A stretch of DNA of 64,000 nucleotides from Spirosoma montaniterrae (GTDB lineage: Bacteria > Bacteroidota > Bacteroidia > Cytophagales > Spirosomataceae), in the NCBI RefSeq assembly GCF_001988955.1, contig NZ_CP014263.1, forward strand, positions 2,480,001 through 2,544,000, in the 5' to 3' direction. Position 1 is the stretch's first letter. Every line of letters begins with the position of its first letter. Below are positions 1-64,000 of the stretch, piece by piece. Made by a program: the position numbers and the translations under genes. A model generated the notes under the pieces. The model was not told where the DNA came from, did not search any database, and was given only the letters and a program-made list of their open reading frames with translations.

Positions 1-813
1 GAGGTGGTTGTCGGCACCGTAAACGGCGATGTGTTCTTTCACTACCGGCGCAAATGACTGACAGATAGCGTCGTACACGTCTTTGCTGCCTGCCGTGCGG
101 AGGGCCGTATTCGAGAAGTTGGCGTGCATGCCCGAACCGTTCCAGTCGGCATCGACGCCGAGCGGCTTGCAGTGCCAGTTGATGGCAACGTCGTAGCTTT
201 CGCCGATGCGCTCCAGCAGGTAGCGGGCCACCCAAATCTGATCGCCGGCTTCCTGAGCACCTTTGGCAAAAATCTGGAATTCCCATTGGCCGGGAGCTAC
301 TTCGGCATTGATACCTTCTACGTTCAGACCGGCATCGAGACACACGTCGAGGTGTTCTTCGATGATGTTACGGCCAAACGCATTTTTCGCCCCTACCGAG
401 CAGTAGTAAGGTCCTTGCGGAGCCGGTTCGCCTTCGGCAGGGAAGCCCAGCGGCTTGTTGGTTTCGGGGTCCCAGAGGAAGTATTCCTGCTCAAAACCGA
501 ACCAGAAGTCATTATCGTCATCGTCGATGGTAGCGCGGCCATTGGTCTCGTGGGGTGTTCCGTCGGCGTTCAACACTTCGCACATAACTAAGTAGCCATT
601 TTTACGCTGCGGATCAGGGCAGATAAAAACCGGCTTCAACAGACAGTCTGACGAGCCGCCCGGTGCCTGCTCGGTCGATGAGCCATCAAACGACCACATC
701 GGGCAATCTTCGAGTTTGCCAGAGAAATCGCCTTCAATCTTAGTTTTGGAACGCAGACTTTGGGTGGGCTTGTAGCCATCGAGCCAAATGTACTCTAACT
801 TCGACTTTGCCAT
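1..813 (-). CDS. glnA: Glutamine synthetase, GSII type (3' end outside window)
   Basis: ATP-dependent cytosolic ligase making glutamine from glutamate and ammonia. Translation from ATG at 813 begins MAKSKLEYIWLDGYKPTQS and stays open for 271 codons to the window edge, so the C-terminus is missing. Seen motifs include the N-terminal beta-grasp region (WSFDGSSTEQAPG), an acidic metal-binding FGFEQEYFLWD, and NWHCKPLGVDADWNGSG for ATP/glutamate binding. The short N-terminal half and these motifs match the compact GSII family (about 340 residues), which occurs in several Bacteroidota, rather than the 450-residue GSI. It is expressed leftwards from its own promoter near 862-869. Confident family assignment. 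Confidence 0.93.
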   Translation of the reverse strand, partial: MAKSKLEYIWLDGYKPTQSLRSKTKIEGDFSGKLEDCPMWSFDGSSTEQAPGGSSDCLLKPVFICPDPQRKNGYLVMCEVLNADGTPHETNGRATIDDDDNDFWFGFEQEYFLWDPETNKPLGFPAEGEPAPQGPYYCSVGAKNAFGRNIIEEHLDVCLDAGLNVEGINAEVAPGQWEFQIFAKGAQEAGDQIWVARYLLERIGESYDVAINWHCKPLGVDADWNGSGMHANFSNTALRTAGSKDVYDAICQSFAPVVKEHIAVYGADNHL

Positions 814-861
814 AATTACTGGTGGATTGAATTGGAATTGGGTTTTGTTCAATATGATTGA

Positions 862-869
862 CAAATATA
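862..869 (-). promoter_or_regulatory. glnA promoter -7 element
   Basis: On the minus strand this reads TATATTTG, an exact match to the Bacteroidota -7 consensus TAnnTTTG. It lies about 48 bp upstream of the glnA ATG, giving a short leader. No convincing -33 TTG is seen at the usual spacing, so the call rests on the -7 box and the AT-rich surroundings. Confidence 0.5.
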
Positions 870-1177
870 TAGAGTGTTTGGCATAACATTAAAAGGTGTT
901 TTAGGGTTTTAACCATATTTTTAATGGTTTTTACGGAAATGTTATAATAAAAATTTGCTTAGTGCATAATTCCACAATATTACCAGTATGTTATCCGCTA
1001 ATTAATTTATTCGACTGATTCGCCAGTCAAATACCTATCTTATGGCCACATTGGTTTAAAACAAAACAGAAATCGCGCCAATCAATACATTAATTGACGA
1101 AAACAATTGTTTCATGCGAATCAGGTCTGCGTGCCGAGTCGGGCAAGTGTAGCGGAACCCGTAGCCCCGTTTTTTTG
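870..1177. other. AT-rich divergent intergenic region, no gene seen
   Basis: Gap between the divergent glnA and mtaB genes. It is visibly AT-rich compared with the flanking coding DNA and contains no open frame with coding character; a minus-strand frame crossing 1090-1608 is a shadow of mtaB. It presumably carries upstream regulatory DNA for both genes, but no clear operator palindrome was found. Confidence 0.5.
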
Positions 1178-1185
1178 TACTTTTG
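1178..1185 (+). promoter_or_regulatory. mtaB promoter -7 element
   Basis: TACTTTTG matches the Bacteroidota -7 consensus TAnnTTTG and lies 18 bp before the GTG at 1204. It overlaps an in-frame TTG at 1183, so translation cannot sensibly start at that TTG; this is the reason for choosing the GTG start. Confidence 0.55.
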
Positions 1186-1203
1186 CAGGATATTTGCCTG
1201 ATC

Positions 1204-2565
1204 GTGAAAAAAGTAGCTTTCTATACACTCGGCTGTAAACTGAACTTTTCCGAAACGTCGACCCTTGCCCGCCTGATGGAGCAGCAGGGCTACGAGCGCG
1301 TGGAGTTCAACCAGCAGCCCGATATTTTTATCATCAACACCTGCTCTGTGACCGACAACGCCGACAAAAAATGCCGGAAAATTGTTCGGGAAGCGCAGAA
1401 GATTAATCCCGATGGCTACGTAGCCATTCTGGGTTGTTATGCCCAACTGAAGCCGCAGGAAATTGCGGAGATTCCGGGCGTTGATGCGGTGTTGGGAGCC
1501 GCCGAAAAATTCCGGCTGCACGAGTTGATGCCAACGTTCGAGAAAGTGCCGACCGGCCAGCCCGCGCAGGTGTTCAACTCGCCCATCGAACACGCCATTG
1601 ATTATCACGCCAGCTACTCGCTTAACGACCGCACCCGCACGTTCCTGAAAGTGCAGGACGGCTGCGATTACCCCTGTGCCTATTGTACAATTCCGCTGGC
1701 TCGGGGCAAAAGCCGTTCCGATACGGTTGCCAACGTCGTGGCAGCCGCCCGCGAAATTGCAGCTCGTGGGCGGTCCGCCGGTGCGGTAAAGGAAATTGTA
1801 CTCACGGGCGTTAACATTGGCGATTTTGGCCTGATTAATGGCGAAAGACAGGAAACGTTTTTTGACCTGATTCGGGCTTTAGACGACGTACAGGGCATTG
1901 AACGGTTCCGCATTTCGAGCATTGAGCCAAATTTGCTCACCGACGAAATCATTGCCTTTGTGGCGCAATCGAAGCGATTTGTGCCGCATTTTCATGTGCC
2001 GCTACAATCAGGTAGCAATAAAGTGCTGAGCCTGATGCGCCGACGCTACAAACGCGAACTCTACGCCGAGCGCGTTGCCAAAATCAAGGAACTGATGCCT
2101 CATGCCTGCATTGGCGTTGATGTGATTGTGGGCCACCCCGGCGAAACAAACGAGCTTTTCTTAGAAACATACCAGTTCCTGAACGAACTACCCGTATCGT
2201 ATCTGCACGTGTTTACCTACTCCGAACGTGCCAACACAACCGCCCTGACTATCAAGCCCGTTGTACCCGGCAACGTCCGTGCGGACCGCAGTAAAATGCT
2301 GCACATCTTATCGGACAAAAAACGCCGGGCCTTCTACGAATCGCAGGTAGGCCGCGACGCCGTTGTGCTGTTTGAAGAGGATATTCAGGACGGCGAGCGT
2401 CGCACCGGATTGATGCAGGGTTTCACCGAAAACTACGTTCGTGTGGTTGCCAAATACGACCCGTTGCTTATTAATGAAACCCTACCCGTGCATCTGTCGG
2501 CAGTAAACGCCGATGGGCTAATGGAAGTGGAAGAACTGCACCCCACCCCAACCCCTCCCCGTTAG
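1204..2565 (+). CDS. mtaB: tRNA (N6-L-threonylcarbamoyladenosine(37)) methylthiotransferase MtaB
   Basis: Radical-SAM methylthiotransferase that adds a methylthio group to t6A37 of ANN-decoding tRNAs. The N-terminal UPF0004 domain starts KKVAFYTLGCKLNF with its cluster-binding cysteines; the radical-SAM CxxxCxxC is visible as DGCDYPCAYC near residues 151-160; a TRAM-like C-terminal tail follows. The GCKLNFSET signature fits the MtaB/YqeV branch better than MiaB. Start taken as GTG 1204 because the upstream in-frame TTG lies inside the promoter box; about 453 residues. The final codons (HPTPTPPR and the stop) are supplied by the GC-rich inverted repeat that begins at 2541, so the native C-terminus was altered or extended by the repeat. 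Confidence 0.88.
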   Translation: MKKVAFYTLGCKLNFSETSTLARLMEQQGYERVEFNQQPDIFIINTCSVTDNADKKCRKIVREAQKINPDGYVAILGCYAQLKPQEIAEIPGVDAVLGAAEKFRLHELMPTFEKVPTGQPAQVFNSPIEHAIDYHASYSLNDRTRTFLKVQDGCDYPCAYCTIPLARGKSRSDTVANVVAAAREIAARGRSAGAVKEIVLTGVNIGDFGLINGERQETFFDLIRALDDVQGIERFRISSIEPNLLTDEIIAFVAQSKRFVPHFHVPLQSGSNKVLSLMRRRYKRELYAERVAKIKELMPHACIGVDVIVGHPGETNELFLETYQFLNELPVSYLHVFTYSERANTTALTIKPVVPGNVRADRSKMLHILSDKKRRAFYESQVGRDAVVLFEEDIQDGERRTGLMQGFTENYVRVVAKYDPLLINETLPVHLSAVNADGLMEVEELHPTPTPPR

Positions 2566-2732
2566 GGAGGGGCTTATCCACTGCTGTTCGGGACTTGAGT
2601 CCCGAACCGTTTGATTGCGGACATTCGTCCGCCCACGAACGGGTGAATACCCGTTGTTAACAGGTTCAGGATACACATCCTGAACAGCCTCTCAAGTAAG
2701 CCCCTCCCTAACGGGGAGGGGTTGGGGTGGGG
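2541..2732. repeat. Compound inverted repeat: 36-bp perfect arms enclosing four small hairpins
   Basis: Left arm 2541-2576 and right arm 2697-2732 are exact reverse complements over 36 bp, built from CCCCACCCCAACCCC and the self-complementary core CCCCTCCCCGTTAGGGAGGGG split by GTTA. The 120-bp centre holds four further hairpins: 2586-2607 (10-bp stem), 2617-2632 (6-bp), 2638-2655 (7-bp) and 2664-2685 (9-bp), loops 2-4 nt. It sits between convergent mtaB and the VWA gene and overlaps the mtaB stop. The same arm sequence recurs at 61806-61897 with a different centre, so this is a dispersed element. It may also act as a bidirectional terminator (inference). Confidence 0.9.
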
Positions 2733-2735
2733 TTT

Positions 2736-4925
2736 TCAATACCCGCCAAAGTACTTCCTTGCCCCCCATTCGATGGCGGCTAAGGCCAGCACGGCGAAGA
2801 AAAGCCACCGCCAGTTAATAAGTTCATTCATTTCTTCGGTACTCGTCAGGCGGGCGGGGCGGGGCTTCTCGGTCAGGTTTTTGACTAACGCATCAACCGC
2901 GTTGGCTTTATAAAACTGCCCGCCCGTTTGCCCGGAAAGTTGCCGTAAAAGCCCGTGGTCGGCAGTGGTGTTCAGGGCTTCGAGTTGCAGGTCACGCACT
3001 ACAAACTGCCCCGACGATTGCTCGGCGCGGTTGTTGACGGTCACAGCCGCCCGAAATCGGTACGCGCCCTGCGGCAGTCGGCTGATTTCGAACCGGCTGT
3101 TGGCTTCGGTGGGCGTGTAGGTAAATGTCCGCACGATGCCCTTCTCATCGGTCAGGTCGAGTCGCACGAGTTTGTCGTACAGCCGTTCGTAGATGTCGTT
3201 GTAGAGTTCGGTCTCGAAAATGACTTTCTCACCCGCAACGAACTCATTCCGAATTGGATACACGCGCAGTTTGCGCCGATCTTCTTTGACCGAAATCAGT
3301 TGCACGACTTTCTGAAATAGCTCATCGACCACGTCCTGTTTGTCGGTCAGGGCGTATTCTTCGAGCCGCCACTGCCAAAGTCCCTCACCTGCCAGCACGG
3401 CGGTTTTGCGGGGGCCAGTTACGTTCAAGGCCAGCAGCGGTTTGGTAGTGCGAACACTGCCCACCTGCTGCCACAGCACGACATCGCTGCCGGGCTGTAG
3501 GCGAAAATCGCCGTAGGGAGCCAGCAGGGGTGGTAGTTTGGTGAGGATTTCGAGCCGGGCGGGATCGAGGTTGAGTTGCTTAAATTCGGGGTTGAACACG
3601 CCCGTTACCCTGTCTCCCTGATTGGTCTGCTGAGCAATCTGCACCACCGGGTTCGAGGTGTTGAACGCTCCTATTGCCGACTGATTGCCCAGCACAAACA
3701 GCACGGGTGTATTTTTAGCCAGATACTTCTGCATCTGAGCAATGCCCACGCCCCCGTTATCGGGAATCTGGTGCAGAATAATCAGGTCGTAAGCTTTGTC
3801 GGCAGGAACGGCATCGGGCGGAGTGCCGGTCAACATACGAATATCGACTTCGTAGTTCTGATTCTTCTCTAAGATAGACCGGATGGCCTTCAGGTCGGGA
3901 TGTGGGGCGAGGGCAAGCAGTAATACTTTTTCTTTCCCGTCGATTACGTCGATATACACGTCCTGCCGGTTGTTGCGGGTGCTGAACTCGCCCGGCTGCG
4001 GTAGCACTTCTACCTCGTAATGCTGAACGCCTTTTTGCGTAGCCGTTGTCTGAAACGTAGTCTGAGCAAAGCGGGATGCCGGACCAGCATCGGCTTTCGT
4101 AAAGTTCACCAACTGCCGACCCAGTTCGCGCCCGCCCTGCCGTAGCACAACGGTTGCGCTGCGTCCCTGAAACCCGTTACTCACGATTTCGGCCTGTACC
4201 GGAAACTGATTGCCGAGGTAAGCGATGCGGTTGGCAACCACGCCTTTCAGCAAAATATCGCGCTTCGGAATGGTGTCGCCCAGCCCGATGGTATGCACGG
4301 CAAACGGGTACTGACCAAACGTAGGCGATAAACCCTGATTGAAAATACCATCTGATACCAGCACCACGTCGGTCAGGTTACGGCCTTCGTAGTCGGCCCG
4401 CACAGCCGCCAGCAGCCCCGACAGGTCGGTGGTACGGCGGGTAAACGGAATCTGCGTGAGGTCGGCTCCGGCGTCGAGTGCTGCCGTATCGCCCAGCGTT
4501 CGTACCGATACGTCGAGACCTTTTTCGGCCAGCCGGTCGCGCAGTTGTTGCAGCCCCGCCAGCGATTGATTGAGGGCCGGGCGTCCGGCTGCCGCCACCG
4601 ATTCGGAGTTATCGACGGCCAGCACGACCTTCGGCTTTTCGGTGAGCGTTCGGGTACTGCGAATGAGCGGATTGAGTAGCAGAAAGCACAGCAGAGTAAC
4701 CACCACAAACCGCACAGCCGCCAGCATATAGGCCGTTCGTTTATCGAATCCGCCCACCGTTGTTCCACTGCCCGAACCCGATTGGCCCGACCGAACAAAG
4801 CGCGGCAACGCCACTCCAGGCCGGGCCAATCCAGGCCGGGGCTGATACAGCGCAAACGCATAAGCGGCACCAACCAGTAAACAAACCAAAATCCACCAGG
4901 GCGAGGATTGAAAAACGAAATTCAT
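2736..4925 (-). CDS. Membrane-anchored VWA-domain protein
   Basis: 729-residue inner-membrane protein of unknown cellular role. Two N-terminal membrane segments (about residues 10-27 and 65-90), then a von Willebrand A-like domain starting VVLAVDNSESV, whose DxSxS is the metal-ion-dependent adhesion site, and LVSDGIFNQG further on; a long periplasmic region of beta-rich sequence; and a C-terminal membrane helix around WRWLFFAVLALAAIEWGARKYFGGY end. The plan (helix pair, large soluble region, terminal helix) resembles Bat/aerotolerance-type proteins, such as those encoded at 46425-51399 in this window. Monocistronic by position. The VWA assignment is supported by motif only. Confidence 0.75.
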   Translation of the reverse strand: MNFVFQSSPWWILVCLLVGAAYAFALYQPRPGLARPGVALPRFVRSGQSGSGSGTTVGGFDKRTAYMLAAVRFVVVTLLCFLLLNPLIRSTRTLTEKPKVVLAVDNSESVAAAGRPALNQSLAGLQQLRDRLAEKGLDVSVRTLGDTAALDAGADLTQIPFTRRTTDLSGLLAAVRADYEGRNLTDVVLVSDGIFNQGLSPTFGQYPFAVHTIGLGDTIPKRDILLKGVVANRIAYLGNQFPVQAEIVSNGFQGRSATVVLRQGGRELGRQLVNFTKADAGPASRFAQTTFQTTATQKGVQHYEVEVLPQPGEFSTRNNRQDVYIDVIDGKEKVLLLALAPHPDLKAIRSILEKNQNYEVDIRMLTGTPPDAVPADKAYDLIILHQIPDNGGVGIAQMQKYLAKNTPVLFVLGNQSAIGAFNTSNPVVQIAQQTNQGDRVTGVFNPEFKQLNLDPARLEILTKLPPLLAPYGDFRLQPGSDVVLWQQVGSVRTTKPLLALNVTGPRKTAVLAGEGLWQWRLEEYALTDKQDVVDELFQKVVQLISVKEDRRKLRVYPIRNEFVAGEKVIFETELYNDIYERLYDKLVRLDLTDEKGIVRTFTYTPTEANSRFEISRLPQGAYRFRAAVTVNNRAEQSSGQFVVRDLQLEALNTTADHGLLRQLSGQTGGQFYKANAVDALVKNLTEKPRPARLTSTEEMNELINWRWLFFAVLALAAIEWGARKYFGGY

Positions 4926-4943
4926 AATTTAGTGATGAACGAT

Positions 4944-5012
4944 GAGTGATGAACGATGAGTGATGAGCAGTGCTGTATGCGCCAGCTACTCATCACTCAT
5001 CGTTCATCACTC
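4944..5012. repeat. GATGAGTGATGA-family inverted repeat
   Basis: Arms 4944-4967 and 4989-5012 are perfectly complementary over 24 bp and are made of the repeated words GATGAGTGAT and GAACGATGAG. The left arm continues as extra word copies from 4931. The element fills the gap between the VWA gene start and the fabG stop. A second member of the family, sharing the word order but with a different loop, lies at 53511-53598. Confidence 0.88.
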
Positions 5013-5016
5013 ATCA

Positions 5017-5763
5017 CTATGTGAGCATTCCGCCATCGACCTGCAACACTTGGCCGGTGATGTAGCGGGAGAGATCGGAAGCTAAGAAAACGGCGCAGTC
5101 GGCAACTTCGTCGGGTTGGCCCCCGCGTTTCATCGGAATCTGTTGCTTCCATTCGTCAATGGCTTTTTCATTGATTTCGCCGGTCATTTCGGTTTCGATA
5201 AAGCCCGGTGCAATGGCATTGGAGCGGATGTTTCGCGAGCCAAGTTCCAGTGCCACCGACTTGGTGAAACCGATAATACCCGCTTTAGAAGCCGCGTAAT
5301 TGGCCTGCCCCGCGTTGCCGCGAATACCAACCACCGACGTCAGGTTGATAATCGACCCGGCTTTGGCTTTCATCATCGGTTTGATGGCCGCCTTAGTCAG
5401 GTTGAAGACCGACTTTAAGTTAACGTTGATAACGGCGTCCCATTGTTCTTCCGTCATTCGCATCAGCAGACCATCTTTGGTAATACCGGCGTTATTGATA
5501 AGCACGTCGAGTTTGCCGAAGTCGGCTACGACCTGCGTAATAAGGTCTTCGGCGGCTTTATGGTCGGAGGCATCGGAGCGGTAGCCTTTTGCCTGACCAC
5601 CAAACGACCGGAGTTCTTCTTCGAGTGCCTGCCCTTTTTCAACGCTCGACAAGTAGGTAAACGCTACAGTGGACCCTTCCTGCGCGAATTTCTGCGCCAT
5701 TGCCCGGCCAATCCCGCGCGACGCCCCCGTAATCAGGGCAACTTTTCCTTTCAGTAAATCCAT
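5017..5763 (-). CDS. fabG: 3-oxoacyl-[acyl-carrier-protein] reductase
   Basis: NADPH-dependent short-chain dehydrogenase reducing beta-ketoacyl-ACP in type II fatty acid synthesis. 248 residues, the usual length. Seen: Rossmann TGASRGIG near residues 14-21, NNAG around 90, catalytic Ser in INLTSVVG, and the YAASKAG Tyr/Lys pair, ending in GQVLQVDGGMLT. ATG start at 5763 places the N-terminus correctly. A GTGAAAA-family hairpin begins 10 bp upstream of the start, so it lies in the leader or promoter region. Confidence 0.95.
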   Translation of the reverse strand: MDLLKGKVALITGASRGIGRAMAQKFAQEGSTVAFTYLSSVEKGQALEEELRSFGGQAKGYRSDASDHKAAEDLITQVVADFGKLDVLINNAGITKDGLLMRMTEEQWDAVINVNLKSVFNLTKAAIKPMMKAKAGSIINLTSVVGIRGNAGQANYAASKAGIIGFTKSVALELGSRNIRSNAIAPGFIETEMTGEINEKAIDEWKQQIPMKRGGQPDEVADCAVFLASDLSRYITGQVLQVDGGMLT

Positions 5764-5772
5764 TTTTTGGTT

Positions 5773-5863
5773 AGTGAAAAATGCTAAGTGAAAAATGAAA
5801 AGTGGTTTGCTGTGAATGATACCGAGCGGTCATTTTTCACTATTCACTTTTCATTTTTCACTT
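5773..5863. repeat. GTGAAAA-family inverted repeat upstream of fabG
   Basis: Arms 5786-5804 and 5845-5863 pair perfectly over 19 bp (AAGTGAAAAATGAAAAGTG), with further imperfect pairing outside. It lies in the divergent gap between fabG and the phospholipase-like gene. It is the same family as 33908-33976, which likewise lies directly upstream of a start codon (cinA). The loop differs between the two copies. Confidence 0.85.
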
Positions 5864-6031
5864 TTTTTGCGGTCAAAAATAGCGGTTTGGGGGCAAACGC
5901 CAACATTAGCGGGGGCGGTTCAGCACGTAACGCAGGGTAAAAATTCCCTGATCCTGTTTTTCTACAGACAGACAATAACCCAGTTGTACTGCGTAACTTT
6001 CTGCCACTTTACGACTATGCTATTTCACGCT

Positions 6032-6784
6032 ATGAATCGCTTATTTCTATTCATCACCAGTTTGGCTCTGACAACCAGCCTGTTTGCGCAGAAAATACAC
6101 GCCCATAACGACTACGCACAACCGCAGCCATTTCTAAACGCCTACGAGCAACGCGCCGATTATATCGAAGCCGACGTGTGGTTACAGGATGGCAAACTCG
6201 TGGTCTCGCACGATAAGCCGCAAGCCAACGCCCCCACGCTCGACTCACTCTACCTGCGCCCGATTGCCCAACGGTTCAAACAATACAACGACAAAGTCAG
6301 CCCCGACCGGACGTATACCTTCGCGCTCATGATCGACGTGAAAGACAACCCCGCCGACGTACTGCCCAAACTAATTACGGCTTTGCAGGAGAATATCGGC
6401 TGTTTCAACCGGTCGGCCAACCCGAAGGCTATCCAGGTGATTGTTAGCGGCAACCGCCCTAAAGTGGAGACCTACTTAGATTACCCGCTATTGCTGCAAT
6501 TCGACGGGCGGCCCAACGAAATTTATGATAAAGAAACGCTCCAACGGGTGGCTCTCATCAGCGATAATTTCCGGGGCTACAGCCGCTGGGACGGCACCGG
6601 CGACCTGCCCGACCTCGACCGCGAAAAGCTCAAACGCGTAATCAAACGCGCCCACAACGACGATAAGCCCATCCGGTTCTGGGCCATTCCCGACACGCCC
6701 AACGCCTGGAAACAGTTCAAAAAATTAGGCGTCGATATCATCAATACCGACAAAGTAGCCGAAGCCGTGCAGGCTATGCGTTGA
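6032..6784 (+). CDS. Secreted PI-PLC/glycerophosphodiesterase-like protein
   Basis: 250-residue exported protein with a signal peptide (MNRLFLFITSLALTTSLFAQ). The mature start KIHAHNDY, then EADVWLQDGKLVVSHD, is the usual pattern of TIM-barrel GDPD/phosphatidylinositol phospholipase C-type enzymes: His, Asn, Glu and Asp metal or catalytic positions followed by SHD. The C-terminal DIINTDKV also fits. A phosphodiesterase role is inferred from these motifs; the substrate is unknown. ATG at 6032 is preferred over upstream in-frame starts at 5816 and 6017 because it begins a clean signal peptide and the 5816 frame is translated from a repeat. Confidence 0.7.
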   Translation: MNRLFLFITSLALTTSLFAQKIHAHNDYAQPQPFLNAYEQRADYIEADVWLQDGKLVVSHDKPQANAPTLDSLYLRPIAQRFKQYNDKVSPDRTYTFALMIDVKDNPADVLPKLITALQENIGCFNRSANPKAIQVIVSGNRPKVETYLDYPLLLQFDGRPNEIYDKETLQRVALISDNFRGYSRWDGTGDLPDLDREKLKRVIKRAHNDDKPIRFWAIPDTPNAWKQFKKLGVDIINTDKVAEAVQAMR

Positions 6785-6786
6785 TG

Positions 6787-7617
6787 TTACACCCTCGGCC
6801 ACCACATTCCCATTGTCGCACCCATTACGCCGATAGCCGTAACGACGGTGCAAAGCGCAATCACGATTGTTGTAGCCAACGTAAGCATCCGGCTTTGCCT
6901 GCGCTGGGCGTAGAAGTATAACTCCAGCACCAGCAGCGAGAGCGGCATAAGGTACGTAACGAGCGACAGCACCGTTAGAAACGGCCCCGTGAACGTTTTG
7001 TAATCGAACCCTACCGGACCACGGTTTATCAATAGCCAGGCCATCAGCCCGACGCGGAAAAACCACACGCCATTCACAACCATAAACAGCCGCAAAGTCC
7101 AGAGCCGGTGCCGGTCAAACTGACGGGCTTTGGCATACCGGACCGAGAGCAGCGCAAATGAAATGATGTAGAGAGCCTGTATGCTGTTGCTCACGTGCAT
7201 GAATGTATCGCCTACCGTGCCCCGCGTCCAGATAAGCACAACCCCGGCTGTACTCACAACGATAGCGGTTAGTACGTAGAGTTTTCCAAGCCGGCGGTGA
7301 AACGTGCGGAAGCGGTCGCGCACGACGGGCATCAATTGCAACGGCCCGCCGATGACCAGAATAGCCGCCAGCAGTATATGTATTCCGATGAGCAGATTAC
7401 CAGACCAGTCGCCTGCTACGTAGCCACGCGGCAATACCTTGTTCCACCGCTCGAAGTCGCCCGCGAGGGTGCTACGTCCGTAGAAGAAGAGAATATACGC
7501 GCCGAATAGCCATTGACCGACGGTGGCGACCACAAACCATGTAGTAGCGGCAATAGTCAGGGGTTTGCTGGAATGAGGAGCTTTTACAGATTGAGCAGAA
7601 AGGACATCCGTTATCAT
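6787..7617 (-). CDS. DUF2306 family membrane protein
   Basis: 276-residue polytopic membrane protein with about seven hydrophobic segments. Conserved pattern HRRLGKLYVLTAI followed by a histidine-containing helix (FDRHRLWTLRLFMVVNGVWFFRVGL) matches the DUF2306 family, predicted to be haem- or quinone-linked but not characterised. It is convergent with the phospholipase-like gene (2-bp gap) and lies directly downstream of the Crp/Fnr-type regulator on the same strand, suggesting that regulator controls it. Confidence 0.7.
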   Translation of the reverse strand: MITDVLSAQSVKAPHSSKPLTIAATTWFVVATVGQWLFGAYILFFYGRSTLAGDFERWNKVLPRGYVAGDWSGNLLIGIHILLAAILVIGGPLQLMPVVRDRFRTFHRRLGKLYVLTAIVVSTAGVVLIWTRGTVGDTFMHVSNSIQALYIISFALLSVRYAKARQFDRHRLWTLRLFMVVNGVWFFRVGLMAWLLINRGPVGFDYKTFTGPFLTVLSLVTYLMPLSLLVLELYFYAQRRQSRMLTLATTIVIALCTVVTAIGVMGATMGMWWPRV

Positions 7618-7719
7618 AGCCGAAAGGGGTTTTGTTCGGCTCTAAAGTAGCGCACGTCCGTAGCGGGGGGCTTAGACAAATGTCCAATCAGGATGAGCGG
7701 TCATACAACGCGCTGAACG

Positions 7720-8304
7720 TCATGTCGTACTCTCCCGGCGCAATCGGCTCAGATGCCGCTGCGTAATGCCCAGATACGACGCTACATAGCCCAGCGGCAC
7801 GTGCCGGATGATGCCCGGCTTCTCACGCAGGAACCTCCGGTAGCGTTCTTCGGCGGTGAGCGTTGCCATGTCGGTGATGCGTTGTTTATCTTCCTGAAGG
7901 TGACGTTGCAGAATCTGGATGGTATAATCTTTCTGCGTTTGGCTGCGTTCGGCAGTTCGGTCTACGTCGTCGCGGCTGATGCGGAGCAGTTCGCAGTCGG
8001 TGATGCAGTGCAAATTTTCGTTCGATACGCTGCGGTGCATAAAGTGAAAATACGACGTAAAGAAGCGGGGACCGTCGTTGAGGTCGGTGGTAACCTGGTT
8101 CCCGTCAGCGTCGTGGTAGAAGTTGCGCATATAGCCCGACACGATGAAATTGTGATGCTGCGGCACCGCTCCGGCAGCCTCAAGAATCGTATCTTTCGGC
8201 ACAAACACGGGCTGAAACGTTTGCCGAATGCTGGCTTTGTCGGAGTCGGGCAGTGTCAGGATCTGCGCTACATAGTCGAAGAACGTCTGGTAATAGTGTT
8301 CCAT
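7720..8304 (-). CDS. Crp/Fnr-family transcriptional regulator
   Basis: 194-residue regulator with an N-terminal cyclic-nucleotide-binding-like beta-roll (residues about 15-115; FVPKDTILEAAGAVPQHHNFIVSGYMRNFY) and a C-terminal winged helix ending GYVASYLGITQRHLSRLRRE, the recognition helix. No FNR-type cysteine set is present and the cAMP-contact residues are not obvious, as in most Bacteroidota members of this family. 102 bp upstream of the DUF2306 gene on the same strand, so that gene is a likely target. Confidence 0.85.
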   Translation of the reverse strand: MEHYYQTFFDYVAQILTLPDSDKASIRQTFQPVFVPKDTILEAAGAVPQHHNFIVSGYMRNFYHDADGNQVTTDLNDGPRFFTSYFHFMHRSVSNENLHCITDCELLRISRDDVDRTAERSQTQKDYTIQILQRHLQEDKQRITDMATLTAEERYRRFLREKPGIIRHVPLGYVASYLGITQRHLSRLRRESTT

Positions 8305-8364
8305 AGGGCGGGGCGTTACGTTGCCAGGCCACTAAAATACAACGGTTTAGCTCTCACTCAAACC

Positions 8365-8753
8365 ATGACCATAAGCCCCCGAAAACTCTTTCTGATCGAT
8401 GGCATCGGCGCGTTGATGTCGGCTTTCTTAGTGGGGATCGTCCTCGCTACGTTCGAGCCCGTCTTCGGGATGCCGCGAACAGCAACGTATTGGCTGGCCC
8501 TCCTACCCTGTCTGTTTGCCTTCTACTCCTTTACGTGCTCCTGCTGGTCAAACAAAGCTGGAAACCCTATCTGCGCCTGATTGCTATTGCCAACCTGCTT
8601 TACTGCGGACTGACAGCGGGTTTGATGATCTATTTTTACCAACGCTTAACCGTTTGGGGTTTAGCCTATTTCGTTGCCGAGATTATCGTGGTCGCTGGCC
8701 TGGCGTTGGTTGAGCTGAAAACGGCTGTTAACTTACCTCCTCACGGCAAGTAA
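8365..8753 (+). pseudogene. Frameshifted small four-helix membrane protein
   Basis: Reading from ATG 8365 gives MTISPRKLFLIDGIGALMSA and two hydrophobic segments; near 8539 the frame breaks and the natural continuation VKQSWKPYLRLIAIANLLYC lies in another frame to the stop at 8753. The 389-nt span is one base short of a whole number of codons, so restoring one base (probably a T in TGCTCC) gives a continuous protein of about 129 residues with four membrane helices. Function unknown. Either a recent pseudogene or a sequencing error. Confidence 0.65.
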
Positions 8754-8801
8754 ACTCCCCTACTTTGCGTCTTACTACTATCAGCGTTGACTATTACTCT
8801 G

Positions 8802-10556
8802 ATGGATAATCCACAATTGAAAAAAGCCCCGCTCGTGTACGATGTCGCTATCGTTGGTTCGGGAGCAGGCGGAGGTATGGCCGCCTATATGCTGGCAAAA
8901 GCCGGGGCAAAAGTCGTGCTGCTCGAAGCGGGCGGCTACTATGACCCCGCCGACCCCAAATACATTACGCAAATGAAATGGCCCTGGGAGTCGCCCCGGC
9001 GCGGAGCCGCTACAGAGTTCCGGTCGGGTGGTGATTTCGACGCGGCCTGGGGCGGCTGGGCCATCGACGGCGAACCCTATTCATCGAAAGACGGCACCGA
9101 ATTTCACTGGTTTCGGTCACGGATGCTGGGTGGGCGCACCAACCACTGGGGGCGCATCTCCCTGCGCTTCGGTCCCGACGACTTCCGGCGCAAATCCATG
9201 ACCGGCGTGGGCGAAGACTGGCCCATCGGCTACGACGACATCAAACCCTTCTACGACCGGGTCGATAAACTGATCGGCGTGTTTGGCTCGGTAGAGAATT
9301 TCCCCAACGAACCCGACGGTATTTTTCTACCCCCGCCCAAGCCTCGTCTGCACGAGCTGATGATTCGGAAAGGGGCCACGAGCATTGGCATCCCGGTGAT
9401 TCCCTCGCGGCTGAGCATTCTGACGAAACCCGTAAACAACGAGCGGGGGCAGTGTTTCTATTGTCGGCAGTGCAACCGGGGCTGTCAGGCATACGCCGAT
9501 TTTTCGTCGTCGTCGGTATTGTGTATTCCGGCGGTAAAAACCGGCAACGTCACGCTCATCAACGGTGCGATGGCCCGCGAAGTGCTGACCGATCCGCAAA
9601 CGGGTTTAGCTACGGGCGTGAGCTACGTAGACACGCGCACGTTGCAGGAAATTACGGTGCGGGCCAAAGCCGTGATGCTCGGCGCAAGTGCCTGCGAATC
9701 GGCCCGAATTCTGCTCAACTCTAAATCGAGTCGCTTCCCCAACGGCCTTGCCAACAGCAGTGGCGTAGTCGGCAAATACCTGAACGACTCTACCGGAGCC
9801 AGCCGGTCGGCGTTTGTACCGGCCCTGATGGACCGCAAACGCTACAATGAAGACGGCGTGGGCGGAATGCACGTGTTCACGCCCTGGTGGTTAGATAACA
9901 GCAAGTTAGACTTCCCACGCGGCTACCACATCGAGTACGGCGGGGGCATGGGAATGCCCGGTTATGGTTTCGGCGGGGGCATTGAAGCGATGCATAGATT
10001 AGTGCCGGGCCGCGACGGAAAAATGAAGCAGCCGGGTGGCTACGGTGCCGGTTTCAAAGACGACCAACGCCGGTTCTACGGCGCGTACATCAGCATGTCG
10101 GGGCGCGGTGAGCCGGTGCCGCTCGAAAGCAACTACTGCGAAATCGACCCCGATAAGGTTGATAAATACGGCATTCCGGTACTACGGTTCCGCTACAAGT
10201 GGTCTGATTATGAGGTGAAGCAGGCCAAACACATGCAGGACACCTTTGAGGAAATCATTCACGCGATGGGCGGTATCGCGCTCGGCCCCAAACCCGGCCC
10301 CGACGATGCCCACGGCTACGGATTAGCCGCGCCCGGCAGAATCATCCACGAAGTCGGCACCGTTCGCATGGGCAACGACCCCAAAACCTCGGCCTTGAAC
10401 AAGTATCAGCAGGCCCACGAGGTCAAAAACCTGTTCGTCGTCGATGCGGCCCCGTTCCCATCACAGGGCGACAAAAACGTAACCTGGACCATCTTAGCCT
10501 CCGCCATGCGCACGTCAGAATATTTTATTGAGCAGGTGAAGCAGAAGAGTTTGTGA
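8802..10556 (+). CDS. GMC-family FAD-dependent oxidoreductase
   Basis: 584-residue flavoprotein of the glucose-methanol-choline family, closest in layout to sugar/gluconate dehydrogenase large subunits. Seen: dinucleotide-binding VAIVGSGAGGGMAAYMLA near residue 20, RMLGGRTNHWGRISLRF for flavin contacts, a four-cysteine cluster CFYCRQCNRGC, and C-terminal HEVGTVRMG and NVTWTILA with catalytic His/Asn-type residues. ATG 8802 chosen over an in-frame TTG at 8787. No signal peptide or small-subunit gene is seen, so the electron acceptor is unknown. The last 46 codons are duplicated at 11292-11429. Confidence 0.85.
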   Translation: MDNPQLKKAPLVYDVAIVGSGAGGGMAAYMLAKAGAKVVLLEAGGYYDPADPKYITQMKWPWESPRRGAATEFRSGGDFDAAWGGWAIDGEPYSSKDGTEFHWFRSRMLGGRTNHWGRISLRFGPDDFRRKSMTGVGEDWPIGYDDIKPFYDRVDKLIGVFGSVENFPNEPDGIFLPPPKPRLHELMIRKGATSIGIPVIPSRLSILTKPVNNERGQCFYCRQCNRGCQAYADFSSSSVLCIPAVKTGNVTLINGAMAREVLTDPQTGLATGVSYVDTRTLQEITVRAKAVMLGASACESARILLNSKSSRFPNGLANSSGVVGKYLNDSTGASRSAFVPALMDRKRYNEDGVGGMHVFTPWWLDNSKLDFPRGYHIEYGGGMGMPGYGFGGGIEAMHRLVPGRDGKMKQPGGYGAGFKDDQRRFYGAYISMSGRGEPVPLESNYCEIDPDKVDKYGIPVLRFRYKWSDYEVKQAKHMQDTFEEIIHAMGGIALGPKPGPDDAHGYGLAAPGRIIHEVGTVRMGNDPKTSALNKYQQAHEVKNLFVVDAAPFPSQGDKNVTWTILASAMRTSEYFIEQVKQKSL

Positions 10557-10584
10557 GGTAGTGGCGGGTGAGCGCAATATAGTG

Positions 10585-10626
10585 TTGCGGCTCCTTTTTT
10601 TTCCTATTTTTGTTTGTAAGCAAACA
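10585..10626 (+). promoter_or_regulatory. Toxin-antitoxin promoter with overlapping operator palindrome
   Basis: TTG at 10585-10587, a 17-bp spacer and TATTTTTG at 10605-10612 give a good Bacteroidota -33/-7 promoter. Directly over the expected start site lies TGTTTG-TAAG-CAAACA (10611-10626), a 6-bp-arm inverted repeat. Its position is right for autorepression by the antitoxin, which is inference. Confidence 0.6.
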
Positions 10627-10697
10627 GACGGCAATGGTTATCATTGACGAATAAGCGATTGCTACCATCTGTAGTGCTGAGGAAAAACTGCGTCAAT

Positions 10698-10937
10698 ATG
10701 AGCGTCAATCTGCAATTCAATACAAGTCTGACTGTCGCTGAGCTGGCGGGTATTCTACGTAGTCAGTTACAGCCGCAGGAACGGCAGGAATTGGTTTCGC
10801 TACTCCTTGCAGACGATGCTCCGGTCACGAAAGAGCAACTAAAAGCCGATTTACAGGAAGCGATTGAGGAGGTTAATCTGTATAAGCGGGGTAGAAAACA
10901 ATTGCGCTCGGCCTGGGAGGTATTGAATGAATTATAG
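10698..10937 (+). CDS. Antitoxin of RelE-type toxin-antitoxin pair
   Basis: 79-residue protein starting MSVNLQFNTSLTVAEL. The N-terminal half looks like a short antitoxin helix bundle (VAELAGILRSQLQPQERQEL) and the charged C-terminal tail (EEVNLYKRGRKQL) would wrap the toxin. No named family is recognised. It precedes and overlaps the toxin gene by 11 bp, the usual coupled arrangement. It would neutralise the toxin and probably bind the palindrome at 10611-10626. Assignment rests mainly on gene order. Confidence 0.7.
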   Translation: MSVNLQFNTSLTVAELAGILRSQLQPQERQELVSLLLADDAPVTKEQLKADLQEAIEEVNLYKRGRKQLRSAWEVLNEL

Positions 10938-11256
10938 CATTCTAAGCACCGAAAAGTTCGATAAGCTACTCAAGCGATTAGCCAGGAAACACCCTTCCAT
11001 CAAATCCGATTTAACCGCTCTACTTACATCTTTACAGACTGACCCCACGCAGGGCGCATCGTTGGGACGTAATTGCTATAAGGTAAGGCTTGCAATTAAA
11101 AGCAAAGCCAAAGGGAAAAGTGGGGGTGCCAGGGTAATTACACATTTGCATATCTCCGAAACAACCGTCATTCTGCTGACTATTTACGACAAAGCCGAAA
11201 AAGAAGACCTGACTCCGAACGAATTGGAAGAATTACTGGCAGCACTTGCGCTTTGA
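10927..11256 (+). CDS. RelE/ParE-superfamily toxin
   Basis: 109-residue basic protein with the RelE-fold pattern: FDKLLKRLARKHPSIKSDLTALLTSL (helical hairpin), YKVRLAIKSKAKGKSGGARVITHLH (central beta strands with basic residues) and VILLTIYDKAEKEDLTPNELEELL. Family members cleave ribosome-bound mRNA or poison gyrase; which applies here is not visible. It overlaps the antitoxin stop by 11 bp. The pair is a cassette between two copies of the GMC gene end. Confidence 0.82.
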   Translation: MNYSILSTEKFDKLLKRLARKHPSIKSDLTALLTSLQTDPTQGASLGRNCYKVRLAIKSKAKGKSGGARVITHLHISETTVILLTIYDKAEKEDLTPNELEELLAALAL

Positions 11257-11291
11257 CAGACAGCAACGTGATGATAATTGATACCAAAGAT

Positions 11292-11429
11292 GAGGTGAAA
11301 AACCTGTTCGTGGTCGATGCGGCCCCGTTCCCCTCACAAGGCGACAAAAACGTAACCTGGACGATTTTGGCCTCCGCCATGCGCACGTCAGAGTATTTTA
11401 TTGAGCAGGTGAAGCAGAAGAGTTTGTAG
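11292..11429 (+). pseudogene. Duplicated 3' end of the GMC oxidoreductase gene
   Basis: 46 codons (45 sense plus stop) matching 10419-10556. The two copies differ at eight codons, all synonymous third-base changes, plus TGA versus TAG stops. No gene body precedes this copy; similarity ends sharply at 11292. The toxin-antitoxin pair lies between the two copies. The lack of any amino-acid change shows both copies were under coding selection until recently, so one end came from a diverged homologue and not from a simple local duplication. Confidence 0.9.
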
Positions 11430-11664
11430 GTGAAGCCAGCGTTCCAACCACTTAATCTAATTAAGCTTGGCGACAGCATTTTGTAATTAAGTCAGTTTGC
11501 GTGTAATTGTGTATTGAGTCAAAGAGTCCAAGTAGCACTTCAAATTCCGAACTGCGAACGACGGAAGATATGGTTCGCGAGAGCAGCTTTGGGCTTCATG
11601 GTTCGGGTTTCGGGCGACACTACAAACGCCCCGGTTAGGACAATTGGACAAAAAGGTAAACTGT

Positions 11665-12015
11665 ATGAATAAAGAAACAAAAACGGTTGACGATTACATT
11701 GCCAGTTTCTCGGAAGAAGTCAGAGAGAGACTTCAACGTATTCGTCAGCTAATAAAAGACAATGCCCCACAAGCTAAGGAAAGCGTTGCCTACGGGATAG
11801 CTGCCTACAAGATTAACAAAAAACCGTTGGTCTATTTCGGTGGCTTCAATAACCATACAAGTTTTCATGCCACTCCCGTCGGCCACGAGCAGTTTAGAGA
11901 TAAGCTTTCTGTTTATAAGCAAGGTAAAGGTTCTGTGCAGTTTCCACATACCCAGCCTTTGCCAGTGGAATTGATTGTTGAAATCATAAAATTTAGAGTG
12001 GCAGAAAACACCTGA
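11665..12015 (+). CDS. DUF1801 (YdhG-like) protein
   Basis: 116-residue cytosolic protein of the YdhG/DUF1801 family: VDDYIASFSEEVRERLQRIRQLI at the N-terminus, then APQAKESVAYGIAAY and VYFGGFNNHTSFH, and a C-terminal PVELIVEIIKFRVAE. The function of the family is not established (SRPBCC-adjacent, iron-chaperone-like folds have been described). ATG 11665 chosen over an upstream TTG at 11644. It lies in the accessory patch between the GMC remnant and a dead nuclease gene and looks lower in GC than the housekeeping genes, compatible with acquisition. Confidence 0.75.
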   Translation: MNKETKTVDDYIASFSEEVRERLQRIRQLIKDNAPQAKESVAYGIAAYKINKKPLVYFGGFNNHTSFHATPVGHEQFRDKLSVYKQGKGSVQFPHTQPLPVELIVEIIKFRVAENT

Positions 12016-12103
12016 AGCGGTTTTCATTTTTGGTATTTTGCTCCTCATGGGCGGCTGTCTGGCGACGGGCCGTACATGCTGTTGTTTCTAATACCTTTGT
12101 CGG

Positions 12104-12978
12104 ATGGAGACAGGCATTTACATTCCCATCATTTCAGACTATGGCTTCAAAGCCACCTTCGGTAACGAAGCCGACAGTTTATTCCTTCGCACGGCGTTAC
12201 AGGCACTCATCAAGTTGGAAACGCCCATCCGGGCGGTACATTTTGATAAGAATGCGTTTGACGCTTTGACTGTTGATAGTCGAAGCGGCATTTTTGATGT
12301 CTCTCGTACCGATGAGCAGGGCAATCACTTCATCGTGGAGATGCCAGTTGGGACAGGCTCCGCACTTTGTACAGCGGATGAAATTCTATGCCCTGCACAA
12401 GTTTAATACAGTTGTAGAACGGGGAGAATTTGATTATGCCAATCTGCCTAAAATTTATGCTATTGCTCTATTGGAAAGGAACATTTTGGCGACGGCTCAA
12501 TATCATACCATCGCTAATCTGCGAAGCGAACACAGTGAAATCATTGACAGCCAAATGACCGCAACGGCGGACCGTGTTCATCATCGTAGAATTGGCTAAA
12601 TTTACGAAGCGGGTAGCCGAAATTGAGACTGATTTAGAAAAGCTTGTTTTTACGATGAAGACACTTCACACGACCGAACCTACGCAATATCCCGCTTTCT
12701 GGAACGAAGAATGGTTACGTCGGGCTATTGACGAGTTGGATACGCGGAAGATGACCCCGGAGGAGCGGGCGCATTTTGCCCGCGTGACAGCGGCCAACGC
12801 CGAAGCGGTCAAAGCTGAAAAGCAAAAAATTCGAGAAGCTGTAGAGCAAAAAGAAATAGAAACTGTCACCAGAGCATTAAAACGCGGCAAACTCACAATC
12901 GAAGAAATTGCTGAAGACAGCGGAGTTAGCGTTGATTTCGTTCTTGAAATTCAGCATCGGTTAACCCAAAACCCGTAA
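12104..12978 (+). pseudogene. Rpn family PD-(D/E)XK nuclease/transposase-like gene, two frameshifts
   Basis: Three consecutive frames carry one protein: IYIPIISDYGFKATFG with the FDV nuclease region (frame one), VQRMKFYALHKFNTVVERGEF (frame two) and VFIIVELAKFTKRVAEIETDLEKLV to the stop (frame three). Removing one base near 12345 (ATGCCAG) and one near 12573 (GACCGTG) restores about 290 residues, the usual length for the recombination-promoting nuclease/PDDEXK transposase family. Both lesions look like an extra C. The C-terminal part has a coiled coil. A TACCTTTG promoter box lies at 12092-12099, four bases before the ATG. Dead unless the lesions are sequencing errors. Confidence 0.8.
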
Positions 12979-13124
12979 GGCAGCTTTCCGTCGATAAGGA
13001 GCACGTCCCGAAGGAGCGTCTGCATTTCAACCGTTCATGTGTGTAAAAGCTCGTTCTTCGCCATAAGGCCCCTGGGCCGTTGGGACGTACAAATTAGCGC
13101 AAACTTCACGTACTCCAAACCAAA

Positions 13125-13150
13125 ACAGCCGAACGTCTCCGCTCGGCTGT
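13125..13150 (-). terminator. Bidirectional-looking hairpin downstream of clpC
   Basis: ACAGCCGA (13125-13132) and TCGGCTGT (13143-13150) form an 8-bp stem with a 10-nt loop; on the minus strand it is followed by TTTTGGTTTGG. It lies 59 bp beyond the clpC stop, so it is the likely clpC terminator. The rest of 12979-13208 shows nothing else recognisable. Confidence 0.65.
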
Positions 13151-13208
13151 CTTTGTATGTAGGCGATAGCAACTCTACAACTATCTGACCTTACAACTTT
13201 ATAACTTC

Positions 13209-15737
13209 CTATTCTACTACCGCTTCGGGCTTCTTCACCGTGATGGTGAGCGTTTCGCCTTCGCCAGCGTAATCGGCCAGGATTACATCGCCTTCCTTCA
13301 GTTCGCCTTTCAGGATTTCTTCAGCAACGGGGTCTTCGAGATAACGCTGAATGGCGCGGCTCAACGGACGGGCACCGTACTGCTGATCGTAGCCCTTCTC
13401 CGACAGAAAGTCTTTCGCTTTGTCGGTCAGTTCCACGTTGTAGCCCAAGCTCGTAATGCGGCCCAGCAACTTATTCAGCATCAGGTCAATGATCTTGTGC
13501 AGGTCTTCGCGTTGCAGCGAGTTGAACACAATCACATCGTCTAAGCGGTTGAGGAACTCCGGCGAGAATGCCTTCCGCAGCGCACTCTGAATCGTGCTTT
13601 TCATCAACTCATCCTGACTTTCAGCCGATTTTTTGGTCGCGAAACCAATGCCCGCACCGAAGTCTTTCAGGTCGCGAACACCAATGTTCGAGGTCATGAT
13701 GATGATGGTGTTGCGGAAGTCGACCCGGCGACCTAAGCCGTCGGTCAGAATGCCGTCGTCCAGCACTTGCAGCAGGATGTTGAACACGTCGGGGTGCGCT
13801 TTTTCGATTTCATCGAGCAGCACTACGCTGTATGGCTTTCGGCGAATTTTCTCGGTCAGTTGGCCGCCTTCTTCGTAGCCGACGTAGCCCGGAGGAGCAC
13901 CCACCAACCGGCTCACGCTGAACTTCTCCATGTATTCCGACATGTCGATACGTACCAGCGCATCGTCTTTATCGAAGAGGTAGGTTGCCAGCACTTTCGC
14001 CAGTTCGGTTTTGCCCACGCCCGTGGGGCCGAGGAAGATAAACGAACCAATCGGCTTTTTGGGGTCTTTCAGGCCCACGCGGGTCCGCTGAATGGCTTTC
14101 ACCAGCTTTTCGATAGCAGACTCCTGCCCAATAACCCGACCCTTTAGTTCCTCGCCCATGTTGACGAGTTTCTTGCCTTCGTCGTTCGAGACGCTCGTTA
14201 CCGGAATACCCGTCATCATTGCCACTACTTCGGCAACGTTGTCTTCTGTAACCGTGTACCGACGCTTCTTGGTATCTTCTTCCCACGCCTGTTTAGCGCG
14301 TTCGAGCTGGTCGATGAGTCGTTTTTCCTTGTCGCGGAGTTGAGCCGCTTCTTCGTACTTCTGACTCTTGACAACCTGGTTTTTCTCTTTCTTGATATTC
14401 TCGATCTGCTCTTCCAGCTTCAGAATGTCTTCTGGAACTGTGATGTTCGAGATGTGGACGCGGGCACCTACTTCGTCCATCACGTCGATGGCCTTATCGG
14501 GCAGGAACCGATCCGAGATATACCGCTCCGACAGCTTCACCGCAGCTTCGATGGCTTCTTTAGTGTAGTTGACGTGGTGGTGATCTTCGTACTTATCCTT
14601 GATGTTGTTCAGGATTTCGATGGTTTCGTCAATCGATGTAGCATCGACCATTACCATCTGGAATCGACGGGCCAATGCACCGTCTTTCTCAATATACTGG
14701 CGGTATTCGTCCAGCGTAGTAGCCCCGATGCATTGAATGTCGCCACGGGCCAATGCTGGTTTGAACATGTTCGAGGCATCGAGCGAACCCGACGCGCCAC
14801 CCGCCCCAACGATGGTATGCAACTCATCGATGAACAGAATCACTTCGGGCGATTTTTCCAGCTCGTTCATCACGGCCTTCATACGCTCCTCAAACTGACC
14901 CCGGTATTTTGTACCGGCCACAAGCGATGCCAGATCGAGCGTAACGACACGCTTGCCGAACAGCACCCGCGACACTTTTTTCTGCACAATCCGCAGCGCA
15001 AGCCCTTCAGCGATGGCGGTTTTACCGACGCCCGGCTCACCGATCAGAATCGGGTTATTTTTCTTCCGGCGGCTCAGAATCTGGGCCACGCGCTCAATTT
15101 CTTTCTCGCGACCAACAATGGGGTCGAGCTTGCCTACTTCGGCGAGTTTGGTGAGGTCACGACCAAAGTTGTCGAGTACGGGCGTCCGCGATTTCTCGGA
15201 GCCTTTCTGCTCTTTTCCTGAACTCGTGCTGCCACCGCCGAACATGCCCCGGTCATTGTCGTCGTCGTCGGTATCCGACGCCATCGTGGGCCGTGTACCT
15301 GTCGATTGATATTCCAGCATCTCCTTAATGACTTCGTAATTCACGTTAAACTTATTGAGAATCTGCGTGGCAACATTGTCTTCGTCGCGCAGAATAGACA
15401 GCAGCAGGTGTTCGGTGCCGATGAGCGGGCTTTTGAATATTTTAGCCTCCAGATAGGTGATTTTCAGCGTTTTTTCCGACTGACGGGTCAGCGGAATGTT
15501 AGCCAGATTTTTCACATTATTGGTGGCTGTTCCTTTCGTTGCCTGTTCGATAGTGACCCGGAGTTCGTCGAGGGCGAGGCCGAGTTTTTTGAGTAGCCCA
15601 ACCGCCACCCCTTCACCTTCACGTATCATACCGAGCAACAGATGTTCTGTGCCGATATAATCGTGGCCTAAACGTAAGGCTTCCTCCCGACTGAGCGAGA
15701 TGACTTCCTTGACGCGGTTTGAGAATTTTGCTTCCAT
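13209..15737 (-). CDS. clpC: ATP-dependent Clp protease ATP-binding subunit ClpC
   Basis: 842-residue AAA+ unfoldase that feeds substrates to ClpP. Domains in order: two N-terminal Clp repeats (residues 1-145), an acidic linker, AAA1 with Walker A GEPGVGKT (233-240) and Walker [11 protein letters not shown], a middle coiled region with a UVR-like segment ([17 protein letters not shown]), AAA2 with GPTGVGKT near 570 and [16 protein letters not shown], and a C-terminal small domain. The UVR/short middle domain and N-domain type fit ClpC and not ClpB. A terminator-like hairpin follows. Confidence 0.95.
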
Positions 15738-15775
15738 TCGATTTGGGGTCCCTTACAATATGCGGTAATACTGGC

Positions 15776-16420
15776 TTAACGCAGCGTTTTGTTGATTTGT
15801 TCGCCTGGGTCAAAGAGCGAAAGAGTTAAAACTTCTCTCGCCATTGGCCCCTGGCAAAACAGCAAATCAAGTACGCTGAGGTTTGGTACAAATTCCTGAC
15901 CAAAGTTCTGCTGATATGGCACCGAACGCCCGAATACATACGATTCAGCCTCATTCGGCGGATTTATGGCCGACCGGGCGTCAAAAATACCCGGTGAAAC
16001 CTCTTTTCTATAGCAATCTGTCAGGTTTATGGACGGGGCTGCGCCTAAAAGTCTCAGACAAATTGTCAGCAATTCCTGGTTTAACTCAAATAGATACGTC
16101 CAGCTTTTCCGATAAACAGGCTCCAGTTCGGGGGCGTAGTACTCGAAAAATGGAGCTTTACCGTAGGCTCCCTGCAAACACCGCCAATGATGCGCCTGCC
16201 ACCGCTGGTCGTTATCGATACGAAGGTCACGGATGGGTTGGTGGCGCGTTCCTTTCTGCACCGGCACCGTTAGCGTATCTACTTTGTTCGCCGTCAAGAC
16301 ATAACAGCGATTTCTGTAACTTTGCTTCTGGTAATGCTCGTTTGCTTCCAGCCATACCCGCTCGAATTGCAACAAACCCGTCATGTAATCGAAGCATGGC
16401 AGGTAGTGTAACTCGATCAA
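15776..16420 (-). CDS. WbqC-like family protein
   Basis: About 214 residues with the WbqC-like pattern LIELHYLPCFDYMTGLL, HYQKQSYRNRCYVLTANK, PIRDLRID and HWRCLQGAYGKAPFFEYYAPEL. Members are often linked to surface polysaccharide synthesis, but no activity is established. There is no ATG at the conserved N-terminus; TTG at 16420 (in SLLIELHY) starts exactly where homologous proteins begin, while the frame stays open to 16522 without similarity. It is followed by clpC on the same strand. Confidence 0.72.
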   Translation of the reverse strand: MIELHYLPCFDYMTGLLQFERVWLEANEHYQKQSYRNRCYVLTANKVDTLTVPVQKGTRHQPIRDLRIDNDQRWQAHHWRCLQGAYGKAPFFEYYAPELEPVYRKSWTYLFELNQELLTICLRLLGAAPSINLTDCYRKEVSPGIFDARSAINPPNEAESYVFGRSVPYQQNFGQEFVPNLSVLDLLFCQGPMAREVLTLSLFDPGEQINKTLR

Positions 16421-16593
16421 TAACGAAGCTGACGACGACTCTAATTGGTACTTTTCCAATAACTCCAACACGTATCTGCTACCAATTAACGCAAAAAAGC
16501 AATACCGACAACCGATTTCCAAAAATTTTAATTTTCAGGTATCCATCGGGTAAAATCAATTGTTTTATTCATTAAGAATCTGTTTCGTACCGA

Positions 16594-17466
16594 ATGTTCT
16601 TCCTGCGTTTGTTATCACGTTTGCCGCTCCCGGCACTCTACGGATTGGCTAACTTCCTGTATTTTATTCTGTTGCACGTAGTTCGCTACCGACGGGCCGT
16701 CGTGATTGAAAACCTGCAACGGTCATTTCCAGAAAAATCGACTGCCGAAATTAACCAGATTGCACGCGGTTTTTACCGGAATCTGACCGACATTCTGGTT
16801 GAAACGGTGAAGATGCCCACACTTTCGTCCGACGAATTGCAACGACGATTTCGGTACACAAACCCTGAACAGGCATTTGCCTTTCTCAACGCCGGGCAAA
16901 CCATTATCTGTAGCGGGTCGCATCAGGGCAACTGGGAGTGGGTGCCATCGGCAGCGGTGTCGATTGGGATTCCGGTCGATAGTGTGTATAAGCCGCTGAC
17001 CAACGAAACGATGGAACACTATATGCAGGAAGTGCGGGCGAGTCATGGAGCCGTGCCAACGCCGATGAACCTGCTGCCCCGGCAGTTGGTGGCCCGTAAA
17101 GACGTGCCGCGTGTGATTGCGCTGGTAGCCGATCAGGTGCCCGACGTGCCCGAGCAGGCGCACTGGATGGATTTTCTGCACCGCGACACGCCCTTCTACC
17201 CCGGCACCGAACGGCTGGCCCGCAGCCGTAACTTTCCGGTGTTTTACGTGGAAGTGGTGCGCGTTCGGCGCGGTCATTACGAAGCAAGGTTCGACCTGAT
17301 TGCCAAGCCGCCCTACAACGACCTGCCGCAGGGCGCAATTCTGGAACGCTACCGCGATAAACTGGAAGAAACCATTCGCAGGCATCCGTCCGACTGGCTG
17401 TGGTCGCACAAACGCTGGAAACACTGGCGGGAGAAATACGCCAAAGTCGGCGCGAAATTAGAGTGA
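16594..17466 (+). CDS. LpxL/HtrB-type lysophospholipid acyltransferase
   Basis: 290-residue inner-membrane acyltransferase likely adding a secondary acyl chain to lipid A or an aminolipid. An N-terminal hydrophobic anchor (residues 12-32), then RRAVVIENLQRSFPE, the catalytic SHQGNWEW (H-x4-E equivalent of the HX4D/E motif) near residue 108, and a C-terminal PSDWLWSHKRWKHWR, which is typical of the family. Divergent from the WbqC-like gene. Acceptor specificity cannot be read from sequence. Confidence 0.85.
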   Translation: MFFLRLLSRLPLPALYGLANFLYFILLHVVRYRRAVVIENLQRSFPEKSTAEINQIARGFYRNLTDILVETVKMPTLSSDELQRRFRYTNPEQAFAFLNAGQTIICSGSHQGNWEWVPSAAVSIGIPVDSVYKPLTNETMEHYMQEVRASHGAVPTPMNLLPRQLVARKDVPRVIALVADQVPDVPEQAHWMDFLHRDTPFYPGTERLARSRNFPVFYVEVVRVRRGHYEARFDLIAKPPYNDLPQGAILERYRDKLEETIRRHPSDWLWSHKRWKHWREKYAKVGAKLE

Positions 17467-17468
17467 TA

Positions 17469-17578
17469 GATGGAACACGGATTAAACAGATTGGACGGAT
17501 TTACACGGATGCGTATCGCTGATTGCGAGGACAAAAATCTGTGTTCATCTGTGACATCCGTATTATCCGTGTTCCATC
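17469..17578. repeat. AACACGGAT-family inverted repeat
   Basis: The outer arms GATGGAACACGGAT (17469-17482) and its complement ending at 17578 pair perfectly; inside, the words ACACGGAT, ACAGATT and CACGGATTTACACGGAT pair imperfectly with their complements. It lies between lpxL-like and ispG and its right arm runs up to the ispG promoter, so the -33 region of that promoter is repeat DNA. A minimal palindromic member of the same family is at 35229-35260 after cinA. Confidence 0.85.
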
Positions 17579-17584
17579 CAGCCG

Positions 17585-17592
17585 TATCTTTG
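17585..17592 (+). promoter_or_regulatory. ispG promoter -7 element
   Basis: TATCTTTG matches TAnnTTTG and lies 34 bp before the ATG at 17627. The expected -33 region falls inside the right arm of the preceding inverted repeat. Confidence 0.55.
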
Positions 17593-17626
17593 TATAGTAG
17601 CAAACCGGCCCTGTGCCGAAACTGAT

Positions 17627-19624
17627 ATGCTCGATTCAATGCCCTCCCCTGCTGCTTCGCCCGTTCTTTACACGCCTTCGCTGACCGAATACGTTCGGCG
17701 GAAAACTATTACCGTTCCCATTGGCGACGTGCCGATGGGGTCCGACTACCCGATTCGGGTTCAGTCGATGACCACCGTCGATACGATGGATACGCTCGGT
17801 TCGGTCGAGCAGTCGATTCGGATGATCGAAGCGGGTTGCGAATTGGTGCGCATCACGGCTCCGAGCGTGAAGGAAGCGCAGAACTTAGAAAATATTCGGA
17901 ACGAACTGCGGGTGCGGGGCTACACCACACCGCTCGTGGCCGATATTCACTTTACGCCCAACGCTGCCGAACTGGCCGCCCGCATCGTAGAGAAAGTACG
18001 CATCAACCCCGGCAACTACGCCGACCGCAAACGCTTTGAACACATCGACTACACCGATGCCAGTTATGCATCCGAATTAGAGCGGATTCGCGATAAGTTT
18101 TTGCCGTTGGTTCGCATCTGCAAGGAATACGGCACGGCCATGCGGATTGGCACCAATCACGGTTCACTGTCAGACCGGATTTTGAGCCGCTACGGCGATA
18201 CGCCCGTCGGTATGGTGGAATCGGCACTGGAGTTTCTGCGTATCTGCGAAGACGAGAACTATTACAACATCGTGCTGTCGATGAAATCGAGCAACCCGCA
18301 GGTGATGGTGCAGGCGTACCGGCTGCTGGTGCAACGGCTGGACGAGGAGGGGCTGAAACCCTATCCGCTGCACCTCGGCGTGACCGAAGCGGGCGAGGCC
18401 GAAGATGGACGCATCAAGTCGGCATTGGGTATTGGCACGCTGCTCGAAGATGGTATCGGCGATACGGTGCGGGTGTCGCTCACCGAAGAACCGGAGTTTG
18501 AAGCCCCCGTAGCCAAAGCCTTGATTGACCGCTACACGAACCGGTCGGCTCTGAGTCAGCCGATTCCAGCAATTAATTCCTACCCAATCAATCCCTTTCA
18601 GTATACGCGCCGGACAACGCACGAGGTCGCCAATTTTGGCGGGCAAAATGTGCCGCGCGTGATTGCAGACTTTAGTCGGGTTCTGGTTTCGGAACACGAC
18701 GTGCTGCATCCCATCGGGCATTTTTACCTGCCCGTGCCCGATAAGTGGCGCATGAACGACCTCGGTGCCGATTACATCTATACGGGTTCGCAGCCCGCGC
18801 AGTTTATGCTGCCCAACGGCCTGAAAGAAATTCAGGACTACGCCGTTTGGCAAACCAATGCCGACCGAATCAACACTTTCCCACTGCTGACGGTTGATGA
18901 GTATCTGCACACACCGACGGGTCAGTTAAGTAAACGCCTGAATTTTGTACGGGCATCGTTGTCCGACATGTCGGTTCTGTTTATGGAGTCATTGAAGCAT
19001 CGGGACGTAGAAGCCGTACTGGTAATTCGTACCGACAACGCCCATGCCATGCCCGAACTGCGCCGGTTGTTCGTTGAACTCATTAACCGGGGCATCACGA
19101 CGCCCGTTGTGATTCAGCGCAGCTACGCCGATGTTCCTGACACCGACGTACCGCTGTTTGCCGCTACCGACGCGGGCGGGCTGCTCATCGACGGCTTAGG
19201 CGACGGCATTATGCTCTCGGCACCGGCTCAACCGGATTCGGACGAACTGAAAAAACTCAACAGTCTGGCGTTCGGGATTTTACAGGCTGCCCGCACGCGC
19301 ATCACCAAAACTGAATATATTTCGTGCCCGTCGTGTGGCCGCACGCTGTTCGATTTGCAGGAAACTACGGCTATGATTCGGCAACGCACCGATCATTTGA
19401 AGGGCGTGAAAATTGGCATTATGGGCTGCATCGTGAACGGCCCCGGCGAAATGGCCGACGCCGACTATGGCTATGTAGGTATCGGGCGCGATAAGATTGC
19501 GCTGTATCGGGGGCAGCAGGTGATTAAGAAGTCGGTGCCAGCCGAGCGAGCCGTTGATGAGCTAATCGAATTGATTCGCGAAGATAGCCGCTGGATTGAG
19601 CCGGAAAAAGTCGAAACATTTTAG
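17627..19624 (+). CDS. ispG: 4-hydroxy-3-methylbut-2-en-1-yl diphosphate synthase, long form
   Basis: Iron-sulphur enzyme of the MEP isoprenoid pathway (GcpE), converting MEcPP to HMBPP. 665 residues: N-terminal TIM barrel (VPIGDVPMGSDYPIRVQSMTTVDTMD; LVADIHF; INPGNY), a large insertion domain of about 250 residues, and the C-terminal ferredoxin-reductase-like domain with the 4Fe-4S ligands in CPSCGRTLFDL and MGCIVNGPGEMADADYGYVG. The insertion is a known trait of the Bacteroidota, Chlamydia and plant form. A second ATG at 17639 is possible. Confidence 0.95.
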   Translation: MLDSMPSPAASPVLYTPSLTEYVRRKTITVPIGDVPMGSDYPIRVQSMTTVDTMDTLGSVEQSIRMIEAGCELVRITAPSVKEAQNLENIRNELRVRGYTTPLVADIHFTPNAAELAARIVEKVRINPGNYADRKRFEHIDYTDASYASELERIRDKFLPLVRICKEYGTAMRIGTNHGSLSDRILSRYGDTPVGMVESALEFLRICEDENYYNIVLSMKSSNPQVMVQAYRLLVQRLDEEGLKPYPLHLGVTEAGEAEDGRIKSALGIGTLLEDGIGDTVRVSLTEEPEFEAPVAKALIDRYTNRSALSQPIPAINSYPINPFQYTRRTTHEVANFGGQNVPRVIADFSRVLVSEHDVLHPIGHFYLPVPDKWRMNDLGADYIYTGSQPAQFMLPNGLKEIQDYAVWQTNADRINTFPLLTVDEYLHTPTGQLSKRLNFVRASLSDMSVLFMESLKHRDVEAVLVIRTDNAHAMPELRRLFVELINRGITTPVVIQRSYADVPDTDVPLFAATDAGGLLIDGLGDGIMLSAPAQPDSDELKKLNSLAFGILQAARTRITKTEYISCPSCGRTLFDLQETTAMIRQRTDHLKGVKIGIMGCIVNGPGEMADADYGYVGIGRDKIALYRGQQVIKKSVPAERAVDELIELIREDSRWIEPEKVETF

Positions 19625-19732
19625 ATGAACAGGGTTTTTAATTCGCTCAGGCCCGCTTCATCTTATTTTAACAATTGGGATTCTTCGGGCTGGCAATCGT
19701 GTTATTAATGTAGACACCTGTTCTTGTTACTG

Positions 19733-19921
19733 ATGAATCGCATCCTGAATTATCTCAAAATAGGGCCGGTTTTTGCCTACTTTTTTCGCGTCTTTCGCAA
19801 GCCCGACCCCAACCACCCGACAAGCGTAAACCTGCGTATGATGCACGGCATCAACCGGATTTCGATTGTGATGTTTCTCTTTTGTATCTGTGTCATGATT
19901 TTTCGGGCCTGTTTCCGATGA
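19733..19921 (+). CDS. Small membrane protein (DUF6728-like)
   Basis: 62-residue protein with a cytosolic N-terminal part (ILNYLKIGPVFAYFFRVF, then KPDPNHP) and one C-terminal membrane helix (ISIVMFLFCICVMIF). It resembles short conserved Cytophagales proteins of unknown function; the DUF6728 name is from memory and tentative. ATG 19733 is chosen over a TTG at 19724. Its TGA overlaps the next gene's ATG (ATGA), so the two are translationally coupled. Confidence 0.65.
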   Translation: MNRILNYLKIGPVFAYFFRVFRKPDPNHPTSVNLRMMHGINRISIVMFLFCICVMIFRACFR

Positions 19922-20274
19922 ACCCTGAAAGCCTGCGAGACTATTGCCTGACCAAACCCGGCGTCACGGAGTCGTTTCCGTTTGATGAGGTGACGCTCGT
20001 ATTTAAAGTTGGTGGTAAGATATTCGCGCTGCTGGATACCGAGAGCCGCCCCACTACCATTAACCTGAAATGCGACCCGGAGCGTGCCGCACAACTCCGC
20101 GAAGAGTTTGACGCGGTGCAACCCGGTTACCACATGAATAAAACCCACTGGAATACCGTACTGCTGAACGGCAGCGTTCGTACTTCAGACGTACAGGAGT
20201 GGATCGACCACTCGTATGAACTGGTGCGAAGCCGACTCCCCAAAGCCGTTCGGGAGAGCTTAGAAAATGAGTGA
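19918..20274 (+). CDS. MmcQ/YjbR family DNA-binding-like protein
   Basis: 118 residues matching the MmcQ/YjbR (double-wing CyaY-like) family: LRDYCLTKPGVTESFPFDEVTLVFKVGGKIFAL, then INLKCDPERAAQLREEFDAVQPGYHMNKTHWNTV and a C-terminal helix DHSYELVRSRLPK. The family folds like CyaY and is presumed DNA-binding; the role is unknown. ATG at 19918 overlaps the upstream stop by the ATGA arrangement and matches the family N-terminus. Confidence 0.85.
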   Translation: MNPESLRDYCLTKPGVTESFPFDEVTLVFKVGGKIFALLDTESRPTTINLKCDPERAAQLREEFDAVQPGYHMNKTHWNTVLLNGSVRTSDVQEWIDHSYELVRSRLPKAVRESLENE

Positions 20275-20382
20275 TGTGTAAAAGCAAGTAAAGGTTTGCG
20301 TAGACGAAGCCTGTCGCTCATTTTACAGTTTACGCTATTCATTTATGAGATATATTAGAGGCTTGTAAAGCCAGACTGTGTT

Positions 20383-20937
20383 ATGGAAGTTGCGCTGTTG
20401 AGTCTGTTATTCATTCTGTATTTGACCATCCGCTACTACGTCGTTGATCACGATACCCCGACCGATAAAGATCAGAAACGGTTCCAGAAAGGTATCGAAA
20501 TGGTCAACAAACGGCAGTTTGATGAAGCGCATCGTTATTTTGACGAAGCCATCCGGCAGCACCCCAAATCGGCGGTGGCTTATGCGTACCGGGGCAAGTG
20601 CCAATTGGTGCAGGAGAATTATTATTCAGCCATTTATGATCTGACGCAGGCCATTAGCCGCGATAATACGCTGGCCGATTGTTACCTCGACCGGGGCATT
20701 GCCTACTACAAAACCGAAGAATATACCAACGCCTTCCGCGAGTTCGATAAAGCCGTTTGGCACTTCCGCGACGAACAGCCCGACGCCTACCGATGGCGTG
20801 CCCTCGCCCGCATTCAGGTTCGGCAACTGCCACAGGCCGAAAGCGACCTCCGCCGGGCCGTTGCCCTCGGCGACGAAAATTCGTTTCACATCCTGATGCA
20901 GCCGCCGTTTACGAGACCGGTGTATAATAAGTTGTAA
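20383..20937 (+). CDS. Membrane-anchored TPR protein
   Basis: 184 residues: one N-terminal membrane helix (ALLSLLFILYLTIRYYVV), then about four tetratricopeptide repeats (QFDEAHRYFDEAIRQHPKSAVAYAYRGK; NYYSAIYDLTQAISRDNTLADCYLDRG; EYTNAFREFDKAV). A protein-protein interaction scaffold facing one side of the inner membrane; partner unknown. The last two codons and stop lie in the GTTGTAAAG-family repeat word AGTTGTAAAG. Confidence 0.8.
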   Translation: MEVALLSLLFILYLTIRYYVVDHDTPTDKDQKRFQKGIEMVNKRQFDEAHRYFDEAIRQHPKSAVAYAYRGKCQLVQENYYSAIYDLTQAISRDNTLADCYLDRGIAYYKTEEYTNAFREFDKAVWHFRDEQPDAYRWRALARIQVRQLPQAESDLRRAVALGDENSFHILMQPPFTRPVYNKL

Positions 20938-21024
20938 AGTTGAAGGGTTGTAGGGTTGTAAAGTTGGCTGCCGCACCCACATTGAGGGCGGAGCAACTTT
21001 ACAACCCTATAACCCTTCAACTTT
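20936..21024. repeat. GTTGTAAAG-family inverted repeat between convergent genes
   Basis: Arms 20936-20966 and 20994-21024 are 31 bp and complementary with one mismatch; they are built from the words AGGGTTGTA and GTTGTAAAGTTG. The element overlaps the stop codon of the TPR gene and ends 12 bp before the stop of the convergent FAD oxidoreductase, so it could terminate both. No second copy of this family was found in the window. Confidence 0.9.
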
Positions 21025-21035
21025 ATAACTCTATG

Positions 21036-22694
21036 TCAATTCTCAAGCCGTTGGCCGTCTTTTAACAAGGCGGCTTTCAGCGTTTCATAAGGCAGCTTCT
21101 GCGGGCTTACATTGGTTTGAATTGCCAGCACAGCCGCCGTAGCCGCCGATTGGCCCAGAATCATAAAGACCGGCTCCATCCGAATCGAGCCGTAGGCAAT
21201 GTGGCTGGCCGATACGCATACCGGCACGAGCAGGTTGCGGCACTCGGCTTCTTTGGGCAGAATAGACCCGTAGGCAATGGAATACGGCCTGTCGGGATGC
21301 ACGCCGATATCACCCTCGTTTTGCACGTAACCGTCGTATTTTACGTACCGCTGGGCGTTGTGCGAATCGAGCGCGTATGACCCCATACCAACAGAGTTAG
21401 GAACGTTGGTTTTACCCAGCGCATCAGCTTCCTTCATCACAAACGAACCAATCATACGCCGGGCTTCGCGAACGTAGATTTGGTGAGGCCAGCCGCCATT
21501 GTCTTTGAACTCATCTTTGGGCAGACCCCACTGCTGCATCTTCTCGTGTACGTCGGCAGGAACGCGCGGGTCGTTCTGGAGAAAATACATCAGCCCCTTC
21601 TGATACAGTTCGTGATCGCGGATAATCTCGCGACGGCGTTCGTAGCTGGCTTCGGGATAGTCGTAGTTTTTACCGATGTAATCGGTATTGAACGGGCCGT
21701 GGTTGTTGGTGTCGGTTTTCCGGTTTGGAATCAGGTCGTATTTGTTGAACGTGTCTTTATAGCCATTGGCATAGACCCGCGCAAAGAGTTCGTAGCGGGC
21801 CGGGTCGTAGCCTTCAGGTTTAGGAAACGGAACGCGGTTGTCGGGGTGATTGCTCAGGCACATGCGGAAACAGTACGCCTGAATCCGCTTATCGCCCGAT
21901 CCTTTTACCCCCGGCGACTGATTCGACACTTCGGGCAGCAGACCACTGCTGGGATTGCCGGGTATTTTGAACGGGCTAACGTTGGTTTTAAAGTGATGCC
22001 CGTGGTGAAACACCTCCGTCTGTACGCCATTGAACTGCTCACCATACACGCTATTGGCTTCGCGCCCAACGTGGTAGCTCACCCCCGCCAGAGCCATTAA
22101 ATCGCCTTCGTAGGTAGCGTCGATGAACATCTTTCCCCGGTATTCGTTGCCACGCAGCGTTCTGAACGCCTGAATGGCGTTGCCCTGCTTACGAATACCT
22201 TTTTTGGTTCGGTCGAGCCACTCATCGCGGTAAACGGTGAGTTGATTTTCCCGAACGAAGTCTTCAAAAACGGCTTCGGCAGCGTGGGGTTCAAAAATCC
22301 ACATGGTTCGGTTGGCTCCGTCGATGGCGGGCGTTCCCTGCCCTTTGTTGCCAAACTGTTCGCGTTTTTCCCATTGCCAGTTTTCGGGCTTCTGGTAGTG
22401 GTCGTACAGCCGCCCGTAAAACGCCCGCGACAACCCGCCGATCACCTCTTTGTTACCCGTATCGGTAAAGCCCAGCCCACCCGACGACAGCCCGCCGAGA
22501 TGTTTATCGGGCGACACGACGATAACCGATTTGCCCATCTTTTTGACCTGCACAGCCGCTATCACTGCCGCCGACGTACCGCCGTAAATAATCACGTCGG
22601 CAGAGCGAATAGTAGGTTTCTGTCCATAGACTAAGGGTATAAATGCCGCCGAACACAGTAAAAGGATCGATGAGCAGCGATGAATTAGCTTCAT
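21036..22694 (-). CDS. Secreted FAD-dependent oxidoreductase
   Basis: 552 residues with a signal peptide (to about residue 24, VYGQ) and an N-terminal dinucleotide-binding motif ADVIIYGGTSAAVIAAVQVKKMGKSVIVVSP followed by HLGGLSSGGLGFTD, the hallmark of the FAD_oxidored (PF12831) family common in polysaccharide- or plant-degrading Bacteroidota. C-terminal VCVSASHIAYGSIRMEP and ILGQSAATAA also match. The substrate is unknown. Preceded upstream by a terminator-like hairpin (22784-22823), so it is probably separately transcribed. Confidence 0.82.
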   Translation of the reverse strand: MKLIHRCSSILLLCSAAFIPLVYGQKPTIRSADVIIYGGTSAAVIAAVQVKKMGKSVIVVSPDKHLGGLSSGGLGFTDTGNKEVIGGLSRAFYGRLYDHYQKPENWQWEKREQFGNKGQGTPAIDGANRTMWIFEPHAAEAVFEDFVRENQLTVYRDEWLDRTKKGIRKQGNAIQAFRTLRGNEYRGKMFIDATYEGDLMALAGVSYHVGREANSVYGEQFNGVQTEVFHHGHHFKTNVSPFKIPGNPSSGLLPEVSNQSPGVKGSGDKRIQAYCFRMCLSNHPDNRVPFPKPEGYDPARYELFARVYANGYKDTFNKYDLIPNRKTDTNNHGPFNTDYIGKNYDYPEASYERRREIIRDHELYQKGLMYFLQNDPRVPADVHEKMQQWGLPKDEFKDNGGWPHQIYVREARRMIGSFVMKEADALGKTNVPNSVGMGSYALDSHNAQRYVKYDGYVQNEGDIGVHPDRPYSIAYGSILPKEAECRNLLVPVCVSASHIAYGSIRMEPVFMILGQSAATAAVLAIQTNVSPQKLPYETLKAALLKDGQRLEN

Positions 22695-22783
22695 AAGGGT
22701 GTATTGATTGATTCGAGAAAGAACTTTTGCCCATGCAAGTCAATTAATCGGGAAAAATAATGGTCGTGAACTATACAGAATGT

Positions 22784-22823
22784 AAAACGCCCGCCCTGTA
22801 GTTGTTTAGAGAGCGGACGTTTT
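22784..22823 (-). terminator. Terminator hairpin after the thioredoxin-domain gene
   Basis: Arms 22784-22794 and 22813-22823 (11 bp) with an 18-nt loop. On the minus strand the stem reads AAAACGTCCGC/GCGGGCGTTTT: all positions pair if one G-U is allowed, whereas the plus-strand RNA would have a C-A mismatch there. This favours function as the terminator of the minus-strand gene ending at 22844. Confidence 0.7.
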
Positions 22824-22843
22824 GCTTAAATACGAGTAAAAAT

Positions 22844-23986
22844 TTATCGGCGGGCCTGCGCCATGTCTTTTGCTTTTTGGGCGGCCTTCTGGGCGTCGTC
22901 GGGCTTGCCGCTACGCTTGTAGGCGGTGGCCAATTCGGTATATAAATCGGCCTGCTCTTTCGGGCTGGGTTTAAGCGCGAGGGCTTTATTTAACCATTTT
23001 ATCACTGTCGGCGCGTCGGACGCGTCGGGGCTGGCGCGATTGAAAAGCCGCGAAATATACAGGTATTCCGGCACGGTTAACTGATTGCTGTTCACCTGGT
23101 TATCCATGCGCTCGGTGGCTTTGGCCGTTTGGCGGGCGCGGAAATAGGCACTCACTTCGGGCAGCAACGTGCGGTTGGCCGCTACGCGCTGGTCGATGCC
23201 GATTTTGACCAGCCCCTGCCGAATCTCCAGAATATCGGCTGCGGGCAACTGCGCCCCACGACTGCTGTACAACGACGACATCAGGACATTTTCGGCAACC
23301 TGCTTCGTAGGTTCGGCACCGTAGGCTTTACGGTACTGATCGAGGTGGCCGAGCATGTACTGAAACATGGGATTTTTGTAGTCGAGTACTAATTTTTGCA
23401 GAGCGAGCCAGTTGGTTTGGTTCGCGTAGGTGTTGGGTTGCTGCTGCCGGGCGTAGTCGTTCATGGCGGCAATGTTGGCGGCTGTGTCTTTTGTGACCCG
23501 GCCAAACATGGCGTAATCAATCAGAAAGCCCGATGAGCGTTCGCCCTGCTGATACCGCGATTTCATGGTTTGGCTGCGGGCCTGCGGGTTCAGGGCGTTG
23601 GTGCCGTGCCGAATTACCTCGTCGGTCGAGTTGGTGCTCATGGCGAAATGCACGAGATTCTGCTGCGGGTCGAAATACAGAAACAGCGGCAGTGATGGCA
23701 CAAACAACCGGTTCTTCTCTAAAAACTGCCGCGTGGCGGGTTGCCCAATATCGGCTTTTGTACTGATAAACTTGTCGTTGTAGAATTTGCCGACCCGCGC
23801 GTCGGCCAATGTGGGAATGAAGCTCTCACAGACATGGCAGGTTGGCGAAAAAATTTCTACAAACACGGGCTTACCGGCCCGGCGAGCCTCCTGAAACGTT
23901 TTTTCGAGCGACGTTTGCCGGAATTGAATGCCTTTCTGCGCCAGTGAGGCATGGGCAATCAGCAAAAGAAACAGTAGTTTTTTCAT
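22844..23986 (-). CDS. Secreted thioredoxin-family protein with TPR-like C-terminus
   Basis: 380 residues: signal peptide (MKKLLFLLLIAHASLA), thioredoxin domain with FVEIFSPTCHVCESF (redox CHVC near residues 50-53) and the cis-proline region LFVPSLPLFLYF, then a long helical region ending in a TPR-like segment (EQADLYTELATAYKRSGKPDDAQKAAQKAKDM). Likely a periplasmic disulphide reductase or a protein-folding aid; partner unknown. Located between two terminator hairpins. Confidence 0.78.
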   Translation of the reverse strand: MKKLLFLLLIAHASLAQKGIQFRQTSLEKTFQEARRAGKPVFVEIFSPTCHVCESFIPTLADARVGKFYNDKFISTKADIGQPATRQFLEKNRLFVPSLPLFLYFDPQQNLVHFAMSTNSTDEVIRHGTNALNPQARSQTMKSRYQQGERSSGFLIDYAMFGRVTKDTAANIAAMNDYARQQQPNTYANQTNWLALQKLVLDYKNPMFQYMLGHLDQYRKAYGAEPTKQVAENVLMSSLYSSRGAQLPAADILEIRQGLVKIGIDQRVAANRTLLPEVSAYFRARQTAKATERMDNQVNSNQLTVPEYLYISRLFNRASPDASDAPTVIKWLNKALALKPSPKEQADLYTELATAYKRSGKPDDAQKAAQKAKDMAQARR

Positions 23987-24062
23987 TCAGGATATGAAAT
24001 ATGTTCTGGCCTGATCAGACCTACAGCAAAATAACGGCCAAAATGCATGAATTTATTGCAAA

Positions 24063-24091
24063 GTAAAGCCGACCGGAGTGGTCGGCTTTAC
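24063..24091 (-). terminator. Terminator hairpin after gldC
   Basis: Perfect 12-bp stem GTAAAGCCGACC (24063-24074) and GGTCGGCTTTAC (24080-24091) with a 5-nt loop, 5 bp past the gldC stop. On the minus strand the stem is followed by TTTGC, so it can terminate gldC. Confidence 0.82.
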
Positions 24092-24095
24092 ATAC

Positions 24096-24446
24096 TTACT
24101 GCTGTTTGTTCTGCTCTTTGATCTCTTCTTCCAGACGCTTGCTTAGAATGCGGCAGGTATTCTCAATGTCGGTTGCCATTTTTTTATCGCCCGTCGCATT
24201 TACAGCCGTGTCGGCTAAGCCACTCATCATTTCGATAATGAAGCGTTTCATATCGACCACTTCCATCTCTTTGGTCCAAAGGTCGATTTTGAGCGTGCTG
24301 TTGTGGTAGTGATCCCAGAGGGCAATAGCAATAGCGCGGGTATCGCTCAAGCCTTCGTTGGGGTTATCAGTAGCATCCCAGTAGATTTTTTCAGGAACGT
24401 TTTCGTGATCTAACTCGACGGAGAAATTGATATCGGACTTCTTCAT
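24096..24446 (-). CDS. gldC: Gliding motility protein GldC
   Basis: 116-residue protein starting MKKSDINFSVELDHENVPEKIYWDATDNP, the well-conserved GldC signature, with IAIALWDHYHNSTLKIDLWTKEMEVVDMKRF and a charged C-terminal helix. GldC is a Bacteroidota-specific accessory of gliding motility/type IX secretion in Flavobacterium, cytosolic or membrane-associated. A TACCTTTG promoter box at 24451-24458 lies only four bases before the ATG, suggesting a leaderless mRNA. Confidence 0.92.
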   Translation of the reverse strand: MKKSDINFSVELDHENVPEKIYWDATDNPNEGLSDTRAIAIALWDHYHNSTLKIDLWTKEMEVVDMKRFIIEMMSGLADTAVNATGDKKMATDIENTCRILSKRLEEEIKEQNKQQ

Positions 24447-24450
24447 CCCA

Positions 24451-24458
24451 CAAAGGTA
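24451..24458 (-). promoter_or_regulatory. gldC promoter -7 element
   Basis: Minus-strand TACCTTTG, an exact TAnnTTTG match, four bases upstream of the ATG. Transcription would start at or next to the A of the start codon. Confidence 0.5.
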
Positions 24459-24478
24459 AAAGTTGTGAGACAGAGATA

Positions 24479-25693
24479 CTAATGCCCCTCTTCGTCAACC
24501 TGCGCGCCAAATACGGTGATTTTGGCTGGGCGACCGGTTGTTTTGATCGACTCCTGCGTGGTTAGCGTACCACGTTTGATAGCCCGAATTTCGCGCTGAT
24601 CGGGCTGGGTGATGTATATGAAGCGTTTCGAGATTGCTATGTCGGGCTTCACTTTGGCGGCTGGGTCGAGGGCGGGCATCACCTTTGCCGACGTGCGCTC
24701 AGCGTTGGTTTTGCCATCGAAAACCCGCAATGTACCATCGGTCATGAGTGCGAAAACGTCTTTCCCTTCATTATCGACACGGAACAAAACAACCTGATCG
24801 CTGGCGAGCAACGGACTAATCTGGTTCTGAACCGGGTCGATGCGATATACGCCACCTTTGGCACTCGATCCGTAGAACGAATCCGAGATTTTGTCGTGGT
24901 AAATAGTGCCCAACCAGTTGGCTCCAACGCTGGCCGGATAGTCGATATTACGCTGCGAACCGTCTTTACCGACAACCAGAATACCGCCCGAATGCCCGAA
25001 CAGGACAATATTGCCGTTGCCTGCCTCGCCGTGAATGCCGCGTGTTGCAATCGTAGACGCTTTTAATTCCCTGCCATCCATATCGATAATCCGCACCCGC
25101 TCCGGGAGTGTTCCGCTTACCGAGCCGTCTTTTTGCGTTACGGCAAAAGTGTTGTTGTTAAAAGCCGCAATAGCTCCGTGGTGGGGCGTGGCTACTTTGA
25201 CCATCTTCGCCTTCGCGGCCGTCCCGATTTCGTAATCATTTGTTAATGAAATCGTTCCGTCACCGTCGTTGAATACAAGGGCATGATAGCCCTGCTGTTC
25301 CCAAAAATACGTATGTGCCGGTCTTGGGCCGGTAGCTTCCATTGGTGCCCATTTCGGATTACCAACCTTATGGGCGTGGTCGTCGTGGCTTTCAATACCA
25401 CTATCGAAAAACTGCACCAGATTGTTCGCATAATTGACCAATGCCACAAACCGCCCACTTTTGGTGGCATACAGGCTGGAACCGGGGAAACGTCCCTCAA
25501 ACGCTTGTACCGTACCCTCGTGCGGGTCAACAAGCGAAACCGACGCTCCGTCGGCATCCGACACCAGCAGGCGGGTGTAGGTAGCTTCTTTTTCGTTGGG
25601 CGCAATATCCTGCTCGTCGTTCCGGTTACAGGCTCCGGTCAGCAACAACAAACCGACAAGCGCAAATGGCTTAAGTTGAGTAATGTTTATCAT
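24479..25693 (-). CDS. Beta-propeller lipoprotein, AztD-like metallochaperone candidate
   Basis: 404 residues starting MINITQLKPFALVGLLLLTGACNRND: a lipoprotein signal with lipobox cysteine at about 22. The rest is a repeated beta-strand pattern typical of a propeller, with a histidine-rich loop (ESHDDHAHKVG), PAHTYFWEQQGYHALVFNDGDGTISL and GIHGEAGNGNIVLFGHSGGILVV. These features recall the zinc metallochaperone AztD. The double palindromic operator just upstream supports metal control. The AztD name is tentative; an unrelated propeller lipoprotein is possible. Confidence 0.55.
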   Translation of the reverse strand: MINITQLKPFALVGLLLLTGACNRNDEQDIAPNEKEATYTRLLVSDADGASVSLVDPHEGTVQAFEGRFPGSSLYATKSGRFVALVNYANNLVQFFDSGIESHDDHAHKVGNPKWAPMEATGPRPAHTYFWEQQGYHALVFNDGDGTISLTNDYEIGTAAKAKMVKVATPHHGAIAAFNNNTFAVTQKDGSVSGTLPERVRIIDMDGRELKASTIATRGIHGEAGNGNIVLFGHSGGILVVGKDGSQRNIDYPASVGANWLGTIYHDKISDSFYGSSAKGGVYRIDPVQNQISPLLASDQVVLFRVDNEGKDVFALMTDGTLRVFDGKTNAERTSAKVMPALDPAAKVKPDIAISKRFIYITQPDQREIRAIKRGTLTTQESIKTTGRPAKITVFGAQVDEEGH

Positions 25694-25700
25694 AGTAATA

Positions 25701-25767
25701 GGGGTTTTATATTTGCAACAATGTTGCAAATATAAAACCCCTACGCTGAATAATGCAACAATGTTGC
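25701..25767 (-). promoter_or_regulatory. Double Zur/Fur-like operator with embedded promoter
   Basis: 25701-25741 is a 41-bp palindrome, perfect except for its central A (25721), with core TGCAACAATGTTGCA. A second copy of the core lies at 25754-25768; centres are 40 bp apart, about four helical turns. The palindrome contains TATATTTG promoter boxes on both strands (25708-25715 plus, 25727-25734 minus); the minus one would start transcription about 27 bp before the lipoprotein ATG at 25693, within the core. A GCAAC-N3-GTTGC core also lies upstream of the MerC gene (55726-55738). Assigning Zur is inference from core shape and target genes. Confidence 0.75.
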
Positions 25768-25778
25768 AAATATGTTTT

Positions 25779-25829
25779 ACCGGCTCCCAAACACTCTCCG
25801 CAAAATATCCGATACGCGGGCGGCTGGGT
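25779..25829. repeat. Left 51-bp direct repeat (DUF4197 3'-end copy) bounding the island
   Basis: Identical over 51 bp to 33076-33126, which is the 3' end of the DUF4197 gene. In this copy the last codons of that gene are followed by TAA instead of TGA. It carries no gene body. Together with the right copy it brackets the 7.2-kb peptide-export island and resembles attL/attR. Confidence 0.92.
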
Positions 25830-25875
25830 TATGCTGTTCAACTACAAACATGTATAGTTTTCCAATCCACTGTTT

Positions 25876-27174
25876 TCAATGATCTGGAGCGATCAGTTTA
25901 CGCAAGCCGAATAAAACTCGCTGAAGCAGTGAGAGGTCTTCCGTAATTACTTCGGCGGTACCGGGCATTTCATACCGATAAGCCAGTTTCTTATGGTACG
26001 ATGAGATGAGTTGGTTGGGCAGCGTGATGGCAATTCGGCATCGGGTACGGCTTGAAGATTGGTGGATGGTTTCTACCTTGCCGCGAAGCACCCCATATTC
26101 CGTAAATGGATAATCAGTCAATCGAATAATCACCTTCTGCCCTACCTGCAACTTACCCCGATTGGCAGCCGAAAGCGATGCCATACCGACAATGGGTCTG
26201 TGCTGAGGTACGATAGCGAACAAACTGTCACCTGCCCGAATCGCCTGCAACTCCTCAAGGGTCTGCAGGTAGTGTAATCTGCCCGCAGCCGGAGCCGTTA
26301 GCAGGTAGGTTTGCTGCCATGTCTGCAACAGATTTTCGATATTTTGCAGTGCCTGTCGGATATTGTCGGACGTGGTACGGATTTGCTGGGTCTGCTGCTG
26401 TTGCAGTTCAAGTTGCTCTTTTTCTTTGGCCGCTAACTGTAGCTTGTTCTGAATCAGCACCTTCTGATACTCTTCCGCTTCGCGCTTACGACGCAGGTAC
26501 TCATTCTCGGAGGCCAATAGTTCGGCTTGTGAATACACCTTTTCATTAAACAGGCGTTTATCCATACGGTATTTTTTCTCCGCGTTTTCTAACTCCAAAC
26601 CGTTGAGTTGAGCCTGTTTTGAATTAACCGCAATCAGTTGCTGGTACTGCTTTATTTCGCGGTTGAGTAGTGCCAGCCGTTCGGACACGTAGCCATCAGA
26701 CACTAAACGATGGTACTGTCGGCAAGCTACGGTAAGCGTATTTACTTCGGGTTGAATGTCACCAAACGTGGTTGTATCCGTAGCGTTTTTTAACGGCACT
26801 CGTGGGTTTCGCAGAAACCGATAAGCGGCTGCTTTCAGTTGATGAAGCCGGGAAACATTAACTAACCGGGTTGTATTCTCGATTTCAGCTAACGGATATC
26901 CTTTCTTAACTACCTGATTGTCTTTAGCTATTATTCGCCCCAGCCGACCGTTTATTCTGACGATAACGGGCTGTGAGTGTGGCGTAGTAGTAAGCACAAC
27001 CGGGCCAGTTAAGGTATCGGGGTAGCGAATCCAGGAAGCCGTACCGACCAATAAGCCGACAACTAAAACAACTAAGCCCGTGCCGCGCCGAATCAGGCCC
27101 GATGGTGGCCGGGTCAGTACGTCGCGTACCTGTTCGCTGTAATCGGCCAATTCATCGATACGGTCGGTTATCAT
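25876..27174 (-). CDS. HlyD-family periplasmic adaptor of peptide exporter
   Basis: 432 residues: N-terminal cytosolic part, a membrane helix (GTGLVVLVVGLLVGTASWI), a biotinyl-lipoyl-like half (VIVRINGRLGRIIAKDNQVVKKGYPLAEIE), a long coiled-coil hairpin (about residues 150-290) and a C-terminal beta-barrel with ITLPNQLISSYHKKLAYRYEMPGTAEVITEDLSLLQRVL. It would bridge the C39 ABC exporter to an outer-membrane channel. It starts 2 bp after the exporter gene's stop, so they are co-transcribed. Confidence 0.88.
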   Translation of the reverse strand: MITDRIDELADYSEQVRDVLTRPPSGLIRRGTGLVVLVVGLLVGTASWIRYPDTLTGPVVLTTTPHSQPVIVRINGRLGRIIAKDNQVVKKGYPLAEIENTTRLVNVSRLHQLKAAAYRFLRNPRVPLKNATDTTTFGDIQPEVNTLTVACRQYHRLVSDGYVSERLALLNREIKQYQQLIAVNSKQAQLNGLELENAEKKYRMDKRLFNEKVYSQAELLASENEYLRRKREAEEYQKVLIQNKLQLAAKEKEQLELQQQQTQQIRTTSDNIRQALQNIENLLQTWQQTYLLTAPAAGRLHYLQTLEELQAIRAGDSLFAIVPQHRPIVGMASLSAANRGKLQVGQKVIIRLTDYPFTEYGVLRGKVETIHQSSSRTRCRIAITLPNQLISSYHKKLAYRYEMPGTAEVITEDLSLLQRVLFGLRKLIAPDH

Positions 27175-27176
27175 GA

Positions 27177-29381
27177 TTATTCGCTCAGTTCCAACTGATT
27201 TTTTACCAGTATAAAATAGGCTCCCTGCTGATTAACAAGGTCTTCGTGAGTCCCCTGCTCAACAACGCGGCCTTTTTCCAGCACAACGATGTTATCGGCA
27301 TTACGAACCGTGCTGAGCCGATGCGCAATAATCAATACCGTTCGACCCTCGAAAAACCGATCTAAATTATCCTGAATGGTTCGCTCGTTGTTGGCATCCA
27401 GCGCGCTCGTGGCTTCATCGAAAAACAAATAATCGGGGTCTTTGTAAATCGCTCTGGCAATAAGCAACCGTTGCTTTTGCCCACCACTGACGTTCATACC
27501 GCTACTGCCTACGCGCGTGTTGAAGCCAGTGGGTAACTCATCGACAAACGTTTCAAGATTAGCCAGACGCACGGCATCCAATAAACGGCCTTTATCGATC
27601 AGCCCATCAGAAGCCGATTCGGTAATGTTTCGGGCAATACTATCGGCAAACAGATACCCATCCTGCATCACGCATCCGCAACATGACCGCCAGAATGAAC
27701 TATTCAGATTTTTCAGATTCCGATTGCCAACCCGAACAGCCCCTGCCGAGGGTTCATAAAACTTGAGCAGCAGTTTAAGCAGCGTGGTTTTTCCGCTGCC
27801 GCTCGTGCCAACCAGAGCCGTTACTTTTCCTGCCGGAATCTGCACCGAAACGTCGTCGAGTACGAGTGGCGAGGTGCTGCTGCCGTATCGAAACGACAGA
27901 TTTTCGATACAAATCGATTTGGCGGTAGGCAACTCCCGCAGTTGGTCGGGCTGGTCTTCGTCGGGTTTGTTGTAAACCTCCGAAATTCGTTCCAGACTCA
28001 GGAGCGCGTCTTGACCACTCTGGATAAACAGAATCAGATCGTTGAGCGGCACGTTCAACTGCCCCAGCATAAACTGTACCGACAGCATCATGCCGAGCGT
28101 AATTTGCCCGTCGAGTACGGCTTTGGCAGCAACAAACGTGATAAGAATATTGGTCAACTGGTTAATGACCGACCCGCCCAGCGTTTGGGTTTGGTTCAAA
28201 GCCAGCGCGTTCAGGTTGATGCGAAAGAGTCGAATCTGAATTGCTTCCCATTCCCAGCGTCGGCGTCGTTCGGAGCCATTGAGCTTTATCTCCTACATTC
28301 CGTTAATAAGCTGTACTAAGCTGCTTTGCTGGCCCGACCCTTCATCAAAATAGCGGTAGTCGATTAATCGCCGACGTTCCAAAAACAAAAACGTCCAGCC
28401 AACGTAGAGTACTGCCCCCGCCAGAAACAGACTGAAAATGGTGAGATTGTAAAGAGCCAGAATGCTGCCAAACACTAGAATTTCGATTACCGAGAACACC
28501 GCACGCAACGTAATGGCCGACATGAAATTTTGAATACGGGCATGGTCGCGCTGAATGCGCTGGAGCAGATCACCGATATTTTTAGAGTCAAAAAAACCAA
28601 CCGACAGCCGCATTAGCTTAATGAGGTAGTCGGCCTGCATTCGAATGTTGATGCGGCTGGTCATGTGAATCAGGAGCCAGTCTCGAAAAATTTGTACCAG
28701 TGTCTGGGCTGCAAAAAGAAACAACTGCGCCAGCAGAATCAGGTAGATAAAACTCCGGTTGTTAAAGTTGATACCATAATCAATGAGCGACTGCGTCAGA
28801 AACGGAAACACGACCTGTAGCACACTGCCCAAGCCCAAGCCCAGCAGCAGTTGCAGCATCAGGTGCCGGTAGGGCATGAAGTAACGTAGCCAAAATGAAG
28901 CACTTAGGCGTTTGGCCGTACCGTTGTCGTTGGTCTGGTCATAAAAGGCGGGGGCAGGTTCCAGCACCAGCACAATTCCCTCATCGCCCGGTTTTGGGTG
29001 CTTACTGTTGAGCCACCCCCGGCAAAATTCATCGGGCGCGTAATCCAGCAAACCATAGCCCGGATCGGCCACGTGAATACGGCCTTTTTTGATGGCATGT
29101 ATCACAACAAAGTGCCGCTGCCGCCAATAGGCAATACAAGGCAGCGGCACGTCCTGCTGTAGCGTTTCGAGCGGCACACTTACGGCCAGCGATTGTAGGC
29201 CAATGGTTTCGGCGGCTTCGGCCAGCCCACCCAGCGACACACCCTCGCGACTAAGCGACGTTTTTTCGCGCAGGTACTCCTGCGATAGCGTTCGCCCATA
29301 ATGCTGCGCCACCATCCGCAAACAGGTGGGCCCACAGTCACGCTGATCTAACTGTTTATAAAAAGGGAATTTGACGGGCAT
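27177..29381 (-). pseudogene. C39-peptidase bacteriocin/RiPP ABC exporter with in-frame amber codon
   Basis: One continuous frame of 734 codons interrupted by a single TAG (28293-28295) after LVQLINGM; the frame continues EIKLNGSERRRRWEWE, so CAG to TAG is likely. Domains: C39 peptidase with catalytic Cys in DQRDCGPTCLRMVAQHYG and His/Asp in HFVVIHAIKKGRIHVADPGYG (residues 1-135), six-helix membrane domain, and nucleotide-binding domain with Walker A ALVGTSGSGKTTLLK, signature NVSGGQKQRLLIARA and Walker B DYLFFDEATSALD. It would remove a GG leader and export the peptide. Inactive unless the stop is read through, suppressed or a sequencing error. Confidence 0.88.
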
Positions 29382-29389
29382 AAAGCATT

Positions 29390-30082
29390 CTAAGCCGTTA
29401 GGTCGGCCATAGACAGGAACTGCTGAATCGGATTTACCCGTTGAAAATGTTCGTAGCTAAACTCATCGGGTTGGTTTGACAACTCAAAAACACCTTTCAA
29501 GTCGCGCACCCGCTCAATTTCCTGCCCGCAAATTTGATCTATAAGCGTATATACCTCGATCCCTTTTGGCGTAAATATGTTGTGCAGGTTCATGAGTTCA
29601 AGACCAGTATGATAGCGCTTCTCCAAATCGGCCAGTCGGCCAAGAAATTCATGCTTTTGCAATCCCTCAAATACATTTAGTTCTTTCAGAAGCCGGAACG
29701 CTTCATATCGTTTAGCTACCGTATAAAGCCCGTGAACCGCCGACAAAACCGTTCTCTGTTCCAGCGGTCGGCCAATCAAATCACCGAGGATGGTTTGTTC
29801 GGGATCGGAGATGAAAAATTTCTCCCGCTTAAACAGTATCATATTGAGCGTATTATGCGAACATTGATGAATTAATTCCTCCAGAAAGAAAATTTCATCA
29901 TTTGTCGGAATAGCACTAATGAACGTACAACCGTGCAGGCTGATATTGACAGAGCATAGTACCTGCGGATTATGAAAAACTGAAATACTACGATTAGTAA
30001 ACTTGATCTCCTGATAGAGTTCGGGCAGGTAGGTTTTTAGAATATCAAATGCCTTCTCAATGTGATTCTGGGTACAGACGTT
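29390..30082 (-). CDS. Possible HExxH-type peptide-modification protein, N-terminally truncated
   Basis: The frame is open from 30082 to the stop at 29390, but the only ATG is at 29842 (150 residues). Upstream codons encode plausible protein, including NDEIFFLEELIHQCSHNTLNM, an HxxxH that resembles the HExxH of alpha-ketoglutarate-type peptide beta-hydroxylases found beside RiPP precursors, with Q replacing E. The C-terminal half is helical (LADLEKRYHTGLELM). The 5' end overlaps the end of the amidohydrolase gene; an ATT overlapping that TGA (30059-30061) could serve as a start, or the 5' part may have been deleted. Family assignment is tentative. Confidence 0.4.
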   Translation of the reverse strand, partial: NVCTQNHIEKAFDILKTYLPELYQEIKFTNRSISVFHNPQVLCSVNISLHGCTFISAIPTNDEIFFLEELIHQCSHNTLNMILFKREKFFISDPEQTILGDLIGRPLEQRTVLSAVHGLYTVAKRYEAFRLLKELNVFEGLQKHEFLGRLADLEKRYHTGLELMNLHNIFTPKGIEVYTLIDQICGQEIERVRDLKGVFELSNQPDEFSYEHFQRVNPIQQFLSMADLTA

Positions 30083-31049
30083 TTAGTACCTCCAGTTTGT
30101 GTAGCACATACTGATTTTCGGCCACCTGTTCTTTGCGTAGGCTGTCGGGGTGTTTTCGGGCCTGTTGGCTTAGGTAATTCTCCATAGTCTGATTCCAGCT
30201 TTGGAGTAAAGCCGTAGGCAAGCGGTCTAACCCACGCCGACGCTTTAGCGAATCGAGCGTAATTTGTGTATAGTTGACAAAGTACCAATCTAAGGTTGGG
30301 CAATTGTACACCTTATTTGCCAGTGTTCGTTGTACGGCTTCGTCAAAGTCAGGCTTATCAATGGGTAATGTTTCATAACCACCCAGGTGTTCGATGCAAC
30401 CAATTCCCTGACCCAGGGCTTTGGCAAACAGAACCCCGGCAGGTGCATGACCGGCCAGCCGAATATTCTCTTTTCGGGCAATTTGCGTCAGCGTATCATA
30501 CCACGTTACCGACGGGATGCTCAACACTTTAAGCAGTTGAAACCCGCTTGATTTATACTGCCGAACCAGTCGCGTGAGCGAATCGGACGATAGCCAATAG
30601 CGGGCCGAAAATGGTGGAGCCGATATATACAAATCAGGAGCCAGTTTCTTACCCTCTCCGATTAAACGTTGTAATTCAGGGTCAGCTTCATCGCCCCGCA
30701 TAGAACGTAACGTTGTTATACCTGCTGCCAGATGCAATTGAAAAAACTGATCAAGGCCATAGCCGAACTGATCTTTTCGGGGTAAGTGTACATGCATATC
30801 AGCCAGCCCCGGCATCAAGTATTTACCTGATGCGTCGATGACAGTGGCATTGGCATACTTGTTTCGGGCGGTTGGCTTTATAGTCTTAATCAGACCATTT
30901 TCAACAACCACGTCCTGATGCGGCAAAATTTTGGTCGTGTTCATTGGTAATACCGCTACGTCACTGAACACGACCGTAGTTTGGGCCAATGTTGACGATA
31001 CGACACTAATTAACGCCAACCCAATGAACCATAAACGCTTATTGTGCAT
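30057..31049 (-). CDS. Secreted amidohydrolase, C-terminally truncated
   Basis: 330 residues with a signal peptide (to about residue 22, STLAQ). Metal-dependent amidohydrolase fold: composite beta-sandwich, then GLADMHVHLPR (HxH metal ligands), a possible carbamylated lysine in GFQLLKVLSIPS, His in RLAGHAPAG and IEHLGGYE. The family normally continues about 100 residues to a catalytic aspartate (GTDA/GSDA-type); here the frame stops at PESH before it. The 3' end was therefore probably lost, at the same junction where the next gene lost its 5' end. It overlaps the upstream gluzincin-like gene by 11 bp. Confidence 0.72.
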   Translation of the reverse strand: MHNKRLWFIGLALISVVSSTLAQTTVVFSDVAVLPMNTTKILPHQDVVVENGLIKTIKPTARNKYANATVIDASGKYLMPGLADMHVHLPRKDQFGYGLDQFFQLHLAAGITTLRSMRGDEADPELQRLIGEGKKLAPDLYISAPPFSARYWLSSDSLTRLVRQYKSSGFQLLKVLSIPSVTWYDTLTQIARKENIRLAGHAPAGVLFAKALGQGIGCIEHLGGYETLPIDKPDFDEAVQRTLANKVYNCPTLDWYFVNYTQITLDSLKRRRGLDRLPTALLQSWNQTMENYLSQQARKHPDSLRKEQVAENQYVLHKLEVLKRLYPESH

Positions 31050-32253
31050 GTTTTTTTAATTCATCGTGGATAAAACGATTCAGATTCTCACGTTTAACGC
31101 CGAGTATGTCTTCGATAGCTTTATACAATAGTTCGTCTGAATTACTTACTTTAAACAAACGATTTATTCCCAAAAATCCATATTTTTCATATACTAATTT
31201 ACAAACTAAACCTCCGATAATATACACCAAATTTGCATCCTCTTTACCAACTCCAACTGAGTTATCGAGCAGGTTTGTAAAATCAAATTTGTATGTATTT
31301 GACTTTGTCTCCTTGTAAAGTTGTCCAAGAAGATAATTAAGAGATTTACCCGTAGTTCCTCCTAAATAAGTTGACAGACCTTCATTCAAAAAATTGTGAT
31401 AAGGCAGATATTCGGTATTATTACCAAAAGACCTGTAAGTATATATATGACATAACTCATGTGCAAAATTTTCTGTGGTATTCAACGAGCCATTAAAAAT
31501 CAAATTATTAGCCATTTCCGATAAGGCACCTTGTTGAGGTTTTCCATCAGAGGTCGACATAAACATAGTTAACTCATAATCGTATCCTCTTAGTCGTTGA
31601 TAATCATCAATAGAATTTGTAGCACAATACTTTACATTCAATGGAGACATATTATAAAAAGTTGACACAGCTAAATTTATAGAATCTAATCCCTTCAGTA
31701 TGTACTTATCAATACTATTTAGAGAGTAGATCTCCAAATGATCGGTTTTTTGACAGACCATTCTTTTCAAATTGTTCAGAAAATCACTTTGCAAAACAAG
31801 CCTGCCGTCTTCTACAACGACCCAATTATTAACTATATCCGTTATGTACGGCACATCACTATTATTCTCTATTCTGTAAAATGCGGTTTTAATTTTAAAT
31901 TGTGAGCCATATTTAGTAATAGACAGAACAACTGGTTTGTAATAATTATACAAATTCCTGCTAGCACTATAGTCAATATATTTAAAACGTAAGCTACACT
32001 GCGCTCCTATAAAATCTTGTTCTTCTTTCGACCAATTAAATTTTATAAAATTGTCATTTGATTTGTTTAGCAGGTAGTTATCCCACACCAATAAGGCTTG
32101 TTTAGTTAGTGTATCTAATTTTGAATAAGAAATACTTCTATTCAACTTAATAAGTTGAAAGCCTTGAGCCGGCTGACCTTTAGCGAAATGGACAAACGAA
32201 AAGAAGAGCGTGATCAAACAATTGAGAAAAATATAGAACAAAATTTTTTTCAT
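31039..32253 (-). CDS. Secreted gluzincin-like metallopeptidase of the peptide island
   Basis: 404 residues with a signal peptide (about residues 1-26). FAHELCHIYTYRSFG holds the HExxH zinc motif, followed about 20 residues later by FLNEGLSTYLGG, the third-ligand Glu pattern of gluzincins. The rest has no recognised similarity. The gene is strikingly AT-rich compared with its neighbours, which suggests recent acquisition. It starts 29 bp after the precursor peptide gene and may process, detoxify or confer immunity to the exported peptide (inference). Confidence 0.65.
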   Translation of the reverse strand: MKKILFYIFLNCLITLFFSFVHFAKGQPAQGFQLIKLNRSISYSKLDTLTKQALLVWDNYLLNKSNDNFIKFNWSKEEQDFIGAQCSLRFKYIDYSASRNLYNYYKPVVLSITKYGSQFKIKTAFYRIENNSDVPYITDIVNNWVVVEDGRLVLQSDFLNNLKRMVCQKTDHLEIYSLNSIDKYILKGLDSINLAVSTFYNMSPLNVKYCATNSIDDYQRLRGYDYELTMFMSTSDGKPQQGALSEMANNLIFNGSLNTTENFAHELCHIYTYRSFGNNTEYLPYHNFLNEGLSTYLGGTTGKSLNYLLGQLYKETKSNTYKFDFTNLLDNSVGVGKEDANLVYIIGGLVCKLVYEKYGFLGINRLFKVSNSDELLYKAIEDILGVKRENLNRFIHDELKKHAQ

Positions 32254-32282
32254 GATTTATTCAGAACCACGCCTTCTAACAA

Positions 32283-32438
32283 CTACTTCTGCGGTGTTTG
32301 TCCTGCTACAGTATGTGTACTCGTTGGGCTAGACACAGTGGCACCATGGCAATTATCCAAATTCCCACCTTTGATAGCCTCTACATTAGCTACCACATTT
32401 GCTTTTGCCTTCAGTTCGGCGAGCGATAAACGATTCAT
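32283..32438 (-). CDS. Double-glycine-leader precursor peptide (RiPP/bacteriocin-like)
   Basis: 51-residue peptide from ATG 32438 to TAG 32283. The leader MNRLSLAELKAKANVVANVE resembles Bacteroidota natural-product leaders and ends AIKGG, the cleavage site used by C39 peptidases. The predicted 26-residue core begins NLDNCHG, carries one Cys and is rich in Thr, Ser and His (SSPTSTHTVAG). It is the first gene of the minus-strand operon that also encodes the C39 exporter and HlyD, with a divergent XRE regulator upstream. Nature of any modification is unknown. Confidence 0.8.
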   Translation of the reverse strand: MNRLSLAELKAKANVVANVEAIKGGNLDNCHGATVSSPTSTHTVAGQTPQK

Positions 32439-32662
32439 AAAGTTTTATCCTCTGCATTCCGCAACCTTATCGACAGGTTGCTTCGCTTTGGTGTTACAAA
32501 AGTGATAACCGAATCGCCAAAGCCTTTTTCAGAATTTGAAAATCATTTTCATTTGATGAAAATATAACGAAATTTCTTTTCGGGTTAAATGTATATACAA
32601 GCAATTGTAACAGTTCAAAATTTTCAATACCTACCTGTTGTAAAAAAAAAGAAACTTACCTG

Positions 32663-32670
32663 TAGTTTTG
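32663..32670 (+). promoter_or_regulatory. XRE regulator promoter -7 element
   Basis: TAGTTTTG matches TAnnTTTG, 31 bp before the ATG. A TTG at 32638-32640 is 22 bp upstream, a little far. The rest of 32439-32701 is very AT-rich and must contain the divergent promoter of the precursor operon, but no exact -7 match was found on the minus strand. Confidence 0.45.
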
Positions 32671-32701
32671 CGAGGAATCTCCATACTCACTTATCCAGCT
32701 T

Positions 32702-33055
32702 ATGAACATGCTGACCCTTTTGGAAAATATCCGCCAGCTACGGCTACACAAAAATTTCAAACAAGAATACATGGCCGAACAATTAGGTATCAGCACTGCC
32801 ACGTACTCAAAAATCGAAAATGGCAAAATTAAGCTCTCCACCGAGCGGCTACACCGAATTGCGGCTACACTGGGCCTGGCGTCAACACCATTAACTATAG
32901 CGCAACTGAACACTTACCAGAATGGGTCAAATCAGAGCGAAATCAGCAATCTTAAACACCAAATTACCAAACTTGAACACGAACGCACACAAGCTATAGA
33001 ACGCGAAAAAAGCCTGTTAGCTTATATTCGCGTTCTGGAAACAACCGCTCCTTAG
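32702..33055 (+). CDS. XRE-family transcriptional regulator with coiled-coil tail
   Basis: 117 residues. N-terminal HTH_3 domain: LLENIRQLRLHKNFKQEYMAEQLGISTATYSKIENGKIKLS (helices 2-3 QEYMAEQL/STATYSKIE), then a linker and a C-terminal coiled coil (ISNLKHQITKLEHERTQAIEREKSLLAYI). Divergent from the precursor peptide operon across a 263-bp AT-rich gap, so it is the likely regulator of peptide production. A second in-frame ATG at 32708 is equally possible. Confidence 0.85.
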   Translation: MNMLTLLENIRQLRLHKNFKQEYMAEQLGISTATYSKIENGKIKLSTERLHRIAATLGLASTPLTIAQLNTYQNGSNQSEISNLKHQITKLEHERTQAIEREKSLLAYIRVLETTAP

Positions 33056-33073
33056 GCACTCGCATAGTTGTAC

Positions 33074-33871
33074 TCACCGGCTCCCAAACACTCTCCGCAA
33101 AATATCCGATACGCGGGCGGCTGGGTCTTCGCGAATCTGTTTTTCTTCCTGCGCCACCAGAATAAACAAACCATCGACAGCCTTATTCGTCGCGTATTCG
33201 GTCAGGTTTGGATTTACGCGTTGAACACCGGGCAACCGATTGTACATATTGGCTAAGTTGCCATACATGCGCGTGGCGTTGTTCTTTCGCAGGGTGCTGT
33301 CGATAATAGGCGTGAACTCCGTTACCAATTGCTGGCCCGACGTCCGACGCAGGTATTGCGTGGCGGCATCTTCAGAACCGCGTAAAATACCTACAGCATC
33401 GCCAATACTCATCGACGTAATAGCTTTAATAAACACAGGTTTCGCTACTTTAGCCGCATCTTCGGCGGCCCGGTTCAACGATAATTCAAACTGATCGACC
33501 TGCCGGTTGAAACCAAGTTGACGCAACTGCGTCGCTACACGCTGTGCTTCGGGTGGGAAGGCAATGCGCAACAGCGGATTTTTAAAGTAGCCATCCGTAG
33601 CCGACGCCTGATCGGCTCCTTTGCTGATACCTACGCGCAAAGCTTCGCGCAGACCCGTGGCTATGTCGCTGTTGGTCAGGCCGCTGCCGGTTGTACCTGT
33701 GCTGCCAGCAGACAGTACCCTTTCCAACAATTGCCCAAAACCACCACGTCGGGCGGGCTGTTGCGTAGGCGTTTGTTGTTGCGTAGGCTGCTGTTGAGTG
33801 GAATCTTGTCCTAAAACAGGTTGGATAAATAGTGGGGCCGCGTAAACCGCCAGCCAAATCATCTTGTTCAT
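33074..33871 (-). CDS. DUF4197 family exported protein
   Basis: About 265 residues starting MNKMIWLAVYAAPLFIQPVLGQ (signal peptide), a Gln-rich linker, then the DUF4197 domain (SDIATGLREALRVGISKGADQASATDGYFKNP; AFPPEAQRV; DGLFILVAQEEKQIREDPAARVSDILRRVFGS). Helical periplasmic or envelope protein of unknown role. ATG 33871 chosen over 33895 because it starts the signal peptide. Its last 17 codons are duplicated at 25779-25829; in that copy the sequence runs on towards the metal operator, which suggests the ancestral order was DUF4197 followed by the AztD-like gene. Confidence 0.85.
   Translation of the reverse strand: MNKMIWLAVYAAPLFIQPVLGQDSTQQQPTQQQTPTQQPARRGGFGQLLERVLSAGSTGTTGSGLTNSDIATGLREALRVGISKGADQASATDGYFKNPLLRIAFPPEAQRVATQLRQLGFNRQVDQFELSLNRAAEDAAKVAKPVFIKAITSMSIGDAVGILRGSEDAATQYLRRTSGQQLVTEFTPIIDSTLRKNNATRMYGNLANMYNRLPGVQRVNPNLTEYATNKAVDGLFILVAQEEKQIREDPAARVSDILRRVFGSR
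33076..33126. repeat. Right 51-bp direct repeat bounding the island
   Basis: Exact copy of 25779-25829, and coding for the last residues of the DUF4197 protein (ends LRRVFGSR). The XRE gene stop is 20 bp away on the island side. Similarity ends sharply on both sides. Confidence 0.92.
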
Positions 33872-33907
33872 GTGGGAAATCGTTTTCACGTACATTCGAC
33901 TAAAATC

Positions 33908-33976
33908 AGTGAAAAATGTAAAGTGAAAAGTGAAAAGATTTTAGGCTAATTCATTTTTCACTTTACATTTTTCACT
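33908..33976. repeat. GTGAAAA-family inverted repeat upstream of cinA
   Basis: Arms 33908-33929 and 33955-33976 are perfectly complementary over 22 bp and consist of the words AGTGAAAAATGTAA and AGTGAAAA; further unpaired word copies follow on each side up to 33984. It lies in the divergent gap between DUF4197 and cinA and ends about 10 bp before the cinA ATG. Confidence 0.88.
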
Positions 33977-33986
33977 TTTCACTTCT

Positions 33987-35246
33987 ATGATCAATACCAT
34001 CCGTGCCGAAGTGATTACCATCGGCGACGAAATTTTGTTCGGGCAAATCACCGACACCAACACCCAATGGATCAGCACCGAACTTACCAACATCGGCATC
34101 CGCACCGTTCGTAAATCGTCTGTCGGCGATCAGGCCGACGCCATTCTGGAGATTCTGCGGGAAGCCCACCAACGCGCAGACGTGATTATTCTTACCGGTG
34201 GACTCGGCCCCACCAAAGACGATATCACCAAGAAAACCCTCTGTACGTACTTCGGCGTAGAACTGGTTCGCAATGCCGATGCGCTGGCGTTGGTTACGAG
34301 CTTTTTTGAGAAACGAGGCCGCGAAATGACCGACCTCAACCGGGGTCAGGCCGACTTGCCCGCCAATGCCGTGTACATCCAGAACGACTGGGGCACAGCC
34401 CCCGGTATGTGGTTTGAACATAATCAGTGCGTATATGTTTCGCTGCCGGGTGTACCGTTCGAGATGAAACAGTTGATGACGAACCGGATTCTGCCCCGGC
34501 TGCGTCAACATTTTGAGACACCCGTTATCAAGCACAAAATGATTCGGACGGTCGGCATTGGCGAGTCGTTTCTGGCCGAGCGTATCGAAGCCTGGGAAGA
34601 TGCCCTGCCCGCGCATATCAAATTAGCCTACCTCCCCCACTTCGGACAGGTTCGTCTGCGCCTGACGGCCACTGGCACCGACGAATCGGCCCTCGACCGC
34701 GAACTGGCCGAACAGGTTGCCATAGTGATGCCGCTCATTGACAAACATGTTTTCGGCTTCGATAACGACGAATTAGAAACGGTGGTTGGGCAGTTGCTGA
34801 AAACAAAAAATCTAACGCTGGGCATTGCCGAAAGCTGTACGGGTGGCTACGTATCGAGCCGGATCACGAGCGTACCGGGATCGTCGGCTTATTTTCTGGG
34901 CAGCATCGTCAGCTATGCCAATGAGCTCAAGGTGAAGCAGTTGGGCGTGTCGCCCGATACGCTGGCACGGCACGGGGCGGTGAGCGAGGAAACGATCCGG
35001 CAAATGGCTGAGGGCGTCCGCCGAACGCTTGGCACCGACGTAGGCATTGCCACGAGCGGCATTGCCGGTCCCGACGGCGGCACCCCCGATAAGCCCGTTG
35101 GCACCATCTGGATTGCCGTAGCGACACCAGAGCGCATTGCTACGCGCCTGCTCAAACTCGGCCAGTACCGCGACCAGAATATTCAGATTACAACGACGTA
35201 TGTGCTGAATCTGCTGCGGGAGGTTTTGAAATGGAACACGGATTAA
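33987..35246 (+). CDS. cinA: CinA family protein (NMN deamidase / competence-damage inducible)
   Basis: 419 residues with both domains: N-terminal MoCF_biosynth/COG1058 ADP-ribose pyrophosphatase-like domain (AEVITIGDEILFGQITDTNTQWIS; ILTGGLGPTKDD; LPGVPFEM) and the C-terminal CinA NMN amidohydrolase domain (LGIAESCTGGYVSSRITSVPGSSAYFLGSIVSYAN; IATSGIAGPDGGTPDKPVGTIWIA). Involved in pyridine nucleotide salvage. ATG 33987 fits the family. Final residues KWNTD and the stop are encoded by the left half of the palindrome at 35229-35260. Confidence 0.93.
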   Translation: MINTIRAEVITIGDEILFGQITDTNTQWISTELTNIGIRTVRKSSVGDQADAILEILREAHQRADVIILTGGLGPTKDDITKKTLCTYFGVELVRNADALALVTSFFEKRGREMTDLNRGQADLPANAVYIQNDWGTAPGMWFEHNQCVYVSLPGVPFEMKQLMTNRILPRLRQHFETPVIKHKMIRTVGIGESFLAERIEAWEDALPAHIKLAYLPHFGQVRLRLTATGTDESALDRELAEQVAIVMPLIDKHVFGFDNDELETVVGQLLKTKNLTLGIAESCTGGYVSSRITSVPGSSAYFLGSIVSYANELKVKQLGVSPDTLARHGAVSEETIRQMAEGVRRTLGTDVGIATSGIAGPDGGTPDKPVGTIWIAVATPERIATRLLKLGQYRDQNIQITTTYVLNLLREVLKWNTD

Positions 35247-35260
35247 TCCGTGTTCCATTT
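35229..35260 (+). terminator. Palindromic AACACGGAT-family repeat acting as cinA terminator
   Basis: Perfect 32-bp palindrome with 16-bp arms AAATGGAACACGGATT and no spacer, followed by TTTT. It contains the cinA stop codon and is followed by a T-run, so it forms an intrinsic terminator. The words are those of the larger repeat at 17469-17578, so this looks like a repeat reduced to, or recruited as, a terminator. Confidence 0.8.
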
Positions 35261-35340
35261 TTTTCGCCATATTAGCGGTTTCTGATTCGTTCATATAACA
35301 AACTCAATCATCGGTTGGGCTTCTGCCTGGCCTTGTTTAC

Positions 35341-36984
35341 ATGAGAAGAAGAGACTTTCTACAGCTATCGGGCGCGGGGATTGGAGGGCTGATGCTCAGT
35401 TCGATACCCGTGCTGGGCAACCCCATTTCAGTTGAGCAGTTGCTGGAACCACGCGCCGATGCTGCCACAAAAAAAAGGCTGGCCGACATTGCCCTGAATG
35501 CGGCCCGCAGCAAAGGTGCCACCTACACCGACGTGCGTATTGGCCGTTATCTGCAACAGTATCTGTTTACGCGTGAGCAAAAAGTGCAAAACGTGGTCAA
35601 TGCCGAAAGTTACGGTGTAGGCATTCGGGTACTGGCAAATGGCACCTGGGGTTTTGCCGCTACCAGCACACTCACGCCCGATGGCATTGCCCGCTGCGCC
35701 GAAACCGCCGTTGCCATTGCCAAAGCCAACGCCCGGCTCCAAACCGAACCCGTACAACTGGCTCCGCAAAAGGGCGTAGGCGAGGTGACGTGGAAAACGC
35801 CGATCCAGAAAAACGCATTCGAGATTCCGGTTGGGCAGAAAATTGATCTGCTCATGAAGGTCAACAAAGCGGCTATGGACAACGGCGCGGCCTTCGTGAC
35901 CTCGAACCTGTTCTTTGTGAACGAACAGAAATACTTAGCCTCGTCCGATGGTTCGTACATCGATCAGGACATTCACCGGGTGTGGCCTACGTTCACGGCG
36001 TCGGCGGTTGACCGGACTACGGGCAAGTTCAAAACCCGCGACGCGCTGTCGTCACCGATGGGTATGGGCTACGAGTACCTCGACGGGCTGGCATCGGAGA
36101 AGATTCAGGCACCGGGTGGCTTAGTGGGCTACCGCAACGCCTACGACATGGTCGAAGATGCGACGCTGGCGGCTAAGCAGGTAAAACAAAAACTTACGGC
36201 CAAAAGCGTTCAGCCTGGCAAATACGACCTTGTGCTGGACCCCAACCACCTCGGCCTGACTATCCACGAATCAGTCGGCCACCCGCTCGAACTCGACCGG
36301 GTGCTGGGTTACGAAGCCAACTACGCTGGCACCAGTTTCGCCACCCTCGACAAGTGGAAAGCCAAAAACTTCAACTACGGCAGCAAGTTGGTCAATATCG
36401 TGGCCGACAAAACCCAGCCTTACACGCTCGGCACAGTCGGTTATGATGATGAGGGTGTTCCGGCCAAACAGTGGGATTTGATTAAAGATGGCGTTTTGGT
36501 GAATTACCAGGCCATTCGCGATCAGGTACACATCATTGGCGAAAAAGAGTCGCAGGGCTGCTGCTACGCCGACAACTGGAGTTCGGTGCAGTTTCAGCGG
36601 ATGCCGAATGTGTCATTAAAAGCAGGCACCGAAAAACGCTCGGTCTTCGACATGATTAAAGGCGTTGAAAAAGGCATCTACATCATTGGGCGAGGCTCAT
36701 ATTCCATCGATCAGCAGCGGTATAATTTCCAGTTTGGCGGTCAGTTGTTCTACGAAATCAAAAACGGCGAACTCGTCGGGATGCTCGACGACGTGGCCTA
36801 CCAGTCGAACACGCAGGAATTCTGGAACTCGTGCGCTCAGCTTTGCGATCAGGACGATTACCGCACATTCGGCTCGTTTTTCGATGGCAAAGGCCAGCCT
36901 GCTCAGGTCAGTGCCGTGTCGCACGGTTCGCCCACCACACGCTTCAACGGCGTCAATGTGATTAATACCGGACGGAAGATATGA
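35341..36984 (+). CDS. TldD-type metalloprotease, exported paralogue 1
   Basis: 547-residue TldD/PmbA-family zinc protease subunit. The N-terminus MRRRDFLQLSGAG looks like a twin-arginine signal, so export is likely, unlike the cytosolic E. coli TldD. The zinc motif HExxxH is seen in LTIHESVGHPLELDRVLG, and the C-terminal SQGCCYADNWSSVQF, IIGRGSYSIDQQRYNFQFGGQLFYEIKNG segments are typical. Probably forms a heterodimeric peptidase with the next gene. A close paralogue is encoded at 38914-40554. Confidence 0.88.
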   Translation: MRRRDFLQLSGAGIGGLMLSSIPVLGNPISVEQLLEPRADAATKKRLADIALNAARSKGATYTDVRIGRYLQQYLFTREQKVQNVVNAESYGVGIRVLANGTWGFAATSTLTPDGIARCAETAVAIAKANARLQTEPVQLAPQKGVGEVTWKTPIQKNAFEIPVGQKIDLLMKVNKAAMDNGAAFVTSNLFFVNEQKYLASSDGSYIDQDIHRVWPTFTASAVDRTTGKFKTRDALSSPMGMGYEYLDGLASEKIQAPGGLVGYRNAYDMVEDATLAAKQVKQKLTAKSVQPGKYDLVLDPNHLGLTIHESVGHPLELDRVLGYEANYAGTSFATLDKWKAKNFNYGSKLVNIVADKTQPYTLGTVGYDDEGVPAKQWDLIKDGVLVNYQAIRDQVHIIGEKESQGCCYADNWSSVQFQRMPNVSLKAGTEKRSVFDMIKGVEKGIYIIGRGSYSIDQQRYNFQFGGQLFYEIKNGELVGMLDDVAYQSNTQEFWNSCAQLCDQDDYRTFGSFFDGKGQPAQVSAVSHGSPTTRFNGVNVINTGRKI

Positions 36985-36987
36985 GCT

Positions 36988-37080
36988 ATTACACAGAGAT
37001 TCACAGAGGGAGGAGAGATACACGGAGTTAAAAAATATCTCTCTGTGAATCTCCCTTCCCTCTGTGAATCTCTGTGTTAC
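36988..37080. repeat. CACAGAG-family hairpin, copy 1
   Basis: Outer arms 36991-37011 and 37057-37077 pair perfectly over 21 bp (ACACAGAGATTCACAGAGGGA); inner parts pair imperfectly. It lies between tldD1 and tldE1. Words of the form ACAGAGATnCACAGAG define the family, whose seven members occur between 36.9 and 46.5 kb. Confidence 0.9.
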
Positions 37081-37093
37081 AACAAAAAAAATC

Positions 37094-38449
37094 ATGCTAA
37101 CCAAAGAAGAAGCCAAACGCATTATTGATAAAGTGCTGGCCTACGCCAAAGCCGACGAAACGGCGGTGTCGCTGACGGGCGGGCGCACGGGCAACATCCG
37201 CTACGCCCGCAACGCCGTATCGACCTCCGGCGAATCAGAAAACATGAGTCTGGCCGTAACATCGGTGTTCGGCAAACGGTCGGGGTCGGCCACCATCAAC
37301 GAGTTCGATGATGCGTCGCTCGAAAAGACCGTGCGTCGGGCCGAGGAAATTGCCCGGCTGGCCCCCGAAAATTCTGAATACATGCCGATGCTGGGGCCAC
37401 AGACGTACTTAGACACCAAAACGTATGCCGAAAGTACGGCCAAAATCGCCCCTGAATACCGCGCCAAAGCCGCTTTCGACAGCATTATGCCGTGCCGTGA
37501 GAAAAACCTGACCGCAGCGGGCTACATGGAAGATACCGCCGGTTTCACGGCCATCGGCAATAGTAAAGGGCTGTTTGGCTATAACCGGGAAACGAGCGTC
37601 GAATTCTCCGTGACGGTTCGCACCGACGACGGTTTAGGCTCCGGCTATGCCACCCGCGACGTGACCGACGTTAGCCTGCTCAACACCAAAAGCGCGACCG
37701 AAGTAGCCATGCAGAAAGCACGGGCGTCATCGGCTGCGCGGGCACTGGAGCCGGGCAAATACACCGTCATTCTCGAACCGGCGGCTTTGGTCTCGAACAC
37801 CGATGCGTCGCTGCTGGCGGCTATGATGGGGTCGATGGACGCCCGCAACGCCGACGAAGGTCGCTCGTTTCTGAGCAAGAAGGGCGGTGGCACCCGGCTC
37901 GGCGAGAAGCTGTTCGATGAGCGCGTAACTATCTATTCTGACCCAACCAACGCGCTGATTCCGAGTGCGCCGTTTGGGGGCGGAGGTGGTCGTTTTGGCG
38001 GGGGCGGTTCTGACGGTCGCCCGCAGGAAAAGATTACGTGGATTGAGAAAGGCGTGGTCAAAAACCTGTACTATTCGCGCTATTGGGCCGATAAGAAAGG
38101 CGTTCGGGCGGTTCCGGCTCCGGCGAGTTTTATCATGGAGGGCGGTACGCAGTCGTTGGCTGAGTTGATTAAAAGCACCGACAAGGGTATTTTAGTAACG
38201 CGGTTCTGGTACATCCGCCCCGTTGACCCGCAAACGCTGCTCTATACCGGTCTCACCCGCGACGGCACGTTTTACATTGAAAACGGGCAGATCAAATTTC
38301 CGGTCAAGAACTTCCGGTTTAACGAAAGCCCGGTTATTATGCTGAATAATCTGGAGGCTATGGGTCGCCCTGAGCGCATCGGGGGTAATTTGGTGCCGCC
38401 ATTGAAAATTCGTGACTTTACGTTTACGTCGCTGTCTGATGCTGTGTAA
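37094..38449 (+). CDS. TldE/PmbA-type protein, paralogue 1
   Basis: 451-residue partner of TldD: TldD/PmbA fold without the HExxxH motif, as expected of the non-catalytic or regulatory TldE subunit. Seen: GNIRYARNAVSTSGESENMSLAV, EPGKYTVILEPAA, NADEGRSFLSKKGGGTRLGEKLFDERVTIYSDP, GLTRDGTFYIENGQIKFPVKNFRFNESPV. A Gly-rich loop (GGGGGRFGGGG) interrupts the middle. ATG 37094 is preferred; the in-frame ATG at 37064 lies in the preceding repeat. No signal peptide, in contrast to its TldD partner. Confidence 0.87.
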   Translation: MLTKEEAKRIIDKVLAYAKADETAVSLTGGRTGNIRYARNAVSTSGESENMSLAVTSVFGKRSGSATINEFDDASLEKTVRRAEEIARLAPENSEYMPMLGPQTYLDTKTYAESTAKIAPEYRAKAAFDSIMPCREKNLTAAGYMEDTAGFTAIGNSKGLFGYNRETSVEFSVTVRTDDGLGSGYATRDVTDVSLLNTKSATEVAMQKARASSAARALEPGKYTVILEPAALVSNTDASLLAAMMGSMDARNADEGRSFLSKKGGGTRLGEKLFDERVTIYSDPTNALIPSAPFGGGGGRFGGGGSDGRPQEKITWIEKGVVKNLYYSRYWADKKGVRAVPAPASFIMEGGTQSLAELIKSTDKGILVTRFWYIRPVDPQTLLYTGLTRDGTFYIENGQIKFPVKNFRFNESPVIMLNNLEAMGRPERIGGNLVPPLKIRDFTFTSLSDAV

Positions 38450-38454
38450 ACTTA

Positions 38455-38900
38455 TTACACAGAGATGCACAAAGAAAAGGAGAGATACGCAGAGAGTAAT
38501 TTGACAGCTATTATCATTGGCAGAGCCATTGAGGTTCACAGGGCATTAGGGCCGGGACTGCTGGAATCAGCTTATCGTGACTGTTTAGCGTATGAACTCC
38601 AACTGGCAGGATTATATGTAGAACGCGAGAAAGCCCTGCCAATCGTTTACAAAGAAGTTCGGCTGGAACACGGCTACCGGCTTGATCTGCTCGTTGAAGG
38701 TGAGTTGGTAGTCGAGTTAAAGACAGTAGAAACGCTGACAGATGTTCATGCGGCCCAACTATTGACCTACCTGCGACTGGGACAGTTTCCGCTTGGTTTG
38801 CTCATCAACTTCCAGGTAAAAATGCTCCGCGATGGCATCAAACGCTTTTCTAATTTTTCTCTCCGAGAACCTCAATAAACCTCTGTGAATCTCTGTGTAA
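38455..38900 (+). mobile_element. Split CACAGAG-family repeat carrying a GxxExxY gene
   Basis: Left arm 38455-38474 and right arm 38881-38900 are complementary at 18 of 20 positions and have the family words (TTACACAGAGAT, CTCTGTGTAA). Instead of a short loop they enclose the GxxExxY gene, whose ATG lies in the left arm region and whose stop precedes the right arm by two bases. The other family copies in the window are the same arms with loops of tens of bases. This looks like the full-length form of the element (inference). Confidence 0.65.
38465..38878 (+). CDS. GxxExxY family PD-(D/E)XK nuclease-like protein
   Basis: 137 residues. The family-naming motif is seen in GPGLLESAYRDCL, after IIIGRAIEVHRAL; a nuclease-like core follows: RLDLLVEGELVVELKTVE, with the D...ExK acidic/lysine pattern of PD-(D/E)XK enzymes, and LLTYLRLGQFPLGLLINF. 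The function of GxxExxY proteins is not established. The first codons (MHKEKERYAES) and the end (SLREPQ) are encoded by repeat arms of the CACAGAG family. It sits between two tldD/tldE pairs on the same strand. Confidence 0.85.
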   Translation: MHKEKERYAESNLTAIIIGRAIEVHRALGPGLLESAYRDCLAYELQLAGLYVEREKALPIVYKEVRLEHGYRLDLLVEGELVVELKTVETLTDVHAAQLLTYLRLGQFPLGLLINFQVKMLRDGIKRFSNFSLREPQ

Positions 38901-38913
38901 CAACTTTAACTCT

Positions 38914-40554
38914 ATGAACCGCCGAGACTTTAATCAACTCCTTAGCATGGGCACCGCCGGGCTGCTGCTCCCATCGCTGCCTGCCTTTTCCAGACCCGTT
39001 GCGCCCGAAGCACTGCTCGAAACGGGCGTCGATATAGCCATCAAAAAACGCCTTGCCGATGCGGGCCTGAATGCAGCCAAAAGCCGGGGGGCAACCTATA
39101 CCGACGTCCGTATTGGCCGCTACCTCAACCAGTTTGTTGTTACCCGCGAAGACAAGGTGCAGAACATTGTCAACACCGAATCGTATGGTGTGGGCGTTCG
39201 GGTAATTGCCGATGGCTGCTGGGGCTTTGCCGCCGTAGTCGATGCCAAAAACGAAGCCGACGTAGCTAAAGCCGCCGATAAGGCCGTAGCCATTGCCAAA
39301 GCCAACGCCAAACTTATGAAAGAGCCGGTACAACTGGCTCCGCAAAAAGGCTTTGGCGACGTGTCGTGGAAGGCCCCTATTCAGAAAAACGCATTTGAGG
39401 TGCCCATCAAAGAAAAGGTCGATTTGTTGATGAGCGTCAACAGCGCGGCCTTGAAAAACGGTGCCAACTACATCAACTCGATTCTGTTCATGGTCAACGA
39501 GCAGAAATACATCGCCACCAGCGATGGCACGTATGCCGACCAGGACATTCACCGGATGTGGCCCCTCTTCAATGTTACGGCCATCGACCCAAAAACGGGC
39601 AAATTTGAAACGCGACAGGCTCTGAGCGCACCAATGGGCATGGGCTACGAATACCTGCAAGCCAACCCCACCGACAAAGTTACGGGCGTTACAACCCGCT
39701 ACAACCGGGGCTACGACATGCTCGAAGACGCCATTGCAGCCGCCAAACAGGCCCGCACCAAACATTCGGCCAAGTCGGTCGAAGCGGGTAAGTATGATTT
39801 GGTACTCGACCCCAGTCACCTCTGGCTCACCATTCACGAATCGGTCGGCCACCCGCTCGAACTCGACCGGGTGCTGGGCTACGAAGCCAACTTTGCCGGC
39901 ACCAGTTTCGCTACGCTCGACAAGTGGCAAACCAAAAATTTCAACTACGGCAGTAAGCTCGTAAATCTCTTCGCCGACAAAACGCAGGTTGGTTCGCTGG
40001 GGGCCGTGGGCTACGACGACGAGGGCGTGAAATGCAAGCAATGGGATCTGGTGAAAGACGGAACGCTGGTGAACTACCAGGCCATCCGCGATCAGGTACA
40101 CATCATTGGCGAGAACGAATCGCAGGGCTGCTGCTACGCCGATAACTGGAGTTCGGTCCAGTTCCAGCGCATGGCAAACGTGTCGCTGGCGGCTGGCAAA
40201 ACGCCCCTCAGCGTACAGCAGATGATTAAAGACGTGCAAAAAGGCATCTACATCATCGGCGACGGTTCGTTCAGCATCGATCAGCAGCGGTACAATTTCC
40301 AGTTTGGCGGACAGTTGTTTTACGAAATCAAAAACGGCGAAATCGTCGGGATGCTCAAAGACGTAGCCTACCAGTCGAACACGCAGGAATTCTGGAACTC
40401 GTGCGTTGCCATCTGCGACGAAAAAGACTACCGGCTCGGCGGCAGTTTCTTCGATGGAAAGGGCCAGCCCGCCCAATCGAGCGCGGTCTCGCACGGCTCC
40501 AGTACGACCCGGTTCAATGGGGTAAATGTGATCAATACAGCGAGAAAGATTTGA
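38914..40554 (+). CDS. TldD-type metalloprotease, exported paralogue 2
   Basis: 546 residues, strongly similar along its whole length to the protein at 35341-36984. The N-terminus MNRRDFNQLLSMGTAGLLLPSL is again a Tat-like signal; HESVGHPLELDRVLGYEANFAGTS carries the HExxxH zinc site. Differences are mostly surface changes (for example the mid segment after YEYL and the C-terminal CVAICDEKDYRLGGS). Arose by tandem duplication of a tldD-tldE pair. Confidence 0.88.
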   Translation: MNRRDFNQLLSMGTAGLLLPSLPAFSRPVAPEALLETGVDIAIKKRLADAGLNAAKSRGATYTDVRIGRYLNQFVVTREDKVQNIVNTESYGVGVRVIADGCWGFAAVVDAKNEADVAKAADKAVAIAKANAKLMKEPVQLAPQKGFGDVSWKAPIQKNAFEVPIKEKVDLLMSVNSAALKNGANYINSILFMVNEQKYIATSDGTYADQDIHRMWPLFNVTAIDPKTGKFETRQALSAPMGMGYEYLQANPTDKVTGVTTRYNRGYDMLEDAIAAAKQARTKHSAKSVEAGKYDLVLDPSHLWLTIHESVGHPLELDRVLGYEANFAGTSFATLDKWQTKNFNYGSKLVNLFADKTQVGSLGAVGYDDEGVKCKQWDLVKDGTLVNYQAIRDQVHIIGENESQGCCYADNWSSVQFQRMANVSLAAGKTPLSVQQMIKDVQKGIYIIGDGSFSIDQQRYNFQFGGQLFYEIKNGEIVGMLKDVAYQSNTQEFWNSCVAICDEKDYRLGGSFFDGKGQPAQSSAVSHGSSTTRFNGVNVINTARKI

Positions 40555-40564
40555 TTTTAAGAGC

Positions 40565-40653
40565 GTTGTTACACAGAGATACACGGAGAAGAAAGAGATT
40601 CACAGAGGTCTCTACGCATCTCTTCTTAGCTCTGTGAATCTCTGCGTAACAAC
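40565..40653. repeat. CACAGAG-family hairpin, copy 3
   Basis: Outer ends GTTGTTACACAGAGAT (from 40564) and ATCTCTGCGTAACAAC (to 40653) pair with one mismatch; the inner arms contain GAAGAAAGAGATTCACAGAG and its imperfect complement. Located between tldD2 and tldE2, the same relative position as copy 1 between tldD1 and tldE1. Confidence 0.85.
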
Positions 40654-40665
40654 TCCTGACTATCT

Positions 40666-42003
40666 ATGGCAACTATATTCACTGAAGCAGAAGCCAAAGC
40701 CCTGCTTACCAAAGTGCTCAGCTACTCGAAAGCCGACGAGTGCGAAGCCAACCTATTGGGCGAGGAGCGCGGCAACATCCGCTACGCCCGCAACGACGTG
40801 AGCACGAGCGGAGAAATCGTTAACAAAAACCTCGTGGTGCAGTCGGCATTTGGCAAAAAAGTTGGTACGGCTACGATTGACGAGTTTGACGATGCCTCGC
40901 TTGAGAAGGTAGTGCGTCGGTCGGAAGAGCTGGCCCGGCTGGCTCCCGAAAACCCCGAACACGTGGGCGTTCTGGGGCCGCAGACGTACCTGAAAAGTGT
41001 AGGCTTTTTCGACAGCACGGCCAACCTTTCGCCCGACGCCCGCGCCGAAGCGGTTCAAAAAAGCCTGCAACTAACCCGCGACGCCAAATTAGTTGCTGCC
41101 GGGTTTATGGAAGACCGGCGCGGCTATTCGGCCATGATGAACTCGAAAGGGTTGTTTGCCTATTATCCCAGCACGAACGTCAATTTCTCGCTGACCGTCC
41201 GCACCGACGACGGCAAGGGGTCGGGCTACGTGGCGCGGGGCTACAGCGACGTTTCTAAACTCGACACCGCAGCCGCTACGAACATCGCCATTCAGAAAGC
41301 ACGCGGCTCAGCCGATGCGCGGGCGTTGGAACCGGGCAAATACACCGTCATTCTGGAACCGACCGCAGCCGCCGTTCTGCTCGAAAACATTTTCTTCAAC
41401 ATGGACGCCCGCTCTGCCGACGAGGGCCGGTCGTATTTCAGCAAGAAAGGTGGATTAAGCCGGATGGGCGATAAGATTGTGGACGAGCGCGTAACCATTT
41501 ATTCCGACCCCACCAACATCGACCTGCCCGCGTCGCCGTGGTCGGGCGATGGCCGGGCGCAGGAGAAAACGATGTGGATTGAAAAGGGCGTGGTAAAAAA
41601 CCTGTCGTACTCGCGGTTCTGGGCGCAGAAAAAGGGCAAAAAAGCCCTCCCCAGCCCCAATAACGTGATTATGGCCGGTGGTACAGCTTCGCTCGATGAG
41701 ATGATTCGAAGTACGCAACGCGGTATTTTGGTCACGAAACTCTGGTACATACGCGAGGTTGATCCGCAGACGATTCTGCTCACGGGCCTCACCCGCGACG
41801 GTACGTTTTACATCGAAAACGGAAAAATCAAACATCCGGTCAAGAATTTCCGGTTCAACGAAAGCCCGATTATCATGCTCAACAACCTCGAAGCGTTGGG
41901 CAAGCCGGAGCGCGTAGTCAGCACCGAATCGGACCAGAACTATTTGATTCCGCCGATGAAAATCCGGGAGTTTACGTTCACGAGCTTGTCGGATGCGGTG
42001 TGA
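40666..42003 (+). CDS. TldE/PmbA-type protein, paralogue 2
   Basis: 445 residues, the second TldE-like protein; starts MATIFTEAEAKALLTKVLSYSKADECEANL. It shares GNIRYARNDVSTSGE, EPGKYTVILEPTA, SADEGRSYFSKKGG and the C-terminal GLTRDGTFYIENGKIKHPVKNFRFNESPIIMLNNLEALG with paralogue 1, and lacks the HExxxH. The Gly-rich loop of paralogue 1 is absent. Pairs with tldD2 upstream. Confidence 0.87.
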   Translation: MATIFTEAEAKALLTKVLSYSKADECEANLLGEERGNIRYARNDVSTSGEIVNKNLVVQSAFGKKVGTATIDEFDDASLEKVVRRSEELARLAPENPEHVGVLGPQTYLKSVGFFDSTANLSPDARAEAVQKSLQLTRDAKLVAAGFMEDRRGYSAMMNSKGLFAYYPSTNVNFSLTVRTDDGKGSGYVARGYSDVSKLDTAAATNIAIQKARGSADARALEPGKYTVILEPTAAAVLLENIFFNMDARSADEGRSYFSKKGGLSRMGDKIVDERVTIYSDPTNIDLPASPWSGDGRAQEKTMWIEKGVVKNLSYSRFWAQKKGKKALPSPNNVIMAGGTASLDEMIRSTQRGILVTKLWYIREVDPQTILLTGLTRDGTFYIENGKIKHPVKNFRFNESPIIMLNNLEALGKPERVVSTESDQNYLIPPMKIREFTFTSLSDAV

Positions 42004-42011
42004 GGTTTTGG

Positions 42012-42096
42012 GGATACAGAGATGTTTTTGGGACACAGAGATGCACCAAGAAGCACGGAGATACACGGAGGGTTTTGTGTATCTCCGTGTTACGTC
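42012..42096. repeat. CACAGAG-family hairpin, copy 4 (degenerate)
   Basis: Words ATACAGAGATG, ACACAGAGATGCACC and CACGGAGATACACGGAG on the left face GTGTATCTCCGTGTTAC on the right; the best stem is 13 bp (CACGGAGATACAC). The arms are unequal in length, so this copy looks decayed or partly deleted. It precedes an Uma2 gene fragment. Confidence 0.75.
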
Positions 42097-42109
42097 GAGT
42101 TAGTTCCCC

Positions 42110-42181
42110 GTGCTCTCGACTCGCGTTAACGAACTGCTCGAAGCCCCACGACGCTAAACTCGTCATCGAGCGGGCGCAGGC
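42110..42181 (+). pseudogene. 5' fragment of an Uma2-family gene
   Basis: About 72 bp closely matching the start of the Uma2 gene at 42469 (both read CTCTCGAC.CGCGT, CTGCTCGAAGCCCC and AAACTCGTCATCGAGCGGGC). One extra base in GCCCCACGACGC shifts the frame to a stop. Similarity ends after GCGCAGGC. It is a remnant of a second Uma2 copy, separated from the intact one by a small gene. Confidence 0.8.
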
Positions 42182-42232
42182 AAACGCAAACCAGTCCAGT
42201 TCCGTTATTGAGTTGAGTCAATCAATCACATT

Positions 42233-42460
42233 ATGAACACATTAACCATCGACCAGATAAAAGCACAATACCCGGATGAATGGGTACTGGTGGGCAATCC
42301 GAGTTTGTCGGGGGCTACGGTTTTGGGCGGCATTGTCATCGACCACAGCAAAGACAAACGGGAGATTGCATACCGCCAGCCTAACTGGCGGGCGCAGTTT
42401 CAGTCTGCCATCACCGTATTCACGGGCGATAAACCCAAAAACCGTAAGTTCTGGCTTTGA
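42233..42460 (+). CDS. Small conserved hypothetical protein
   Basis: 75 residues: MNTLTIDQIKAQYPDEWVLV then GNPSLSGATVLGGIVIDHSKDKREIAY and FTGDKPKNRKFWL. A compact alpha/beta-looking protein with no recognised domain or signal. Eight bases upstream of the Uma2 start, so the two are probably co-transcribed. Flanked by the Uma2 fragment and the Uma2 gene. Real coding is supported by the clean start, even amino-acid composition and spacing. Confidence 0.65.
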   Translation: MNTLTIDQIKAQYPDEWVLVGNPSLSGATVLGGIVIDHSKDKREIAYRQPNWRAQFQSAITVFTGDKPKNRKFWL

Positions 42461-42468
42461 CAAATCCA

Positions 42469-43134
42469 ATGCTCTCGACCCGCGTACATGACCTGCTCGA
42501 AGCCCCCGACGCCAAACTCGTCATCGAGCGGGCACAGGCTATTTTGGCCGATGAAGCCAACCGTCGCCGAGCATTCCGTGAATGGCTACGCGACGATGTA
42601 AAAGCCGAATTCATCAACGGCGAAATCATTATGCACTCGCCCGTCAAACGGCGGCATTTAGACGCTACTCAAAATTTATTGATACTCCTTCGGGTTTATG
42701 TTCACAAACATGACCTGGGAGCGGTCGATTCCGAGAAAGCTCTTGTGGGGCTAACCCGCAACGATTACGAACCGGACATCTGCTTCTGGAACGCCGAAAC
42801 AGCCGCTTCGTTTCAGGACGACCAAATGGAACACCCCGCCCCCGATTTGATTGTTGAAGTACTATCGAAAAGTACCACGGGCCGCGACCGAGGAATAAAG
42901 TTTGAAGATTATGCAGCCCACGGCGTGCTGGAATACTGGATTATCGACCCGGTTCGCAAATCAGTAGAGCAATACCAGTTAGACGAACCGACAATGGCGT
43001 TTGCATCGGCGGCAGTGCTGTACGATGACGATACGCTATCGGCTCTCACTGTACCCGGCTTTCAGATTCCGGTGCGGGCCATTTTCGAGAAACAAGCCAA
43101 TATGGATGCGCTACAGGCCATTCTGGCTGCATAG
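42469..43134 (+). CDS. Uma2 family endonuclease-like protein
   Basis: 221 residues of the Uma2 (DUF820) family, a PD-(D/E)XK-fold group: EFINGEIIMHSPVKRRHLDATQNLL, then EPDICFWNAE and PAPDLIVEVLSKSTTGRDRGIKFEDYAAHGVLEYWIIDP, holding the D...ExLS core. Biological function unknown; frequent in multicopy in environmental bacteria. ATG 42469 chosen over a TTG at 42457. Confidence 0.88.
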   Translation: MLSTRVHDLLEAPDAKLVIERAQAILADEANRRRAFREWLRDDVKAEFINGEIIMHSPVKRRHLDATQNLLILLRVYVHKHDLGAVDSEKALVGLTRNDYEPDICFWNAETAASFQDDQMEHPAPDLIVEVLSKSTTGRDRGIKFEDYAAHGVLEYWIIDPVRKSVEQYQLDEPTMAFASAAVLYDDDTLSALTVPGFQIPVRAIFEKQANMDALQAILAA

Positions 43135-43149
43135 CTACCAACTTCCTCA

Positions 43150-43653
43150 ATGCTCAACATAACCCCCGCAGCCCTCGATCACCTGCCCGTTATCCGCGAT
43201 ATTGCCTACCGTACCTGGCCCGCTACGTTCGGCGAAATTCTGTCGCCCGAACAGATTGCGTATATGCTGGAAATGATGTACAGCCTCGATGCGCTGCGGG
43301 AACAGGTAAACGAAAAGCAGCACGTTTTTCTGCTGGCTACCGAACCTGATAGCGATCAGTTTTTGGGCTACGCATCCTACGAACTGAATTATCAAAATCA
43401 GCCCATCACGAAGATTCACAAAATCTATATTCTGCCCGAAAGTCAGGGCAAAGGCGTAGGCAACGCGCTGATTAGTGCCGTAACCGACGTGGCCCGGCAG
43501 CACGGCAACACGGCTCTGTCGCTGAATGTGAATAAACACAACAAAGCCGTCCGCTTTTACGAACGCATCGGCTTTGCCATCGCCAAAACCGAAACTATCG
43601 ACATCGGAAACGGCTTTATTATGGATGACCTGGTAATGATAAAACCGCTTTGA
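43150..43653 (+). CDS. GNAT family N-acetyltransferase
   Basis: 167 residues, Gcn5-related acetyltransferase. The acetyl-CoA pyrophosphate-binding segment is IHKIYILPESQGKGVGNALISAV (Q-x-x-G-x-G/A), followed by TALSLNVNKHNKAVRFYERIGFAI, the standard motif B. Substrate unknown. Its stop overlaps the TTG start of the DUF4159 gene (TTGA). Confidence 0.88.
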   Translation: MLNITPAALDHLPVIRDIAYRTWPATFGEILSPEQIAYMLEMMYSLDALREQVNEKQHVFLLATEPDSDQFLGYASYELNYQNQPITKIHKIYILPESQGKGVGNALISAVTDVARQHGNTALSLNVNKHNKAVRFYERIGFAIAKTETIDIGNGFIMDDLVMIKPL

Positions 43654-44267
43654 AACCGTTCGTATTCACCCGCATCCAATACACCTCCGGCGACTGGGAC
43701 ACCGATCAGCGAATGCCGAGCAATCTGCTGCATTCGCTGGTGGAGTACACAACCCTGCCCGTCGACCAGAAGGAGCGAGTGGTGCGGCTGAACAGCCCTG
43801 ATTTGTTTAAGAGCCAGTTTTGTTACCTGAGCGGGCACAAATTGGTGGAGTTTTCGCAGCAGGAGCGCGACTATGTCAAACGGTACGTGCAGAATGGCGG
43901 GTTCATATTCGCCGACGATTGCAACCACGACGTGGACGGACTATTTGCGAAGTCATTCGAGCAGGAAATGGGGCGCACATTCGGGCCGAAGGCGTTGCAG
44001 AAAATCCCGAATACGCACCCGATTTATAGCTGCTTTTTCAAGTTCCCCGACGGCCCGCCAACGACCTCGTTCGAGTTGAACGGCTGGGGCGACGACCTCG
44101 TGCATGATTACCTGAAGGCCATCATCGTAAACGGGCGCATCGGTGTGTTGTACAGCAACAAAGACTACGGCTGCGAGTGGGATTATGACTTCCGAAACAA
44201 ACGCTTCCTGGCCGAAGACAACACGAAATTCGGAGTGAACATTGTCATGTATGCATTAACTGTCTAA
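43650..44267 (+). CDS. DUF4159 domain protein
   Basis: 205 residues with the DUF4159 pattern: FTRIQYTSGDWDTDQRMPSNLLHSLVEYTTLPVD, GGFIFADDCNH, LPKIP-like GPKALQKIPNTHPIYSCFFKFPDGPP, and C-terminal KFGVNIVMYALT. DUF4159 proteins are usually encoded in MoxR/DUF58/VWA operons and look like inactive glutamine-amidotransferase-like domains. TTG start at 43650 overlapping the GNAT stop; no ATG is available before the conserved region. First gene of that operon here. Confidence 0.82.
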   Translation: MKPFVFTRIQYTSGDWDTDQRMPSNLLHSLVEYTTLPVDQKERVVRLNSPDLFKSQFCYLSGHKLVEFSQQERDYVKRYVQNGGFIFADDCNHDVDGLFAKSFEQEMGRTFGPKALQKIPNTHPIYSCFFKFPDGPPTTSFELNGWGDDLVHDYLKAIIVNGRIGVLYSNKDYGCEWDYDFRNKRFLAEDNTKFGVNIVMYALTV

Positions 44268-44271
44268 TGAG

Positions 44272-44356
44272 TTGTTACACAGAGATTCGCAGAGAAAAAA
44301 GAGATGCACAGAGTCTCTGCGAATCTCTTTTTTCTCTGCGAATCTCTGTGTAACAA
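44272..44356. repeat. CACAGAG-family hairpin, copy 5 (best preserved)
   Basis: Arms 44272-44305 and 44323-44356 are exact complements over 34 bp, starting TTGTTACACAGAGATTCGC and containing AGAGAAAAAAGAGAT. The 17-nt loop is itself family words. It lies between the DUF4159 gene and moxR; the right arm ends 8 bp before the TTG start of moxR. Confidence 0.93.
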
Positions 44357-44364
44357 TCTCTAAC

Positions 44365-45339
44365 TTGGAAACACAACACTACAAAACACTCGTCGGCAAG
44401 CTGCCGCTCCTGAAACAGGAAATTGGCAAGGTAATTATCGGGCAGGAAGAAGCCGTGAGCGAGGTATTGACGGCTCTGCTGGCAGGTGGGCATTGCCTGC
44501 TCGAAGGTGTACCGGGCCTGGCAAAAACGCTGATGGTCAGAACAATGGCCGATGCACTGGCGATGCACTTCAAACGGATTCAGTTTACGCCCGACCTGAT
44601 GCCGGGCGATATTGTTGGCACCGAAGTACTCGAAGAAGACCATCAGACGGGCAAAAAATTCTTCCAGTTTAACCGGGGGCCGATTTTTGCCAACGTGGTG
44701 CTGGCCGACGAAATCAACCGAACCCCGCCCAAAACGCAGGCCGCTCTGCTCGAAGCCATGCAGGAATACAAAGTGACCTACGGCGGTACGGATTATCCGC
44801 TGCCTCGTCCGTTTCTGCTGATTGCCACGCAAAATCCTATCGAACAGGCCGGCACCTACCCCCTGCCCGAAGCCCAGCTCGACCGGTTTCTGTTGTACAT
44901 TAAACTCAGCTACCCCTCTGAGCCAGAAGAACTCGACGTACTGCGTAGCACTACCGGCACTGCCCGCCCCGACCTGCAAACCATCCTGACCGATCAGGAC
45001 GTACTCGACCTACAGCACCTGACCCGGCAAGTCCACATCAGCGACGACCTGCTGGCATATATTAATCGACTTGTTCGGGCCAGCCGCCCGCAGGAGTCGC
45101 CGGTGCCGTTTGTAAAACAGTGGGTTGAGTGGGGAGCCGGGCCACGCGCCGGGCAGGCGTTGGTGCTGTGTGCCAAAGCCCGCGCCGTGTTGCACGAACG
45201 CTTCTCGGTTATTCCCGACGATATTCAGACACTGGCCTACCCAGTACTGCGCCACCGTATTGCCTTGAACTTCAGAGCCGAAGGCGAGGGTATAACAACG
45301 GATAAAGTGATTGATGAATTAGTGTCTAAAAAGTTTTGA
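44365..45339 (+). CDS. MoxR-family AAA+ ATPase
   Basis: 324 residues. Walker A region LLEGVPGLAKTLMVR, Walker B VVLADEINRTPPKTQAALLEAMQE, sensor 1 LIATQNPIEQAGTYPLPEAQLDRF, and arginine-finger region. MoxR ATPases work with DUF58/VWA proteins, presumably as chaperones for metal insertion or complex maturation. TTG start at 44365 (LETQHYKTLVG) is taken because the in-frame ATG at 44272 and the following 31 codons are repeat DNA. Confidence 0.88.
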   Translation: METQHYKTLVGKLPLLKQEIGKVIIGQEEAVSEVLTALLAGGHCLLEGVPGLAKTLMVRTMADALAMHFKRIQFTPDLMPGDIVGTEVLEEDHQTGKKFFQFNRGPIFANVVLADEINRTPPKTQAALLEAMQEYKVTYGGTDYPLPRPFLLIATQNPIEQAGTYPLPEAQLDRFLLYIKLSYPSEPEELDVLRSTTGTARPDLQTILTDQDVLDLQHLTRQVHISDDLLAYINRLVRASRPQESPVPFVKQWVEWGAGPRAGQALVLCAKARAVLHERFSVIPDDIQTLAYPVLRHRIALNFRAEGEGITTDKVIDELVSKKF

Positions 45340-45354
45340 CTCAGAGATGTTCTG

Positions 45355-45452
45355 TAACACAGAGATGCACCGAGAAAAAGAAGATACGTAGAGACATTGT
45401 CAATAATCTCTGTGAAACTCTTTATTGTCTCTGTGTATCTCTGTGTCACAAA
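45355..45452. repeat. CACAGAG-family hairpin, copy 6
   Basis: Outer ends TGTAACACAGAGAT (45355-45368) and ATCTCTGTGTCACA (45439-45452) pair with one mismatch; inner segments (GCACCGAGAAAAAGAAG against CTCTTTATTGTCTC) pair poorly. Between moxR and the DUF58 gene. A stray word copy (CAGAGATGTT) precedes it. Confidence 0.82.
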
Positions 45453-45472
45453 ATGTATCAGTACCCCAAAAA

Positions 45473-46315
45473 ATGCTCAACTTAATCAAACTCAACAACC
45501 TTCACCTCGCTGGCAAACTCGTCAGCGATGAACTGCTGCTGGGTATTCAGCATAGCCGCCGGTCGGGTGTAGGGACCGAGTTCGAGCAGTTTCGGCATTA
45601 CGTGGTGGGCGACGACCCGAAGCGCATCGACTACAAACGGCTGGCGCAAACGGGGCAGTACTACGTCCGCGAATCGGCTACGGAAAGTAATCAGCACATT
45701 CGGCTGCTGCTCGATTTGTCGGGGTCCATGAACTACGCCGAAGCGGGTATTGCGCGACTTGATTACGCCAAAATTCTGCTGGCGTCGCTGGCCTACCTTG
45801 CCAACCGGCAGGGCGACCAATTGAGCTTGTACGGCCTGCAACACGGAGTTGTTCAGCCGTTGGTGCCAGCAGGAAAACAGTCCTTTCAGCGGATTGTGGC
45901 AACGCTCGAAACAGCGCAGGCATCGGGCGAATGGCAAAATAAAGAAACAAAATTCCCGGAGTTCAGCCGTAAACAAAGCGAGATGCTTATACTGGCCTCC
46001 GATTTTTTGCAGGCTGACGACGAATGGCTTAACCTGATACGAAGCCTGGCCGGGCCACGTCGGGAGATTGTGATTTTCCAACTGCTGGGCAATCAGGAAC
46101 TGGATTTTAACTTAACGGGCTTTTACCGGTTCCAGGACCTGGAAACGGGCCGCGAAGTTGAGTTGCAGGCCGAGTCGGTGCGGTCTGAGGTGCAGATGCG
46201 GGCGTCGGCATATCTGGCGATGCTCGATGAAGCGTTGCGACTGCCGCACGTTCGGCTCATCCGGGCACGGCTGAGCGAGCCAATAGCATTAGTACTACGG
46301 AAGTTTTTGAATTGA
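45473..46315 (+). CDS. DUF58 domain protein
   Basis: 280 residues. GKLVSDELLLGIQHSRRSGVGTEFEQFRHYVVGDDPKRIDYKRLAQTGQYYVRE is the DUF58 signature, followed by a VWA-like segment IRLLLDLSGSMNYAE with the DxSxS metal site. Cytosolic partner of the MoxR ATPase. ATG 45473 chosen; the upstream in-frame start at 45425 lies in the repeat. Confidence 0.9.
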   Translation: MLNLIKLNNLHLAGKLVSDELLLGIQHSRRSGVGTEFEQFRHYVVGDDPKRIDYKRLAQTGQYYVRESATESNQHIRLLLDLSGSMNYAEAGIARLDYAKILLASLAYLANRQGDQLSLYGLQHGVVQPLVPAGKQSFQRIVATLETAQASGEWQNKETKFPEFSRKQSEMLILASDFLQADDEWLNLIRSLAGPRREIVIFQLLGNQELDFNLTGFYRFQDLETGREVELQAESVRSEVQMRASAYLAMLDEALRLPHVRLIRARLSEPIALVLRKFLN

Positions 46316-46320
46316 TTTTT

Positions 46321-46419
46321 TGTTACACAGAGATACACCAAGAAGCACGGAGATACACAGAGAAATTTTAAACAAAACTCCGTGTATCTCTGTGTCTCCT
46401 CTGTGCATCTCTGTGTCAT
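46321..46419. repeat. CACAGAG-family hairpin, copy 7
   Basis: Words TTACACAGAGATACACC, AGAAGCACGGAGATACACAGAG on the left face CTCCGTGTATCTCTGTGTCTCC and CTCTGTGCATCTCTGTGTCA on the right. Pairing is good in register blocks with a few mismatches. Lies between the DUF58 gene and the BatA-like gene and ends 5 bp before the latter's ATG. Confidence 0.85.
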
Positions 46420-46424
46420 AATTT

Positions 46425-47567
46425 ATGTTTATTGAACCAGCTTTTTTGTGGGCCAGTCTTGCCGTTGTGATTCCGATTGCGATTCACTTCTGGCACCAGA
46501 AGCGGGGCAAGCCCCTGCCCTGGGCGGCTATGCGCTGGCTCGCCGAACGCGAACAGCAACAAAGCCGGGGACTTCGGCTCGATAACCTATGGCTGTTGCT
46601 CCTGCGCTGTCTGCTGCTGATTGTGCTGGCGATTATGCTGGCACAACCACTACTGAACTGGCTGAACCAGCGCAAAACTGTTGAGCAAATTCATTTAGTT
46701 CAGCCAAACGCTGCCGTACTGAATGCGTTTCGGTTTGAGTTGGAACAGGCCCGCCAACAAAACGAGCGCGTCGTTGACACCGAATCGTTTACGAACCCGC
46801 TGGCTCTGCAAACGGCCATCAACGCACTGCCCACCACCGACGCCCAACTGCATCTGTACCTCGTTAATGACCCAATCTGGGCCGACGCACCAGCCATTAC
46901 TGTGCCGAAACGGTTTCAGTTGCACACCGTTGTTGATTCAGCCCCGCAGCCGAAAGCCTACCTGATTGGTCAGGCATCTAAACGCCTGTTTGTAGCCCAT
47001 AACGGGCAACTCATGAGCCAAACCGGACCTAATCAGGGTATTCGTTTTCAGACACAACCGGCGCACACAGGTCCAATTCGTGTGTTGCTCAACTATATTA
47101 AAGCTGCTGAACATCAGAGCGTTCGGGCTGCGTTGCAAGCCTTAACCGATGTGTATGGATTCGATTTTGCTACAGATGACAAACCCCAGCCTAACGTGTC
47201 TTACGACCTGATGCTGACCGACCACCTTCCCGTGTCTGCGAACCCGCAAACGCTTTACATCGTTTCGGACATAGTGGCATCGCCGACCACAGATAACGTG
47301 ATTGTTACGAACGAAACGCTAATACCTCAAACATCGGAGCGAGTGGCTGCCGGGCAACTACCCGAATGGCTGGGCGAACAGATTTTACGACATTACGGTG
47401 TGTGGCAAAACCGGCAACCGCTCAGCCAACGCGCCCTGAAGACGCTGTTTGTACCGACAACTAAACCCGAACCGGCCCGGCAGGCGGGGCTGCAACACGC
47501 GCTAACCCTCTTTTTTATCGTTGTACTGATACTTGAACGCTGGCTGGCCCTCACTAAAAACGCATGA
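46425..47567 (+). CDS. BatA N-terminal-domain membrane protein
   Basis: 380 residues. The two N-terminal helices (FLWASLAVVIPIAIHFW; WLLLLRCLLLIVLAIMLAQPLL) around HQKRGKPLPWAAMRWL are the aerotolerance BatA-type anchor; a periplasmic region and a C-terminal helix (LTLFFIVVLILERWLAL) follow. No VWA MIDAS is seen. Part of the MoxR-DUF58 operon; it overlaps the next gene by four bases (ATGA). Confidence 0.82.
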   Translation: MFIEPAFLWASLAVVIPIAIHFWHQKRGKPLPWAAMRWLAEREQQQSRGLRLDNLWLLLLRCLLLIVLAIMLAQPLLNWLNQRKTVEQIHLVQPNAAVLNAFRFELEQARQQNERVVDTESFTNPLALQTAINALPTTDAQLHLYLVNDPIWADAPAITVPKRFQLHTVVDSAPQPKAYLIGQASKRLFVAHNGQLMSQTGPNQGIRFQTQPAHTGPIRVLLNYIKAAEHQSVRAALQALTDVYGFDFATDDKPQPNVSYDLMLTDHLPVSANPQTLYIVSDIVASPTTDNVIVTNETLIPQTSERVAAGQLPEWLGEQILRHYGVWQNRQPLSQRALKTLFVPTTKPEPARQAGLQHALTLFFIVVLILERWLALTKNA

Positions 47568-49804
47568 ATGAACTCCAACGCGCCCTTTCGTCGGTTACGT
47601 ATCGGCTCCATGCCAACGCCCTGCTACGCAGTCTGCTGCTCGGCGGAGCGGCTTATCTGCTGGTAGCTGCGTTTGGGGGGCCGTGGGGCTGGCCCGTGGG
47701 CGCGGGCGTGGCAGGACTGGCGGTTGGCGCATGGGTGACGAAGTTGTTTGAATCAAAAAAACCACTGGCTGTTCAATACATTCACCAAACCGTAGGCGAC
47801 GCCGAATACAGCCTGCCACTGCTCGACAAAAGTGATCTAAACATCGCCGAACAACTACAACTCGAACGGCTGGCCGGGCGAATCCACGCCGGGCAAATTC
47901 GCGATAGTCGGGTGCCGGGCGTGTTGTGGCAACAAATCGGGCCGTATGCGCTGGCGTTGGGAATCGGGTTGCTGGCTTTTCTGGGACTTCCGTACCTGAA
48001 AACCACCCCCACCAACAACCCGATGAAACAGATGCTTTTCGTTGAGAAACAACTCCCCGAAAAGCCCGATGAGCCACCAGCCTTTCGGTCGGCTACGTTA
48101 CAGATTCAGCCGCCTGCTTACACCCGCCTGCCGCAGCGCAACACCCGCGACCTCAACGCTACTGCCCTCGTCGGCTCGGTGCTAACGTGGCAGGTTCGGT
48201 TTAGCCGTGTTGAAAACCTGTCGGTAAAATTGGTGAATAGCCGGGGTCAGGAAATACCATTTCGGAAAACGGGCGATGGCTTCTCGTATAAAGACCAACT
48301 CCTGAACTCCGGCCTGTATGCCATAAAAGCGTATTGGCAAATGTCATCTAAACGAGATTCGCTTGTTTATCAGTCAGACTTTTACCGACTCGAAGCCACG
48401 CCCGATCTGGCTCCTAAAATTGAACCCGGCTCCAAAGAACTGTACACGTTTCATTATCTGCGTGACCCGAAAACGCTGACTATTGCAGCCAAAATCTCCG
48501 ACGATTTCAGCGTATCACAGGCGTTTATTGTGGCAACGGTGGCGCGGGGTTCGGGCGAGAATGTGAAATTTCGCGAGGTCAGGATGCCGGTTGGCCGGGC
48601 TAACTTCCGGGAAGCGCGGCTGTCGAAAACTATTGACCTGAACGCACTCAATTTCGCTCCGGGCGATGAGTTGTATTATTACTGGGCCGCGTTCGATAAT
48701 CGACAGCCGGAGCCGAATTTTACCAAGTCAGACACGTATTTTGTGGTCTATAAAGACACAACGATATTGGACGAAACCGAGCTGGCAACGATGGCCGTGA
48801 ACATTATGCCAGAGTATTTTCGGAGTCAGCGACAGATTATCATCGACACCGAAAAGCTGATTGCGGGTCGTAAACGCATTCCAGAAAAAGCGTTCAAGAG
48901 TTCGTCCAATGAAATTGGCTTCGACCAGAAAGCCCTGCGGCTGCGCTACGGACAGTTTCTGGGCGAAGAATTTGAAAAATCCATCGGCGGGGGCGATGCC
49001 CTGCCCACCGACCGCGACGGCGACGTGGTGGTTGGCTTCGCGGCTATGCAGCAGTACATGCACAAGCACGACGAGGGCGAAGGCGATCATAGCACACCGA
49101 CAGGTAGCCACGCCGGACACGACCACGGGCATAGCCACGGCGGTGGGCCATCGGCAGACGACAAAGACCCTGTAGCTGCCCTGATGGAGCAATATGTACA
49201 CAGCCACGACGATGCCGAAACGAATACGTTTCATGAGCAATCGACGCGGTCTCTGCTGAAAATGGCCCTCGAAAACATGTGGCAATCAGAGTTGCATCTG
49301 CGGCTTTACGAACCCGAAAAAGCCCTGCCCTTTGAGCGTAAAGCTCTGGAATATCTGAAATTGTCGCAGCAAAAAGCCCGGTCGTATGTTCGCAAAACTG
49401 GCTTCGACCCGCCCCCTATCAAAGAAAAAGAAATCCGGCTGACGGGCGAACTCATCAACGTTGACCCGACTACCAAACAAACCCGCTCGTTCACGCAGCA
49501 ACGCATCGAATCAATGGCGTCGGCAGTGCTGGGTTTCGTTGACCTACCCCAACTGACTGCCGGGCAGCGGCAAACGGTTCAGCAACTCGGCAATGCGCTC
49601 GCAAATCCGGTGCTCAACAGCGGGTTGCCGAACTGGTCGGTGCTGGCGTCGCTGCAAAAATTAGTCGGCGGCAAAGCGTTGTCAGTTCCCGAAAAAACGA
49701 GCTTGAAAACCAAACTCTACACGCTGGCGGGTTCGTCGGAACGCAGCCGGTCGGGCTACGACAGCAACCGAAAACTGGAGCAGGCATTTTGGCGTAACTT
49801 GTAA
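47564..49804 (+). CDS. DUF4175 family membrane protein
   Basis: 746 residues: two N-terminal membrane helices (about residues 22-60), another near 125-145 (YALALGIGLLAFLGL), then a long periplasmic region with beta-sandwich-like repeats and helical C-terminus. The order after BatA-type and MoxR genes and the length match DUF4175 proteins. An unusual His-rich loop (GSHAGHDHGHSHGGG, near residues 519-533) resembles metal-binding linkers. Coupled to the upstream gene by an ATGA overlap and 2 bp from the next. Confidence 0.78.
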   Translation: MNELQRALSSVTYRLHANALLRSLLLGGAAYLLVAAFGGPWGWPVGAGVAGLAVGAWVTKLFESKKPLAVQYIHQTVGDAEYSLPLLDKSDLNIAEQLQLERLAGRIHAGQIRDSRVPGVLWQQIGPYALALGIGLLAFLGLPYLKTTPTNNPMKQMLFVEKQLPEKPDEPPAFRSATLQIQPPAYTRLPQRNTRDLNATALVGSVLTWQVRFSRVENLSVKLVNSRGQEIPFRKTGDGFSYKDQLLNSGLYAIKAYWQMSSKRDSLVYQSDFYRLEATPDLAPKIEPGSKELYTFHYLRDPKTLTIAAKISDDFSVSQAFIVATVARGSGENVKFREVRMPVGRANFREARLSKTIDLNALNFAPGDELYYYWAAFDNRQPEPNFTKSDTYFVVYKDTTILDETELATMAVNIMPEYFRSQRQIIIDTEKLIAGRKRIPEKAFKSSSNEIGFDQKALRLRYGQFLGEEFEKSIGGGDALPTDRDGDVVVGFAAMQQYMHKHDEGEGDHSTPTGSHAGHDHGHSHGGGPSADDKDPVAALMEQYVHSHDDAETNTFHEQSTRSLLKMALENMWQSELHLRLYEPEKALPFERKALEYLKLSQQKARSYVRKTGFDPPPIKEKEIRLTGELINVDPTTKQTRSFTQQRIESMASAVLGFVDLPQLTAGQRQTVQQLGNALANPVLNSGLPNWSVLASLQKLVGGKALSVPEKTSLKTKLYTLAGSSERSRSGYDSNRKLEQAFWRNL

Positions 49805-49806
49805 AC

Positions 49807-51399
49807 ATGCTTCTAACCATTTCCCTCGCTCTACTCCTTCTCCTGCAAATTACGCTGCTGGTTCGGAACAAAACGCTGCCAACAGGCCGAAAATGGCTGC
49901 GGTCAGGATTGAACGTGCTGCTGTGGCTGGTAGTGATGGCCTACGTCTGGCAACCGGCCTGGCCTGTGAGTCACCCTGCCAAACACGCGTTGCTGGTGGG
50001 CGATGAGGTGCCGGGAGCAGTAGTCTCGCAGGTCAAAGACAGTCTCGGCATTCAGGCTGATTTTACGGCCCGGACGTTTAAAGCCGGTTACGACTCTGTT
50101 ACGCTGCTGGGGCAGGATTTTCCGACCGAAACCCTGACCGGCCTGAGCAACGTAACCCTGCGGTGGGTGCCCTACAACGCGCCCGGCAAGCCATTCGATG
50201 TACGCTGGAAAGCCGTGTTGCGCGAGGGCGAACTACAGCGACTTACGGGCCGGGTCGTGGTTCCTGAAAAACAGGGACTGGCCGTTCGTTTTGGCAACCG
50301 CACGATAGACAGTCTGCTATTGCAGGCAGGCGAAAATGCATTTGCGCTGCAATTTCCGGCATTTGCGCGGGGAAGAACAGCGGTCGAGTTGGCCGTAAAC
50401 GGAACCGTTGTCGATACAATTCGCTTTTTTGGTCGTCCGCTGAAACCACTGACCGTTCAATTTTTGCTTAACAACCCTGATTTTGAAAGCAAAACGCTGG
50501 CCGACTGGCTGGGGCGACACGGGCACACCGTTCAACTAATAACTACCTTGTCCAAAAACATCAGCCGCGACCTTCGCATCAATCCGAACGAAACGAACGC
50601 AACGCCAGACATCCTCATAACTGACCCTGCCAACGCTACTAATTCAGCCATACGCAAAGCCGTAGCCGACGGGCGGGCCGTATTATTCATTAACCTGACC
50701 AATGCTGAAGCGGATTGTCGAACCATTGGCCGTGCTACCGGAAGCCGCTGGACCGTGCGCCGAATCTCGACGGAACCGGCCATACCGGCTGGCAACGGAC
50801 TAACGGCCCTGCCCTATCGCTTTGCAGATGCTCCGAATCAATTTATGAGTTCAGGCTACCCGGTTGCTGTTCAACAAACCCCAACGGGCCGTGTAGGCAT
50901 CAGCTTAGTCAACGAGACCTACCCACTCGCGCTCAGTGGTGACAGTTTGACTTATGCCAGCATCTGGACGGCTGTGCTGGCCCGGCTGTATCCGAACGAG
51001 ACAAACGCCTTGTTTGCCAACGCGCCATTTTACAATCGTATGGCTCAGCCGATACGACTAACATACGCTGGTAAAACGTCCTTGACAACACTGCGAACGG
51101 GGCCCGACACACTTGCGCTAAACCCAGTTCCGCTTAACGAGATAACCTTTGCGGGTACATATTTGCCAGGGAAAGCCGGTTGGCAAACCGTTGCTGATTC
51201 GGTGGAGGCATTTAGCAACGGGCGGTTAACAGACCCTGCTTTTCAGCGCGAGACCGTGCGCCGGTTTGTGCATGCCCACGCTCATTCAAACAGTAAGGCC
51301 AGCCAGAAACCAGTGGCACAAACAGTACCGAACTGGCTTTGGCTGACTTTACTACTGATCGTTTTTAGTGCGCTGTGGATTGAACCAAAGCTGGGCTGA
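49807..51399 (+). CDS. Membrane protein at the end of the MoxR/DUF4175 operon
   Basis: 530 residues: two N-terminal helices (LTISLALLLLLQITLLV; SGLNVLLWLVVMAYVWQPAWPV), a periplasmic alpha/beta region with DILITDPANATNSAIRKAVADGRAVLFINL, resembling the amidotransferase-like half of the VWA protein at 2736-4925, and a C-terminal helix (WLWLTLLLIVFSALWIEP). No MIDAS motif. Likely forms a membrane complex with the BatA-like and DUF4175 proteins; function unknown. Confidence 0.7.
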   Translation: MLLTISLALLLLLQITLLVRNKTLPTGRKWLRSGLNVLLWLVVMAYVWQPAWPVSHPAKHALLVGDEVPGAVVSQVKDSLGIQADFTARTFKAGYDSVTLLGQDFPTETLTGLSNVTLRWVPYNAPGKPFDVRWKAVLREGELQRLTGRVVVPEKQGLAVRFGNRTIDSLLLQAGENAFALQFPAFARGRTAVELAVNGTVVDTIRFFGRPLKPLTVQFLLNNPDFESKTLADWLGRHGHTVQLITTLSKNISRDLRINPNETNATPDILITDPANATNSAIRKAVADGRAVLFINLTNAEADCRTIGRATGSRWTVRRISTEPAIPAGNGLTALPYRFADAPNQFMSSGYPVAVQQTPTGRVGISLVNETYPLALSGDSLTYASIWTAVLARLYPNETNALFANAPFYNRMAQPIRLTYAGKTSLTTLRTGPDTLALNPVPLNEITFAGTYLPGKAGWQTVADSVEAFSNGRLTDPAFQRETVRRFVHAHAHSNSKASQKPVAQTVPNWLWLTLLLIVFSALWIEPKLG

Positions 51400-51428
51400 A
51401 GTTTAATCAGAGAAACGACTTACAGGCA

Positions 51429-52076
51429 CTATTTCTGAAATGACCTGAACACGTAATCCCACAGGGGCGATGATACGCCGTAGTTACTTTCGGGATTTTT
51501 GTAATGATGAACGCTGTGGTTAACCCACAACTGCTTGAAAAAATTCTTCGGCGGAGCGTAGGCATGTACAATGAAATGCACAGCCAGATAGCCCGAATAG
51601 CCTACCAGAAAGCCCGGAAAGAACGCGTAGGCAGCCTCGCCCATCATCAGAAAAAACAAACCAAAAAACGCAGCCGCCACAATAATTGCCAACGCCGGGG
51701 GCATTGCCAAACGAGTTTTGTCTTTCGGATACTCGTGGTGAACGCCGTGAAACGTGTATTGAATTTTGGCCCGCTGGGGCGTAGTTGGAGCCAAATGATA
51801 CAGGTAGCGGTGCAATATGTACTCAAATAACGTAAACACGAATAGCCCCGACCCAAACAAAGCCGCAATGGTAGCGTAGTTCATGTCTGTATGGGTGAAA
51901 GCGTACCAGCCTAAAAAGGCCGAAAGCGTTAGCCACATGCTAATGGGCACCATGATGTGCGTGCGCGAAAGAGCTTCCAGAATTGGATTATCAAAAAGTT
52001 GTTTCGTACCGCTGTTCCTGGGCCGGGTCTTACCATGACCAGCCATTGTTTGCAGTTGTTCCGTTGACGATTTCAT
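51429..52076 (-). CDS. Sterol desaturase/fatty acid hydroxylase family protein
   Basis: 215-residue integral membrane di-iron enzyme. Histidine boxes: EYILHRYLYHL, FHGVHHEYP, HFIVHAYAP and NHSVHHYKNPESNYGVSSPLWDYVF. Four membrane helices. Members hydroxylate or desaturate lipid acyl chains, here possibly for 2-hydroxy fatty acids in sphingolipids or lipid A (inference). Start ATG at 52076. Confidence 0.88.
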   Translation of the reverse strand: MKSSTEQLQTMAGHGKTRPRNSGTKQLFDNPILEALSRTHIMVPISMWLTLSAFLGWYAFTHTDMNYATIAALFGSGLFVFTLFEYILHRYLYHLAPTTPQRAKIQYTFHGVHHEYPKDKTRLAMPPALAIIVAAAFFGLFFLMMGEAAYAFFPGFLVGYSGYLAVHFIVHAYAPPKNFFKQLWVNHSVHHYKNPESNYGVSSPLWDYVFRSFQK

Positions 52077-52153
52077 ACTGTTGTATTCTATAGCACTGCC
52101 GCGAAATTACGGGGAAAATTGATTTTTAACACTGATTTAGTAAAAGGAGTTGA

Positions 52154-53499
52154 CTAAGCCTGAACCGGTTGCCGGACTTCCATCTGGTCAGACAGCTTTT
52201 CCTGCATGTGCGCCATATTGCCCTTCGGCATTTTGGGCCGGATAATCAGCCGCAGCGAATTATTGTATGTCAGGTAGTTAAGCATCCAGTTAATGAAAAT
52301 GAACAGCCGGTTTTTTACGCCCACAATTGCCATCAGGTGTACGAACAGCCACGTTAGCCAGGCCAGTACGCCCTGAAATTTCAACCAGGGTAAATCGACA
52401 ACCGCCAGCCCACGCCCAATGGTTGCCATTGTGCCGAGGTCGCGGTAAACAAACTCTTTGGCAGGCTCTCCGCGAACCCACCGGGTCAGGTTTGCTGCCA
52501 GGTGCCGCCCCTGCTGAATGGCAGGCTGCGCTACCTGCGGGTGTCCATTCGGCCATTTCTCCTCGGTCATCAGCGCCACATCGCCAATAGCAAACACATC
52601 AGTGAAACCCTGCACCTGACTGTAGCGGTTTACCAGCACCCGCCCACCGCGCCCCAACACCTCTGGCGGCAAACCATTCAGCGGGTTGGCTTTCACGCCA
52701 GCCGCCCAAATCAGGTTATTGGTCCGTAGTGTTGACCCGTCGTTCATGGTTACGATCTTTCCGTCGAAGTCTTTGACACGTGTATTGAGCTTTACCACTA
52801 CGCCCAGTTCCTGTAAATAATTCAGCGAATGCTCCTGCGACTGCTTCGACATCGGCCCCAGCAACTCCCCCCCGACTCGACCAGGTAAATATCCATCTTC
52901 ATGAAATCGAGTTCAGGGTAATCGCGGGGCAACACCGTTCGGCGCATTTCGGCCAGCGTACCACAAAGCTCAACACCCGTTGGCCCACCGCCCACCACCA
53001 CCACGTCCATCAGCCCCTCGCGCTCGTCTTCGGTTTCAACGCCGAGCGCATCTTCAAAGTTTTGGAGCATTCGGTTGCGCAGGGCAATGGCCTCGGCCAC
53101 CGATTTCATCGGCAACGCTTTTTCAATGATGTTCTGCTGATTAAAAAAATTAGTGTCGGCCCCCGTTGCCACCACTAAATAATCGTAAGCAATCGGGCCC
53201 AACTCAGTATCCACGATTTTATCAGCCGGTCGAACACCTGTTACGTTCGTGACGCGGATATGCACGTTTTTGCAATTACCAAAAACGGCCCGCAGCGGAA
53301 ACAGAATCGAATTGGCCTCCAGCCCGGCAGTAGCCACCTGATAATATAGCGGCTGAAACTCATGGTAATTATAGCGGTTAAGCAGCACCACCTGAAACTC
53401 TTTGCGGTCGGCTAATTTCCGGGCCAGTTTAAGGCCACCAAACCCCGCGCCTACAATGACTACGCGTTTCCGGTCGGTTTGAGGTATGTTTGGGTTCAT
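52154..53499 (-). pseudogene. ndh: Type II NADH dehydrogenase (NDH-2), frameshifted in a G run
   Basis: The N-terminal part from ATG 53499 has the FAD-binding VVIVGAGFGGLKLARKLA and NAD-binding VVVVGGGPTGVELCG; the frame fails at IYLVESGG. The continuation LLGPMSKQSQEHSLNYLQELGV, FAIGDVALM and the C-terminal membrane anchor (FQGVLAWLTWLFVHLMAIVGV) is in another frame to 52154. The break is a run of seven G on the coding strand (52867-52873); eight would restore a 448-residue protein. Respiratory quinone-reducing dehydrogenase without proton pumping. Phase variation, recent inactivation or sequencing error. Confidence 0.9.
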
Positions 53500-53510
53500 A
53501 GGTTTGGAGT

Positions 53511-53598
53511 GATGAGTGATGAACGATGAGTGATGAGTTCTTTCGCGTCAGCGAACCGCTACGGCGGACCGTTCATCACTCATCGTTCATCACTCATC
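53511..53598. repeat. GATGAGTGATGA-family inverted repeat, copy 2
   Basis: Arms 53511-53536 and 53573-53598 are exact complements over 26 bp with the words GATGAGTGAT and GAACGATGAG, as in the copy at 4944-5012. The centre holds two small hairpins (TTCGC-GTCA-GCGAA and CCGC-TACG-GCGG). It separates ndh and bshA and includes the bshA stop codon. Confidence 0.92.
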
Positions 53599-54716
53599 GC
53601 TAATATAACTCGTTCGTAGTGTGCTTCGTAGCGGGGCAAAACGCGCGACAGTTCAAATTCTTTGGCACGGGCAAGAGCATTCTCCTGAAAGATTGGCAAC
53701 TGCTCGTCCGACAATACAAACAGGGCGTTACGTACCATATCGTCAACGTCGCCTACGTTGCTCATAAAACCCGTTACACCCTGTATATTCAACTCTGGCA
53801 AGCCACCGACGTTCGACGAAATAACCGGCACCTGACAGGCCATTGCTTCGAGGGCTGCCAGGCCAAAGCTCTCATTCTCAGAAGGCATCAGAAACAAATC
53901 GGCTACCGACAGCACCTCCTCTACGGCGTCTAACTTCCCCAGAAACCGCACCTGATCGTAGATACTCAGATCGCGCACGAGCCGTTCGATGCGGGCGCGT
54001 TCGGGACCGTCGCCCACGAGCAGGAGTTTGGCAGGGATTTGTTGCTGCACATGATAGAATGTCATCACGGCGTCGTCTATACGCTTCACACGTCTGAAAT
54101 TTGACGTATGCACAATCAGTTTTTCGCCGTTAGGACAGATCGCTTTCTTAAAATGATCTTTCTGTTGTCGTTTAAACCGATTCAGGTCAATGAAGTTTGG
54201 AATTACCTCAATCTCGCGATGGACGTTGAAATGCTTGTACGTATCCCGCCGTAAATCTTCAGATACCGACGTAACCCCGTCCGATTCGTTAATGCTGAAC
54301 GTTACAACCGGCTCATACGACGCATCTTTGCCGACGAGTGTAATATCAGTTCCGTGCAGCGTAGTAACAACCGGCACATTACGCCCCTGCGACCGCAGAA
54401 TCATTTTCGCCATATAAGCTGCCGATGCGTGCGGAATAGCGTAGTGAACGTGCAGAAGGTCAACATCTTCATTCAGAACCACATTTACCATCTCGCTGGT
54501 CAGGGCCGATTCGTAAGGCGCGTACTGAAACAGCGGATACGACGGAATGTTGACTTCGTGGTAGTAAACGTTTTCGTTGAAAAAATCGAGCCGGGGCGGC
54601 TGCTGATAGGTAATAAAGTGAATTTGGTGGCCGTTTTTCGCTAACGCTTTGCCGAGTTCAGTAGCAACAACGCCACTTCCCCCAAACGTAGGATAGCACA
54701 CAATACCGATTTTCAT
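53580..54716 (-). CDS. bshA: N-acetyl-alpha-D-glucosaminyl L-malate synthase
   Basis: 378-residue GT4 glycosyltransferase, first enzyme of bacillithiol synthesis. The N-terminus MKIGIVCYPTFGGSGVVATELGKALAKNGHQIHFITY and HVHYAIPHASAAYMAK, TLHGTDITLVG, and C-terminal PSENESFGLAALEAMACQVPVISSNVGGLPE are close to BshA. ATG 54716 chosen over a longer frame start at 54899. The last residues (MSDER) and stop are encoded by the hairpin repeat arm, so the C-terminus differs from the ancestral one. Confidence 0.9.
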   Translation of the reverse strand: MKIGIVCYPTFGGSGVVATELGKALAKNGHQIHFITYQQPPRLDFFNENVYYHEVNIPSYPLFQYAPYESALTSEMVNVVLNEDVDLLHVHYAIPHASAAYMAKMILRSQGRNVPVVTTLHGTDITLVGKDASYEPVVTFSINESDGVTSVSEDLRRDTYKHFNVHREIEVIPNFIDLNRFKRQQKDHFKKAICPNGEKLIVHTSNFRRVKRIDDAVMTFYHVQQQIPAKLLLVGDGPERARIERLVRDLSIYDQVRFLGKLDAVEEVLSVADLFLMPSENESFGLAALEAMACQVPVISSNVGGLPELNIQGVTGFMSNVGDVDDMVRNALFVLSDEQLPIFQENALARAKEFELSRVLPRYEAHYERVILAMSDER

Positions 54717-54782
54717 ACAGAAGAGCCTGATGGCAGGGGCGGTTTGGTATAGCAACACCAAATCGGGCTGAAAAGAATCCCT

Positions 54783-54790
54783 TACCTTTG
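54783..54790 (+). promoter_or_regulatory. UbiA-family gene promoter -7 element
   Basis: TACCTTTG, an exact TAnnTTTG match, 13 bp before the ATG at 54804, predicting a leader of only a few bases. Confidence 0.5.
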
Positions 54791-54803
54791 TCAAAAAACA
54801 AGC

Positions 54804-55679
54804 ATGGTCGTGCGTCAGCCCGTTTCGTTTCCGATGTTTGCCCTGGGCTTTTTGCGGCTCATCCGGGTGCAAAACCTGCTGATTGTGGTGCTGACGCAAT
54901 TTCTGGCGCGTATTTTTCTGGTTGGCCCGAAAGAAGACTGGCTCCGACTTCTCACCGACCGTACCATCTGGCTGCTATCGTTTGCAACGGTTTGTATTGC
55001 CGCAGCGGGGTACATTATCAACGATTACTTCGATATCAAGATCGATTTGGTCAATAAGCCCAAACGGGTCGTGATTGGCCGGTATCTGAAACGTCGGGTG
55101 GCTTTGGTTGCCCATCAGGCATTGAACGTACTTGGCTGTTTAATTGGGCTTTATCTAAGCAAATGGGTTTTTCTGGTCAACATACTGTCGGCGGGGTTGC
55201 TCTGGTTTTATTCAGCTAATTTTAAGCGGCAGCCGGTGGTTGGCAATCTGGTAATCTCGCTCCTGACGGCACTATCGCTGATTGTGCTGGCTGTATATTA
55301 TCGCCAAAATGCCGACATGCTGCTGATTTACGCGCTGTTTTCGTTTGGTATTACACTCGTGCGCGAGATTATCAAAGACATGGAAGACGTTCGGGGCGAC
55401 GCCCGGTTTGGTTGTCGCACCCTGCCCATTGTGTGGGGGCTACGCCGGACCAAGTACCTGCTCTACGTACTGATTGGTTCGTTTGTTATGACTCTTTTTC
55501 TGACTGCGGGTTCGCTCAATAACCCAAAACTCGACGTTATTTTTCTCATTCTCCTCGCTCCTGTTTCCTACCTGACCTACCGGCTTGTTTACGCCGATAC
55601 CCGACGTGCGTTCGGGTATTTGAGCAACCTCTGCAAGATCATCATGCTCATGGGGGTTTTGAGCATGATTTGGGCCTGA
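54804..55679 (+). CDS. UbiA-family prenyltransferase
   Basis: 291-residue polytopic membrane protein with about eight helices. Aspartate-rich motif NDYFDIKIDLVNKPKR and second motif KDMEDVRGDARFGCRTLPI are the Mg-diphosphate sites of UbiA enzymes. The GCRTLPIVWG context resembles geranylgeranylglycerol-phosphate geranylgeranyltransferase-type members common in Bacteroidota; the actual acceptor is not visible. Divergent from bshA. Confidence 0.82.
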   Translation: MVVRQPVSFPMFALGFLRLIRVQNLLIVVLTQFLARIFLVGPKEDWLRLLTDRTIWLLSFATVCIAAAGYIINDYFDIKIDLVNKPKRVVIGRYLKRRVALVAHQALNVLGCLIGLYLSKWVFLVNILSAGLLWFYSANFKRQPVVGNLVISLLTALSLIVLAVYYRQNADMLLIYALFSFGITLVREIIKDMEDVRGDARFGCRTLPIVWGLRRTKYLLYVLIGSFVMTLFLTAGSLNNPKLDVIFLILLAPVSYLTYRLVYADTRRAFGYLSNLCKIIMLMGVLSMIWA

Positions 55680-55725
55680 CGTTGGCCTCACACGCTGGCA
55701 GCACACTGCCGTTTTGTAAGAATTC

Positions 55726-55788
55726 GCAACTTTGTTGCAAAAAAGTTGGTTGGTGTGGAATACGATAACCGAGCGCATCGTATTTTTG
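55726..55788 (+). promoter_or_regulatory. merC-like gene operator and promoter
   Basis: GCAAC-TTT-GTTGC (55726-55738) is the same 5-3-5 palindrome as the two cores upstream of the AztD-like gene. TATTTTTG (55781-55788) is a TAnnTTTG promoter box nine bases before the MerC ATG. The operator lies about 43 bp upstream of the -7 box, near the -50 region. Shared control with the AztD-like gene by a Fur-family metal sensor is inference. Confidence 0.6.
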
Positions 55789-55797
55789 CATTGGCTT

Positions 55798-56169
55798 ATG
55801 AAAACAGAAATCCTCTCCCGCAAAGCCGACTATATCGGCATCACCGGCTCCGTCCTGTGCGTTGTTCACTGTTTGATCACCCCTGTTTTGCTGATGACAA
55901 CGGCATTGCTACAAAATGAGCAATTGCGCTTTGGCTATCTGAGTTTAGATTATGTTTTCATCGGCGTTAACGTCATCGCCGTTTATTTTGCCACCCGGCA
56001 CCACGCATCGCCCGCTATCAAACGCGCGCTGTGGAGTTTTCTGCTGATTTTTGCCGCAGCTATTGTGCTTGAAGACGTAAACGAAGCGTTTGAATACCTC
56101 GGCTACGCAGCATCAGCCGGTTTGGTTATTACCCACCTGATAAACATTCGGCAGCATCAAAAGGTCTGA
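55798..56169 (+). CDS. MerC domain membrane protein
   Basis: 123 residues, four predicted membrane helices. DYIGITGSVLCVVHCLITPVLL carries the CxxxHC-type metal pattern of MerC-family proteins in the first helix. Bacteroidota members are often linked to zinc or other metal homeostasis and not to mercury. ATG 55798 chosen over a start at 55732 because of the promoter box at 55781. Followed by a 33-bp perfect inverted repeat. Confidence 0.82.
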   Translation: MKTEILSRKADYIGITGSVLCVVHCLITPVLLMTTALLQNEQLRFGYLSLDYVFIGVNVIAVYFATRHHASPAIKRALWSFLLIFAAAIVLEDVNEAFEYLGYAASAGLVITHLINIRQHQKV

Positions 56170-56173
56170 ACTG

Positions 56174-56264
56174 TGATTCGTCGGATTATGCTGATCGACT
56201 CTGATTGCCGCCTTCGGCGGTAAATCAATAAAATCAGAGTCGATCAGCATAATCCGACGAATCA
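56174..56264. repeat. 33-bp perfect inverted repeat between convergent genes
   Basis: Arms 56174-56206 and 56232-56264 are exact complements over 33 bp; in the centre is a small hairpin CCGCC-TTC-GGCGG. No second copy was found in the window. It lies between the convergent MerC and dihaem peroxidase genes and reaches the latter's stop region, so it can terminate both; words such as GATTCGTCGGATT and GATCGACTCTGATT again look repeat-like. Confidence 0.92.
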
Positions 56265-56268
56265 TGGT

Positions 56269-57372
56269 TCAGAATGTAGGTGGCCCCAGCCGTCTGTCTG
56301 AAATGTACTCTGTATCCGTCAGCGTTCGGAGAAAGGCGATAATCTGTTGTTTTTCAGTGACCGTGAGCGAAATGCCCGGTTTGCCCGTTTGGTTTTGACG
56401 CAGCAGCGGATCGAGTTCGGGAACGTCCTGTAGGTTTGTTGTATAGTGATCGAGCACCTGATCGAGCGTCCAGAATCGGCCATCGTGCATGTAGGGCGGA
56501 GTGCGGTCAACATTCCGCAGACTCGGTACTCTGAACATGTATTTGTCTTCGGGTCGAAGCGTGACCAGCGAACGGCCTTCGTCTTTGTTGAGGTCGCGGC
56601 TCAGGCCATTGTTCCGAAAGCGTTGGTCGGTAAACAACTCACCCGCGTGGCAACCCGCGCACTTCTGTTTGAACAACGTCAGGCCGCTCAGTTCGCCCGG
56701 CGTCAACTCGCCCCCGGCTTCTTTTCGCACGTACTTATCGTACCGGCTGTTGGCCGACACCATCGTCAGCATGAACTGCGACATAGCTTTCAGGAATCGC
56801 GCCGATGTAATGGAATCCGAACCGAAGGCAGCCTGAAACAAAGGTCTATATCTATTACCTTTCCGCAGCGCATTCAGTAGAGCGGGCATGTTATGACCCA
56901 TTTCGACCGGGTTTTCGATAGGATTGATTGGCAGCAAATCGAGATCGACAACGCCCCCATCCCAGAAGAATGAACTGTAAAAAGCTGCGTTCTGTACTGC
57001 GGGTACGTTACGGGTGCCGATTTTATCGTTAATACCGTGGCTCAGTGCATGATCGGTATGCCCGAAGGCCGCACTTTGCTGATGGCAAAATGCACAGCTA
57101 ACGGTGCCGTTGGCCGATAACGCGTCGTCGTAAAACAACGCCCGGCCCAGTGCTACACCTTCAACCGTGAGCGGGTTATTCGAAAATTTATAGATCGGCT
57201 CCGGGAAGTTAGCCGGTTTTTTCCACGGAAATGGTGTGGGCTTATACTCAACGGGCTGCGACGGGTCGGGCTTAACCGGCCCTACCCCACCCGATTCATT
57301 AGGCTGGCACGACACCACACAGGCAAACAGGCCCGCACTTGCCAATAGTCCGATGAGCTTCCAGCGGTGCAT
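56269..57372 (-). CDS. Dihaem cytochrome c peroxidase, MauG/MbnH type
   Basis: 367-residue lipoprotein (signal to about residue 22 with lipobox cysteine in CVVSC). Two haem c motifs: CAFCHQQSAAFG and CAGCHAGELF. Further conserved segments: ALGRALFYDDALSANGTVSC, GTRNVPAVQNAAFYSSFFWDGG and PSLRNVDRTPPYMHDGRFWTLDQVLDHY. The neighbouring MbnP gene suggests it belongs to the MbnH group, which oxidises a tryptophan of MbnP to kynurenine for copper binding (family knowledge); a plain peroxide-scavenging role is also possible. Last gene of the minus-strand operon. Confidence 0.85.
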   Translation of the reverse strand: MHRWKLIGLLASAGLFACVVSCQPNESGGVGPVKPDPSQPVEYKPTPFPWKKPANFPEPIYKFSNNPLTVEGVALGRALFYDDALSANGTVSCAFCHQQSAAFGHTDHALSHGINDKIGTRNVPAVQNAAFYSSFFWDGGVVDLDLLPINPIENPVEMGHNMPALLNALRKGNRYRPLFQAAFGSDSITSARFLKAMSQFMLTMVSANSRYDKYVRKEAGGELTPGELSGLTLFKQKCAGCHAGELFTDQRFRNNGLSRDLNKDEGRSLVTLRPEDKYMFRVPSLRNVDRTPPYMHDGRFWTLDQVLDHYTTNLQDVPELDPLLRQNQTGKPGISLTVTEKQQIIAFLRTLTDTEYISDRRLGPPTF

Positions 57373-57386
57373 AAGCTAACGTCTGC

Positions 57387-58211
57387 TTAATTTGTTGCGG
57401 TAGTGATACGTTTGTAGGTCATCATCTGCGCGTAGTTGTTGGCAACATCAGCCGACAGCAGCGACACCATAATTTCGGAATTAGCGTTGATACTCATCCG
57501 TTTAACCCCATCGAAAACCTTCAGCACGTCGGCTTGCAGCGTTACAACAGGCACACGACCGGGAGCAATCGTGGCTACGTCACTACCAAAGGGTATGCGA
57601 ATAGTTTTCAGGTTATTGATAGTACGGGTGCTATAACCACCGAAGAAGCCGATGTGATACCGGAAGTTGCGGTTACCCGTTGCGTTGACGGGCGCACTTG
57701 GCGACGTTCCCTCAAGTTTCAGAAAAATATACCCCGAATTCCACGACCAGTACATACCGCTCGCGCTCGTATGGTCGCCTGCCGGGTCGAGAACGCCCGT
57801 TCGGCGGCTGATGTCCATCGTACTCCGCAGGCTATCGACGCCGAGCACAAACGACATGGCTTTATAATCGCCAAACGGCACGTTGCGGAGCGTGATACGC
57901 TGCGTGGCCGGAACGTCTTCTTTAATCAGAAAGTAGCTACTGTCCTGCGGTACCACATACTGACTACCATCGGCCCGCGTCAGCGTGATATTGCTAACGA
58001 AGTAGTTGAATGCCGTTGGCGTAAACGATTCGCCAGCTCCGTTCTGATACACGCCTGTGGCGAGCTTTAAATCCTGATTACCAACCACGTTGTCAAACAC
58101 AAACGAGACAGGACCGCTCGTTGCCGAAGCCGGATTATCGGATTTACAGGCCATAAAGCCCCCCGTTAGCGTCGCGACAAGAAGCAGAGATGTGATAGCG
58201 GTTGTACGCAT
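57387..58211 (-). CDS. MbnP family copper-binding lipoprotein
   Basis: 274 residues starting MRTTAITSLLLVATLTGGFMACKSD (lipobox Cys near 22). Characteristic segments: GPVSFVFDNVVGNQDL, FNYFVSNITLTRADGS, YFLIKEDVPATQRITLRNVP, LGVDSLRS and SGMYWSWNSGYIFLKLEG. The MYWSWNSGY tryptophans are candidates for the modified copper-site residue. Encoded directly before a dihaem peroxidase, the usual mbnP-mbnH arrangement. ATG 58211 chosen since it starts the signal; the frame upstream is not conserved. Confidence 0.85.
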   Translation of the reverse strand: MRTTAITSLLLVATLTGGFMACKSDNPASATSGPVSFVFDNVVGNQDLKLATGVYQNGAGESFTPTAFNYFVSNITLTRADGSQYVVPQDSSYFLIKEDVPATQRITLRNVPFGDYKAMSFVLGVDSLRSTMDISRRTGVLDPAGDHTSASGMYWSWNSGYIFLKLEGTSPSAPVNATGNRNFRYHIGFFGGYSTRTINNLKTIRIPFGSDVATIAPGRVPVVTLQADVLKVFDGVKRMSINANSEIMVSLLSADVANNYAQMMTYKRITTATN

Positions 58212-58224
58212 TATGTTGTCTTGT

Positions 58225-58428
58225 TTAATCAGTTCGGCTACGGGCATAGAGCGTAATTAGCCCGATGATACCGCCACTAACCAGCATCAGAAACAGCCAG
58301 ACAATGGCATTGGTGGCACTGAAGGGCTGTTGCATAAATTCGTTTGCCAGGCCCACTACCGTGCCAATGCAAATACCAATCATGCTTACGAATACAAAGG
58401 CAACAATAGGTGGCAGTCGTCGAAGCAT
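58225..58428 (-). CDS. Small two-helix membrane protein
   Basis: 67 residues with two membrane helices (VAFVFVSMIGICIGTVVGLA; AIVWLFLMLVSGGIIGLITLYA) joined by a short loop. Not recognised. It lies 13 bp upstream of the MbnP start and 3 bp after the PHM-like gene, so it belongs to the same transcript. Confidence 0.7.
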   Translation of the reverse strand: MLRRLPPIVAFVFVSMIGICIGTVVGLANEFMQQPFSATNAIVWLFLMLVSGGIIGLITLYARSRTD

Positions 58429-58431
58429 ACG

Positions 58432-59805
58432 TTATTGTTCGTAATAATAGCCAAAAATGATGTCCATCTCATCTTCGCTTGTTAGACCAAAACGAACGGT
58501 TTTGGTGGTGGTGTTATTATACGTCACCTGCGAGGTCAGGCCCTCTCCTTTCTGAAAAACAAGCGGTTGCGCGAACGTTTTAATGAGCGGGTGTTCCCAG
58601 TCAGTGCTTTCATACACCACTTCGCCATCGCGCGGGCCGCCAGCAATTTTAACGATGAACTTTTCGCCCAGTTTGTGGGTGTGCGACGTCAGCATCAGCA
58701 CTTTCGTGTTATTGCCAAACCGAAACGTTTTGCTTATGACCGTGCGCTGACCCGCTGGCAGGGAGAAGCTTTCATTGCCCAGATTAAGCGCGTTTGCCAC
58801 AATCTTCACCTGCTCTTTGGGCATCTTGTACAGGTTCACGTACACCTCGCCTGGAATCTTACCCGCCGTTTTATTAACGTAGTGCGAGTTAAAATCGAAC
58901 GAATAATTGGCCGGAATACGTAGGGCAATACCTTCTGGAAAACGGTAGTCGTACTCCTGCGTTTGCGTCCCGGCCCAGAAAACGTGATTCTGCATACTCA
59001 GGAATGTAAGTAGATTATTGCTGCCGTCCGGGTTTCGCAGATCGCGAATCTGATTCAGAGGTGGCAGCGAGTTTGGGTTTTTCCAGTCGTACAGAATAAA
59101 ATGATGACTACCGGGCCGCATCCGCGACTGCACGCGGTTGATATACAACTCCGTTGCGTTACCAACAGCTTTCCGCACAAACAGTTCGCGCTCGTAGGTA
59201 TTCGCCACCTCGAATGGTTCCAGGTGGAGTTGCAGCCCTTCGTCAGTTTTTGGCGGCTCAAGGGCGGCAAATGGGCCACTAAATACAGAACCACACAACG
59301 GTATGTTATTGGCAATGAGTGCAGCATCGACCGGGCCTCCCGAACGGGGCGCACCGGCCTCAATCCATTTACGTACAAAATCGATCTGTCCCGATGTTAG
59401 CCCTTCTGCTCCCAGTGGCATTGGATTACCGTATTGCTTACCCGCCAGCAGCGACGCACCCGTACAGTTGATTTTGCTGAACAGAAAACTATTCGCTACG
59501 TTACCCGGCGCAACCAACTGCATACCGTTGGCTTTAGCGGCTGTATTTTTGGGCAATTTACCGATCAGGTTATCGTACGATTTCCCGGCAGAGAGTACCA
59601 GTCCGTGTTGCCGAAAATCGGCATCCTGTTCTGACGCGTGGCAACCCGAGGTAGCGCACGATTTGTCGAAAATCTGCGTCTGAATGAGCTTATAGGCTCC
59701 TTCTTCCAGCACGGCATCGGTCTCCGATTCAGGTTGACACGAGCCAGCCAGCAAAGCCGTCATTACGGCCAGCAAGCCACTAAATGTAAGCGTAGTCGTT
59801 CGCAT
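58432..59805 (-). CDS. PHM-like copper type II monooxygenase domain lipoprotein with haem-binding N-terminus
   Basis: 457 residues. Lipobox cysteine in LLAGSCQPE (about 23). The N-terminal part has CATSGCH, a c-type haem-like CxxxCH. The C-terminal half matches the peptidylglycine hydroxylating monooxygenase fold: HHF in GSHHFILYDW, HTH in TSHTHKLGEKF and a Met in DEMDIIFGY are at the places of the PHM copper ligands. Probably a periplasmic copper protein; substrate unknown. Family assignment is by motif. Confidence 0.72.
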   Translation of the reverse strand: MRTTTLTFSGLLAVMTALLAGSCQPESETDAVLEEGAYKLIQTQIFDKSCATSGCHASEQDADFRQHGLVLSAGKSYDNLIGKLPKNTAAKANGMQLVAPGNVANSFLFSKINCTGASLLAGKQYGNPMPLGAEGLTSGQIDFVRKWIEAGAPRSGGPVDAALIANNIPLCGSVFSGPFAALEPPKTDEGLQLHLEPFEVANTYERELFVRKAVGNATELYINRVQSRMRPGSHHFILYDWKNPNSLPPLNQIRDLRNPDGSNNLLTFLSMQNHVFWAGTQTQEYDYRFPEGIALRIPANYSFDFNSHYVNKTAGKIPGEVYVNLYKMPKEQVKIVANALNLGNESFSLPAGQRTVISKTFRFGNNTKVLMLTSHTHKLGEKFIVKIAGGPRDGEVVYESTDWEHPLIKTFAQPLVFQKGEGLTSQVTYNNTTTKTVRFGLTSEDEMDIIFGYYYEQ

Positions 59806-59841
59806 AATCGTCTGGATGAGAGAGCAGTACTGTACAATTTT

Positions 59842-61155
59842 TCAGCGGTTGGCCGTGCGTAACAGCCCGTACCCAAAGCCACCCGCCAGCAACGACGCTA
59901 CCAGGATCGCCAGTTTAGCCACACTTTGCATATCGGTGCTGTTAGGAAAGGCCAGCAGTGTGATAAAGATCGACATCGTAAAGCCGATGCCCGCCAGCAG
60001 CGATACGCCAATAAGTTGCCGCCACGAAACGTCGGCGGGCAAACTCGCCACCTTCAGCCGAATTGCCAGCCAGGCCGCCAGCGTAATGCCCAGCGATTTA
60101 CCCAGCAATAACCCGGTCATGATGCCAACGGCCAAAGGTTCAGTCAACTGACTTACTGTGCTAACGTCGATAACCAAACTGGTATTGCAGAACGCAAATA
60201 AAGGAACGATAACAAAGGCTACAGGGCTATGCAGGTAGTGTTCGAGCCGTTGCGCGGGCGAACTAATCTGCGCATTAAGGGCTTCAAGTTCTTCGCTCAC
60301 TTCACGGGCCGACGCGCCGGGCGTTGCGACGGTGTCGGCTACCGCGTTGAGCCGTTCTTCGACCAGCATCACCAACTCCTGGCGTCTGTATGGAATCTTG
60401 AACGGTATGGCTATAGCCAGCAGCACGCCGGCAATAGTTGCATGTATACCCGATTTCAGGGTGACGTACCACAGCACCACGCCCAGCACCAGATAAATGG
60501 GCAAGCTGCGAACGCGCAGGTAATTGAGCAGTAGTAACCCAAGCCAGATGCCACCCGCCATGCCGAGGTAGGAAAGCTGTAAATCCTGCGTGTAAAAAAT
60601 AGCGATAACCAGCACGGCTCCGAGGTCATCGACAATGGCTAAGGCCGTCAGAAATACCCGGAGCGACAGCGGCACCCGGTCGCCCAGCAGGCTCACAACG
60701 GCTAATGCAAAGGCAATATCGGTCGCCATAGGAATGCCCCAACCATCCACCGTTGGCGTTCCGACGTTGAACGCGGCAAACAATAACGCAGGCACCACCA
60801 TGCCTCCTACAGCGCACACCAACGGCAATGCCGCCTGCTGCATCGACGAAAGTTCGCCCTCCAGCACTTCGCGCTTGATTTCCAGGCCGATAATAAGGAA
60901 AAACAGGGCCATTAGCCCGTCGTTGATCCAATGCGACAGCGTTTTTTCAAGCCGGAACTCGTTGACCGACAAGCTCAGGGTATTTTCCCATAAATCAGGG
61001 AAATACCGGGCAATGCCCCAATCGCTATTGGCCAGCAGCAACGCAACAAGGCTGCTAACCATCAGTACGATACCACTCGACGCTTCGCGCTGAAAAAATT
61101 CAGCAAACGGACGAACGATGGGTTTTGTCAGTCGAAGCAATGGGCTTTCAGTCAT
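59842..61155 (-). CDS. nhaA: Na+/H+ antiporter NhaA
   Basis: 437 residues, twelve-helix NhaA antiporter. Typical segments: FFQREASSGIVLMVSSLVALLLANS, GLMALFFLIIGLEIKREVLEGEL, PMATDIAFALAVVSLLGDRVPLSLRVFLTALAIVDDLGAV (the ATDIAFA and DD sodium-binding aspartates), and a C-terminal IGFTMSIFITLLAF. ATG 61155 chosen over 61203. Its place inside a copper/haem operon is unusual. Confidence 0.93.
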   Translation of the reverse strand: MTESPLLRLTKPIVRPFAEFFQREASSGIVLMVSSLVALLLANSDWGIARYFPDLWENTLSLSVNEFRLEKTLSHWINDGLMALFFLIIGLEIKREVLEGELSSMQQAALPLVCAVGGMVVPALLFAAFNVGTPTVDGWGIPMATDIAFALAVVSLLGDRVPLSLRVFLTALAIVDDLGAVLVIAIFYTQDLQLSYLGMAGGIWLGLLLLNYLRVRSLPIYLVLGVVLWYVTLKSGIHATIAGVLLAIAIPFKIPYRRQELVMLVEERLNAVADTVATPGASAREVSEELEALNAQISSPAQRLEHYLHSPVAFVIVPLFAFCNTSLVIDVSTVSQLTEPLAVGIMTGLLLGKSLGITLAAWLAIRLKVASLPADVSWRQLIGVSLLAGIGFTMSIFITLLAFPNSTDMQSVAKLAILVASLLAGGFGYGLLRTANR

Positions 61156-61168
61156 AGCATAGCGTTGA

Positions 61169-61795
61169 TTATTCTTCAGACTGCAAGATTTTAATATCGG
61201 CAATCAGTTTGTCTACATCCTCTTTTTTAGTGCCGTCGTACATGCCCCGGATGTGGCGTTGTTTATCGATTAGCACAAACGCTCCACTGTGGATATAGCC
61301 GCCGGGAGCCGTAGAATCTTTACCCGCCGTAACGAGATAATGTTTTTCGCCAATCTCATAGATTTTTTCCCGGTCGCCAGTCAGGAACTGCCAGTTTTGG
61401 CCCGTCACTCCGAGGTCGTTGGCATAGGCTTTCAGCACAGCGGGCGTGTCGTGGTCGGGGTCGATGGTGTGCGACACAAACCGCACGTCGGGCGCGTCTT
61501 TGTAGACATCCCAAACGAGTTTCAGGTTACGGCTCATGACCGGGCAAATAGTTGGACATGTAGCAAAAAAGAAGTCGGCCACGTAGATTTTGCCAGTCAA
61601 ATCGCGCTCGGTCACGGGTTTACCATCCTGGTTGGTAAACTGAAACGGCGGAATAACGGGATATTTCGGTTCTGTAACCTCTTTTCCATCAACCACTTTC
61701 GTAACCGTTTCGGGTTCGCCCAGATACGGCAGTTTTTCGCCCGGCCCACACGCCCATAGCAGCGTGAGAAGGGCCACAGAAATATATTTTTTCAT
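61169..61795 (-). CDS. SCO family copper chaperone
   Basis: 208-residue lipoprotein (lipobox in LLWACG, about residue 14). Thioredoxin-like SCO fold: FFFATCPTICPVMSRNL holds the CxxxC copper ligands, and VSHTIDPDHDTP the third ligand His. Delivers copper to, or reduces thiols of, cytochrome oxidase CuA. ATG 61795 (MKKYISVA) is taken; a longer frame to 61972 is translated from the GC-rich repeat upstream. Confidence 0.92.
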   Translation of the reverse strand: MKKYISVALLTLLWACGPGEKLPYLGEPETVTKVVDGKEVTEPKYPVIPPFQFTNQDGKPVTERDLTGKIYVADFFFATCPTICPVMSRNLKLVWDVYKDAPDVRFVSHTIDPDHDTPAVLKAYANDLGVTGQNWQFLTGDREKIYEIGEKHYLVTAGKDSTAPGGYIHSGAFVLIDKQRHIRGMYDGTKKEDVDKLIADIKILQSEE

Positions 61796-61805
61796 AGTTG
61801 TACGA

Positions 61806-61897
61806 ACCCCACCCCACCCCCTCCCCGTTAGGGAGGGGCTAAGCATAGATGCTTCCAGCGGAAGCCCCTCCCTAACGGGGAGGGGTTGGGGTGGGGT
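61806..61897. repeat. GGGGAGGGG-family inverted repeat, copy 2
   Basis: Arms 61806-61840 and 61863-61897 are complementary over 35 bp with one mismatch and are the same sequence as the arms at 2541-2732. The 22-bp centre contains AAGCAT-AG-ATGCTT and has no relation to the 120-bp centre of copy 1. It lies between the lipoprotein gene and the SCO gene on the same strand, in the SCO leader. Confidence 0.93.
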
Positions 61898-61901
61898 ATT
61901 T

Positions 61902-62357
61902 TCAAAGAGCCTTTGCATTAGCGATGCTTTGGCGCATCTGATCGCGAACGCTGTTGACTTTCCGTTGCTCATCTTTCAGGTAATCTATCGCTTTGGCTTC
62001 GTCTAACTTAGCGAGCGTGTCGCCGTTGTACTGATGCATCCAGTCCATCATGGCTTTGTCGGCGTCGCCGAGTTGGCGGCTCAGGGTCATATATCGTTCC
62101 TTTGCCATCGGGTCGGTAGCGGCATCGGCTTTGGTGAGCATCTCTTTTTTGAGCTTCATCAGGTCGCTCATCAGCGGCATCACGCTATCGTGGGTTGCCA
62201 TAATCTGCTGCTCTAATTTAGCAACGGGCGTAGTAGTGGCCGATTCGGAATCGTGAGCGTGCTGCTCATGACCCTCGTGGTTGTGTTCGCTCGTTTTCGA
62301 CTGGCAGGCCGTACTGACCAGAACCACTGCCAGCAGGTATAATGCAATGCGAATCAT
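61902..62357 (-). CDS. His-rich small lipoprotein
   Basis: 151 residues. Lipobox cysteine in STACQS (about 18), followed by a histidine-rich stretch HNHEGHEQHAHDSE, then a helical, coiled-coil-like domain rich in Met (MATHDSVMPLMSDLMKLKKEM; MDWMHQYNGDT). The N-terminal His run suits metal binding. It resembles small envelope proteins of unknown function in SCO clusters of Bacteroidota. Confidence 0.75.
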   Translation of the reverse strand: MIRIALYLLAVVLVSTACQSKTSEHNHEGHEQHAHDSESATTTPVAKLEQQIMATHDSVMPLMSDLMKLKKEMLTKADAATDPMAKERYMTLSRQLGDADKAMMDWMHQYNGDTLAKLDEAKAIDYLKDEQRKVNSVRDQMRQSIANAKAL

Positions 62358-62414
62358 GATTGTGATGGGAGTTTAATGGTAAAACGGAAATAATGAAATG
62401 GAGTTCGGTTTTGT

Positions 62415-63326
62415 TCAGAACAAAAACGTAAGATGCGTGCTTAGTTGAGCGTTAGCCCGGATTTCGCCGTTTGCCAGCTTCTGCGCCAGCGGGTGCCGGT
62501 AGCTAACTCCCAGCGACAGTTTGTTCAGATACACTTCCGTACCCGCGCTCAGGTAAGTTGCGTAGCCACCTGTGCGACTGTTTTGGATACCATGCTGCCG
62601 ATCACGTTGCGCCTGTTCAACAAACACGCCCACGTTGGGCATAATGGCTTTCGGCCCCACGCTGCTCAGATAAAACGCCGATAGTGAGCCAGTTAGCCGA
62701 TTCCCGAAGCGATAGCCATTGCTGTTTGTACCCGCCAGCCGATACGACAGGTCGGTGTTCAGGCCCCACTGTTTGTAGCGCACCGTATGAATGGCCGTGA
62801 ACAGATAATCAACGCTACCCGTGCCCAACTGAAAGTTTGGATTCGCTACTTCGGCGTTGCTATTGGCGTCGTACCGGTATCGGCCTGTCGGTAATTTAAC
62901 GCCCCCGCCAATCAGCAGATTATGGTCGATGGTTCGCGCGGCAGAATCCTGCATGAACGTATTCAGCAGATTGTACTGCGCCATTGCCGACACATCGCCT
63001 AAACCTTGTAACGGCGTTACACTTCCTGTTTTAAGCATCGTTTGCTGACCGAACTGATATGGCACGAAACCAAGCACCTGAAGCCGTTTGGTGGGGTAAA
63101 ACCGTCCCCATAATTCAGCCGTTCGAAATTGTTCGCGGGTTTGCAGATTCAGGCTCCCGATGTGCGAATCGAACGAAGCATAGCGATACCGAACCCCCAG
63201 AAAACGCCGGTGCCCCTGTGGCAAAATACCAAAAAATGAACTTCCGTTTCCGCAGCCACAGATGTCGCAGGCCAACGTGGACAGGGCAGATAGGGTAAGA
63301 AACAGGAAGAAGACGTATTTTTTCAT
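62415..63326 (-). CDS. Putative outer-membrane beta-barrel protein of copper operon
   Basis: 303 residues with a signal peptide (to about 19). The mature start CDICGCGNGSSFFGILPQG, with three cysteines, is typical of a transporter-like protein family encoded beside SCO genes. The rest alternates polar and aromatic strands (RRFLGVRYRYASF; RTAELWGRFYPTKRLQVLGFVPYQFG) and ends in LSTHLTFLF, a terminal Phe as expected for a barrel inserted by BAM. Confidence 0.75.
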   Translation of the reverse strand: MKKYVFFLFLTLSALSTLACDICGCGNGSSFFGILPQGHRRFLGVRYRYASFDSHIGSLNLQTREQFRTAELWGRFYPTKRLQVLGFVPYQFGQQTMLKTGSVTPLQGLGDVSAMAQYNLLNTFMQDSAARTIDHNLLIGGGVKLPTGRYRYDANSNAEVANPNFQLGTGSVDYLFTAIHTVRYKQWGLNTDLSYRLAGTNSNGYRFGNRLTGSLSAFYLSSVGPKAIMPNVGVFVEQAQRDRQHGIQNSRTGGYATYLSAGTEVYLNKLSLGVSYRHPLAQKLANGEIRANAQLSTHLTFLF

Positions 63327-63339
63327 GCCGGGAGTACAT

Positions 63340-64000
63340 CTAATTAAATTGTGGGTTTTTCAAAAACTCCTCATCCGTCAGCGTCTTCAGGAAAGCGATG
63401 ATTTGTTGCTTTTCCACATCGGTCAGCGCGATGCCCAGTCGCCCGTTTTGTTTCAGGAGCGGGTCGAGATTTTCGGTGTTCTGCACGTTCCCGGCGTAGT
63501 AATCGAGCACGGCACTGAGCGAATAAAACCGGCCATCGTGCATGTATGGCAGCGTTTTCTCGACATTCCGCAAACTCGGCACCTTAAATTTATAGCGGTC
63601 TTCGGCCCGTTCAGTCACGCGGGCGCGGCCTAGGTCGCGACTTCCCTGAATGTACAGCCCGTTATTGCGAAACGAATTGTCGGTAAACAACTCGCCCGCA
63701 TGACAGCCACTGCACTTCGTCCGAAACACTGCCAGCCCGGCTTGTTCGTCGGGGGTGAGCATGCCGCCCGGCTCTTTTCGCACCCATTTGTCGTAGCGGC
63801 TGTTGGCCGATACCAGCGTGAGCATAAACTGCGACAGAGCCTGTAAAAAGCGCGTACCGCTTACCTCGTCGGTGCCAAAAGCAGCTTTAAACATCGGCGG
63901 GTATTTTGGATTGTTACGCAGTTTTTGCACCACGTTCGTGGTCGTCTCGTCCATCTCCAGCGGGTTTTCAATAGCTGTTATGGGCGTCAGGTCGAGGTCA
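63340..64000 (-). CDS. Dihaem cytochrome c peroxidase, MauG/MbnH type, second copy (5' end outside window)
   Basis: Coding is continuous from the window edge: DLDLTPITAIENPLEM precedes the ATG at 63954, paralleling DLDLLPINPIENPVEM of the protein at 56269-57372, so that ATG is internal. Visible: haem motif CSGCHAGELFTD, FRNNGLYIQGSRDLGR, and PSLRNVEKTLPYMHDGRFYSLSAVLDYYAGN. The first CxxCH would lie beyond the edge. The two peroxidases open and close the visible part of the copper operon. Confidence 0.88.
   Translation of the reverse strand, partial: DLDLTPITAIENPLEMDETTTNVVQKLRNNPKYPPMFKAAFGTDEVSGTRFLQALSQFMLTLVSANSRYDKWVRKEPGGMLTPDEQAGLAVFRTKCSGCHAGELFTDNSFRNNGLYIQGSRDLGRARVTERAEDRYKFKVPSLRNVEKTLPYMHDGRFYSLSAVLDYYAGNVQNTENLDPLLKQNGRLGIALTDVEKQQIIAFLKTLTDEEFLKNPQFN

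Follow-up and report, generated by a model that had tools for sequence, protein, structure and literature searches.

RAYT is the HUH/Y1 tyrosine transposase of repetitive extragenic palindromes, and some homing endonucleases, such as I-Ssp6803I, are PD-(D/E)XK enzymes. In the REPIN-RAYT system, which is the subject of PMC3116915 and PMC2817692, one gene is typically flanked by its own palindromic repeats and accompanied by many gene-less palindromes, and the families are genome-specific. The intervening sequences (IVS) of 23S rRNA are presented in PMC4990558 as one small gene enclosed by inverted repeats, which pair into a long stem, with a sporadic distribution. Furthermore, heptamer repeats such as TAACTGA (PMC4679880) and GGGAATC or GGGGATT (PMC4692102) are described in portions of these papers as tandem 7-nt units between genes, for which the cause is unknown, and inverted pairs of them as common in Xanthomonas.

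Here we report on an element in the window, i.e. the whole stretch of 64,000 nucleotides from Spirosoma montaniterrae that was analysed, in which a GxxExxY gene stands between two hairpin arms. Like the REPIN-RAYT system, it comprises a gene flanked by, and dispersed with, palindromic repeats. However, the gene belongs to the PD-(D/E)XK type and not to the HUH/Y1 transposases, the arms of GxxExxY and of the sister four-helix-bundle elements consist of several direct CRCRRAG or heptad units, and GxxExxY with arms occurs in 12 phyla. Compared to the IVS, the window element lies between genes for PmbA- and TldD-like proteins instead of in an rRNA helix, it encodes GxxExxY and not S23p/PF05635, the host genome carries many gene-less hairpins, and the arms bear a periodic, protein-specific code. 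With MITEs it shares the terminal inverted repeats, the gene-less elements beside a gene-bearing copy and internal deletion of the gene, but the gene-bearing copies looked at encode GxxExxY or a four-helix-bundle protein and no transposase. A homing endonuclease gene resembles it in that a nuclease gene is replaced between alleles at a fixed site (one cyanobacterial site, 11 genomes), yet the GxxExxY element has its own inverted repeats and dispersed gene-less copies. Cas4- and lambda-exonuclease-like nucleases gave a weak sequence match to GxxExxY only. The published heptamers, as far as the cited portions go, resemble the arms of the TIGR02436 elements, which are mostly made of 7-nt tandem units.

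Judged by analogy, the cassette appears to work like REPIN-RAYT and, in its four-helix-bundle branch, like the rRNA IVS, yet it lacks a defining feature of each. Among open-licence papers, preprints set apart, we found no account linking GxxExxY to repeats or hairpins; GxxExxY is named in PMC8934634 and PMC12085832 and PF13366 in PMC9756366, and the arm words came up solely in an unrelated paper on fish eDNA. The GxxExxY and four-helix-bundle hairpin cassettes point to an undescribed kind of selfish DNA element.

The element in the window and its counterparts in the genome

An earlier note on this DNA had described one GxxExxY gene enclosed by hairpin arms, which starts in the left arm region and whose stop codon ends 2 bp short of the right arm. 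Inverted-repeat search and profile matches agree with this description, and the arms given there, 38455-38474 and 38881-38900, are the core of longer ones:

38447..38474, plus strand: left arm of CRCRRAG-type units (inverted-repeat search and flank alignment)
38465..38878, plus strand: GxxExxY gene, predicted PD-(D/E)XK nuclease fold (TIGR04256, PF13366, alignment, structure model)
38881..38908, plus strand: right arm, an inverted copy of the left arm (inverted-repeat search)

The arms are 28 nt long, 86% complementary and spaced by 406 nt, and on the left side a further unit, CGCAGAG, reaches about 38497 (by eye). The ATG at 38465 lies inside the left arm and the stop codon occupies 38876-38878; the neighbours are a PmbA-like gene (37064-38449) and a TldD-like gene (38914-40554). 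The protein belongs to TIGR04256 (E 2.3e-43; 147.3 bits, curated cut-off 35) and PF13366, PDDEXK_3 (E 4.2e-41; 140.4 bits, cut-off 22). Residues D74, E84, K86 and Q98 are conserved in the alignment, the active-site residues D74, E84 and K86 being invariant in 19 of 19 rows, and the predicted structure (pLDDT 91) matches PD-(D/E)XK structures. With the D...ExK motif in the alignment and the core fold in the model, it is a putative PD-(D/E)XK nuclease; to our knowledge, no activity has been reported for GxxExxY.

The genome contains three more GxxExxY copies, 38-55% identical to the window copy, and four TIGR02436 four-helix-bundle genes. Inverted repeats flank all eight genes, each set being of different sequence. 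A plain arm-gene-arm layout is seen in four of the eight (L001, the window copy L002, L006 and L007), while a complete hairpin stands on one side of L003, L005 and L008 and on both sides of L004. The domain check covered L006-L008, i.e. three of the four sister genes without L005, and all three match PF05635 (23S rRNA-intervening sequence protein) and TIGR02436 (four helix bundle protein), which provides the link to the IVS.

Arms and arm codes across bacteria

At other loci, arms were called where the highest-scoring inverted repeat between left and right flank reached at least 14, each flank comprising 250 nt outside and 20 nt inside the end of the family match; windows of the same shape moved by 700-1000 bp served as control. 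The loci were taken from the top of the family matches, with a limit of 30 per search and of 80 in the multi-phylum one, and are not a random draw. It must also be mentioned that the CRCRRAG motif and the cut-offs (score 14, autocorrelation 0.5) were picked after the first loci had been seen. The cyanobacteria were examined after this choice and with the same settings, the exception being the CRCRRAG count, for which the GxxExxY loci were read on both strands and the four-helix-bundle loci on the strand of the left arm.

The reading in the earlier note presupposed that GxxExxY genes elsewhere usually possess arms, and this is what we found: flanking inverted repeats occur at 113 of 141 testable GxxExxY loci compared to 1 of 329 shifted windows. 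The proportions are 23/33 loci versus 1/128 shifted windows in the home family, to which the organism of the window belongs, 61/78 versus 0/142 in the multi-phylum set and 29/30 versus 0/59 in cyanobacteria. The multi-phylum set comprises 80 loci of named records from 14 phyla, of which 78 were testable (L153 and L165 were dropped for flanks below 100 nt), and shows arms in 11 phyla, the single loci of Chlorobiota, Methanobacteriota and Cyanobacteriota being without; together with the cyanobacterial set, GxxExxY and arms co-occur in 12 phyla. One gene, L186 and L263, has no arms at score 14 and was counted once in each of its two sets. The four-helix-bundle loci behave similarly, with arms at 28/34 in the home family (0/134 shifted windows), 22/30 over phyla (0/56) and 24/29 in cyanobacteria (0/57; L301 was dropped for flanks below 100 nt).

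Not every locus conforms to the plain layout. A score of 14 was not reached at 28 of the 141 GxxExxY loci, and the 113 loci with arms comprise 93 with a single arm on each side, 16 with a complete hairpin on one side and 4 with complete hairpins on both; this sorting included all sets but the cyanobacterial four-helix-bundle one. Some GxxExxY genes may therefore simply be situated between hairpins.

The arm motif is specific to the protein family. At least two CRCRRAG units are present in 93 of 113 GxxExxY elements versus none of 74 four-helix-bundle elements (Fisher 8e-34), and heptads, among elements with arms, in 2 of 113 versus 56 of 74. The spacing of CRCRRAG units is in excess at 8-12 nt, strongest at 9 and 10, with a deficit at 7. 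Outside cyanobacteria, 68 GxxExxY elements have the motif, and in 65 of them its units point inward. In the four-helix-bundle arms the period is 7, with an autocorrelation of 0.65 versus 0.32 in shuffled sequence (z 28) in the home family and z 29 over phyla. Some GxxExxY arms are built on other units (ACGGATT, ACAGGATT, GATTCGTCGGATT), and by eye the period of some four-helix-bundle arms seems to be 8 or 9. Compared to the proposal in the earlier note, the system is broader, since it includes a second, unrelated protein family with the same layout and its own arm code. The difference in period, about 10 versus 7 nt, together with the unrelatedness of the proteins predicts that each protein binds its own unit.

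Exchange of gene and arms at one cyanobacterial site

GxxExxY occupies one orthologous site in 11 cyanobacterial genomes. The flanks of L274 and L281 are 97.5-98% identical up to the element, whereas the gene is 77% identical and inverted; likewise, L275 and L277 share 94% in the flanks versus 70% in the gene. The gene data reject the flank grouping L274+L281 (AU p 7.9e-6) and the flank data reject the gene grouping L274+L277+L283 (AU p 4.7e-22), with the groups named after the similarities had been seen. Five orientation changes are needed on the flank tree and two on the gene tree. Four-unit arms are common to L274, L277 and L283, and three-unit arms are found in L281 and others; since the unit number sorts with the gene at this orthologous site, the arms go with the gene and not with the flanks. 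Gene and arms can thus be transferred as a unit, which occupies the site in both orientations, and the earlier proposal that arm-gene-arm is a unit holds over 12 phyla as well as at this site. The exchange itself could be ordinary recombination.

The reverse order of events, in which existing host hairpins receive the gene in their loops, in the way that 23S rRNA helices have their tetraloops replaced by IVSs, has a model in the IVS elements that carry a four-helix-bundle gene in rRNA helices (PMC4990558). However, the arms have the same motif in different phyla and go with the gene instead of the site, which assigns the arms to the element and already disfavours an insertion into host hairpins; we regard it as very improbable.

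Our preferred reading, which we consider probable, is that GxxExxY and its two arms represent a minimal, transposase-free selfish cassette of about 0.45 kb, the spread of which would be driven by the nuclease. The cassette would consist of terminal inverted repeats of two to four CRCRRAG-type units around one small PD-(D/E)XK nuclease gene. The nuclease would bind the arm units, perhaps in an extruded hairpin, and cut; host repair would then copy the cassette into the broken site, amounting to a homing-like replacement, and at times, more rarely, copy the hairpin into new intergenic sites. Gene-less hairpins would be served in trans, as MITEs or REPINs are. If true, this would be a class of mobile elements without transposase, recombinase or reverse transcriptase, and two widespread protein families whose function is unknown would gain a role that can be tested, and very many intergenic hairpins one proposed cause. 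We see an even chance for the wider reading, namely that transposase-free selfish hairpin elements form a class present throughout bacteria, where GxxExxY and the 23S-IVS-type four-helix-bundle protein would each read a private arm code (units of about 8-12 nt with the core CRCRRAG versus 7-nt heptads) and so drive cassette homing and the spread of gene-less hairpins. The wider reading would explain large intergenic repeat sets, possibly including the published heptamer repeats of cyanobacteria, Beggiatoaceae and Xanthomonas.

Gene-less hairpins in the window and the genome

The earlier count of seven copies of the CACAGAG family, six of them empty hairpins, was reproduced at 36.98-46.42 kb, one of the six being degenerate. 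The hairpin near 42.06 kb retains a perfect core of 13 nt and stays below score 14 in the hairpin scan. The empty hairpins of the window, none of which has an assigned strand, are listed here; for those assigned to other gene-bearing elements of the genome, the best match to an own element is followed by the best among 179 foreign ones:

36991..37077: empty CACAGAG hairpin (inverted-repeat search, hairpin scan)
40565..40653: empty CACAGAG hairpin (hairpin scan)
about 42033..42097: degenerate empty CACAGAG/CACGGAG hairpin (core arms 42054-42066 and 42077-42089; outer limits by eye)
44272..44356: empty CACAGAG hairpin (inverted-repeat search, hairpin scan)
45350..45453: empty CACAGAG hairpin (inverted-repeat search, hairpin scan)
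46320..46421: empty CACAGAG hairpin (inverted-repeat search, hairpin scan)
17469..17578: empty hairpin matching the arms of GxxExxY gene L003, ACACGGATT units (29.5 versus 17.5)
56165..56273: empty hairpin matching the arms of GxxExxY gene L004, GATTCGTCGGATT (24.5 versus 13.0)
20930..21030: empty hairpin matching the arms of four-helix-bundle gene L005, GTTGTAAAG units (24.5 versus 12.5)
4941..5015: empty heptad hairpin matching the arms of four-helix-bundle gene L007, TGAGTGA (23.0 versus 12.5)
53508..53601: empty heptad hairpin matching the arms of L007 (24.0 versus 13.5)
5773..5862: empty heptad hairpin matching the arms of four-helix-bundle gene L006, AGTGAAAA (20.5 versus 20.0, not decisive)
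33908..33976: empty heptad hairpin matching the arms of L006 (18.0 versus 15.0)

Over the single 5.8-Mb contig of the genome, the pattern CRCAGAGNNNCRCAGAG was matched 72 times and the reversed control pattern 0 times, so the CACAGAG repeats are not due to chance. Hairpins with an inverted-repeat score of at least 16 in the window and five 20-kb genome stretches (164 kb), 31 in total, were compared with the arms of 187 gene-bearing elements, 8 from this genome and 179 from others. An own element was the best match for 12 of the 31 hairpins, where 1.3 are expected (binomial 2.5e-9), 19 of the 31 matched an own element at 15 or more, and all eight own elements have at least one matching empty hairpin in the 164 kb. 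For four of the five scored CACAGAG hairpins, the better fit was to a foreign GxxExxY element and not to the local one; the motif is shared, so their match does not single out the local element.

Strong hairpins on CCCCTCCCCGTTAGGGAGGGG at 2551-2722 and 61806-61897 of the window had no match among the 187 elements and probably form a further hairpin family, without a partner gene among the elements compared. In addition, the start of the gene at 42457-43134 is apparently repeated in broken form about 360 bp upstream (42110-42182 versus 42469-42539; by eye), where it adjoins the degenerate CACGGAG hairpin.

Gene presence, arm abundance and modes of spread

The earlier note had also expected the hairpins to be less abundant where the gene is absent, and this was found in cyanobacteria and, more weakly, in the home family. 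An excess of CRCRRAGNNCRCRRAG over the reversed control of at least 40 occurs in 19 of 38 cyanobacteria with GxxExxY versus 1 of 156 without, and an excess of at least 8 in 25 of 38 versus 6 of 156. Restricted to genomes of at least 4 Mb, the latter becomes 25/37 versus 5/29 (p 5.6e-5, a guide only, as the genomes are related). The gene-bearing cyanobacteria are those above the curated cut-off, 38 of 40 with a match among 194 genomes, and in 13 of the 38 the excess remains below 8. In 46 of the 80 multi-phylum gene-bearing genomes, the arm pattern has 2643 matches versus 272 for the control, and it exceeds the control in 39 of the 46. The narrower CRCAGAGNNNCRCAGAG gave 20/42 genomes with the gene versus 3/19 without in the home family (p 0.023, again a guide only for related genomes).

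Arm repeats are also present in the gene-less genomes G008, G235 and G204. G008 has 14 arm matches and no GxxExxY gene, and its congeners G040 and G056 contain GxxExxY remnants only, which offers recent gene loss as an alternative reading for G008; on our reading, hairpins would persist for a while after gene loss.

These gene-less genomes are among the facts in favour of a rival view, namely that the hairpins are spread by something else, by template switching in replication or by a transposase in trans, and that the gene is a stable passenger profiting from the arms. Genes between complete hairpins are consistent with it, as are two further results. Firstly, no target-site duplication was seen at 134 gene-bearing elements of both families pooled (mean 2.00 versus 1.84 +- 0.11 shuffled; fuzzy ends could hide a weak signal), which also separates the cassettes from MITEs. 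Secondly, in the cyanobacterial genome G257 five near-identical four-helix-bundle copies (L293, L325, L328, L329 and L330) ride inside a MITE with the ends ACTGACGTTACGCA ... TGCGTAACATCAGT, four of the five with 5-bp target duplications (by eye). However, a passenger gene explains neither the family-specific arm code over phyla (93/113 versus 0/74) nor the tracking of the gene by arm abundance, and for G008 the remnants in the congeners make recent gene loss possible. On balance, we consider the passenger view unlikely, though the strongest of the alternatives. It also counts against the cassette reading that a comparison of 50 cyanobacterial loci, with the 60 best alignments read, showed no recent wave of almost identical GxxExxY genes at new sites, and that the other three copies of the Spirosoma genome are as distant from the window copy as stated above. 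The outermost bases of the G257 MITE read TAACTGA, i.e. the heptamer of PMC4679880, perhaps by coincidence.

History and decay at the PmbA-TldD junction

Of 36 genomes from the genus, 35 were analysed for the TldD/PmbA array (G082 was left out), and some arrays are cut by contig ends. GxxExxY is present at a PmbA-TldD junction in 11 of the 35. Ten of these genes are nearly full-length by tblastn, including that of G039 with an internal stop, and one, L120, is internally deleted with both arms kept (score 15.0), while L121 has the full gene. Internal stops also occur in L051, L067 and other copies. At the junctions of L133 and L137 the last GxxExxY residues are still encoded (by eye), and their close relative L139 has a longer gene, which is also interrupted by an internal stop; L135 retains a short CRCAGAG remnant (by eye). 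Arm scores at these three are weak (L133 6.5, L137 8.5, L135 7.0), though RNA folding draws a stem for L133 and L137. GxxExxY at this junction is common to many species of the genus, mostly decaying and not newly arrived.

In relatives, the gene between the arms has been lost by internal deletion; we are less sure that such deletion yields long-lived hairpins. Hence, the earlier claim that the hairpins are gene-less derivatives stands in part: the deletion in L120 and the empty matches for all eight own elements agree with it, the weak arms of L133, L137 and L135 less so, and mobilisation by the nuclease-like protein is a candidate mechanism. Together with the complete hairpins beside some genes, these weak arms weaken the cassette reading and strengthen its passenger rival.

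The junctions also bear on a possible host function, in which the hairpins would be retained intergenic structures (transcript ends, mRNA protection, supercoiling) that GxxExxY processes as DNA or RNA. The hairpins do lie between co-directional genes, and the orthologous empty hairpins L125, L126 and L127 at the TldD-PmbA junction differ in sequence yet are largely paired (scores 40.5, 18 and 25), as selection on pairing or palindrome correction would produce; moreover, GxxExxY has a weak fold likeness to tRNA-splicing endonucleases (Foldseek E 0.05-0.3). But the same junctions in other genomes of the genus carry hairpins of unrelated sequence, often heptads, or none, so that hairpins turn over quickly, several gene copies contain internal stops, and cassettes are exchanged between strains. 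A host function therefore appears rather improbable to us.

The TldD/PmbA gene pairs themselves are tandemly multiplied to differing extents over the genus (L110-L144), with several members broken into pieces in L130. A small palindrome, CCGCCGAAGCGG or a close variant, lies within one arm of several CRCRRAG hairpins (L119, L121, L133 and L137; by eye), as if a REP-like unit had entered them.
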